A stretch of 48,081 nt of DNA from Pilasporangium apinafurcum (taxonomy: Eukaryota; Oomycota; Peronosporomycetes; Pythiales; Pythiaceae), in assembly GCA_001600495.1 (NCBI GenBank), contig BCKE01000085.1:67399-115479 (forward strand), given 5' to 3'. The notes under the pieces are model-generated. The model was not told where the DNA came from. It ran no database searches and saw nothing but the letters and a program-made list of their open reading frames with translations. Numbering within the stretch: position 1 is the first letter of the stretch; each line of letters starts with the position of its first letter. The translations under genes and the position numbers were made by a program. Positions 1 through 48,081 of this stretch are shown piece after piece.

Positions 1-1
1 A

Positions 2-1110
2 GACGTTGTTCAATATTTGATTGACTGCGGCGCAAACATGGAATCGTTTGACAATTGCGGCCGAACACCATTGAACAATGCTGCCAATATGGGTCACCTA
101 GACATTGTTCAATATTTGGTTGAACGTGGTGTGAACGTAGACTCATCCGATAATCAAAGCCTGATACCACTGAACAGCGCTGCCAGCAATGGACACCTGA
201 ACGTTGTCAAATATTTGATAGCGCGTGGTGCAAACATAGACTCATCCGACAATGAGGGGCGGACACCACTGAACAGGGCTGCCAGCAGTGGACGTCTGGC
301 CGTTGTCCAGTATTTGATAGAGCGTGGTGCGAACATAGACTCATCCGACAATGAGGGGCGGACACCACTGAACAGCGCTGCCAGCAATGGATACCTGGAT
401 GTTGTCAAATATTTGATAGAGCGTGGTATGAACATAGACTCATCCGATAATCAAGGCCGGACACCATTGAACGGTGCTGCCTGGCGCGGTTGCCTAAACG
501 TTATCCAATATTTGATTGAGTGTGGGGCGAACATAGACTCATCCGACAATGAGGGTCGGACACCACTGAACAGTGCTGCCAACAATGGACACCTGGCCGT
601 TGTCCAGTATTTGATTGACTGTGGCGCGAATGTGGAATCATCCAACAATTACAACCAAACACCATTGAATTGTGCTTCTAATGAGGGTCATGTAGGCATT
701 GTCAAATATTTGATCGAGCGTGGCGCGAACATGGAATCATCCGACAATGAGGGTCGGACACCATTGAACGGTGCTGCTTGGTGGGGTCGCCTAGCCGTTA
801 TCCAATATTTGATTGAATGTGGGGCGAACGTGAACTCATCCGACAATGAAGGTCGGACACCACTGAACAGTGCTGTCGATATGGGTAACGTAGAAGTTGT
901 TCAATATTTGATTGACTGTGGCGTGAACCTGAACTTGTCCGACAATGACGGCCGGTCACTACTGAGCCTTGCCGCCAGGAATAAAGACCTGACCATTAAC
1001 TCATTTTTGACTGCGTGGCAAACATTGAACCCTCCAACAATGAAGGGCAGACACCACTGAACAATGCCGCCGGTAATGGGTATCTGGCCGTTGTTCAATA
1101 TTTAACAGAG
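2..1110 (+). repeat. 99-bp tandem coding repeats (ankyrin units)
   Basis: Units of 99 bp encode 33-residue ankyrin repeats. Long identical stretches recur exactly one unit apart, for example the segments beginning near 240 and 339. The near-identity at DNA level suggests recent expansion or gene conversion within the array. Confidence 0.85.
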
Positions 1111-1872
1111 GATAGAGCCATGGTAGAAGCACCAGATGAAGATGACTCTGTGTCATTTAACAGTGCAGTCAAGAACTATCGCGTGAACGTCACTCAATAT
1201 TTGGCGAGGTCTGGGGAAAGCTTGGCAGCATTTCGCTATGCTGATACTAACCGCTACTTGCCTGCTGTCCAGCTCTTGTTAAAGCAGGGAGATACAAGGC
1301 AGACACTAAATCAGCCGCGTTTGGAAGAAGCTGACAATGCAAGCAGCATCGCAAATAATAAAGAGTCGGAACTCATACTTTTAGAACGATTTCAAGCTTC
1401 CTGCCATGAAGTATTTAGAACCGAAGCGAGCTACGCTATATTACGCACTTCTCTGTGTAACATTCACGCTGTTGTAATTGATGTAGACAAAAACCAGTCC
1501 ACCAAACATAATATCCTTGTTACTACCAAGTATTTAGATCTTGTCCATCGTATTCATTTCCTTCTACTGGCGGTTACCAGCACACAGACTAACCGTATGG
1601 ACACGTTTGAGAGATTGTTAGACTCTCCTGCTGTCTACACATACACTTCCTACACTCTATTCTCCTCATCGCAACTCTTGTGGTCTTGGAAATCCATGTA
1701 GGAGACATATGGTGAGCGTAAGAATGTTTTTCGATGCGCTGACATCTTGCTTCCACGTCATTCTGTACTCGCTGTTATTGCAGCGAAGAACCTGGTAGGA
1801 GTCCTGACTCATCGAGCTGATATGTGTGCTCGACGCGCAACTTGTTGTTGTAAAGCGAGTGGTGGGCTATGA
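2..1872 (+). pseudogene. Ankyrin-repeat protein, 5'-truncated by window edge and frameshifted
   Basis: The reading frame is open from base 2 and encodes about ten 33-residue ankyrin repeats in 99-bp units, many nearly identical (core SSDNEGRTPLN, then VVQYLIERGAN). It stops at 1060. The repeats continue in another frame to a TAG at 1699-1701. Aligning the break with intact units shows TTGATTGAC reduced to TTGAC near 1007-1011, that is, loss of one TTGA copy, which exactly accounts for the frame change. After the repeats there is a roughly 170-residue tail without recognised domain. The same frame stays open 56 more codons after the TAG, to 1872, which hints at further decay. Ankyrin repeats mediate protein binding; no partner can be inferred. 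It could be a pseudogene, a sequencing error, or a gene whose break is spliced around. The start lies outside the window. Confidence 0.75.
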
Positions 1873-2014
1873 TGGCATGGCTGAATGTATTTACACTGCA
1901 TGACACCATCTATGAGTCTTTTGGCTCTTATTTCTCAGAAAACGAATGTCAAACAATAAAATGGCACATCATGCTTTCAAAATGCTATTTGGCCCAAATC
2001 CAGTATTTTTATTT

Positions 2015-2028
2015 ATAGCCAATCAAAT
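2015..2028 (+). promoter_or_regulatory. CCAAT-box element upstream of CWC15
   Basis: ATAGCCAATCAAAT lies about 115 bp before the CWC15 start. The identical 14-mer recurs at 4161-4174 between the MORN and cyclophilin genes. CCAAT is the classical NF-Y site; function here is inference. Confidence 0.4.
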
Positions 2029-2143
2029 TCGATCTCAACATATTTTAACCAACCATAGAGATGCATTCATCTTTTTCCTAGAGAACCAGTTACCGAAGCC
2101 AATACACGAAGCAACCAGACCGGAAAGCGAAGAATCGAAGGCG

Positions 2144-3228
2144 ATGACGACTGCCCACCGACCGACGTGGCATGCGGCCGTGGGCCAGAAGAACGAGGGT
2201 GGATGGCACGCAGGAGGTCTGTGCGCGTGTGTGTGTTTTCGCTTATCCCTATGAACAGAGGACTAGTATCTGAGCGGGTTTTTCTTGTTATTATGATGAT
2301 GAAATAGGTCAATTGACCCAACAATTCTCTGCACGAGATCTCCCAGGACATACGAAACTCAAGCTCAGGTGTGTTCAAAAGCTGAACATCACGCTTGGAG
2401 ATGGTAATCTATTTCAATTTCTCTTACGTGTATATATGGATGCGAAAAACAAAAACAGACAGGTGGGTCAAGGCACGGCGAATGAAGTAGAACTACGCGA
2501 TCTCCGTGCCGAATTGGAAGGCAAAGAAACCGAATATGAACTTGAGAAAGGAAAACAAAAAGACACCGCACGGGGTAAGGATGCTTGCTGGATTTTCTGT
2601 ATGAATCCTTCGTTTTTGTGTGAAAGGAATGACTTATCGCGGAAATCGAATTTGTGTTGACAGATAAATTGCGGCGACTAGAAGCGAACAAGAAATTGCT
2701 GCTTCTTGGTGACACTGAGGCAGATGCACGCGAATCTCAGTTGAAGAGTGTGGCCAGCAAATATGATGACACCGATGATGTGGACGATTCCGATGAGTCA
2801 AGTGACTCCGATAGTGACAGGTTGGGATAATCTTTGCAAGTTTGATGCCTATGCCTGTGTTCATTGTTCTGATAACCGCTCTCCTGATACTTATCTGATG
2901 AATGAAATGCAGTGATGATGACGATGAAGAAGCTGAATTGATGCGTGAATTGGAGAAAATCAAGAAGGAGCGCGAGGAAGAGCGGCTTCGGAAAGAAGAA
3001 GAAGAGCTGAAGGCTGCGGAACAACAAACACGTGATGAAATTCTCCAAGGTAATCCATTGCTGCAGGGCCAAACTACAGCGGGTAATGCCAAGATGAAGC
3101 GGCGCTGGAATGATGACGTGGTCTTTAAGAACCAGTCACGAAACGAACCAGAGCTAAAGAAGCGCTTTATCAACGACACGATTCGCAACGATTTCCACCG
3201 CCGGTTCCTCAACAAATATATCCAGTAA
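2144..3228 (+). CDS. CWC15: Pre-mRNA splicing factor Cwc15/Cwf15
   Basis: Five exons: 2144-2216, 2308-2368, 2459-2574, 2664-2820, 2913-3228, with all phases agreeing, give 240 aa. Cwc15 is a small, largely disordered component of the Prp19/NTC-associated catalytic spliceosome. The family hallmarks are visible. The N-terminus MTTAHRPTW is followed by QQFSARDLPGHTKLK, then a glutamate- and lysine-rich helix. An Asp/Ser-rich acidic stretch comes next. The conserved C-terminus contains KRRWNDDVVFKNQ and KKRFINDTIRNDFHRRFLNKYIQ (residues about 200-240). The start is the ATG opening the family N-terminus. Intron 2 (2369-2458) is a multiple of three without stops, so its retention would not break the frame. 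Length matches the family (about 230 aa). Confidence 0.93.
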
Positions 3229-3329
3229 ACTGATAAGACTGAGAGGTAGTTACCAAACAAAATGCTTGTTTTTCCATCATTATATATAAATGAAGAGCAA
3301 GAAGAATGGAACAGAGCTCTGATGAATAG

Positions 3330-4070
3330 CTAGCGCACTTTGACGATAGTACCACCGACAAACTTGTGGACAACGGCCTCTTCTCCAGTAGCGTTGGTCT
3401 CCTGACTCTTTACAAACTCCCCATCTTGTTGCAGACCACTTGGGAACTTGAGCATGCATGTGCCGATGGGTTTCCCATTTTCAAACCTTCCAACGTAGTA
3501 CCCGCCGTCCTGAAACACCCACTTACCATCGGTGATGGTATTATCCGCCCAATGGCCAACTAACAGACTCTTGTCCGCTACAAACTCGTAGGTACCTGTA
3601 CCGGAACGAATACCATTTTCAAATTTCCCACTAAATATGTCGCCGTTTGCGTAGATGAGTGATCCGTCCCCATGCATCTTATCCTGTTTCCATTCGCCGT
3701 GATACATATCGCCATTTGGGAAGATCATCTTACCCAGTCCTTGCTTGACGCCGTTCACGTAGTTACCAGTGTATGATGCTATTTCTTTCCATTCGCTCTC
3801 ATCGTCTTCGCTACCACGCTGCCGCCACGTGTATTTCCCCTCTCCTTGCTTCATACGATCGCTACCAGCGATTGTTCCTTCGAAGGTGTCGCCGTTTGGA
3901 TAGGTGATCTTGACTTGTCCCTCGCGTTTCAGGTATTTGCACTCCTCGGGGCGGTCGTCCATGTACTCGACCACATATTCCTATATTTCGTACGTACAAG
4001 CAGAGATGATTAGAGAAGGTGAATGTGGAGCAACATGCAGATTTGGTCCTGTTACCCCTTCGTCACCCAT
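3330..4070 (-). CDS. MORN-repeat protein
   Basis: Two exons on the minus strand, 4070-4056 (only 15 nt: MGDEG) and 3980-3330, give about 221 aa. At least six MORN units are visible, with the typical YPNGDTFEG, YTGNYVNGVKQG, FPNGDMYHGEW, YANGDIFSGKFENG and YYVGRFENGKPIG patterns. MORN repeats form elongated beta structures used in membrane-linked or axonemal scaffolds; radial-spoke head proteins and PIP kinases are examples. There is no kinase domain, so it is a stand-alone MORN protein, possibly flagellar, which is inference. The tiny first exon is placed from the acceptor ATATAG at 3986-3981 and the only suitable upstream ATG. The alternative is a GTG-proximal or unseen first exon. Confidence 0.8.
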
Positions 4071-4160
4071 GGCTTTCCTTGTTTCTTTTGACCTCTTCAC
4101 TGTTGCAATGGCCTGTTCAACATGAAAAGACACATTCAACTCTGGGACAATAACTAAATA

Positions 4161-4174
4161 ATAGCCAATCAAAT
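4161..4174 (+). promoter_or_regulatory. CCAAT-box element in divergent promoter
   Basis: ATAGCCAATCAAAT, identical to 2015-2028, sits between the divergent MORN (start 4070) and cyclophilin (start 4269) genes. A second CCAAT (ACCAATAATCGG) follows about 20 bp downstream. It probably serves one or both genes. Confidence 0.4.
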
Positions 4175-4268
4175 ACTATTTTATTTAGTTTTGACCAATA
4201 ATCGGTGTGATAATGACAGGACCTGTTCTATGGGGGGAATCTCAGATCAAATTCCAAAAGCAAACGCG

Positions 4269-6104
4269 ATGAAGACGAAGGTGAAGCGTGTGTTTTTCGG
4301 TGCGGAATGAATGCTTTCCACATCCATTTGACGATGTCTAACAAGCACTGACTATAGTTGCTGTTTGGTATGCATAGACGTGTCGATTGGCGGCTCCCAT
4401 GTCGGCCGCATCATCTGCAAACTCTTCGATGGACTCCCTAACACTACAGAGAACTTCCGGTAGGTGACAAAAACTGCAGTTTTGTTGGTTATGTATGGCG
4501 CACAACCGAATTGCAATTAACAGCATTGCTATATCTTACTTAGTGCGTTATGTACTGGGGAACGTGGGCTTGGCAAGACCACAGGCAAGCCCCTGCATTA
4601 TAAAGGTAATCTATTCACTTGCTTCAATGGATACGCTAAACTGACATGTATTGTGTATACGCAGGCACCCCATTTCATCGCATCATCAAAGGGTTTATGA
4701 TCCAAGGAGGAGATTTCTCTAAGCGAAACGGCACGGGTGGAGAATCCATCTACGGCGAACGGTACATCAAATTCCTCATATTTGCATTACTTGTCTAAAA
4801 TGAAAACAAATCCGATTTGCTGACAGTTTTGTGCTATTGATTGTAGCTTTCGTGACGAAAATTTTCGCTACCGTCATGATCGCGCGGGGCTTTTGTCGAT
4901 GGCGAACGCAGGACCCAACACTAACGGGAGCCAATTCTTCATCACGACTGTCCCCACGCCACATTTGGATGGCAAGCACGTCGTGTTTGGTGCCGTGGAG
5001 AGCGGCATGGATGTCGTGCGTTGTATCGAAAACGTCGAGACCGTGGTCAATAATCAACCTGCGCCGATGCAAGCGGTGATTATCGAAGATTGCGGTGAAT
5101 TAAACTCTGATCATTTCAGCAAAGGTACTGGGAATGTAGATCTGCTTGCTATGTGTCTCCTTCTCATTTATTGTTTAACAGATAAGCGAAAGGCTTCAAA
5201 AAAGCACTCGAGACGAGCAGCTTCGTCTAGCTCTTCGGATTCATCGTCGGATGATTCGAGTGACGATGAAGACAAGAAGGCACGACGCAAGGCACGACGT
5301 AAAGAGCGGAAGCGTGAAAAGAAGCAAGAGAAGAAACGGGCGAAACGGCGGCATCGGTATGAACTGAGCAAAGAGAAGGAGGCTAGAAGGAAAGATGATG
5401 CGGGAGATAGTCGACATGACCGTTCAAAGCGTCGAAGAGCGGCGCAGTCCAGCTCGCGTTCACGATCAAACGACTATGATGACAGCAAAGACATACGTCG
5501 AGACAGTATGAATGAGCGAAAGCGCCATAAAGAAGAGAGTAGCCAGTCGAGAAGGGAAAGCGAATCTTTAGACACCAAAGAGAGACGCGTTCAACGAAGT
5601 GAAATGGCAGACAGCAAGTCTCACAGATCCTCAACAAGATCTCCATGGCGCCAAAGATCTATAAATGCTCGATCACCATTGTCTGTATCTCGAGCACATG
5701 ATCGTAATGGTGATGAGAGACGTCAATTCAAGAGCCGAAGCCGGAGTCCAGACCGACAACGCAGCTCGAGAAGCACAAATCGTAGTCCGCAGCGCAGCCT
5801 TCCGCGTCAACGTGGTGATAGCAGGAGCTGGAGCCAACGGCGTGGTCGACACCGAAGTGTTTCTCCAAAGCGAGTAGATGCTCGATCCCATAACGGGTGT
5901 TCTTCCTTTAAAGATACTAATGATGAAGATAGGAAATCACGTTCTTCGTGGAAAGAGGTAGAAAGACATGGACGTGATCATAGAAGAAGTCGAAGTACGG
6001 GTCGTGAAAATCGACACTCGAGTTCGCGGCAACGAAATTCGTCTTATTCCCGAAATCGTCGTTCGAGAAGCTTCTCATCCAATAGATCAAGTTCACTGTC
6101 TTAG
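4269..6104 (+). CDS. Nuclear RS-domain cyclophilin (peptidyl-prolyl isomerase)
   Basis: Six exons: 4269-4299, 4378-4459, 4544-4605, 4665-4761, 4847-5124, 5182-6104, all phases consistent, 490 aa. Residues 1-175 are a cyclophilin domain: [15 protein letters not shown], then [15 protein letters not shown] with the catalytic Arg, then NGSQFFITT and [10 protein letters not shown]. The position that is Trp in cyclophilin A is His, as in the PPIG-type nuclear cyclophilins, which usually weakens cyclosporin binding. Residues about 195-490 are Lys/Arg/Ser-rich with many RS, SR and SP dipeptides, the hallmark of splicing-associated cyclophilins (PPIG, plant CypRS). Expected location is nuclear speckles, isomerising prolines in splicing factors. 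The intron 5125-5181 is 57 nt and stop-free; its retention would insert a hydrophobic segment. Convergent with the next gene, 96 bp away. Confidence 0.93.
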
Positions 6105-6200
6105 AATGGAGCCTATCATCCAACATGACATGGAACGACCAACAATAATGAAGTCTATTTTTCCTTAGTAGCCTGATGAATGCCACGTAGTTTGCTTCAT

Positions 6201-7338
6201 TCATGGCTTCGCCAGAAGGTGAAAGTCGAGTGTGAGCGCAATGCCCATCAGCAAAATGTGTGGAACACCATTCGCAACGAGGTTGCCCACGACAGCAAGA
6301 TAAGGTAGGTAGAGCGCCGGATGATGATGATCCAACAGATGCAGCAGTGGAATGTCGATATCTTTCCAAAACGCAAACGCTCCATTCACGTTAAGATAGA
6401 TAATATGGTCATCACCTGGTACTTTTGCCTCAAAGGGTGTGAAAATACGACAGTACAACGCCAGGAATGCAGTCAAGCAGCAAGAGGCGATAAAACTCGA
6501 CTCATGCATTCCTCCATGGCCAAACGTGATCTATCAGTTGTTCATAACAAAGCGTGAGAATAAGTCATGCATCGATATGATCAGCACTCGGGTTAAGATT
6601 CTCACATAGAGACACAAGGGTAAGAACCAGATGTGATGTGTGGCGAAAAACTGCTTGGAAAATGAACGATTCTCTGGGTACGTGAGGTATTTGATTGCGC
6701 CAGTAATCATCTTCCCCGAGATGAGGTAAGAAATCACGTCGATATACCAAAGCAATTGATCGCCTGAGACGATCGCCATCTACACATCCACAAGCACATC
6801 GAATAATGTACTGCTTTTATATATTTTCATGTCATTTTCGTTTCACTCACCGCAACACCAACCAAGAAAGGCTTTGAGAGGAAGACGGCCATGATGAACA
6901 AGACCAGCGCCACATTACATCCCCACAGCGCTTCATACAGAACATAAGTTCCTATCCCAGTGATCCGCACCAATCAGTCATCTCTTAGTGACACTATCGA
7001 TATTCAAGTTGCGAAAGCTCGTCACTCACCATGACCCTGGTAGCGAGTGATGAGCATCATTGCAAAGTATACCATTACGAAATATCCAACATTGCTATCA
7101 TCCACACAAATGCCAACCGCAAATGCAAATTACATCCACTTTCATGAACAAAGCGAAAAAAAGACCATCAACAAACTTACGGAAAGTAAAATGAATCATC
7201 CTGGTCATTCGCCGCAAAGTATCCGTCCACCTGGAGAGCCAGCCATGTGACGCAGATATAGCCCACTACACCAATCACTAGCACACGTGGGAGGTCCTTC
7301 TCCGACACCACTATCGGCCGCGGTGCTACTCCTGCCAT
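6201..7338 (-). CDS. Multi-pass membrane protein, family not recognised
   Basis: Five exons on the minus strand: 7338-7181, 7094-7030, 6951-6851, 6779-6606, 6530-6201. All close in phase to give 275 aa. The protein shows about seven hydrophobic segments, for example VLVIGVVGYICVTWLAL, VGYFVMVYFAMMLI, NVALVLFIMAVFL, FIASCCLTAFLALY and YLAVVGNLVANGVPHILLM. Polar clusters next to segments include FATHHIWFLP, FGHGGMHESS and LLHLLDHHHPALYLP. This histidine enrichment near membrane boundaries could indicate a metal site or membrane enzyme, which is inference only. There is no signal peptide. I do not recognise the family. Start is the first ATG of a frame preceded by non-coding sequence. It is head-to-tail with the peptidyl-tRNA hydrolase gene, 215 bp downstream of it. 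Confidence 0.75.
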
Positions 7339-7553
7339 TGTACAGTATTCTTATTGAATGACGTGAGCAAGGGGGCTGGGCACGTAAAGAATAGCAACGA
7401 TGTCAATCAATTGCTGAGACCAACTGATGATGATGCTGAAAACGAACTAGCAAAGAAAAGCTACAGACTTAACGGTAGTCAGTTCATTCATACAGCATTC
7501 GTAACGGTCTTCATGCAACATCAGAAATCCTTTTAAGCAACATTCGCGTAACA

Positions 7554-8683
7554 TTAGGATGTCTTCTTCATAAATTCCTTCCTGAAGACAGCGAGGTCCA
7601 TGCTATTCGCCATGGTACTCGCCTGAGCCACACCGCGATGGAGATAGAGACGTAACAATTCGTTCAGGTAGCTTAATAGATCGTCCATGTCTTCTTGTTC
7701 GTCGGCATTGAATCGATCTAGAACGTATTTGTCCATCGCAGTGCCAGCCGGTGCACCTGTGTTACTCATGACAAACCATTCTGGAGCGCCAACACCAATT
7801 TTAAGGCGGGCGAAGCGCTCGGTGCCCACGCATTTGATAATGTCTTTTACGCCGTTCTGACCGCCTGGTCCACCTTTCGATTTGAATCGACACGTACCAA
7901 ATGGTAACGATACGTCATCAGTGACGACAAGCAGCTCGTCCTGGCGATTGAGTGCGAGTGCATTTCTCTTGAGCCGCCAATGATGCGTGTTCATAAAGGT
8001 CTTAACGGCTCCACCCGACCGATTCATATATGTCGTTGGTAGAAGAAGTGCGACGTTGACAAAGTGGTGAGGAACACCTTCTTCCTGTGTCTTGTCCTTA
8101 CGCCGCTTGGACGAACGGTTGATGAGATCGTCCACGGGGTACATACAGTTGTCAAAGGCGCTGTTCTGCTGGAACGAAATCGCAAAACGTGCAACATCGC
8201 CGTGGTTGTTTGCTTCGTGTTGGAACGCGAGTTTCTTTCCCTATGAAGGAGCAGTAGATGAAGGGGAAACATGAGTTTTCAAAAGCAATCCGTAACTACC
8301 ACATGTTGGTACAAAGAGATTACATACCAATACTTGCTGCACATACGTATTGAGGAAGTGCTTTACTGCGATGTTGCCTATGTTATGTCTAAACAACGCA
8401 TGGTGTGAGTATATCAATAGATCGTAATACCGTACAACAATCTTATTGAACGGAGATGCGATTCGTACCTTGTTGCGGCATACTTCTCGCCTGGGTTTCC
8501 TAAACCAACGATGAGTTTGCGCACATGTTCGTACTTAACGGGGGCATTTGCAGGAGCAGTCTTCGCAGCTGTATCCGTGGTGTATGGAGCTGCTTGGAGC
8601 AATTTCGCGGATCTTATGGAGGTCAGACGCTTGGCCACACGCATCAGCATGTTCATCTTGCCCTTCGACCGCATGTTGCCCAT
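7554..8683 (-). CDS. Peptidyl-tRNA hydrolase, bacterial Pth type
   Basis: Three exons on the minus strand, 8683-8469, 8388-8328 and 8240-7554, give 320 aa. Pth cleaves peptidyl-tRNA released from stalled ribosomes; this bacterial-type fold in eukaryotes is usually organellar. Hallmarks are [22 protein letters not shown] with the catalytic His at residue 73 formed across the first intron, LPTTYMNRSG with the conserved Asn, and DDVSLPFGTCRFKSKGGPGG followed by QNG. Residues 1-50 are basic with few acids (MRSKGKMNMLMRVAKRLTS), consistent with a mitochondrial targeting peptide. An alternative start is Met4 at 8674. The C-terminal part after the core is longer than in bacteria. It is divergent from the KDO-8-P synthase gene, sharing about 88 bp of upstream DNA that contains two undetermined bases (8715, 8726). 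Confidence 0.92.
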
Positions 8684-8771
8684 CAAAAATAAATCATGTG
8701 GCCCACATAAATGTNCCTCCTCGTCNCCCGACCGCCATTGGCACAAAATCAGACTTTGACACAGAGTAACA
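8684..8771. promoter_or_regulatory. Shared divergent promoter, peptidyl-tRNA hydrolase / KDO-8-P synthase
   Basis: Only 88 bp separate the two start codons, so both transcripts must start in or near this segment or overlap. It contains two N positions, at 8715 and 8726. No recognisable core element was seen. Confidence 0.4.
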
Positions 8772-9992
<1,221 letters not shown>

Positions 9993-10004
9993 CAATGAAC
10001 AGCT

Positions 10005-10997
10005 TTAGAAATCTTTCAAACTCTCCTCGACAACTGGCAATGGGTTGTCCTTGATCCAAAGTTTCTTTAACGCCCGATTGATTTTTCGATTGAAGCGATC
10101 TGGACGCGGCTCTCTTGTCTTTGAGTATATCAATCGTCGACTTTGTTTGGGAATTTTCGGTTTCCGTTGATGCATTTGAACCTGGAGTGCATATCTCTCC
10201 TCTGGTATTTGTGCTTCCTGGTGTTGGATATCTTCTAAAATTTTTATTCTTGCGCTGTAATACTGGTTTAAAGTTGAGAGTCGCTTCATTTTTTTCACCA
10301 TTTCTTGTTTGTACAGGCACACAATGTCATCCGTGAACGCACTTTTTCGTACCTCTTCCACTTTGGGAACTGATGCAAACGATGACTGTGCATTCAGATT
10401 AAGTTTTTGATCATACGCGTATAACTTGTTGGAAGCTTTGGCTAATGCTGGAAAGTCGGAAATCGCACCTTTTCGAGGTGCAATATGGTCACTGTTCCGT
10501 AAGTTACGACGAGATACCATGACACGTTGGGACTCCTTGCCTCCGTCTGGAGGCGTTTGTGGAGCTGTCGGCGGCATAGGCATTTTTCGAACCTCCTGGT
10601 TGCTCGAACTACTCCTGCAGTCACCACTAACTATATTCTTTGCAACAATATGCAAACTTCCACAACGTCCGGTCTGGTTTAGTGAAGGTTGTGGCGACAA
10701 TTGAACATCTTCCTCGATTCGCTGATTATCGAGAGTAACTGATGGTGAAGTTGGTGTTTTGTCGGTCTCTTTCTGCAATGCAATTCCTGTGGATTCAGCA
10801 ACGGTAGCCACAAACGTCAGTGTATTCTTGACAGCATGAGCTTTGGCACCAATTTCGTGCAATCCTCCTCGTTTTGCTTGCTTCTTTTTGTCTGCTTGCT
10901 TTTTCTTTGCAGCAATCATTGCTGGACAATTAAAATCTCCAGTGATATGCTCTGTACTCCCACACCATCCGCAAATGCATTTGCCATCGTGCATCAT
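10005..10997 (-). CDS. Unrecognised basic protein with N-terminal Cys/His cluster
   Basis: A single open frame of 330 aa starting with tandem ATGs. Residues 7-24 hold CICGWCGSTEH followed by six residues and a Cys, resembling a zinc knuckle with a longer last spacing. A Lys-rich stretch (KKKQADKKKQAKRGG) follows, then a Ser/Thr/Pro-rich middle that is probably disordered. The C-terminal third is basic and helical, with KQEMVKKMKRLSTLNQYYSARIK and many Arg/Lys. The composition suggests a nucleic-acid or cytoskeleton-binding protein, but no function can be assigned. It lies 12 bp from the end of kdsA (tail to tail) and 80 bp below the end of the cyclic-nucleotide-binding gene on the same strand. 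Confidence 0.65.
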   Translation of the reverse strand: MMHDGKCICGWCGSTEHITGDFNCPAMIAAKKKQADKKKQAKRGGLHEIGAKAHAVKNTLTFVATVAESTGIALQKETDKTPTSPSVTLDNQRIEEDVQLSPQPSLNQTGRCGSLHIVAKNIVSGDCRSSSSNQEVRKMPMPPTAPQTPPDGGKESQRVMVSRRNLRNSDHIAPRKGAISDFPALAKASNKLYAYDQKLNLNAQSSFASVPKVEEVRKSAFTDDIVCLYKQEMVKKMKRLSTLNQYYSARIKILEDIQHQEAQIPEERYALQVQMHQRKPKIPKQSRRLIYSKTREPRPDRFNRKINRALKKLWIKDNPLPVVEESLKDF

Positions 10998-11077
10998 CGT
11001 TTTCGTTGACCTATGTCGGAAAAATGAGTCTGAGGTTAACCAAAATTACATTGCCAACTTTAAGATGCAATAATCGC

Positions 11078-12505
11078 CTACAATGTGAGAGTGATTTCTG
11101 GATTTGCCAGAGCGATCTTTATTCTCGTCTTTCTCCAGTTTTCTCGTGTTTCCGCAAGCATTTTAAATTGATTATGAGAAATTCGAATGTGCTCCAGCCC
11201 ATGCATGAAAAAGAGCTCCCTCCATGTGTCTCGCTGTATAAAAAAATATTAGCGATAAATAAGCGAGATGACCCACTACAGCACTTACGTCCATGATCAG
11301 CGTTTTTACGTCCGTGACTACGATAAAACAATGTTATAATGGTTGGTAACAAATACGTCCAGATGCAAATGAAATATTTAACCTAAGCGCTCATAGACCA
11401 TCTTACCAGCTATCAAATCTGTATTACACAGCGGTTTGTTGAAAAAAATCGGGTATTCACCACAGATATCGTGGTCTTGGTACAAGTTCAATTCCAACGC
11501 GATTCGTCGTAGCTGTTGCTTGTCTTTACTGTTTGTTTCAGTCCCAATAGATCGCTTGGATGAGTCGTTCTCTACCCTTGTACACTTGTATACTGTTCCA
11601 TTAGCGTTGGGATGATGAAATAGTGGTACCGACTCTTGGACAACACCAGCATAGATGAAGTACACTACGTTAGCCTCGGATCCCATTCGTGTAAGGTAGG
11701 AATTCGCTGGAAAGTTCAAATGCCGCAATCGATTGGAGAGCCGTGTAAGTTCTCCATGGGGCCATCCATCAAAAAAATATAAAGTCTCTAAAAATTCCAC
11801 CTGTGTAAAATCCAAATGCGAGGAATTGGTGATTCGGATAAGCCGTTGGTAGGCAGCTCGCTTCAGGCAGATGAATGACGTAGGAACGTCACAGATGATT
11901 GTACACGACCGTCTAGCGGTTGGATCTATGACAGCTAGCTCTCCAAATGTCCCACCTTCGCCAATTTGCTTGATAAACGTCCCGTAGCTGACTGGCTTCG
12001 CGGTCGCGCCCATCTCGCCATCGGTATGTTCATATAATAATCTGAGATCGCCTCGGTCCTGAATTCCGCTTTCTTCGTTGGCGAGAATCAACCTGCGTCT
12101 CGAATCCAAAAACAACGATACCGATCCTGTAATAATGATGAAAAATGTATCCCCGTAGTCCCCTTGGTAGCATACTACGCCTTTCGCGGGTAACTCCAGT
12201 AGCGTCATTTCGCGGCAAATCGTCTTGCAGATGATATCTTGCGCGTCCTGGAAAATCTTGTTTGTACTACCATTCTGCAATACCCATTCGTACAACACAT
12301 CAATATCTATGGGATCTCTTGACTCGGGACTTTTCTGTAGAATGCGACGGATGCGTTGGACCTCTTTGAATCGTTCTTCTTCTTCGGCACTTTTGAATTG
12401 TTGATGCAGTTCATCTTGCAATTCCATAAGAAACGAACTTTTTCGTATCTGTCCGATGCTCCCTCTTCGTGATGAAGGCATTGAGCTGCTCATACTTCCA
12501 CTCAT
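11078..12505 (-). CDS. Protein with two cyclic-nucleotide-binding domains
   Basis: Three exons on the minus strand, 12505-11407, 11317-11289 (29 nt) and 11233-11078, give 427 aa. Reading on in frame after the first exon gives only a short non-homologous tail. Splicing restores the end of the second domain, LIAVTDVKTLIMDRDTWREL, and a basic helix ending ITLTL. Domain A (about 95-225) has a phosphate-binding cassette like that of PKA regulatory subunits: FGELAVIDPTARRSCTI, including the key Glu and an Arg. Domain B (about 240-395) has only ICGEYPIFFNKP in the matching place, without the Arg, so it may not bind nucleotide. There is no PKA pseudosubstrate-type dimerisation domain and no channel segments. 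It is thus a stand-alone sensor or scaffold. The Ser-rich N-terminus could be phosphorylated. Confidence 0.85.
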
Positions 12506-12764
12506 AAGCGACCGTCTATGGAGCTATGTAGAGCGTAGTGTCAGCGGTAGTAATACGCATGAGGTACTGCGTCAATGCGCGCAAGGTCCAATACTTCCGA
12601 TCTAATAATATGCGCAGTTGAAGTGCAGAGTGATGGTCTGTCGAACTTTACAGATACAATAACGAAACCGAACTTAACAGCTATCCATCAATCAAGTCGC
12701 CTCAGCAAATTGGCCAACCATCATCTCACAAGTTGGAAGACAAGAGAAGCCGAAGCAATTGAAG

Positions 12765-13298
12765 ATGTCACTGTCGCTGGATACGTCCCCCGAAGCCGAG
12801 TTCCTGCGGTTCATGGCGCGTTTTTCCGGTGTGAGCACGAGCTCGGCCGCCTCGGGTCCGATCCGCGTGCGATTGGGCAAGAATAACGAACTGTATCAAC
12901 CCAACACGATCGCCAAGCATTTTGCGCGTCAGGCAGACCGTGAGGCGGAATTGTGTGGTCAGAGTGCTGTGGAGAAGGCGCAGGTAGCAATGTGGCTAGA
13001 TTTCGCGTTGGGTATCACCAAGTGCCCGCCAGCGGCCTCCGCCACGCACTGGAAGGTGCTGGAGTCGCATTTACAGACCAGAACGTACATGGCGGCATCG
13101 CGAGTGACATTCGCTGATGCCGCGGTCTTCTGGGTCCTTTACGCGGCGGTAAAGGGATTCACGACTAAGCAACGTGAACAAGAGTACATGAATCTCGTGC
13201 GTTGGTTTGATCAGATGCAACACACCGTTGGTGTGCGTGGGTTTCGAGGCTTGGACGTGCTCGATCTCGGACGGAAAGAGTACGCCCTCACCATATAA
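12765..13298 (+). CDS. GST C-terminal-domain-like protein (AIMP/eEF1E1-like)
   Basis: Intronless frame of 177 aa from the ATG at 12765; the frame extends 6 bp upstream only to a TTG. The pattern VEKAQVAMWLDFALG, then LQTRTYMAASRVTFADAAVFWVLYAAV and YMNLVRWFDQMQH is the helical GST C-terminal fold. That fold is used in translation-linked proteins such as eEF1E1/AIMP3, AIMP2 and the N-termini of some tRNA synthetases. The VTFADAAVFW stretch corresponds to the family's capping-box region. There is no thioredoxin-like catalytic half, so it is probably a docking protein in a synthetase or elongation-factor complex (inference). After the stop, another frame stays open to 13416 and encodes a basic-then-acidic tail. 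Confidence 0.7.
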   Translation: MSLSLDTSPEAEFLRFMARFSGVSTSSAASGPIRVRLGKNNELYQPNTIAKHFARQADREAELCGQSAVEKAQVAMWLDFALGITKCPPAASATHWKVLESHLQTRTYMAASRVTFADAAVFWVLYAAVKGFTTKQREQEYMNLVRWFDQMQHTVGVRGFRGLDVLDLGRKEYALTI

Positions 13299-13620
13299 AC
13301 GTCGTCGAGTAGTAGTAGCAAAAGAAGACGATTGCCACAGTGTTGATAATGAAGAGAGCATGGACGTAAATGGAGAGCAAGAAGAAGAGAGTCAAAGCAT
13401 GAACGAGACGGAATAAACGAGTGATTTGGTGATGTTTTTTTAACTGATATGGTGCAATGTGCTTGTGCTCTGTTTAAGTGTTTATTATCAGTATGTACAG
13501 CTGCTGGATGCAACGACGGATTTGCACAAGTTGAACCATGGGCAATTCTATGTGAGTTATTGACAAAAATAATATCGACCCGACCGTTCACTTCTTCACG
13601 GTGCAATTGTAGTTTCAAGA
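13299..13620. other. Interval between GST-like and kelch genes
   Basis: A 322-bp interval. Bases 13281-13416 are open in a frame other than that of the preceding gene and read SPYKRRRVVV followed by a Glu/Asp-rich tail. The remainder holds no recognised element; the kelch promoter must be here. Confidence 0.4.
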
Positions 13621-14796
13621 ATGCGTGGAGATGGTCCAGAAGAGCGCTTGGTGAATCCGACCAAGAAAGGTGAGCGGCAAAGTCCAGCAAGTCAAGTCGA
13701 AATCACGTGGTCGACACCAGTGATTGATGGAACTGCTCCAAGCCCTCGTGGTGGCCATTCCGCTGTGCTTGTGGATACACAACTGCTAATTTTTGGCGGG
13801 CATTACTTTGGTGGCCAGGGTACCTTCGTGTACTTGAATGACCTGTATCGACTAGACCTAGAGACATCAACCTGGCACGAGATAAAGTTTAAGGAAAAAG
13901 ATGCGCTAGTGCCACGACCTCGATACAACCACTCGGCTATTTTGATGAACCAGGGTACGCGGATGTTTGTCTTTGGAGGCAAAGGCGAAGGCAAAGACCA
14001 AGTATTTCGCGACATGTTTTTCTTCGAAGTGAATGACATGGCGTGGTTTCAGGCGCAATGGACAACCGATTGCCCATTAGGGAGATTCGGTCATGGCTGT
14101 ACGTCTGTTGATGATCGAAATCTGTTGGTGTTTGGTGGGTGGGATGGGAAGAAGAGTATGAACGATCTCTGGACGTTTGACACGCACACTTTTGCGTGGA
14201 AAAAGCGCAAGTGTTCGGGTAAGGCGCCGGCACCACGTCAAAATCACTCAATGATGCCTGTATCCAGTGACATTGTGATGATTTATGGCGGGTATACAGT
14301 GCTACCGGATGCACTGCCAGCGTATAATAAAGATATATACCTCCTGGATGTGGAAACGATGTCCTGGAGCCGTCCAAGGCTCGTCGGGGAGTATCCATTG
14401 GGCACATTCGGACAAACGTTGTGTGTCCATAACTACATGGGGTTCGTGCTTGGTGGTTGGTCGGGGACGGAACGATCCCCGCTGTACATGGGTGAAAAGC
14501 AAGTCAAAGAGTTGGTGAACATGATAGCACGAGAGGAACGGCTCGCGAGTGGACAGGAAAAGAAATCGAACAGACAGGAAGAACGGAAGAAGCTCAAAAC
14601 CTCGTCATCCTACGCGCGAGTACTCGACATCAGCACAATGGAGTGGTATCGACCTACTTTACACGGCATCCAAGTGAGCAATCGATACGGTCATTCCTGT
14701 ACAATTGTAGGGCCACATCTCTTTCTCTTTGGTGGCTGGGATGGTAATCGAGCACTCAATCAGCTGGTCGTTGGAGAAATTACAACATCGTCGTAA
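13621..14796 (+). CDS. Kelch-repeat beta-propeller protein
   Basis: Intronless, 391 aa. About six kelch blades are visible through repeats of the form PSPRGGHSAVLVDTQLLIFGG, PRPRYNHSAILMNQ, GRFGHGCTSVDDRNLLVFGG, APRQNHSMMPVSSDIVMIYGG, LGTFGQTLCV and SNRYGHSCTIVGPHLFLFGG. Most carry the diagnostic GG pair and a Trp near the end of each blade. A charged insert, KEL through KKLKTSS (about residues 300-330), interrupts the last blades. No BTB, BACK, F-box or phosphatase domain is attached, so this is a free propeller for protein binding; RABEPK/KLHDC-type proteins are the nearest architecture. Function is unassigned. Convergent with threonyl-tRNA synthetase, 70 bp away. Confidence 0.88.
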   Translation: MRGDGPEERLVNPTKKGERQSPASQVEITWSTPVIDGTAPSPRGGHSAVLVDTQLLIFGGHYFGGQGTFVYLNDLYRLDLETSTWHEIKFKEKDALVPRPRYNHSAILMNQGTRMFVFGGKGEGKDQVFRDMFFFEVNDMAWFQAQWTTDCPLGRFGHGCTSVDDRNLLVFGGWDGKKSMNDLWTFDTHTFAWKKRKCSGKAPAPRQNHSMMPVSSDIVMIYGGYTVLPDALPAYNKDIYLLDVETMSWSRPRLVGEYPLGTFGQTLCVHNYMGFVLGGWSGTERSPLYMGEKQVKELVNMIAREERLASGQEKKSNRQEERKKLKTSSSYARVLDISTMEWYRPTLHGIQVSNRYGHSCTIVGPHLFLFGGWDGNRALNQLVVGEITTSS

Positions 14797-14866
14797 ATAT
14801 GTGCGTTGCATCCGCATTTGTTTCTTCTATTTTATGCCCATCATGCTATAAAGAAAGCAACGTTGA

Positions 14867-17516
14867 TTACTCTAGTCGTTCTATTGCCGCTTTAATGTCG
14901 TCGATAAACGTGTCAAGTGCTGTAGCTCCGTGAACCTGGTTGTCGCGGGTACGGATATTCACCTGCTTTGTTTCTTGCTCTTTATCACCAACCACCAAAA
15001 TGTAGTTGTATCCCGCCAATTGCGCCTCACGAACGCGCTTATTCAGTGTCTTGCTGCCGTCCTGCACATCAACAAACACATTCGCCTCCTTCTCTAATTT
15101 CTCTGCGACCAATTGAGCATACGCAGCGTGGGCCTCAGCGATGGGGAGCACGGCTACTTGACGCGGACTCAGCCACAACGGCCACTTGCCACCCGTGTGC
15201 TCAATCAAAATCGCCATCATACGTTCAATGGAGCCCAGCACTGCCCGATGAATGATGATCGGCGTGTGTTCTTGACCATCCGCACCATCGTAACTCAATT
15301 CAAAGTTCTGAGGCAATTGGAAATCCAACTGAATCGTCCCACACTGATGTTGTCGTTGCAGTGCATCAGTGACTACGATATCAATTTTCGGACCGTAAAA
15401 TGCACCATCGCCTTCATTCACGCTCCATGGCTCGCCGAAGTCATCTAGTGCCTGCCGCAGCTGCGCCTCTGCATCTTCCCACACTGCAATCTCCCCCATG
15501 AAATTTTCCGGTCTTGTGGACAAACGAAGCTGAAATGTGAAGCCAAAGACACCATAGACGTGTTGGATGAACGCAAGACACTGTGAGATTTCTGTTTGCA
15601 CCTGATCGGATGTACAGAAGATATGGGCGTCATCTTGATGGAAACGCCTCACTCGGGTGAGACCTGTAAGTGCACCCGATGCTTCGTTACGATGGAGCGC
15701 AGAGAAATCAGCGAAGCGCACTGGCAGTTCGCGATAAGAGTACTTTTTCGACTCACGAAAGAGAAGACAGTGACCAGGACAGTTCATGGGTTTGAGGCCG
15801 AATTGGTCGTATTCAGGTTCACCATGTGTGTGTGCATGAGCGTGATCATGACAATGGCCATCATGCTCACTTCCAGTGATCCCCTGAGATACCATAAACA
15901 TATCCTCATGGTAATTCTGTAGATGTCCCGAAGTTTCCCACAGTTCTTTCTTGAATATCAACGGCGTAATTACTTCATCATACCCGCGCTTCCGGTATTC
16001 ATCTCGAATGAAGTTAGCCAGCTTGTTAAAGATTCGTGTACCATGTGGCAGGAAAAATGATGATCCTGGACTGAGCGGGTGGAAGAGGAAAAGCTGTTGG
16101 TTTTTGCCAATCAATCGATGGTCGCGTTTCTTCCCTTCTTCCTGCAGTTGTTGCCATTCCTTCAGCAAGGTGTTGTTCGGGAACGAAATGCCGTACACTC
16201 GCTGTAGCAAATCTCTGTCTTCCCAATGCGATGCTCCACAACGCGTGATTTGGAACGACGATAAGAAACCTATTGACATAAACAAATAAGTTAGTTTTAG
16301 TCTAATTATTCAAGTTCTCATAACACTACATGTATGTCCAAGTGTAGCTCATAAAAGTCACTCATTGCGAGAGTTTTGAGTCGTTCTTCAGACATAAATG
16401 CAAATATTTGCTGTTGGACTGAACAAGAATGGCTAAAGTGAGCAACACGTGCTGATTTCTCGTGCACTCGCGCCCAACTACGGTATTCGTAGTGCTGTCC
16501 ATGCGTCCGTTTACAAACACAAATATGTATACTCTCTCACCTGTATGTGGAACGTGCGGTCCTCTACAGAGATCGATCAGTGGTCCGCAGCGATACAACG
16601 AAATCGTCTCGTCACTGGGGATTTTCCCTAGCATGTCTCGTTTAAAGTCGGAATAGCCAAAGAGCTCGCGCGCGAACTCACGCGTCACCTGCATTCGCTC
16701 AAAAGGTTGACGCTGTTTGACAATTTTCTTGATAGTCTTGCTTAATTCGTCAAAATCGGATTCCGAGATGGTCAAACCATCTTCTAAGAACATTTCGTAG
16801 AAGAAGCCGCCTTCGCTTAAAGCTGGTCCGTCGCAGAGACGAATTTTCTCTTTGAATTTTTCTTCTAAAGCCTATAAACATACAGGAAATAACTCATAAG
16901 CTCGCTGCTAAATAAAAAGAAATAGACGACCATTCTCCATGCGCTTACTTGACCAAGGACGTGAGCAGATGAGTGCCAAAACACCTTCTTGCCTTCGTGA
17001 GTCGAAAAACTGTACACGTCAAGATCAAATATCCCATCATATCGTCCATACTTAGTACCAATTACACATCGCTATCTTCATTGCAGGTATTCGTCGCAAT
17101 ACTCACTCAAGTAATTTCACCGCACATGAACGTTCCAATGGCGTCCGCAGATCCACCACTTCCTTGCCATCAATCTGTGCGGCCAGTGCTTGAAATTTCG
17201 GAAAACCCTCGGCGTGCAGCTGTTTCAAAATATCGATCGATGTCGACACGCCTGCTTGGCCATGAAACGTAAATTGCTGCATATCCTGCTGCACCATCAC
17301 CTCAATCGGCGCCTCTGTCTCTACAAATGCAGCTGTATTTGCTTCACGTTCCTGCTGCTGTCGCTGGAATTCCTGTTCCCACAACCCAATGCGCCCATCA
17401 CGGATAGAGACTGTACTGTAGGATAATGCTGTGGCTGGTAGATGCTTCCACAATCGCTCACTAGCATGGAAGCGACGCAATACCAGCAGTGGCCGGCGCA
17501 TGATTGCTTGCCGCAT
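14867..17516 (-). CDS. TARS: Threonyl-tRNA synthetase with N-terminal targeting-like extension
   Basis: Four exons on the minus strand, 17516-17107, 17009-16949, 16871-16541 and 16269-14867, give 734 aa with all phases agreeing. It charges tRNA-Thr. Order: basic N-terminus MRQAIMRRPLLVLRRFHASER (resembles a mitochondrial presequence), TGS domain (about 75-137), editing/SAD domain with WHSSAHVLGQ and LCRGPHVPHTG, class II core, and a C-terminal anticodon-binding domain (VAVLPIAEAH to the end). The catalytic zinc ligands are present: Cys431 in MNCPGH, His483 in DDAHIF and His608 in IIIHRAV. A histidine-rich insert lies at residues 403-416, just before the zinc-site strand. A downstream Met in VMVQQD just before TGS could give a cytosolic form. 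This may be the only copy serving both compartments, which is inference. Confidence 0.94.
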
Positions 17517-17700
17517 TTTCCTGATACTGATGATGATTGGGTGTGCTTGGAAAGCAATCAAACGTTTGACTAACCGCCAAAATAACGTTTGATTTGGGAT
17601 TTTGTGGAGGTGTGGAGGCGGCTGTTTTTTGGCCAATGGCACGCGTCAATGAAGCATTTTTGAACTGGGGAAACGCTAAAAGAGGTTCGCTGGAAAAGCA

Positions 17701-19464
17701 ATGAGCTCCGATGAAGACGAGGAAAAAGTGAAGCTTTACAGCGCGCTGGAGCGGAACAGGAAGCGCCAGATGTTTGGTATGTTAAAGAGGCAATACACTG
17801 TAATATAAATAGATGATTTTGTGTGTCTTCTGGATATTGACATGGCGATTTTGCTGCTGATATCAGTGGCATTTTCCAGCTCCAGTTCCGAATCAGAGCA
17901 AAACGAGTTTGAAGTGGTGCAGCCGACGGCAAAGCGACGAAGAAACAGTAAGTCGCCACTCAAACAAACCTCTGTAAATACGTGTGGAGAGGCCAAGTGC
18001 GCCCAACCTGGTACGTAGATGATGAATTATATATGCCTATCTGCTGTTCGTCGTCATCTTACTGACCTGATAATCTCTACTTGTGGTGTTGGATGTTAGT
18101 GGTGGAGCTGGATGAAGATGATGACGACGACGATGATTTAATGACAGAAGCGGAGCGTACAGCTGAGAAGAAGCGGGAGCTGGAGATTGAATTAGAGATC
18201 CAGAAGCGGTTGGCAAAAGACAAGCTGCTAAATCAAACGCGTGCTATAATGAAGTACGTCAACATGATTGCTTAAGCAAGGAAATATAACCACTGACTTC
18301 TGTTTTATGCAAACAGTAAAATATCCGTGCAGCGAAAATCACATGAAGACATCATCTCGTTGGATTCCGATGATAATGACGATGACCATGTTCTACTCAT
18401 TACACCAACAAATTCACAGCCAACGTCACATGAGGACAAAGGCGAGCGTATTATGCTGAAAATACGTTCCAATGGCACGGCGATCAATGAACTTGTAATG
18501 TACATGGTACTGAAAGCGCAGCTGTTTTGCCTCATGATCTATGTTATCTGAAATTGACGTACACTGTTTTTGTCGTTTAGAACGAACCATTTGACATCCT
18601 GTTTACGAACTTTTGTCATTTGTATGGATTGCCTCGGTCGGCAGTGCAAATGTCACTGGACGGTGAAGCACTCAAGGCCACGTCGACCCCTCAAATGTTC
18701 GACTTAGAATCAGGCGATTTGATCGATGCAAAGGTAGATTTCTCTCAACAAAGTGATGAGCATAAGAAGAATTTCTTGCGATTACGGCTCGTGGTATATG
18801 GAAAACGTTCCGAAGTCTTCAAAATTGACGCTGTAGGTGTTGCGGAAGTGAAACTCATGTTACACAACGGGACTGAATTCTTACTGTGCTTTTTTCTTTG
18901 CATCCAGAGCTCAACTGTGGAGAAATTACACTCTAGCTTTTGCAGAAAGCACAACATAAGGGATACGGACGATGTCGTGTTCAGCGCCTTCGGACAAATC
19001 CTGCAGCTCAGTGAGCGCATTGATTACTATGGTTTCCTAGATTCCGATGAAATTTCAGTTGAAATTAAAAATTATATCGATCCTTCGGCGATTGAAGTGA
19101 TGTTACGGTATCCAGATGGAGTAACGGAAGCTCACCACATCATACCGGTACGATGAATGTTAGTAGCCTAGATCTTATTCTTTTATATTGTTATGTTTAG
19201 GGAGCTAATTCGTTGGTGATGTAGAGTTCAAAAGTTGCAACATTACTGGAGACGATATCTGAGAAAAAGAATTGTCCAGTGAAAAACGTGACATTACGAA
19301 TAGATGGCGAGTCGATGCTTTCTACTCAAACATTCCAGGTATGTATATGTGTGAAGCAACAGTCAAAGTTAATAATCTGATAAAGATATATTATGGTTTT
19401 GTTATCTGTGTAGTCTTATGATTTGGAAGGCAATGAGCTTATTGAAGTTAAACTCCAACCTTGA
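17701..19464 (+). CDS. Protein with three tandem SUMO-like domains (Rad60/Esc2/NIP45-type)
   Basis: Eight exons: 17701-17776, 17867-18010, 18100-18253, 18317-18494, 18581-18832, 18908-19147, 19225-19338, 19414-19464, giving 402 aa. The N-terminal 165 residues are acidic and low complexity, with a basic patch AKRRRNSKSP and an acidic Lys/Glu helix. A likely SUMO-interacting motif (VLLI, residues 150-153) follows an Asp run. Three ubiquitin-like folds then follow. The first is at 168-240 (MLKIRSNG to DGEALKATSTPQMFDLESGD). The second is at 248-320 (LRLVVYGKRSEVFKI to YYGFLDSDEI). The third is at 329-402 (EVMLRYPDG, then RIDGESMLSTQTFQSYDLEGNELIEV). The RENi family works in SUMO-dependent genome stability and normally carries two such domains. 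The first intron acceptor and the exon 4/5 junction are the least certain parts. Confidence 0.82.
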
Positions 19465-19593
19465 GATTGACGCTTGATTCGATTCATTGAGTTTGACTTT
19501 GTATTATATAGACTCAAGGTGACTCAAGCTATCGTACGGTAGACCTAAGTCTCTCCAGATTGTCTTGTACTATGAGTTGTCGGTTGTCACTTT

Positions 19594-20568
19594 TCACGCT
19601 ACCTCTTCATAGGAATCTTTGGCTCGAGATAGTAGCCGCATCATCGCAAAAGAGATCAAATGCGCAAAGAGCAATCCGGCATACCACAAAGGTGCCCAAG
19701 GCGTATCTAATTGCAAGAACGGATATGGCCAAAACCCCTGAGCAATCGTGCCGTGGAGAATCCACGTAAACACTGTGTACACAGTTGGCCAGGCGATCAC
19801 TAGCGGCAGCGCATTCACGGACACTGTATGCCGTGTGCTCATAAAATCAATTTGGAGTAGTAAGATGTTGATCCCATGCTGGCAGTAGCTGACCCAATTG
19901 AGGAGCAATTCCGGCTTGTTGATTTTTCTTGCGTAAGGATAGAGAATCGTCCACACCACGACGCCAATAAGAATGGACGTCGTAAGATACAAATCCAGCA
20001 TTAGATCCAAACGGACCCACCCGCGACGATGGATAGCTCCTGCAGGATAATGCAGAAAACTGCCGCTCTCTTCTAGGAGCGAAGCATATGCCGGTTGGTC
20101 CTGCCGTTTCTGCTGCTTCCAGAGTCGGTACGTTTGGCATGCAGCAACAATAAAGTATACGGCTTCGCCGATAAAATTCCAGGACGTATAGAACGCAAAA
20201 CATTGCCCACGAGTCCGATAAGCGTGGAAGCAAGTCACGAATACGAAGAAGATCACTACCACAACTCGATACCAGAGTAGCATGCGCAACGAACAGAACG
20301 GACGTGGCTGCAACAATGGTGACCGGGTCTGCATCGTATGTGGAGATGCATCGCTATCCAGAAGCAGCAACCTGTCGCGGCTCTTCCGATGATAAATCAT
20401 CCATATTGCCACAGATAAAGCGCTTAGAATTTCTAGAGACACGACAATGGTCTCCCAGGAGAGCACAAACGTTGGATGTACTCCTATTATCCATTCCATT
20501 TTGCTGTAAAGATTTGATGAAGAAAACGAAGAAGAAGAGCTCTCCACAAGAAAGTGCATCGAGCACAT
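19594..20568 (-). CDS. Multi-pass membrane protein
   Basis: Single frame; the first ATG at 20568 gives 324 aa. Six to eight hydrophobic segments are visible, including WETIVVSLEILSALSVAIWMIY, VVVVIFFVFVTCF, FIGEAVYFIVAACQTY, DLYLTTSILIGVVVWTILYPY, INILLLQIDFM, LVIAWPTVYTVFTWILHG and LWYAGLLFAHLISFAMM. Patterns such as FAFYTSWNFIGEAVYF and QHGINILLLQIDF recall the rolling-stone / FAR-17a-AIG1 membrane family, but I hold this only weakly. A Ser-rich N-terminus precedes the first segment, and no signal peptide is obvious. It is divergent from the TatD-RtcA fusion gene, 172 bp between starts, and convergent with the SUMO-like gene, 129 bp. Confidence 0.75.
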   Translation of the reverse strand: MCSMHFLVESSSSSFSSSNLYSKMEWIIGVHPTFVLSWETIVVSLEILSALSVAIWMIYHRKSRDRLLLLDSDASPHTMQTRSPLLQPRPFCSLRMLLWYRVVVVIFFVFVTCFHAYRTRGQCFAFYTSWNFIGEAVYFIVAACQTYRLWKQQKRQDQPAYASLLEESGSFLHYPAGAIHRRGWVRLDLMLDLYLTTSILIGVVVWTILYPYARKINKPELLLNWVSYCQHGINILLLQIDFMSTRHTVSVNALPLVIAWPTVYTVFTWILHGTIAQGFWPYPFLQLDTPWAPLWYAGLLFAHLISFAMMRLLSRAKDSYEEVA

Positions 20569-20740
20569 TTTACCCAATCAAGTAGTCTCACTGGGTATAT
20601 TTTTGAGTGTTGGTAGGTCGAAAATCGGTGAGTGATGGTTCTTGACCAGCGACGAGCTCGGAATCGATCATTTTGAATTTGACGAATCGGTCGATTGTTT
20701 GGCTACATTGAATTCAGGAAGAGAGAGAGAGAATAGAGAT

Positions 20741-22861
20741 ATGGTCGACAAGATTATTGACATTGGTGCGAATTTGACGAATCGACAGTTCCAGAGAGAC
20801 TTACCACAAGTGCTGCGGCGTGCCGCGGATGCCGGTGTCGAAGCGATTGTGATCACAGGCACAAGCATGCGAGCGAGTCACGAGGCAATTGAATTGGTAA
20901 AGAAAGTCCAGCCAAAAGCCAAGCTGCAGCTGTTTTCCACTGTGGGTGTGCATCCGCATGATGCTAAGGACTTTGATGAAACACAATCGATTTTGGAGAT
21001 GCGGCAGTTCATTCAGAATAATCCCAATATAGTTGTGGCGATTGGAGAGTGTGGGTTGGATTTTAATCGCGATTATTCCCCTCGAGATGTCCAGGAGCGC
21101 GTGTTTCGGGCTCAAGTCGAGCTAGCATGTGAGCTGCAATTGCCACTATTTTTGCACGAACGTGAAGCGCATAGCACATTTATGTCGGTTCTGCAGCCGT
21201 TCCTGGAAGCGAAGCGCCTGCCACCGGTCGTGGTGCATTGCTTTACTGGCACAGAAAGCGAATTACGCAAGTACATTGCGATGGGATTTTATATTGGCGT
21301 AACAGGGTTTGTCTGCATGGATGCACGCGGATTTAAAGTGCGTTCGATTGCATCATTGATCCCAACGGACAAGCTCCTGATAGAGACCGACGCACCGTTT
21401 ATGTATCCTTATGGAGACAACGTTCGTAGGCGATGCGAACCCAAAGACTTGCGTGCTGTGGTGCAAACCCTTGCGAGTTGCTTTCGGCTCAGCCCTCCAG
21501 AGATTGCGGCGGTGACAACAAGAAATGCAAACCGTTTCTTTGACTTGGGAAAGCACGTTTCGCATCGATTAGCTGCTCAACATGAACAAAAGCAGTCGAA
21601 GTCATCTTACAAAGATATGGATGCTAGTACGTTTGCGAAGTCGGTTGCCACATCTTCTCTGATGGAAGAGAAGAAATTGGCTGCGTTTACGATGGATCTC
21701 ACAGATGCAATTGTCATTGATGGAAGCGAAGGAGAGGGAGGTGGACAGGTTATTCGTAATGCCTTGGCATTAGCCGCCATTCTCCGTAAGACTATTCGTG
21801 TCCACTCGATTCGTGGCAAGCGGAAAGCCCCGGGGCTCCGTAGCCAGCATCTCTGTACGGTGCGACTGGCTCAACAACTATCAGGAGGTGAGTTGGAAGC
21901 AGCATATTTGAGTTCTACAGAGCTCGCATTCAAAGGGAAAAGTGTCCCCGCCGGTGGAATCTACAAGGCTTCATCAGACACGGGAGGAAGCGTGTCATTG
22001 ATGATTCAAGGTTGTTTACCAATTATTATATACAGTATTGAACCCTGCAAACTGAATCTCCATGGTGGAACGAACGTCGCCTTTAGTCCGACGGTCGATT
22101 TCATGCAGATCCCGTTCAAAACTCTGCTTTCCCGTTTTGGCATTGATATCCAACTAAATGTCTTGAAGCGAGGGTTTTCCTCGAGTGATATAGGTGAAGT
22201 TGAGGTCATTGGAACGCCGGTGACTCAAGCATTGACAGCGGTCAATATTTGTGAGCCGTCCCTTTTGATTCAGAGAGTTTTTGCGCGCGTGACAGTGTGT
22301 GGACCAACCGCCGATGTAGTGACGGGTCAACATTATGTAAACGCCTTAAAGAGAGCATTCAAAAACTCCCTTGAACTTGGCCAAGACGCACATGTAGAAT
22401 GGGAAGTCGTTACTGAAGTCGCATCAACTAGGAATCGATTTTCTCGAGAAGGACGGAGCAAGAACCAGAAAGGCAATAAAGAAAGGAAGCCGAAGAAGAA
22501 CGCAGTGTCGATTATGGTCACGATAGAGACGAGTTCAGGAGGTATTTTGGCTGTTGACCGCACAGGAACAGACACACCAGACTATATGGCTCAGGAAATC
22601 GCGATTACGTTGCGTCAGCACGTTGCAAAGGGCGTCTGTATGGATGAACATCTTGCCGATAATGCGATTGTGTATATGGCTTTGGCAGCAGGAACGTCCA
22701 AAATTCGTGTACCAGCCAAGGCTGATCGGTGTTCAAATCATTTGGAAACGGCTCTAACGCTTGTGTCGGCGTTGACTGGTGCGACATATCGACTAATTGA
22801 AGATGGCACCACTGAACTGATAGAAGTCGATGGCATTGGATTCCAGCCAATAAATTCATAA
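20741..22861 (+). CDS. TatD-type nuclease fused to RNA 3'-terminal phosphate cyclase
   Basis: One uninterrupted frame, 706 aa from the ATG at 20741; the frame is open upstream from 20642 but without ATG. Residues 4-270 are TatD: IDIGANLT, VGVHPHD, GECGLDFNRDY (Glu103), FLHEREAH (His139), VHCFTG (His166) and LIETDAPF (Asp217), wording close to bacterial TatD, a metal-dependent 3'-5' DNA/RNA exonuclease. Residues about 277-320 are a charged linker. Residues 322-706 are RtcA, which converts RNA 3'-phosphate to 2',3'-cyclic phosphate using ATP: DGSEGEGGGQVIRNALALAA, GLRSQHL, SDTGGSVSLMIQ and HGGTN. The nucleotide-accepting His637 in DEHLADN is present, arguing for a cyclase rather than Rcl1. A Lys-rich insert lies at 564-587. 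The usual Gly-rich GGGEV motif is altered to SDIGEV. An ATG at 21692 could start a free cyclase. Confidence 0.92.
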   Translation: MVDKIIDIGANLTNRQFQRDLPQVLRRAADAGVEAIVITGTSMRASHEAIELVKKVQPKAKLQLFSTVGVHPHDAKDFDETQSILEMRQFIQNNPNIVVAIGECGLDFNRDYSPRDVQERVFRAQVELACELQLPLFLHEREAHSTFMSVLQPFLEAKRLPPVVVHCFTGTESELRKYIAMGFYIGVTGFVCMDARGFKVRSIASLIPTDKLLIETDAPFMYPYGDNVRRRCEPKDLRAVVQTLASCFRLSPPEIAAVTTRNANRFFDLGKHVSHRLAAQHEQKQSKSSYKDMDASTFAKSVATSSLMEEKKLAAFTMDLTDAIVIDGSEGEGGGQVIRNALALAAILRKTIRVHSIRGKRKAPGLRSQHLCTVRLAQQLSGGELEAAYLSSTELAFKGKSVPAGGIYKASSDTGGSVSLMIQGCLPIIIYSIEPCKLNLHGGTNVAFSPTVDFMQIPFKTLLSRFGIDIQLNVLKRGFSSSDIGEVEVIGTPVTQALTAVNICEPSLLIQRVFARVTVCGPTADVVTGQHYVNALKRAFKNSLELGQDAHVEWEVVTEVASTRNRFSREGRSKNQKGNKERKPKKNAVSIMVTIETSSGGILAVDRTGTDTPDYMAQEIAITLRQHVAKGVCMDEHLADNAIVYMALAAGTSKIRVPAKADRCSNHLETALTLVSALTGATYRLIEDGTTELIEVDGIGFQPINS

Positions 22862-22946
22862 TTGTAATTGATTAAAACTGGAATGTAGAGTCTATTTTGT
22901 TGTTTTTGCTAATCCACGAGAGAGATAATTTATCGCAGCATGCTAT

Positions 22947-24065
22947 CTATTTGCTTGTCTTTCGCTTCTTACTCGTGATGGATCCAGTACTACTACTACC
23001 TCTACGTTGTTGTTTCTCATTCAGAATCTTCGCGAGTGACTTCTTCGCCTCTTCTCCTTTGCTCCAGAACTGGCCATCACGTTGTCGGAAACTCGCTTTT
23101 GGCGCCCCCGCAACATCTAAATTGATGATCACCATGCGATCACCGATCTTCATGCCACTGCGCTTAGCAGCAGCAACCGCTTCTTCTTCCTTCGAGAACT
23201 CAACATAGCCAAAGCCCTTCAACTTTTTCGTGTGGTTCCACAGCGGTAGACGCACGCTTGTGATGGTTCCACAGTTCCCCAATGCGTCCCTGATAGTCTG
23301 TTCGTCGATTTCGTATGGAAGTTGTTTGATAAACACTGTTCGACATCCTTTGACGGCTTTCTTCACGCCTTTCTGTTCCTTCAGCGCCATCTCCACTACA
23401 CGCGGTGTCTCTGCTCGACGCACCGTCAAGTACCGACCAAAAAGATATTTACCGTCGAGATTCAGTGCTTTCTTGATAGAACTCTCGCTCTCAAACACCA
23501 CGTGCGCATAACCACGCGGTTTGCCTGAGTCTTGATATCTAGGCATGCGTACTTCCTTCACGATGCCACAGGACGCAAAGTGACTCACAAGGTCGCCCTC
23601 ATCTGCTTTATATGGAATGCCCTCAACGTACACAGTTGCTTCGGTTTTCTTTTCAATCTCAGCTTGCAAATTTTTTGTTTCAACCGACACCTCAGCTTCT
23701 TGCGGTTTACTATTGTTGTTCTTCTTCTCTGTGGATTTCGCAGATGCTGCTTGTTTCGTCATGGGTTGCTCATCCTCTGATTCTTCTTCTTCTTTATCAT
23801 CGTCATCACTTTCTGATTCTTCATTAGACGAACTGTCACTATCGCTACTGCCACTTTCTTTTTGCTTCACTGGAGCTGGACGGAAGAGCGCGTTCTCTGT
23901 TTCATCGTCGTCACTGTCACTCTCGGAATCTTTGTCGTCCTCATCGTCGTCGCTGCTGGAGCTGCTGGATGTCTGTTCCGCGTCTTTCTTTGCAGCAGAT
24001 GAAGCAGTCGCGTCTTCGTTTTCACGTTTGCGCTTCTTGGAACTTTGCTGTGCTGGTTTCGCCAT
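22947..24065 (-). CDS. Nucleolin-like protein with acidic N-terminus and two RRMs
   Basis: Single frame, 372 aa. Residues 1-140 alternate basic (KKRKREN), Ser/Asp/Glu runs and Lys-rich stretches, the layout of nucleolin and yeast Nsr1. RRM1 (about 142-220) shows RNP2 VYVEGIPY and RNP1 RGYAHVVF; RRM2 (about 243-318) shows RNP2 VFIKQLPY and RNP1 KGFGYVEF. The C-terminus is basic (GSITSKKRKTSK), a probable nuclear/nucleolar signal, instead of the RGG tail of animal nucleolin. Expected role is pre-rRNA processing in the nucleolus. Acidic Ser stretches fit CK2 sites. It is divergent from the CxxCxxCC/methyltransferase gene. Confidence 0.88.
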   Translation of the reverse strand: MAKPAQQSSKKRKRENEDATASSAAKKDAEQTSSSSSSDDDEDDKDSESDSDDDETENALFRPAPVKQKESGSSDSDSSSNEESESDDDDKEEEESEDEQPMTKQAASAKSTEKKNNNSKPQEAEVSVETKNLQAEIEKKTEATVYVEGIPYKADEGDLVSHFASCGIVKEVRMPRYQDSGKPRGYAHVVFESESSIKKALNLDGKYLFGRYLTVRRAETPRVVEMALKEQKGVKKAVKGCRTVFIKQLPYEIDEQTIRDALGNCGTITSVRLPLWNHTKKLKGFGYVEFSKEEEAVAAAKRSGMKIGDRMVIINLDVAGAPKASFRQRDGQFWSKGEEAKKSLAKILNEKQQRRGSSSTGSITSKKRKTSK

Positions 24066-24171
24066 GCTATCTGCTGCTGCTTCTTGTCAAAGTGGTTGCT
24101 GCCAATATAATTCCGTGTTGCTGCCAATGCTTCCACCGGTAAAATGTCATTTGGAGACCAACCGTTTTCCA

Positions 24172-24192
24172 CCAATAAATTTATGCGATTGG
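24172..24192. promoter_or_regulatory. Inverted CCAAT / ATTGG pair in divergent promoter
   Basis: CCAAT at 24172-24176 and ATTGG at 24188-24192 sit in the 228-bp gap between the divergent nucleolin-like (24065) and CxxCxxCC-methyltransferase (24294) starts. Each gene thus has a CCAAT box 100-130 bp upstream. NF-Y-type control is inferred. Confidence 0.35.
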
Positions 24193-24293
24193 TTAAAAAT
24201 CAAGTATAGATCTACAACATGGATAATTTTCACCAATCACAATACACGATTTTGATCAAGACTCTGTTGTTCTGTTGGTCAAAACCAGGATGA

Positions 24294-25984
24294 ATGAACA
24301 TGCTACGAAGGAATACCAGTGGGCATCGACGTGCGCATTGTCTTCAGACAGGAGCGCTATTCTCCACGAAGCAACACCATACGCTGCTCCGCAACTGGAA
24401 GACGGATCGATCAGATGTGCAATTCCATTTCAAATGCACACAATGCGGCAAGTGTTGCACTGGGAAAGGTGGTCGCGTGCGTGTCAATGACCACGAGATG
24501 CGGGAAATTGCGCTTCTGAAGCGAATATCGTTGCAGGACGTGCAGCACAAGTTCATGAAGCATAGAGACAATCAATGGTGGCTGCGTCAGACAGCAGACG
24601 ATTCGCAATGTATCTTCCTGGACGGCAAGAAATGCTCCATCTATGCCGGTCAGTGCTATAGTATTCAATGTAACTATGCAGCATCTCTGCATGAAAAACA
24701 ATCTCTTACCGATATATTGCGATGAAAAGTAGCTCGACCAACCCAGTGCCGCACATTCCCGTGGTGGCCACAGCATGTGATCTCCGACTACGATTGGCAT
24801 CTTGCAGCCAAAGATTGCGAGGGTATTCGAGTCCCAGCACCAGATACTGATGATAGTGACGCATCCGACTATTCATTCCGAGATATTTCACCACATTTGA
24901 TTGTTCACGATGTACGAGTTTCCTTTATGTACTCGGTATGATGTGTTATGCGCTTATTTCTGAGTATATTCTGTGTCTATAGATCCATCGTTCCGGTGAG
25001 AATTTCACCCATAATGAGCTAGTAGAGATGCTCAATGATTTACAAGATGTCGACGAAGCATTCGTAGAGGAATACGAAAAGGAGTTTTTCGATAAGTATT
25101 CACGCCATATCGTCTATCAGGATGAGAAAGTGACGGTCATGGATACGTTCTTGGACGGTACAGCTCCATCACGATCTTTCTTCTTCAACGATCGCATGCA
25201 CTTGACGCAAAGCGAAGTCACACTACATAACAATATCACCAATAACAGTGATGATGCTACCGATGCTGTTATGCAATTTGATCGTTCAACGTTAACGCTG
25301 GATGTGCATCGCGGGATGTGCATCCCATTGCTATGGCTATCTCGTGGACAACCATTGAATATGGCAGTGATTGGATCGGGTGCGGCTTCATTACCACTTT
25401 TCCTGCTGGAACATCTGACAGAAATCGAGCGATTAGATGCAGTGGAGCCAAATGCCAAAGTCAATGCGATTGCGCGTGAGTTTTTTGGACTGAGTGACAT
25501 AGAGAAAGCCGATAGAAGACTATCGGTCTTTGAGCAATTTGGAGAAGAGTTTCTGGCGAACGTTTTTCGTGAGGCTCGGTACGATTGCATAATGATCGAC
25601 GTGGAAGCTGGTGGAAGTGAAGATGACGGTATTCAGGCACCGCCTTTGTCGATGCTCAGCACTGATTTTCTTAGTAAAACAAAACAAACCCTTACAGCCC
25701 GTGGAATTCTCATCATCAATGTGATCACGACCACTGATGAAGCTCTCAACCACGTAAAGACATGCCTGGGAACGGTGTTTTCAGACGGAGTCATCGTAAT
25801 GCTTCCTCGAAACTCAGTCTTCTGTGTATTTAACGATCCCGATATGGGTCCAGTAGAGTTGAATAAGCAGCAGTTGATCGAAGTGCTCCGTCAGCATCCG
25901 ATTCAAGCTCATCAAGCACGTACACCTGCGCTTCTTGAGTCTTCATCGTCTATCACCGTATCAAGTTGGGGGCGTTGGTCATAA
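24294..25984 (+). CDS. CxxCxxCC metal-binding (YkgJ-type) domain fused to METTL13-like methyltransferase
   Basis: Three exons, 24294-24648, 24730-24911 and 24983-25984, in phase, give 512 aa. Residues 1-40 are basic (MNMLRRNTSGHRR) and may target mitochondria. Residues 46-165 are a zinc/iron-chelating domain: FKCTQCGKCCTGKGG, then CIFLDGKKCSIYA joined across the first intron to VARPTQCRTFPWWP, the family's diagnostic string. Residues about 180-500 are a Rossmann methyltransferase with spermidine-synthase fold: FFFNDRMHLTQSEV, then AVIGSGAASLPLFL (SAM motif I, GSGAA at 310-314), LDAVEPN, YDCIMIDVEAG, APPLSMLSTDFL and GILIINV. This order and wording match the C-terminal methyltransferase half of METTL13, which methylates the N-terminus of eEF1A. 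Substrate here is unknown. An ATG at 24290 in another frame precedes the start by 4 nt. Confidence 0.86.
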
Positions 25985-26061
25985 TCGTATAACTCAAGAG
26001 GAGATAAAAGGACCACTAGGCATACATTTCTTGTGGTATTAAATAACAATAAGTACTTCTT

Positions 26062-28017
26062 CTATTTGACGACGACAGAATTTGACGGCAGTGCAAATTT
26101 GAACACCAGGATTCGACTATGCTGATTTCCAGCTATCAAAACCACGATTTTGCCGTCATCACTGAATGCGTTGCAAGAAATTGAATTGAACGAAAGCGCA
26201 GGATCCCCTTTTCGATGCATTGCGATCAAGTCAGAACTGGCTGTCCCTGTATCTAAAGAATAAACCGACAAAGAATTATTCATCAACAGCAACAGAAAAT
26301 GTCCATCTCCTCTGGAGCTGCTCGGTGAGAGTGCAAACCTAGGCGCAATGTTTCCAACATACGCAACTTCCATGCGCACAGGGTAAATCTCCATTGTGTC
26401 AGTGCGTAGCTGCACGAAGCGTAGGGTTCCTGCTCCTTTCTTTGCTGGATTTTCATGGAAAACCATCACTACTACGCAGTTTTCATCGGCAGTGGCTTCA
26501 ATTTGAAGCATTTCGCCTTTGGAACTAGTGTTTAATGTTGCCAGTGTAGCCTCTAAGTTCAGCTGGAGGCGTTGTGTTGGGACAAACCAGCCATATCCTG
26601 CAAAGTACTTTGGATCGTAGTTCCAAACCAGCACCTGTGCTTCACTATCGATACTCAGTATCTGAGGCTTATAGGATGACTTATGTAGGAAGCAGCATAC
26701 GAAGAGAACGGTGTGTGAATGGCTGTGGAAGAACTCTCGGCGAATGGCATTCCTGTTCAGAGGTACTTTGTCACTATCTATCAAGCCAGGAGCGTCAAAC
26801 TTGGCCTCAATGCCTCCATAGAGCAAAGTGGGCGGCCGTTTTTCCACAATAAAGTTAGATTTCAAAAGTTGCCCCGTAGAAGTTCCACAAACAACGCTGA
26901 ATTCACCACCAAAGACGTCCATGCTTGAGAAAAAGCACACAGCAGATGTGAGGTGTGGTGATAAAGGGTGCTTGTTCGCAGCAGACAGAACAGAAGGTAA
27001 CCATGCTTGTAATTCAGTCGAAATCGATGGTTGTGCCAACACATTGGCGTTCAATTCCATCAATAACTCGAGATTACTTGGCTTGAGTTTGTCGATGTCC
27101 AGAGCGAAGCATTCACTCGTGTGAGCTGTAACTTTGGTGATCGAGTTTAGTTTCCAAATGCAAACGACATTGAGTTTGTTGACCGAAATGAGCCGTGTAC
27201 TATTGGCACTTAGAGCGACTTTGGTGATCGAGCTTCGGGATAATTTCCCAGGTGAATGAACTTTAACGAGCATGGGTGGGTCAGCTAGTAGACTCCATAT
27301 CAATAGCTCACCCTCAGCCGTACCGTTTACTATCAAGTCACCGCGCAGAGACGACTTCAAGCACGTGCATGGTGCAAACGCTGCTGGGATCACCAGCGTC
27401 TGTGTTTCTATCTCCATCTGTTGCCATAATCCAGCTTGATGAACCACTTGGTCCTCTGGCGGGTGGATATAGTTCTTGGAGTCGGTATCGAGCATTGTGA
27501 TAGGTGGCCCTTCACGCTCTTCAACGTCTAATTCCACTCGGCTATTGATTGACGTCGAAGCACTTGAATCGGACGACTTGCTAATAACTGGCTTAGATGA
27601 TAACCCAAAGAGACCAAAGCGTTTCTTAGCAGGGCTACTCGCGCGATTGATAGTTGCTGAGCTATTGTGATCGCGTGACTTTTCGTCTTTGGCATGGTTC
27701 CCACGTCTAACAATGGGTTGAGACATCTGATGTAGGAATTGAACGCTTCCTCTGCAGCAGTCAGAGATTGAGGTTGTATGTTCCATTCTTAACATTTTCA
27801 TATAATCATACGATGAATGGAACAGCGCTAGTTGAATATCGGATGAGATAGCCGGGGAATGTGAAGAGGTAGTAGATCCAGCTCGCTTGCCTGGGAGAGA
27901 CGTCTGGGTGTTGACATTGAAAAACACGCTGTCCAATGCGACTGCAACTGCCTTACGAATGCGCTCAGAACTTGACAAAAATTCTTGCCTAATATCTGCT
28001 GCTGTTTCTTCTACCAT
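26062..28017 (-). CDS. Beta-propeller (WD-like) protein with disordered N-terminus, unrecognised
   Basis: Single frame, 651 aa, ATG at 28017. Residues 1-190 are Ser-rich with scattered basic patches (SSPAKKRFGLFGLSSKP). From about 205 onward, degenerate WD/propeller strands appear, for example LIVNGTAEGELLIWSLL, STRLISVNKLNVVCIWKLN, FSVVCGTSTGQLLKS, ILSIDSEAQVLVWNYDP and FNSISCNAFSDDGKIVVLIAG. At least six strand groups suggest one propeller; the classical WD dipeptide is seen as IW, VW or IWK variants. I cannot name the family. Three genes (31475-29576, 29464-28079 and this one) run head to tail on this strand, with only 61 bp between the last two. Confidence 0.72.
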   Translation of the reverse strand: MVEETAADIRQEFLSSSERIRKAVAVALDSVFFNVNTQTSLPGKRAGSTTSSHSPAISSDIQLALFHSSYDYMKMLRMEHTTSISDCCRGSVQFLHQMSQPIVRRGNHAKDEKSRDHNSSATINRASSPAKKRFGLFGLSSKPVISKSSDSSASTSINSRVELDVEEREGPPITMLDTDSKNYIHPPEDQVVHQAGLWQQMEIETQTLVIPAAFAPCTCLKSSLRGDLIVNGTAEGELLIWSLLADPPMLVKVHSPGKLSRSSITKVALSANSTRLISVNKLNVVCIWKLNSITKVTAHTSECFALDIDKLKPSNLELLMELNANVLAQPSISTELQAWLPSVLSAANKHPLSPHLTSAVCFFSSMDVFGGEFSVVCGTSTGQLLKSNFIVEKRPPTLLYGGIEAKFDAPGLIDSDKVPLNRNAIRREFFHSHSHTVLFVCCFLHKSSYKPQILSIDSEAQVLVWNYDPKYFAGYGWFVPTQRLQLNLEATLATLNTSSKGEMLQIEATADENCVVVMVFHENPAKKGAGTLRFVQLRTDTMEIYPVRMEVAYVGNIAPRFALSPSSSRGDGHFLLLLMNNSLSVYSLDTGTASSDLIAMHRKGDPALSFNSISCNAFSDDGKIVVLIAGNQHSRILVFKFALPSNSVVVK

Positions 28018-28078
28018 CTCATTCTAAATAGTCAAGAGTTCGGGAGAAAGAAATGAGTATAGTATAGAAGGAGTACCA

Positions 28079-29464
28079 CTAGATCACAAAAGAATCACCA
28101 CCTACAAAAAGTTCGACGAGTATACTCCCTGCCAATTTTGCTCTGCTTTGCTGTTCTGCTTCCTGCTCAAGTGCAAAATGCGCGGCTGTCCAGTTCTTTA
28201 CCTCCAACTCCAGTAATATCTTATCAGGCTTCGCATCTGCAATGCTGATCGCTTTATCCATCCATTGAAATACCATCGCGCGAACGAAATATACGAGTTG
28301 GTACTGGCTTGGTGGGTACGACTCGACTCCCCACATGCCATTGTATGGTCTCGCACTTGGGATTACCTGCAATACTGTTTCTTCTCTCGTTCGATGAACT
28401 ATGCTGTGTTCGATTGATTTTAAACGATTTTCACTGTTCTCAATCGTCGCTCGAGCTTGCTGTAGTGCCTCGATACGTTGTCGCCGACCAGACTGTTTCG
28501 CATTCTCTACATTTTGGATCTTTCCAATCTGATCACTTCTTTGATCCAAGGACTGAAGAATGATGCTAAAATCCAATGAATGTGGAGAATCAGATGCATC
28601 ATCTAAAGACGACGTAGTCATGGACGGATTCTTGTCATGCTGGATAATGGAACGAGTAGGATGGGAAGTAAAGAAGCCTGTGATTGCCTGCTGCTGGTTG
28701 CTGGAGAGGATCTGCAATGCTCGCTGCTTTCGTACATGAATCTCTTCTGCTCGAGCACTTAATGCCTCTCTTTCTCGCTCAAACGACGCCATGCGTGCTG
28801 TGAAAGCTGCTTCGGTCGCCTCAAAATCCTTTTGACGACGTCCTTGGATGTCTTTGACTACTGTATACACTGCTTCAGATTGTTCAGTGGACTTGCGTGA
28901 CGACTGTTGCAGACGATTTCGACTATCTAGGTGTGCAGTGGTAACCATCTGCGTCAGATACTCCAAATCTATTTGCCCTTTTGTTAACTCTCGATCCAAT
29001 AGATTGGTTTTCGTGTGAATAAGCTCTTGGATCCGCTTCGCTTCAGATTGATTCACTTCACATTGCTTTTCCTGAAGCACCTCGATTTCTGCCATTAACC
29101 GCAGTTCCTGGTCATTGAGGTCTTCTATCGCCGAGTGGAGCTGCTGGACGCCCGCTTTTTGTTGAAGAACCGCTTCAATGTGTCGCTTGCGCTCTTGCGC
29201 CCATTGCTTGTGTAATTGCTGCTGTCTTTCGGATTCATTTTGCTTCTGCTTGGCTAGTGCATTTTCTAATCGTGCGTTCAACTCCGCTTGCTCAGCTACG
29301 TTGTCCTGTAATTCGTCCTCCAGCGACTTGAAATCGTGGGTGAGCTTCTTATAATACGCGTATGGGTTGGGTTTCCTTATGCGAACGGTGGACGAGTTAA
29401 CTCGTCTGGTTTGGTGCTGCAATCGTTCAGAAGCATTGTTACTTTTTCGCTCTTCTTGTTCCAT
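28079..29464 (-). CDS. Coiled-coil protein, unrecognised
   Basis: Single frame. The first ATG in frame is at 29464, giving 461 aa; a GTG lies 15 bp earlier. Residues about 45-270 are nearly continuous heptad-like Leu/Gln/Glu/Lys sequence (LEDELQDNVAEQAELNARLENAL, ELIHTKTNLLDRELTKGQI), interrupted by a Ser/Asp-rich segment near 290-310. A second helix region (QQARATIENSENRLKSIEHSI) follows, then a compact C-terminal part with MVFQWMDKAISIADAK. It has structural or axonemal character, but no family is recognised. It is the middle gene of a same-strand trio. Confidence 0.7.
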   Translation of the reverse strand: MEQEERKSNNASERLQHQTRRVNSSTVRIRKPNPYAYYKKLTHDFKSLEDELQDNVAEQAELNARLENALAKQKQNESERQQQLHKQWAQERKRHIEAVLQQKAGVQQLHSAIEDLNDQELRLMAEIEVLQEKQCEVNQSEAKRIQELIHTKTNLLDRELTKGQIDLEYLTQMVTTAHLDSRNRLQQSSRKSTEQSEAVYTVVKDIQGRRQKDFEATEAAFTARMASFEREREALSARAEEIHVRKQRALQILSSNQQQAITGFFTSHPTRSIIQHDKNPSMTTSSLDDASDSPHSLDFSIILQSLDQRSDQIGKIQNVENAKQSGRRQRIEALQQARATIENSENRLKSIEHSIVHRTREETVLQVIPSARPYNGMWGVESYPPSQYQLVYFVRAMVFQWMDKAISIADAKPDKILLELEVKNWTAAHFALEQEAEQQSRAKLAGSILVELFVGGDSFVI

Positions 29465-29575
29465 TCGATAGTCACCCACCGCACCGATTCAGGTGAACAG
29501 CTCCAAGAAGCGCTGGTAATAGTGGTATATTTGGATTCACGCAGCACCATCTGACTGAGACTAAATGGCGACGAC

Positions 29576-31475
29576 TCAGTCATCTGTAGCGGCAACATCT
29601 TTCTCAAAATCTAAAGCTTCGATATATTCTTCAACTTCGAAGCCGGCATCATAGTACCTGAGCGATGAAGTAGGTGGGCTGGGGTCTACACAAAGAATAT
29701 CTGCGCCAAAATTTGTTGCTGCACTCTCGCCGGTATCTGGTGATAGTGGCTGAAGCAACGATGATTTAGCATGAGGAGTAGGCTCCTCCAACGCGCATAA
29801 GAGTGCATGTTCTGCTGCAGTTTGTTCACGCAGCAATAGCGTATCATATGCCAACTCTTCTGCACTTGATAAAATGACTCGATATCAACACTTGACATTG
29901 TTGTGCTTGCTTCGCATATCAACTTGTCTAGCGAAGACAATTCCCAGTTGTTGCCTATCACACGAGCAGAAGGAAATAGTGGCGAAGAACCCTCCAGATC
30001 GTCAACTACAGCATCTAGAGTGCTGGTCGTTGAGAGCAAGAGCGACTTCATCGTGTCATCGTTGCTCGTTTCTAGAGCTCTGGGAAATGGACATCTCATC
30101 TCAGGCTGTACACACTCGTAAGATTGACCTGGTAGTTCCTGCATAGCATCAGATTGCGTGGCTTCATGTTTTACGGTCTGGCTATTGCTCAGTACTACCG
30201 AAGCGTTAGGTTTGTCGAACCTCATACTGGTACCCGACGAAGCTTCGTTGCCTTTTGTAGCTATGGGGTTGACATGAGTTGACTTTAGTGAGTGAAAATC
30301 TAAAGATGTTATCCTCATAATTGCTAATCAGCTCTGCTGAAACTTCAGCACGAATAATTGCATTATCATTGGCATCATCAATCTCAACCTTGGATTGTGT
30401 AGCTACGGGTGCCGTATCCTCATGACCTTCACTTTCACCAGTTACCCCACAATTACATAGATTAAAGGCCAGAACTTGTGGCACTATCGTTCGAGATGGC
30501 CTTAGTCGTCTCTGGCGTATTCATCAACCCTTCAATGACTCTATTCTCATGGTGATCTTTACCTTCACAGTCGGCTGCATTAGCTTCGCCCAGTTGACTG
30601 CTAGAGTCTGCTAATCCCAAATCAGTGTCGATGCAGATTAGCGAGCCTCCACTAGAGTGCAGACGACAAAATGAATTCTCTTCTTCTAAAGAATCAAACA
30701 GCTCCAGATCCTCCTCATCATAGTGGATTGAATCGCGTAATATCGTGCCATTTTTTTCTTTCGACGTATGCATGGTATGGTTTTCGGGACTGCTGCCACT
30801 ACCAAGAGGACCTGCTGCATCAGAACTACTTCCCACTCGATCACTGGATAAGGAAACACCCGGTATTTGCACTGTGCTTCTCTGTACAACCTCATCACGT
30901 GAAGGTACCATTCGTTTAGATCTGTAAGAGCTCATTCTGCTCGTCTGTGGAGGCTGAGGACGCCAAAAAGACGCTTTGGAAGACTGTGCTAAACCTCCAT
31001 ACTCGCTAGCTTGTTTGCACTCAGTCTTGATCAGTTCAGCTTGCAATGCAGCCAACCGTGTTGAGAGCAAATTTTCGCCAATTGGAGCCGATCCACGCCC
31101 TCTTGAAGACGCGGTAGTGCGGAATTTGCGTAGCGATGTGTCTACCGCTGGTAAATAAATACTGTCTTTCAAGGCACGCTTGGCTGCTTCTTTCTGCTGT
31201 TGTTTTTTGGTTGAAGATAACGTTGGTCGTGGGTTGCCTTTGTAGACTTGCTTGACGGGTGTTTGCTTATTACGTGACGCATAAGTGTTGCTCCATGATA
31301 TCGGCATAGTAGAAGCCCAGTCGATGCCTTCAACTAGCTCGTTAATCGTTGTTCGTACAGTAGAGGGATACTGTCTTGGGATATACTGGAATGGAGGAAT
31401 GGAGTCAAATGGTCGAGTTTGGCCACGTTGACTATCAGTGTTGTCGTCGCTCTGAATGGACTTGCCAGTCAGCAA
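29576..31475 (-). CDS. Ser-rich, probably disordered protein (four-exon model, 5' end unresolved)
   Basis: Three frame changes are each resolved by a phase-consistent GT-AG intron. Exons are 31475-30476, 30402-30344, 30282-29924 and 29864-29576 (introns 73, 61 and 59 nt). The product is at least 560 aa, rich in Ser, Thr, Glu and Asp, with basic patches (SSTKKQQQKEAAKRALKDS, SSYRSKRMVPSRD) and no recognised fold. The frame upstream of 31475 is open to a TGA near 31587 but has no ATG. An acceptor-like CAG precedes GGAAGTTACG near 31560, so a first exon is probably missing from this model. The first in-frame Met is near 31307. No function can be given. Confidence 0.5.
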
Positions 31476-31714
31476 TCGCCATCGCCTACAGCTGAATGGC
31501 CGAGTGACGGAATTTGCGTTTGGATTCGCTGAGGATTTGCTATGTCGAACGTAACTTCCCTGTATTGATCACCATACAAAATCCATTACACTATAGTGAT
31601 TTCATAAATAAGGGCCGTCCATGATGAGGATGCCAACCTTCGTGGGGTGCTGCACTTTTGAAGCTTCCGAGATTTGATCTACTTCAACAGAGTTTTAAGC
31701 TTCAACGAGCAAAG

Positions 31715-32280
31715 ATGTTTGATTCTATCCAGCATCTCTCGATGATTATTCAACGTACCGATAGCAACATCACAATCGCTTTCCCGCACGTGCATTGTTT
31801 TGTCCGGCTGAAAAGCAAGAAGTAGCAGGCTTGTGGTTCTTCGGTATCATATTGATAACCTCACTTTTTGTATTTTTAGCCCAAGCCGTTTCTCATACAT
31901 GGAATCACCTATACAATGTACTCACGACCAGAAGCAAGCAACTCGATCAAATCATTTTTATTTGCACATATTAAGCAAACGACGAAGGTGCACGGCGTAG
32001 AACACATGCGAACATTGATTTTTGTAGCTGACTTAGATTTCAGTTCTTAAATAGCTTCAGCTTCTGTCGCATTGTTAGTGCTGACTCGATGGTTAACACA
32101 ATCAATCAAGGAGACTGTCTATGCACCAATATCACCCACAATACAGCATTCATCTTCACAGGAGGATCAACAAAATTCAAAGAAAAAGATAACAAATCGC
32201 TTCGTTGTCTCGTGCACTCGTCGTTCCAACGCAACGTGCCGCCACCGCTTGTACTCTTGGACGCTTTGCTCCCACAATAA
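31715..32280 (+). CDS. Small protein, unrecognised (three-exon model)
   Basis: Proposed exons are 31715-31789, 31880-31987 and 32044-32280, all phase 0, giving 139 aa. The central exon reads PKPFLIHGITYTMYSRPEAS followed by a hydrophobic helix. The last exon is protein-like, with FCRIVSADSMVNTINQGDC, FIFTGGSTKFKEKDNKSLRC and NVPPPLVLLDALLPQ. The intron 31988-32043 has a CTGAC branch-like site and a pyrimidine-rich 3' end, which supports it. The first donor (GTGCAT) is weaker. Composition fits a small globular alpha/beta protein. It is convergent with the surface-protein gene ending at 32368. An alternative is that only the last two exons are right. Confidence 0.45.
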
Positions 32281-32367
32281 CTCGATATGCGTCTCCAAAA
32301 TTATCAAACTGACGAGCCAATTGATTCGTTCAGCAAGCAACAAAGTCTTCAACATGTAGATTCGTAT

Positions 32368-34254
32368 TTAAAACTCATAGTGTTCGCCATCAGAGAGTGT
32401 TCGCCGTTCGCGTGCATCATCATGAACTTGGTCTGCCGACGATATTCTAAACGTATCACTTGGGCGGAAACTCTTATCTTCATCCACTCGGAATGTACCC
32501 GTCGATCGATTAGTCGACTGGAAATCGCTGCTGCTGTAGCCAAAGCTTTCGTCGACACCACGGAACCGAGGTGACTGCAGTGGCGCAGGACGTTGCACCG
32601 TGAAATCTACTGTACCCACCGAGGCGTCGGAGATACGACTTTCATCCAGAGGACGCATTGACTCGTCCGTGTCCCCACGTCCACGCCCGTACGTATCGTA
32701 ATCATTGATCGATGACATGTCTGATGCCCGCTCAAACGTATTCTGGTGGAGCGGATTAAACGGCTTTTGCAGGAAATGCGTATCTGAGTTATAGTCGATC
32801 GAAGTGCCCATGGACGTCTCGCTCTCGTACGAAGCAGGCATTGTGAATGGCTCAACTTCTGGATAATGATTGTCGTAGCCCATATATTCATCATTGGGCT
32901 TCATCATCATGTTGCCACCATTATGCACCGAGGACCCCTTAGATATGTTGGCAGGCACATGGTTGTTTTCGTTTTGGTATGAGCGTTGCATGAGGATCGT
33001 CGCGGGAGACCCAACGCCGCCACTGGCAGCTGGGTGATGATGGTCTCCAAAGAAGTCGCTGGCCTTAGGTGATTGTTGTGTGAACGATCCGGATGACGAC
33101 GCCGTTTTCTGTGGTACACGTTTGCTCACACGCTCGTGGAAACTCAGCGCACTGGCAGTCAACGCCGGCCCTTGACGGTATTCGGAATGATAACGGTAGT
33201 CCGACATGTGTTGTGAGGATGAAGATGGTGGCGGCGGATAGTGATGATCTTTCCACGATGGGTCAGTCGTGTCCGATGTCCAATCCAACTTGGCGTTCTT
33301 CGCGGTGTGTGTGGTCGTGAAGCCGCTATTCCGGAAATGGTCTGTATCCATGGGGTCCCGTTTCTTGCCCTTACAGAACACCACCGCTAGGATCACGACG
33401 ATGACGAACGCCACGCTACCACAGATCAGTCCGATCGTCGCACCGCTAGACAATCCACTGCTGGAGTCACTTGAGTCCTCTGATATCACAGTGGTTGTCA
33501 AGAACGCCATGAAATGATAACTCGAGTTTGCTGGGTTTGTTGGCGGCAAAATGATATGCGCAAAGACGTTAAATTCCCCTGCTGCATTAAATGCGATCCG
33601 TTGCCGGAAACTGGCCGAGTCATCCGTAAAATTCGATGTTTCCTGGTTCGTAATCTTCCGATTCGAGCCCGTGCGGAAGATATCGCACACCGATGTACTT
33701 GAGCATGTGTGGATATTCGCGTGCCCGATCTGCACCGGGTAACTGGTCTTACTGGTTTGGACGGTTGCCTGCAGTGAATCCATGTCGAAATTGTTGTCGT
33801 TCAGGTTCAACGTCGCGGTGAATGCATATTCGACGTCCTGTTTCGGAACGATATCACCCGTCGTGGCCTGGGTGAGCGAAAGTGTCAACGGACATTCCAG
33901 GTCTTTCCCTTCGGCGTGAACATATGTGAAATCCAGGTTCTCCACACTCATACCCTGGTCGAGCCAGTAGCAATAGGTCGTATCCCCATCGTACACATAA
34001 TCTGCATAGATACAATAGAGAGAGAGGGGAAGAAGAGAAAGTATTTTTTAGTCGATTTGTGTGTGTGAGAGAGAGACACCGCTTCTTTCGTTTTTTGGCT
34101 CAAGAATGGAAGCCATCAAACTGACAGACGATCACTCACCATAGAGCTCGAACGTGGTGGCATCGACAACGACCTGCAAATGAGGGAACGCCACGAGTAC
34201 AGCAGCAATAGCAATAGCGGTAGCAGCACATGAGCGGCGAGCGCACAGCGCCAT
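32368..34254 (-). CDS. Type I membrane protein, surface family paralogue 1
   Basis: Two exons on the minus strand, 34254-34140 and 34001-32368, give 582 aa. Exon 1 encodes a signal peptide (MALCARRSCAATAIAIAAVLVAFPH). The ectodomain (about 27-220) begins DYVYDGDTTYCYWLD and carries Cys49, Cys75 (ECPLTLSL), Cys138 and Cys144 (HTCSSTSVCDIF), then the conserved AAGEFNVFAHIILPP. A Ser-rich stalk leads to one membrane segment (225-247, ATIGLICGSVAFVIVVILAVV) and CKGKKRD. The cytoplasmic tail of about 330 residues is Ser/His/Pro/Tyr-rich without a kinase fold. The same layout occurs at 38528-39831 and 46620-48081. The family is not one I recognise. Receptor or adhesion role is inference. Confidence 0.85.
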
Positions 34255-35190
34255 CCTGTCCTACTCTGCTGACGGACTTACTGACTGATTGAGTGAGTGA
34301 ATATGTGATGTGTATGTACTGGCGTGGAGTCCAGTTTGCTTTTATGTGTGAGGAGTGGCAGAGGTCAAGAAAGGAAAAAAAGGAGCAGCCCAGATACTCA
34401 CAAACCCTTTATAAGGAGTAATAGCAGTATTAAAAAGGGTTAAGGATGTGCAAATCGTACCAGGTAATACTGTATATTTTCGAAGCAATAACAATTGGAC
34501 GATTTGATGTCGAGGTTAGGCGTTGTTTGCAAGCTGAAAGAACTGTACGTTATCGATCAAGTTGATATTTATTTGAGATTGAGGTACAAAATGTGGTGAA
34601 AGAAGTTCAAAAGATAAATTTACTTGAACAGGATGGGTGAGCAATAACAGAAAACAATTGTCGTGGCTGTCAATGTCCAACTTCCTTGAACGAAGCTGTT
34701 CTCTGGTCACTGGATCCATCAGATAGGCTTCATGCAATGCATATCGCATTCACTCAAGACTCATCCAGCAACAGTCTGAACATTTGTGTCAAATCAACTG
34801 TTGATTGATGCAATTATATCGCGCAAAGTTGCTACGAGTTTGGCTTCGTTTGACATTAGTCATTTGTAAAGCATTTTGTGAGAGAAAGATAAGGCTGCTT
34901 CGTTGCGCACTAAGCCTACAAATCTATTGAAACAACTTGCCTCAGTAGTCATATGAGATACTAAAAGTACCTCAGGAAAGACCTACCGTTATGCTGTTTG
35001 GGTCCGACTTGATTAATCAAGACTGGACAACCGCGAAGTAACTATCACATTATAATAGAAATACATCCGTATTTAACGTGGGTCACATAATTTTTATCAT
35101 TTGTAGCTGGTAGTCAAAACATGTTCGATTTCTCAACGGCTGGTAGTCAAAAACACTCATCATTGTAGAGAAGGACCAAGATCCATCACG
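34255..35190. other. Gene-poor interval between surface protein and MFS genes
   Basis: A 936-bp interval containing the upstream region of both divergent genes. A short inverted repeat, AACCCTTT (34403-34410) and AAAGGGTT (34434-34441), lies about 150 bp upstream of the surface-protein start. A 77-codon minus-strand frame (34749-34516, ATG start, begins MRYALHEAYLMDPVTREQL) is open. It has protein-like composition but no recognised homology and no spliced partner, so it could be a gene relic. Confidence 0.4.
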
Positions 35191-36546
35191 ATGATGCAAT
35201 GGAAACTCGCACGCCGCTATGCCAGTGTGCTGGCAGGGATCGCTCTGATGGTCTGTGTCGGATCAAACCACTCAATTTCAGCATGGAACGCGCAGCTACA
35301 GTCGCTACTTCATTATTCGCAAGCTGAAATCTCGCTCGTTTGCTCGATGGCATCGTTTGGCGCCTACTTCTCAGTCACATCCGGATTCGTCTTCGACCAT
35401 CTTGGTGCGCACAATAGTGTCTTACTAGGTGGATTTCTTCTTTCCAGCATCTATTTCGGTCTCTATATTGGGATTGTCCAGTTTTCAGCTAGTATGCATG
35501 CAGTACCTGTTGGTGTGGTATTTGCAGTGCTGGGACAAGCCACGAATTTTGGTGTGTTTGCAGCGTTGGGTCCTAACGAAGGACTCTTCGGCGAAGAAAA
35601 CCGAGGCACCGTCATGGCAACGATACTTGCTGCATTCAGTGCTGGTGGGGCACTATTTGCGCTAATTTATGATCGCTTCTTTGATGAAAACGTGCCCGGC
35701 TTCTTTCAGTTCATGGCGGTGTTACTACTGGTGGTATTCATTCTCGCGTGGTTTACTCTATATCGTCCTACCAAAGATGAAAAAGACCATGGCATTGGTT
35801 TGAGCCACAAGCACATACTAGATGATTTCATGCCACCAGAACGAAGTGACAGTTATGAAGCCAACGAGGCAATTTCTTTGCAGCCTACGCCAGCCCAAAC
35901 TGATATCACCGGAAGAGAATTGCTCCACGACACGCGCTTTTGGTTGTTGTTCTTGACCGTGTTTATTCTCGTTGGTTCTGCGCTGTTTGTGATGGCGAAC
36001 ATCGCCTTTATTGTCGAGACGCTGGAAGGACCAATTGAGCAAGTTCCAGAGATGGTGGCACTCTTTTCTATCGGCAACTGCTGTGGGCGGCTCATTGCTG
36101 GAGTCGTTTCAGACTGCGTACTGGAGACTTTTCCACGCGTCTATTTTATCAGTGTGGCATCGGTGCTGGTAGCTGTAATCCACACATTGTTTTTGGTAAT
36201 CGCGCCTGCGTATTTGGTCGTCCCAATTACACTTTCAGGCATTGCAGATGGCATAATGTTTGCTGCGTTCCCTGTGCTCACGCGCGAAACATTTGGCGCG
36301 AAGCACTTTGGCAAGAACTTTGGTATGATGAGTGTCGCCAACGCCATCGGGTTCCCATTATTTTTTAATCCGCTCGGGTCATTTTTCTACAAACTCTCAG
36401 CGTCAGAGACAGTTGATGGAGTTAAGAAATGCATTGGTGCGCAATGCTTCCGTCCCATTTTCCTGCTCGTAATCTGTTTGAGTGCGGTGGCATTGCTTGC
36501 GAGTCTTAAGTTTGCCCGACGCCACCACTACAATGCATTGATTTAA
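35191..36546 (+). CDS. MFS transporter, nodulin-like/NFD4 type, copy 1
   Basis: Intronless, 451 aa, 12 predicted membrane segments in two sixes separated by a polar loop (about 190-235, with RPTKDEKDHGIG and DITGRELLHDTRFWLL). The start of each half carries family marks: GIALMVCVGSNHSISAWNAQL in the first, and GRELLHDTRFWLLF opening the second. PNEGLFGEENRGTVMA and GIMFAAFPVLTRETFG stand where the MFS gate motifs lie. The plant/oomycete nodulin-like group contains transporters of small solutes; the substrate is unknown. Copy 2 starts 112 bp downstream on the same strand and is clearly paralogous. No targeting signal is visible, so plasma or vacuolar membrane cannot be separated. Confidence 0.85.
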   Translation: MMQWKLARRYASVLAGIALMVCVGSNHSISAWNAQLQSLLHYSQAEISLVCSMASFGAYFSVTSGFVFDHLGAHNSVLLGGFLLSSIYFGLYIGIVQFSASMHAVPVGVVFAVLGQATNFGVFAALGPNEGLFGEENRGTVMATILAAFSAGGALFALIYDRFFDENVPGFFQFMAVLLLVVFILAWFTLYRPTKDEKDHGIGLSHKHILDDFMPPERSDSYEANEAISLQPTPAQTDITGRELLHDTRFWLLFLTVFILVGSALFVMANIAFIVETLEGPIEQVPEMVALFSIGNCCGRLIAGVVSDCVLETFPRVYFISVASVLVAVIHTLFLVIAPAYLVVPITLSGIADGIMFAAFPVLTRETFGAKHFGKNFGMMSVANAIGFPLFFNPLGSFFYKLSASETVDGVKKCIGAQCFRPIFLLVICLSAVALLASLKFARRHHYNALI

Positions 36547-36575
36547 AAAGATACAGAAATTTCAATAATTTTTGG

Positions 36576-36611
36576 CCAATAAAAAATCTTATCAAATATA
36601 TTTTATCCAAT
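36576..36611. promoter_or_regulatory. Paired CCAAT boxes before MFS copy 2
   Basis: CCAAT at 36576-36580 and again at 36607-36611, both plus strand, lie 50-85 bp upstream of the 36659 start in an AT-rich 112-bp spacer. This suggests copy 2 has its own promoter. Confidence 0.35.
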
Positions 36612-36658
36612 CATAATGTGTGACTTTATTGACGCGTCAACATCAATTCTGAGGCTGT

Positions 36659-37993
36659 ATGCCATTGAACATGAACAAGATGCCATCAAGGTTGCGCTCT
36701 GTCTTGAGCCTGTTCGCTGGTGTGGTGATCATGATTGGCGTCGGTTCCATCTACGCACTGTCAGCATGGAACGCGCAGCTGAAGGCACAATTACAGTATT
36801 CACAAGCGGGCATTGCGACGGTTTCCTCCATGACAATGCTCGGATCCTACATGTCCTATTTCCCAGGCATTCTCTTCGATCGCCTGGGACCATACAACAG
36901 CATTCTACTGGGTGGTATTGGACTAGCGTGGACCTATTGGGTAATGTTTATGGCGTTGATGTATTACCCAACGCTTGTCACTCCAGTATTACTCGGCTCC
37001 TGTTTGATGCTGGTTGGTGTGCTTAGTGCGTTTTGCATTTTCTCGTCGATCGTGCCGAACGAAGGGCTCTTTGGTGCCGCAAATCGCGGTAAAGTCATGG
37101 CGTTGTTGACATCGGCGTATAGCTGCGGTGGCGCACTGTTTGCGTTTATTTATCATGCAGCGTTTAGTGGTGACGTTGGGGGTTACTTTTGCTTTGTCGG
37201 TGGATTTCTCTTGGTGGTGTGTCTCTTCGGTTGGTGTACATTTGTACAGGCAAAAGACCAACGACGATTGAGTTACGAGATCATCGACGGCAATGCAGGT
37301 GTAGCATTGGATGACAAGACCGAGCTCATCACAGACACTAATGATGTGACAGGCATTGAGTTGCTGACCGATGGTCGTTTTTGGCTACTCTTTGTCCAGG
37401 TGCTGATCGTCATTGGGGCGGGACTCCTTGTGATGTCCAACGTTTCGTTCATTGTGGAATCGCTCAGTGGCCCAATGGACCAAGTTCCGATTATGGTAGC
37501 GTTATTTTCAGCAAGCAACACTATTGGTCGGTTAGCGACAGGAGCGGCATCTGATCATATGCTGCCCTGGTACCCTCGCGCCTACTTCCTTGGATTATCC
37601 GCGTTACTCACGGCAATCACGCATGTCGTATTCCTGACCATTCCGTCGAGCATGCTGGCGATACCTGTGGTCATGGCTGGATTATCAGAAGGGATTATGT
37701 TTGGTTGCTTCCCTGTGATTCTCCGGGAAACGTTTGGCTTAAAGCATTATGGGAAGAACTATGGGCTTCTCAGCCTCGCGAATTGTATCGGCTATCCATT
37801 GATCTACAGTCCATTGTCTTCTTTTGTGTATCAACGCGCAGCTGTAGCAAACGGCGAGAAAAAATGCTTTGGTGACGCCTGCTTTCGACCGATGTTTCTT
37901 TTGGTTATCCTACTGTGTGGGTTTACGCTGATTTGCTGCCTCAAGTTAATTCAAATACAACAGCGACACCTTCGCTACCAACGAATTCCATGA
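36659..37993 (+). CDS. MFS transporter, nodulin-like/NFD4 type, copy 2
   Basis: Intronless, 444 aa, 12 membrane segments. It is collinear with copy 1: GVGSIYALSAWNAQLKAQLQYSQA, PNEGLFGAANRGKVMALL, DVTGIELLTDGRFWLLF, DQVPIMVALFSASNTIGRL and EGIMFGCFPVILRETFGLKHYGKN. The central loop is shorter and has a different acidic sequence (DDKTELITDTND). The C-terminal tail is basic (QIQQRHLRYQRIP). It arose by tandem duplication with copy 1, followed by considerable divergence, so substrate or expression may differ. The ATG at 36659 is used; later in-frame Mets at residues 5 and 8 are alternatives. Confidence 0.85.
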   Translation: MPLNMNKMPSRLRSVLSLFAGVVIMIGVGSIYALSAWNAQLKAQLQYSQAGIATVSSMTMLGSYMSYFPGILFDRLGPYNSILLGGIGLAWTYWVMFMALMYYPTLVTPVLLGSCLMLVGVLSAFCIFSSIVPNEGLFGAANRGKVMALLTSAYSCGGALFAFIYHAAFSGDVGGYFCFVGGFLLVVCLFGWCTFVQAKDQRRLSYEIIDGNAGVALDDKTELITDTNDVTGIELLTDGRFWLLFVQVLIVIGAGLLVMSNVSFIVESLSGPMDQVPIMVALFSASNTIGRLATGAASDHMLPWYPRAYFLGLSALLTAITHVVFLTIPSSMLAIPVVMAGLSEGIMFGCFPVILRETFGLKHYGKNYGLLSLANCIGYPLIYSPLSSFVYQRAAVANGEKKCFGDACFRPMFLLVILLCGFTLICCLKLIQIQQRHLRYQRIP

Positions 37994-38527
37994 TGAATAG
38001 AGGAGAGAAGAAACAAGGCATAAAGCATTGCACAGAAGACCAAGATGGAGGAGCTGGATCCGCATTCATCCATAATTTGACCATGAAAAATTCTATCCTC
38101 TATTATTATTTTTAAAGGGTATATAATATATTCATATTATAATAATATCTTGAAACGACGTAATCGATTTATAAAGGTATTCAATCTCATGTCATTTGTA
38201 ACGATCATAATCATTCGAAAAAGATACATCGGAAGAATTCGAAGAACGACATGCGCGCCATATAACGTTCTGAGATCGTGTGCGAATTACAGCGTACAAA
38301 GCCGTTTCTTCCATGTTTTGCAGCCTAAATGACAGTAGGATGGAGCAGCTCGCTACCTTGTTTCATCCTTCCGATCTTCTTTCTACCATTGCAGAGAGAG
38401 GGGAGGCATACTAACAGAAACGCCCGCATGAGAGGACGCTCGAAGCTAAATTAGCTAGCTTATTTCCCTGTTGGACTGAGTGCACGCATACGGTCTCACA
38501 TAGCGCACTACATACACCAGTCAATCC
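37994..38527. other. AT-rich interval before surface paralogue 2
   Basis: A 534-bp interval. It holds the 3' end of the MFS copy 2 transcript and a very AT-rich patch (about 38098-38150, TATATAATATATTCATATTA) that could be a polyadenylation or low-complexity region. No gene was seen. Confidence 0.5.
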
Positions 38528-39831
38528 ATGATTCCGAGGTGGAAAGCTGCACAGATTCTCCTACTCAGTCTGTGCTTCGGCATCGTGCTCTCACATGCTG
38601 CAACAGATGACCTCGGTATGTCATCGTCTTCGCAATTAATTCTTTTGCTTATCCTGCTCACTGAATCTGATCAATGTGTCTATGCATCAGTATAGATGTC
38701 GACAAGTTTGATGGTGAGACTACCTTCTGCTGGGGTCTGCACGCTAGTGTCTCCAGTAGCGAAGTCACAGAACAGCAACTGTTTGCGAGTGGTTCGAATA
38801 CACAATGTCCATTGTCGCTCGCTTTCGTCCAAGATAACAAGAAATCATACACCGTGAACGAAAAAATACCTTTGATGTGGATGACAACGATGAATGAAAC
38901 CAATAACGCTGTTTTCAGCGCTCGAAACGCTGCCGTCTTCGTCGATTCGACTACTGGTGACCCTGTTTCAACTATTTTTACCAACATCTACGCTTTTAAT
39001 GACGACAAGACATGTAGTTTGTTTGCGAATGACCTCGAGAAACGAAATATCTCGCTGTTACAGGACGGCACGCTCGTTCAATCGAACGGCAAGAATGTGA
39101 CCTTCACCGCCACCGACGTCTCGTTCCAGACAGCAGGCTCCTATTTCCTTATGGCTCACGTTATTTTACCCAGCGCCAAGACCTCCGAACGCTTTGATTT
39201 CGCAGCATTCCTCTCCATCACCATCGAAGACAATGTCGCGCAGGAAGCAACAGAACAACCACAAATCAAGAACGAAAGCTCTTCGTCCGAAAGTAGCGTG
39301 TTGGGGATGTCGGTGCTACAGTTCACGCTCATCGTGGTGTTTGTTGTCGTCACGATCATATGTGTTATCATCATGGTCATCATGATCGTTCAACGTCGGC
39401 GGCAACAATCGAAGTTGAAAAGCACATGTGTAGCGTCTACACGTATCACTGGAGAATCTCAAGGACGATTTTCGGATTGGTGTGACCTCCTCTCTGTCAC
39501 ACAAGAGCGTGACCAGATCGTAGCATCCAGCACAGAGGGCGAAAACAGCAATAATTTGGCAATTTTACGCGCTAGCTGCGCATCTTCGTCCTGTTCATCG
39601 CTCTCACCGCACTATCATAAACGGAAAGTCGCGGATTTCACGAGAGACATCGCGCGGTGGGACCTGCGGCCATCAGCATCGCCAATCACACCGAGTAGTA
39701 GTCTCTTTCTGCGTGATATCTCGCCTATTGATGGCTTTGTGCCATTGGAAACGCTTGGTGACCGCTCTCGAGTCAATGAGGGGCTCCAAGCAGTGTCCAG
39801 TTCCGAGGATGAGCAGGAAATCGATGTTTAA
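38528..39831 (+). CDS. Type I membrane protein, surface family paralogue 2
   Basis: Two exons, 38528-38615 and 38696-39831, give 407 aa. Signal peptide is MIPRWKAAQILLLSLCFGIV to about residue 25. The ectodomain begins DVDKFDGETTFCWGLH (Cys41) and has QCPLSLAF (Cys67), KTCSLFANDLEK (Cys136), NVTFTATDVSFQTAGSYFLM and AHVILPS. The second Cys of the CxxxxxC pair found in the other two paralogues is missing here. One membrane segment lies at 237-261 (FTLIVVFVVVTIICVIIMVIMI), then RRRQQSK. The tail is short, about 145 residues, Ser-rich, ending in acidic SSEDEQEIDV. The acceptor ...CAGTATAG was chosen over an earlier CAG because only it keeps phase. Confidence 0.82.
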
Positions 39832-40875
39832 GCAGTTTTTCACGATCGTTGTTAGTATCTTGAATAATAATATGTGGACCATTCGTGTTTGATTTCATTG
39901 AGGTGGGATATTCAAGTATAAGAAAAGCAGCGTATAATAAATCAGGCTTTAATTTCAATTTGTAAATCATAAAGATGATAGGAATCTGAATACTCGCATG
40001 GCTCTTTCACTCGCTTTACGATCCATCAACCCATTCCACAAAATGCGAAAAGTGATTGAAGATTCGTGGTTTGATCGGTATGATGATCTCTGGCGTGTGG
40101 ATACATGAGCGAAGAGTAGTCGCATGGTGGGTGGTGTAAGAGATCCTTGGGCATTTTATTGATTCCAAAGCAAACCTATCATAGGGATACTGTATCACAC
40201 AATATCATTAAGGCACTTTGAGCTCATCCTTGCGAGAGACCATAACATAATGGTTAGTGTGGCCGTGCCATCACGACGACGATCGAAATGGATTGTTAAG
40301 ATTCACAATCGATACAACAGGTTTTAGTGACAAAACACCATTGCTAAGATTGAGCACAGATGCTAATTTTGAAAGAAGCATGAGTTTTGCCCGATTTCTC
40401 ATCTCTCATTATTCTTCACATGCGGACGAGGAAGAGCGAATCTTACTCCCTCTCCCATCCTCTTCTTTAAAAAAAAACTTGAGCGCTAAGTATCAGATTC
40501 GCGTGGGAATAGCCTGCCAACGCTCATCATAACCGCGTTAAAAATCGCCAGTTCTCTAACCGTAATTTTTTTTAAGAAAAAACATTGTCGAATACTTTTT
40601 ATTGGCTAAAATTTAACCTTCTAGAATATTAGTGGCAGAAAACACGGGCGGTCTCCGTTTGTGGCCCACCGACCCCACACTCCCACACGGAAACACCCGC
40701 TCACAAAAACACTCGACTGCTATTTTAAACGACTGAAGCGGTACGGAAGCAGGGCCGACACTACGTGATCGCTCTCTCGTCGCATTTTATCTATTTCATC
40801 CCCACAATCACTACTACGTGTAGTAGCAACACCAGCTATCGCCTCCTTTTTCTTCCATCTTCTATTACACCCCCC
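39832..40875. other. Gene-poor interval before the six-TM protein gene
   Basis: A 1,044-bp interval. The frame of the downstream gene is open from 40765 but has no ATG until 40876, so 40765-40875 may be a 5' untranslated leader. ATTGG (a CCAAT box on the minus strand) is at 40601-40605. A TTCTAGAA palindrome follows at about 40618-40626, the unit of heat-shock elements but too short to be diagnostic. Short open frames here look random. Confidence 0.45.
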
Positions 40876-41796
40876 ATGGTGACCGCAGCAACACTTCATC
40901 CAACACCAGCTGCTTCCACTGAAGTCGCACATCATAGTGAGACGACCACGATGTCGGTCACTACGACTACCACTACGACGCTACACCAACGGAAGAAACC
41001 CAAGTCAGTCGCAGAAGCGTGTCGAGACGCCGTGTCGGAAGCCGTGACGGAACTTGAAAACTGGTCGCTCTGGGCGTACAAAGACACTACAGGCGAAGAA
41101 TGGGACGCGCAACCGGCGTGCTTCATCACTGATTACCTTTTGGCAATCCAATCGTTCGCATTCGCGGTCTACGTGGCGCTCTTCGCGGTTAATGACAGCG
41201 GCAACGGCGCGTGGTATGTGATTTATTTTGTGGCGTTGGGTGTGTCCGCTGCGCTTGGTGGGCTGTTGCATCACTTGGCGTATGAAGCACTGAAGGGCAT
41301 CGCACACAAAAAGCAGAAGAGTTTGGTGAAAACCGCCAAAATATTTGGCGTCAACATGCAGCGCACGACTGTGGACCAAATGATCGACATATTGTGGCGC
41401 ATCGTCTTGGGATTTTCGATTCTTTCAAATTTTGCCCTCTTATCGCTCGCTGCGAGTCGGTACTTGAATGAATCGTGGGCGTATTCGATCATCCTTGTCG
41501 CCGGCATGTGCTATGTGGCGCTGGGAATCTGGGCAAGTATCAAGATGCACGTCATTTTCCTGTTTGCAGGCTATTTGCCGGCCATGGTGTTTGGCGCCAT
41601 CGCGAGCGTTATGGCGTTCGACTGGCAATGGAGCCACTCCAGCAATGAACTGCTGCTTTACGTGGTGAAATTGAGTGGTGGTTTGATCCAGGGTCTTGTT
41701 GTAAGTCCCAGCAAAAACTATTTCAACCACAACGCCGTCTCGCACGTGTTTCTCAGCTTTGCCGCGACGCTCATGCTGCTGCACTTTGAACTGTGA
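40876..41796 (+). CDS. Six-TM membrane protein, possibly CREST-like
   Basis: Intronless, 306 aa from the first in-frame ATG. A Thr/Ser-rich N-terminus (residues 1-45, TTTMSVTTTTTTTLHQRKKP) is followed by about seven hydrophobic segments: ITDYLLAIQSFAFAVYVALF, WYVIYFVALGVSAALGGLLHHLA, ILWRIVLGFSILSNFALLSLAA, YSIILVAGMCYVALGIWASI, VIFLFAGYLPAMVFGAIASVMAF and VFLSFAATLMLL. The histidine pairs GGLLHHLAYEA and FNHNAVSHVFLSFA lie near membrane faces. They recall the His/Asp arrangement of the CREST group (alkaline ceramidases, PAQR receptors), but this is weak. No other assignment can be made. Confidence 0.7.
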   Translation: MVTAATLHPTPAASTEVAHHSETTTMSVTTTTTTTLHQRKKPKSVAEACRDAVSEAVTELENWSLWAYKDTTGEEWDAQPACFITDYLLAIQSFAFAVYVALFAVNDSGNGAWYVIYFVALGVSAALGGLLHHLAYEALKGIAHKKQKSLVKTAKIFGVNMQRTTVDQMIDILWRIVLGFSILSNFALLSLAASRYLNESWAYSIILVAGMCYVALGIWASIKMHVIFLFAGYLPAMVFGAIASVMAFDWQWSHSSNELLLYVVKLSGGLIQGLVVSPSKNYFNHNAVSHVFLSFAATLMLLHFEL

Positions 41797-43435
41797 TAGT
41801 GGTAAAGCCGCGCATGAAGATCTATTTCGACATCTTTCCGTAGAGAAGTCCGAGGGAATCGGGAGAAGAAGCAATATTCTAGTGCTTGGATAGAAGTGGA
41901 AAGAATTAGCAAACGCTCAGTCGAGGTTGACAGGGAAAGAGTTGTGTTGTTTGAGATTATTAAAGAAAAAAGTAAAAGAAAACGAAAGACCATGTACAAA
42001 AGCAAACAGTATATATGGTTAAAATGTTTGCATGGAACCTCGGACATGAGCTAGGTAAGTGCTTGTGTTGCGAATGACTCTACATTGGTAACATGGCAAA
42101 TGTAACAAATTTCCATATCTTTCCGCTTCGCCTCAGAAGATCATAAAAACTACCATGAGATACTAAAGTAACCAATGATAACTTTATGAGTCTTCTACGG
42201 GCCGATACTCTAAGCGAACTCAGAGTACCTGGCACCTCGGAGGAGGCACTCCGGGGATCTGAACTCGAAGGCCCAGGTGAGTAAGTGTTCATTCATGAGA
42301 AAGATGTTGCGAGCAGTGTTGACATCTATCTATGATCAGGTGTAATGGGTCTTCATTACATGTCAGACCCAGCAGGTCTAAAAACGGGATAAACCCGAAC
42401 GGGTTGATAAAGTACGGTTCCCTACTGTGTGTAGAGATGCGAACTTCTGCTAGGTGCGGTTGTTTATTGTTTATGGTTNGTCCGTAAATAAATCATGTTT
42501 TACAAGACATGGAAGAAATAGTAAACAATACTATTNCCATGTTATCAAAGAGAAACAATCCTTTCATATACGATTTTGTATAGTTGGCTGTGTTCGAATT
42601 GGACACTCGAACATCAGTCATTCATTTCACTTTCTAGGTAGCTTTATTAAAACAATAATTCAGCTCCTAATTTTCCTTTTTCCTCTTAATTGACGACGTC
42701 CGTCGCCAATCAATTGCGCTTCCTAACTGCACAACAGTGTAAGCCAGTAAAAGGGTTACCCTTTTACATTCTTGGGCGTCTTGGAATTCTTAGGCTTCTT
42801 AGTCCGTGACTATAGGAGATCCGGTGGGTGATCACATTTGCTTGATAATCTCGTTTGTATTGTTCGCAATCGGGGTAGATCTGGTACGTCTTCCTCAAAG
42901 TCGCTGTCGTTCAGCTGTCACTTCTTCTGCTTGCCCTTCACTGGCATGACAAGATGTTTTGCTTGAGTAGAGCAAGGAAATTTTTGGAATGAGAAAAGTG
43001 TTACTAGAAATGATCAATGCATAAGATTTTATATTGATTCTGTAAAGTTTGCATTTGATCTTACAAATAACAAGTAATGAAAAAAAAATCCAACTCGGAA
43101 TGACTGAGTCCTGCTGTCAAAATTTCATCTGAGTCACAACGTCACTAATTGATTAATGACACTTCTTGATCTTTGGTATATGATGGCAACTTTGGCATAA
43201 TGATTTTTAGTTGTTGCAATTACTGATATTGGATATACTTGTAAGATTTAACTTTGATTTCTTATAAAAAATAATGAAAGAATTAAGTAATTAAGTAATT
43301 ATGAGAAGTATTGTATTAATTAGGCAAAGTCCGGGTAGTCTTGAAGTTATTTTTGTCTTCTTTCCCACATACCGTGTAGCGAGTAGTGGACTTAATTGAG
43401 CCTACGTCTTGTTGGTTTGAACCCCTCAATGCTTG
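41797..43435. other. Long gene-poor interval with a near-perfect palindrome
   Basis: A 1,639-bp interval, the largest without a gene. It contains two undetermined bases (42479, 42536), an AT-rich stretch with a repeated AATTAAGT-like unit near 43280-43305, and the palindrome at 42747-42767. Only short random frames occur. Stretches such as 42330-42430 (GGGATAAACCCGAACGGGTT) look like decayed repeat DNA, but no terminal repeats or coding remnants could be paired. Confidence 0.45.
42747..42767. repeat. 21-bp perfect inverted repeat
   Basis: Arms GTAAAAGGGT and ACCCTTTTAC are perfect reverse complements separated by one T. It could be a transposon end, a protein-binding palindrome or a hairpin. 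It does not overlap a gene. Confidence 0.7.
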
Positions 43436-46400
43436 ATGCTGCTCTTTAGTGGGAACCTCTCCGGAGCAGCAAAGTCGAATGTTGCCAAACGGTCAAGCCA
43501 TGATGGACCATCGAACGCTTCTGCTGCCAAATCAAGTGACCAGGAGCAACAACCAAGTACTACCACCATGTTGACACCCCATACAGATGTGCTTCATCGC
43601 CTCACCAACCATGAATTACGGTTGCTGGAAGAACTGGACAGAACGCGAGCTAAACTCCAGGCAGAATGGCGGCTCAAGGTCGCCGATTTCCAGCGCCAAC
43701 ATCCCAGCGCAGATACATGCAGCATGGCCAATAATGTGCTGCAGGACGTAATGCACTCCAAGACGATGGCATTGTCCCCAAATCAAGTATCCAAGTCCGT
43801 CCTTCGCCACAAGAAAAGTCGCCTTCATGAGGAAAGCAAAAATGGCGAGTCTCCAGTCGTCAAAATCCGGTCTCAGTTTGATATCCTGCCTATTCTTACA
43901 ACGACAGGCGATACACCGTTCGAAATCGGGTTGGAACAGTCAGGTTTATCGCAACATTCACCGCAGCACGTACTTCCAATTTTCCGACTTCCAACAGTTA
44001 ATGTGGCTGGGAAGGCCGCTCAATTAGCCGCTAAGGAAGTCGAAGTACTGGAAGAAGACCGAGAGCGAAAGCAAGCAAGTGAAACACTTGGGTTCTCGTT
44101 GGAGGAGATTGCCATGTTGGAGGCGCAACTTCAAGGAGAAAACAGCGGTGATGGTCATCCTACAAACCAGTATTCATCGTTTCAACTGCTGGAAAAACAG
44201 AAACTACCTGGACTTCATCAGCAGCAAAGTAAACCCAACAAACAAAAACGATCTAAAAAAACAGGATGGAAAACGCTCTCAAATAAGGATGTGCGGTTGC
44301 AACGCAGTGATTCTTTGAGAAAAGAACTGGAAGCAGCGCTGTACAATGTTCAACATCTAACTCGACTCGTCAAATACGATATATCTTCTGCGCAACGGAT
44401 CTGCCCAGCATCGGAGCTTCGTACATCGGTGAGCGTGATAATATTTTTTGTTTATCTATCTAAACTCTGAAATTAACCCAGTTTCTCTACCCTTGAACAA
44501 GCTGTATATGAAGCGATGGGGTCGAGAAAAAGTAGAAAACATCTTTCGGCGTTTGTTGTACAATTTGCAGGGGATAGCGCTAAGCAAATGGAAACAAATG
44601 GTCGCCCTCGAGAAGCAACAAGAGAAAATGCAGGCTTATTTGATGTACAAAGGCAGCAAAAAGCTCGATCTATTCCTGCTCAATTGGTCTCAACGCAAAT
44701 TACGGCAGGGGTGGACAAAATGGTGGTCCGACATCGTGCATGCCCGAGCGTTGGAACGCTCAGCATTAGAGCTGGACGCGACTCGCGTCCTTCAACGCTC
44801 CTGGAGAGGATATCGCGCTCGCCGATTCGCCTATCTCATCAAGATGCAAAAGTTGTTCGCTCGTCAAACCATAGCAGCGACAAAAATTCAACGATTATTT
44901 CGAGGCAGTGTCACTCGAAAGTTTTTCCGACTAAAACAGCTACATCGACGTCGTGAAGCAGCCGCAACACGCATCCAGGCAATCGCACGAGGGTATATAA
45001 CGCGAAGGCAAGCTCGTGAGCTCAAGCAGCTCCGAAAAATGCACATCGCAGCAAGTAAAATTCAGGCGCTTTACCGTAGACGCAAGGCACGTCGCGAATA
45101 TGCGATCCTACGTCGAAACCAGCGTCTCACCAAAGCGGCAACGCTTATTCAGCAGCGCTATCGTGGCAGACTGGGGCGAGCAAAGTTCCTTCGTAAGCGA
45201 ATCGAACGCTATCGTGAAGCAGCAGCCATAAAGATCCAAGCCATGGCGAGAGCCAGGCATGCGCGTCGGATTTTAAAGGAATTGAAAGAAGAAGACAAGA
45301 AACGGCGCGCGCTGCGACATGTATCTGCGATCCAAATACAGCGAATTTACCGAGGACACCGGTGAGTTCTGTTCATCTTCATTTGATGCTGCCAAGCTTA
45401 GTTACTGACTATCTCAATTCGTTTTTTTAGCGCACGTCTGTCAACGGAGTTAAAACTCATTGCACTACGCGAGAAGAACAAATGGCGTGCAAAAGCAGCA
45501 ACGAAGATCCAGAAAGTCGTGCGATGTCGGCAGGCAAAACACAAAGTTGCGCAGTTACGCCAGGAACATTTCTTGCATTTGGTACAATTAGCAAGAACGT
45601 GGGTTGAGTTTTGGAACGAGGACTCGTCCATGTGGTTTTACTACAATCAAAAGGTGCGTCTGTCACGCATGCACATACACTCAGTTGTACTGAAGTATCT
45701 TACCTCACAAGACTGATGTATGTATGTATAGAGTGGAGAAGCATTATGGGCACCTCCATCGACTGGTTACATGAAAGCAGACGGTAATTTGGTTCTACAG
45801 AATGGCAAAGTCATTCCTGATCCGGCAGATGGCGATCTCAGTGGGATGTTGGCGAAGCGGATGAACCCCGCGCAATTGAAGGCTCCAAATGGTTCGACAA
45901 CAAATGAAGACAAGAAGCAGCAAGCAGAAGAAGAAGAGGAAGAGGAAGAGGATGATGATGTAGATCGACTCTGTATCGAGTGCGAGGAAGAAGATGCACG
46001 CCGGAAATGTGACCAATGTGAGGATGTGTTCTGTGATGCTTGTTACGAAAAGCTACATCATTCCTCAAAGCGAGAAAAGCATACCTGGAAAGCCATAGGC
46101 TCGATGCGCTGCATCGAGTGCGAGAAGATGAAGGCCACGCGGTGGTGCTATGTCTGCCAGGATCCGTATTGTTTAGGCTGTTACACGATCATTCACTCCA
46201 AAGGCAACAAAGCTAGCCACGAATGGACAGACATGGCCACGTTCAAGAAAACCCAGCAGCAGCACCAACACGTGGAGGAGGAAAACACGCAAACCTACGA
46301 TGAGTTCATGCGCTCGAGTGAGTATCAGTACATCACGGAACTCGCAGCAGATGAGGCTGCGACTACATGGAATACTGAAGCGGAGCAATGGATGACATTC

Positions 46401-46466
46401 ATCGACGAAACTACAGGGCAGATGTATTATTACAACTCTGCTACAGGCGAATCTAAATGGGCATAA
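43436..46466 (+). CDS. Large IQ-motif / WW / B-box scaffold protein
   Basis: Four exons, 43436-44420, 44482-45361, 45431-45653 and 45732-46466, give 940 aa. The N-terminal third is Gln/Ser/Lys-rich with a helix (LTNHELRLLEELDRTRAKLQ). About eight IQ motifs follow (residues about 425-690), each of the type AATRIQAIARGYITRRQAR, the calmodulin-binding helix. A first WW domain, WVEFWNEDSSMWFYYNQK joined across intron 3 to SGEALWAPP, comes next. An acidic run then leads to two B-box-type zinc fingers (LCIECEEEDARRKCDQCEDV and RCIECEKMKATRWCYVCQDP, each ending in His residues). A final WW domain (WMTFIDETTGQMYYYNSATG) closes the protein. It is probably a calcium/calmodulin-regulated cytoskeletal or ciliary scaffold. 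The donor of exon 1 (GTACAT) was chosen by phase; GTGAGC nearby is stronger but out of phase. Confidence 0.82.
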
Positions 46467-46619
46467 GAATTCATCAGAGACAAAAATCACAGCAAAATGT
46501 AATATAGAGCTACGTATATTTATGAATTCCGTCTTATAGGACGCCATTTCGAAAACAAGGAAATAAATACGAGCATAGATGGTTTCGCTCATCCTCAATG
46601 GCTGCTCAATTGACTTCGA

Positions 46620-48081
46620 TCACAGTTCTACATTGAGTTTAAGTTTACCTATCTTGCGCGTATCCAGATCACGCAAGCTCAAGTCATTAAAAGCGCTTTC
46701 GTCCAATTGAGGCGCGCGGTCAGAATCAGTGAAAATGATCCGAGACGACGCATCGGAATTCGTAGTGAAAAGGTTGGATGACGCATTCGATTGGTTCCCC
46801 GTATCACGGTCAGCGTAAGAGTCTCCCGATCGTCTCGAGACGTAAATGTCGTCATCTGAACCGTACTGATCTGTAGACGTTGTGTCGATAATCCCCATCG
46901 ATCGATCTGATTCTGGGTACACAAACTGACCCGTTGTGTATCCTGTGTCCATAATATCCAGCGAGCGATCCGTATTCGTAAATATAAAGTCCACAGTGTT
47001 TCTGGAATCAAAAATATTTGGTGCAGGCTGGTTTCCACCCCCTGGGTTCGGTGGAGGAACGAATCCATAGCTTTTCGTTTCGTCATATGACGAGACACTA
47101 TCCATCTTTCGCATTCCTGGTGGTAGTCGCTCTTCCATCGGTCGTGGATAATTTTGTTGAGAAACGTCGGAACTGGATAAATAGCGCACATACGGTGCTG
47201 GCTTCGGAATTCCAAGTCTTTGTCCATCGAGTACTGGAATGTCTTCAGCGAGAGTAAATGTTTTCTCGAGAGCGGGTCGTTGTGGTGGTCGTTGAGGTGG
47301 TCGCTCTAGGTCCGCGCTAGAGCCTGTTTTCTTGCTTTTCTTCCAAAACATCACAGAAAGAACCGTCAACGCAGCTGCGATAACAGCACCAATAATAATC
47401 AAGATCACCACCGTGGTAGATAGCCCACCAGAACCTGATGACATTGCAGTCGTCGCTGTAGAGGTTTCATTCACAGTAAGTTGCTGGTACACCACATAGT
47501 CAAAGCGTTCTTGGTCAGTGAAGCCTGGGAGAATGACGTGTGCGAAGACAGAAAACACCCCCGCTTTGGTGTAAGTCAGCTCTCCTGTTGAAGCAAACAC
47601 GATTTGATCGTTCGTGAAGTTACCCACACGGTTGGCAGTGTTGTCAACATAATCGGTTCCCATACGAAATGGATCACAATTCGATCCAAAGAGACACGAA
47701 TGAATCCCGGAGCGGATTATATCAACCAGTTTTCCTGTATTTTGATCGATTGTGCGGTAATATTCGTCATCATCTACCGCATTTTTCTTGAGGCGCGACC
47801 GTTCCAGCGTCACTGTCCACGTCACTGGTATAAACTCCCCCACGGTCACGTTTGTCTTCTTCAAATCTAAGATTATCGACACTGGACAACCTTCACCTTC
47901 ACCTGATAAGACAGCATTCGACCAATTGCTTATCGTGTCTTCATAAGATTGTGGGATCCACCAACAATATGTTGTGTTGCCGTCGTGCGTGTAACTCGAT
48001 GTCAGCGCTTGTGTCTTGTTTACCATCGACAGGGTAAGCAATATTACTGTGACAGCAATAGTAGCACACCGATTGTTAAAG
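46620..48081 (-). CDS. Type I membrane protein, surface family paralogue 3 (5' end beyond window)
   Basis: Partial at the right edge: the frame is open through base 48081 with no definite start, and reads ...CATIAVTVILLTLSMVNKTQA, part of a signal peptide. The ectodomain begins SSYTHDGNTTYCWWIP, then GCPVSIIL, WTVTLERSRLKKN, HSCLFGSNCDPFRMG and AGVFSVFAHVILPG, matching paralogue 1 and keeping all four Cys. One membrane segment (VVILIIIGAVIAAALTVLSVMFW) is followed by KKSKK. The tail of about 235 residues is rich in Asp/Ser/Tyr/Pro, with a repeated motif of the type IFTNTDRSLDIMDTGYTTGQ / YPESDRSMGIIDTTSTDQ / IIFTDSDRAPQLD, a feature partly shared with the tail of paralogue 1 (SFGYSS, VDEDKSFRPSD). 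Convergent with the IQ/WW gene, 153 bp apart. Confidence 0.85.
   Translation of the reverse strand, partial: FNNRCATIAVTVILLTLSMVNKTQALTSSYTHDGNTTYCWWIPQSYEDTISNWSNAVLSGEGEGCPVSIILDLKKTNVTVGEFIPVTWTVTLERSRLKKNAVDDDEYYRTIDQNTGKLVDIIRSGIHSCLFGSNCDPFRMGTDYVDNTANRVGNFTNDQIVFASTGELTYTKAGVFSVFAHVILPGFTDQERFDYVVYQQLTVNETSTATTAMSSGSGGLSTTVVILIIIGAVIAAALTVLSVMFWKKSKKTGSSADLERPPQRPPQRPALEKTFTLAEDIPVLDGQRLGIPKPAPYVRYLSSSDVSQQNYPRPMEERLPPGMRKMDSVSSYDETKSYGFVPPPNPGGGNQPAPNIFDSRNTVDFIFTNTDRSLDIMDTGYTTGQFVYPESDRSMGIIDTTSTDQYGSDDDIYVSRRSGDSYADRDTGNQSNASSNLFTTNSDASSRIIFTDSDRAPQLDESAFNDLSLRDLDTRKIGKLKLNVEL

Follow-up and report, generated by a model that had tools for sequence, protein, structure and literature searches.

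A predicted TatD-RtcA fusion protein in Pilasporangium apinafurcum, an oomycete whose genome yields no match to RtcB

The locus and its open reading frame

The window considered here is a 48,081-nucleotide stretch of Pilasporangium apinafurcum DNA (assembly GCA_001600495.1, contig BCKE01000085.1). An open reading frame runs from ATG to TAA over 706 codons at 20741-22861 (+); it has no internal stop, uses the standard code, and requires no intron. The original prediction, made from the letters alone, had called an uninterrupted 706-codon frame, and both its coordinates and its length are exact. The stop-free frame around the gene amounts to 741 codons. Pfam finds two domains in the 706-aa product, TatD_DNase at residues 6-267 (20756-21541, +) and RTC, the domain of RtcA (RNA 3'-terminal phosphate cyclase), at residues 331-684 (21731-22792, +), and no third family at an E-value of 0.001. 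We refer to this ORF as the TatD-RtcA fusion.

The nearest ORFs are a divergent one with a FAR-17a/AIG1-like match (19594-20568), 172 bases from the fusion gene, and a convergent one for an RRM protein (22947-24065), 85 bases from it. Both lie nearby on the opposite strand, which leaves little space for a further gene boundary outside the frame. No tRNA genes were found in the window. The second ORF along from the fusion gene (24294-24725, +) carries a zinc- or iron-chelating domain of the CxxCxxCC type (E = 9e-9).

The TatD-type half

The match of the N-terminal half to TatD_DNase is strong (217.7 bits against a cut-off of 27, E = 2.2e-64), and its identity to Escherichia coli TatD is 42-45%. 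By sequence, the best solved relatives are E. coli 1xwy (E = 2e-61) and 4p5u (E = 5e-61). The domain has the Group I signature, with an N-terminus that reads DIGANLT and no HxH pair of the Group II kind. At all seven of the active-site positions checked (H71, H73, E103, H139, H166, E215, and D217), the residue is the same as in E. coli TatD (H62, H64, E91, H127, H152, E201, and D203, positions named in the accessible text of PMC4176340), so the TatD domain with metal ligands that was originally proposed is borne out. The NCBIfam cut-offs, which were designed to name bacterial and archaeal proteins, are missed both for the equivalog model NF007745 (251.9 versus 395 bits) and for the subfamily model TIGR00010 (181.6 versus 206 bits). 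On these profile scores, the N-terminal half is a TatD-type domain and not a certified equivalog. It shares the TIM-barrel fold and the seven checked active-site positions with E. coli TatD and human TATDN1; unlike them, the fusion protein carries an extra C-terminal RtcA-type domain and misses the NCBIfam TatD cut-offs.

The Group I TatD of E. coli is described as digesting single-stranded DNA and RNA from the 3' end, with low activity in vitro (PMC4176340). Within the family, the roles that are better supported concern DNA, namely oxidative damage and AP endonuclease activity (PMC4176340; PMC10085689, as far as the accessible text of each goes). The TatD part of the fusion may thus have no contact with RNA in vivo.

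The RtcA-type half

The C-terminal half matches the Pfam RTC family with 205.1 bits (cut-off 27, E = 1e-60), and its best solved relatives by sequence are the RtcA proteins of Pyrococcus (4o89, E = 4e-31) and E. coli (1qmh, E = 5e-31). In the alignment to E. coli RtcA, identity is 31%. The codon for His667 (22739-22741, +) aligns with the catalytic His of the E. coli enzyme, His308 of the translated record and His309 in the customary numbering. We compared ten positions, presumably the catalytic His together with residues of the ATP and metal sites, and nine are the same as in E. coli (E332, R339, R358, R361, Q369, H370, Q423, D640, and H667), in agreement with the prediction of an RtcA domain that retains its catalytic His. 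The tenth differs, being Asn641 in place of the E. coli Gln, beside the conserved Asp.

As with the first half, the profile for the named protein is not reached: the NCBIfam RtcA equivalog model TIGR03399 gives 220.7 bits against a cut-off of 250.05. The TatD and RtcA models are the best NCBIfam models for their respective halves, both below their equivalog cut-offs, and the model for Rcl1 gives the fusion protein only 77.6 bits (cut-off 227.95). The C-terminal half, judged by these scores, is an RtcA-type domain and not a certified equivalog. In common with the E. coli and Pyrococcus enzymes, it has the RtcA fold and the catalytic His. It is unlike them in lying behind a TatD domain, in having lost the RGFYPxGGG turn, in its Lys-rich divergent insert, and in that no RtcB partner gene was found in the genome. 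With Rcl1, an inactive cyclase homologue involved in 18S rRNA biogenesis, it shares the superfamily; unlike Rcl1, the fusion protein is matched far better by the RtcA model and retains a catalytic His, and the genome has its Rcl1 as a separate gene on another contig (C32).

The extent of divergence can be gauged by comparison with 81 prokaryotic RtcA sequences (80 loci plus E. coli). It is important to note that two peptide patterns from the beginning of the domain were used to select the 80 loci, which means that some columns (10 of 46 and 7 of 22, in the two sets that follow) are conserved partly by selection. Among the 46 columns that are at least 90% conserved, the fusion keeps 33 and differs in 13; outside the picking patterns, 24 of 36 are kept and 12 differ. 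Where conservation rounds to 100%, 20 of 22 columns are kept (13 of 15 outside the patterns). The RGFYPxGGG turn and several glycines are among what has been lost. In a tree of the fusion domain and prokaryotic RtcA, the end branch of the fusion is 3.21, versus a median of 0.46, and given this very long branch and the unsure placement we claim no origin for the domain. The Pfam RTC_insert family was not detected in the fusion protein; a divergent insert subdomain, predicted to be alpha/beta, is modeled at residues 510-597 (22268-22531, +). With so divergent an RtcA part, and both halves under their equivalog cut-offs, the activities are not assured.

Structure model, linker, and coding signal

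An AlphaFold model of the fusion protein, computed from a 31-row alignment (the fusion protein, 28 of the 80 RtcA loci, and two TatD pieces), has a mean pLDDT of 81.2 and a pTM of 0.59. The pLDDT falls below 50 at residues 1-4, 218-232, 281-315, and 566-581. The third of these stretches is the linker (21581-21685, +), which is rich in Ser, Lys, and Ala and predicted to be disordered, and the last is a Lys-rich stretch inside the insert subdomain. When this one model was compared with the PDB using Foldseek, it matched RtcA 1qmh (E = 3e-31, TM-score 0.90 normalized by target) and TatD 4p5u (E = 4e-21, TM-score 0.85, likewise normalized by target). By predicted fold, then, both halves resemble complete enzyme domains. 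A viral fold library gave one match below an E-value of 0.001, an uncharacterized Yasminevirus protein.

We also scored coding potential, using a codon table drawn from 11 long ORFs elsewhere in the window, themselves putative, and obtained in-frame values of 0.199 bits per codon for the linker and 0.224 for the TatD part (other frames negative). For the RtcA part, the in-frame values are 0.162 (residues 323-560) and 0.183 bits per codon (residues 596-706), again with the other frames negative. The Lys-rich residues 561-595 score -0.034 in frame, and the other two frames are lower there (-0.208 and -0.248).

Two features of the linker region deserve mention. An internal in-frame ATG (Met318; 21692-21694, +) lies immediately ahead of the RtcA fold and is possibly a relic of a formerly separate RtcA start. 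In addition, a 78-nt stretch at 21627-21704 (+) resembles an intron, with GTACGT, CTGAT, and CACAG in order. Scanning the ORF for GTRNGT, CTRAY, and YAG, an oomycete-like intron pattern, gave two candidates, where 500 codon-shuffled copies average 0.99, and one of them (21627-21704) preserves the frame, where the shuffled copies average 0.40. The linker signal is not clearly above chance on this comparison, and, because 78 is a multiple of three, splicing would still leave the fusion in frame. We therefore rejected the reading of the locus as a split gene. The open frame, the coding signal in the linker, and the frame-keeping nature of the intron candidate together lead us to accept the fusion provisionally as one protein.

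RtcB, RNA ligation genes, and paralogs in the genome

The genome (36.47 Mb) was searched with profiles, exon by exon. RtcB (PF01139) and archease (PF01951) gave no matches in the whole 36.5-Mb genome, a search that a gene in small exons could escape. The same two profiles match 9 and 6, respectively, of 14 control genomes, of which the named ones are prokaryotic. The genome does have a match to the 2'-phosphotransferase Tpt1 (E = 1e-58) and two matches (exons) to tRNA-splicing endonuclease. A 559-codon frame on contig C33 (locus L014, 865-2544, -) matches DUF7920 (E = 1e-11) and RNA_lig_T4_1 (E = 6e-7), with no other Pfam domain at an E-value of 0.01 and no NCBIfam match; it is possibly an unusual RNA ligase, and a weak candidate. 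The combination of Tpt1, an RNA_lig_T4_1 candidate, and splicing endonuclease, with no RtcB found, favors RNA ligation of the 5'-phosphate type in this organism, which would also require a kinase and a cyclic phosphodiesterase.

RTC-family matches occur at two places, the fusion gene and the Rcl1 gene on C32, which has at least two exons, both scoring best on the Rcl1 model. No RtcA-type domain other than the cyclase of the fusion was found in this genome. Beside the Rcl1 gene (locus L006, ~3210-3287, +) is a frame that terminates in IRLYPTQSQREKLEQMFATNRAVYNK and resembles, by its motif, the start of a TnpB/Fanzor-type protein. Five TatD-family matches lie at four places (the fusion gene and contigs C9, C12, and C7). 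The one on C9 is a stand-alone relative, 46-48% identical over the compared part, and its gene, read by eye, probably has a 75-base intron. Genome size, the split Rcl1 gene, and this probable intron mark the genome as eukaryotic.

Searches for the same architecture elsewhere

The 80 prokaryotic RtcA loci were retained from at least 513 relatives among at least 594 pattern matches, with flanks of up to 5 kb and many short contigs. Searching them with two TatD queries (tblastn, E-value 1e-3), we found TatD in the RtcA frame in none of the 80. A TatD-like stretch was present near RtcA in two (L017 and L019), ~3.6 and 3.9 kb off and distant in sequence (25-27% identity), and absent from the other 78 within flanks that are up to 5 kb and in many cases shorter. 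The six loci with the longest frames contain the Pfam RTC and insert domains and nothing else. On the 80 loci examined, we set aside a prokaryotic origin of the fusion. Records that match the fusion protein exist among phages (35) and plasmids (144), and none of either covers 80% of it. Viral contigs gave nothing for the whole fusion protein, in what was a weak test based on exact peptide patterns from one sequence, and one TatD-like locus when the TatD alignment was used instead. These prokaryote, phage, plasmid, and viral collections are ill-suited for finding a eukaryotic fusion, and the suggestion that the architecture is unseen in other lineages holds within that scope: it stands for prokaryotic RtcA loci, phages, plasmids, and viral contigs.

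Among the open-licence papers listed in our literature searches, none concerned a TatD-RtcA fusion. PMC12699882, which mentions both TatD and RtcA, has no such fusion in its accessible text. A study of Phytophthora gives 273 lineage-specific novel multidomain fusions in P. sojae, with orthologs in P. ramorum (PMC2705460). Its main text, as accessible, contains no DNase- or nuclease-words and no "phosphate cyclase." The TatD-RtcA architecture may already be present in its Table S1 or in a domain database.

A possible role in RNA end processing

The product of the fusion gene is most likely a real bifunctional RNA-end enzyme. The fuller explanation that we prefer, and hold with moderate confidence, is that it is a genuine bifunctional nucleic-acid-end enzyme, both domains of which would work on 3' ends left when RNA is broken or cleaved, and that it does not feed RtcB. 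It would consist of a metal-dependent 3'-5' exonuclease of the Group I TatD type at the N-terminus, a flexible linker of ~40-50 residues, and an ATP-dependent RtcA-type cyclase at the C-terminus, with the two domains offering alternative or successive fates for an RNA 3' end. The cyclase would convert 3'-phosphate ends to 2',3'-cyclic phosphates, acceptable to 5'-phosphate ("heal and seal") ligation with Tpt1, and the RNA so cyclized would be kept for ligation. The nuclease would remove single-stranded 3' tails that lack a phosphate or are damaged, or ends beyond repair. RtcB had no match in the genome and would not be supplied by the fusion enzyme.

The order of events first imagined, in which TatD trims and RtcA then cyclizes, looks doubtful. 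In the crystal structure of human TATDN1, a nucleoside 5'-monophosphate occupies the active site (PMC10085689, accessible text), from which the trimmed strand should end in a 3'-OH. The primary, preferred substrate of RtcA is a 3'-phosphate RNA end, according to the accessible part of PMC13247085. TatD would thus not make the substrate of its partner, and, unless a phosphate were added, the sequence of reactions is probably unworkable chemically. Possibly the two domains are coupled in another way, each offering a different fate to an RNA end, with one or the other being chosen.

Several other accounts of the locus have to be weighed against the bifunctional RNA-end enzyme. A possible one, and not far behind it, is a fusion without catalytic coupling, in which the shared gene would provide co-expression or co-localization, the TatD part would serve DNA repair or proteostasis, and the RtcA part would serve RNA repair. 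Functionally related enzymes are often found fused, which counts against this. The long disordered linker and the pTM of 0.59, which give no hint that the domains are held in a set orientation, are in its favor, as are the 80 prokaryotic RtcA loci, 78 of which have no TatD-like stretch within flanks of up to 5 kb (many shorter) and two of which have a distant one. The literature cuts both ways: TatD proteins work on DNA and AP sites (PMC10085689), but E. coli TatD also digests single-stranded RNA (PMC4176340), to the extent that the accessible text of each describes this. It is also conceivable, although we consider it unlikely, that the cyclase half has given up RNA cyclase chemistry, like the related Rcl1, and serves the nuclease as an RNA-binding or scaffold module. 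The 13 differing columns of 46 (the RGFYPxGGG turn among them), the insert that Pfam does not detect, the long branch, the score below the RtcA equivalog cut-off, and the Gln-to-Asn change beside the conserved Asp all point that way. Set against them are the nine retained positions, His667 included, and a preference for the RtcA over the Rcl1 model (220.7 versus 77.6 bits) that is the opposite of what the Rcl1 gene of this genome shows in both of its exons.

The pathway of the original prediction, in which TatD exposes an end, RtcA cyclizes it, and RtcB ligates it, draws on the presence of both domains and on the adjacency of rtcA to rtcB in E. coli. It is weakened by the lack of any match to RtcB or archease in the genome, and indeed contradicted unless an RtcB gene in fragments escaped the search; the expected mismatch between a 3'-OH product and a 3'-phosphate substrate is a further difficulty. 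We regard it as very improbable. Even less credence goes to an annotation artifact, with two genes merged by a sequencing error, an assembly join, or a hidden intron. Met318 and the consensus-like intron candidate in the linker would fit such a merger, but the frame is open, the linker has coding signal, the TatD part has no stop of its own, the intron candidates are not clearly above the shuffled expectation (with the linker one keeping the frame), and the flanking ORFs, both nearby, run on the opposite strand.

Returning to the bifunctional RNA-end enzyme, a bolder version of it can be put forward tentatively: the fusion could be an undescribed eukaryotic RNA-repair enzyme, conserved in its lineage, in which TatD and RtcA decide the fate of 3' ends without RtcB, and RtcA serves the 5'-phosphate route (ligase plus Tpt1). 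RtcA is found in bacteria, archaea, and eukaryotes, and its natural job is unsettled. Its physiological function was termed unknown in 2012 (PMC3400036), and a 2026 review considers it mainly a modulator of RtcB reactions (PMC13247085), as far as the accessible parts of these sources go. A genome with a single RtcA-type domain, fused to a nuclease, and with RtcB seemingly absent would be a natural test for RtcB-independent work of RtcA. If the protein is indeed an RNA-repair enzyme in an RtcB-less organism, RtcA would have a role that is independent of RtcB; and if the fusion is conserved across a lineage, the partner domain would hint at which RNA ends RtcA handles.

Other ORFs of the window

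Elsewhere in the window are several ORFs that look like membrane proteins. Those at 38674-39831 (+) and 46620-48026 (-) have a common region with 26% identity over 177 residues, for which there is no Pfam match above the cut-off, and the ORF at 32368-33951 (-) is perhaps a third member of this family, given a resemblance noted by eye. Two adjoining ORFs at 35191-36546 (+) and 36659-37993 (+) are transporter-like and, again by eye, alike, and this pair is probably a tandem duplication.
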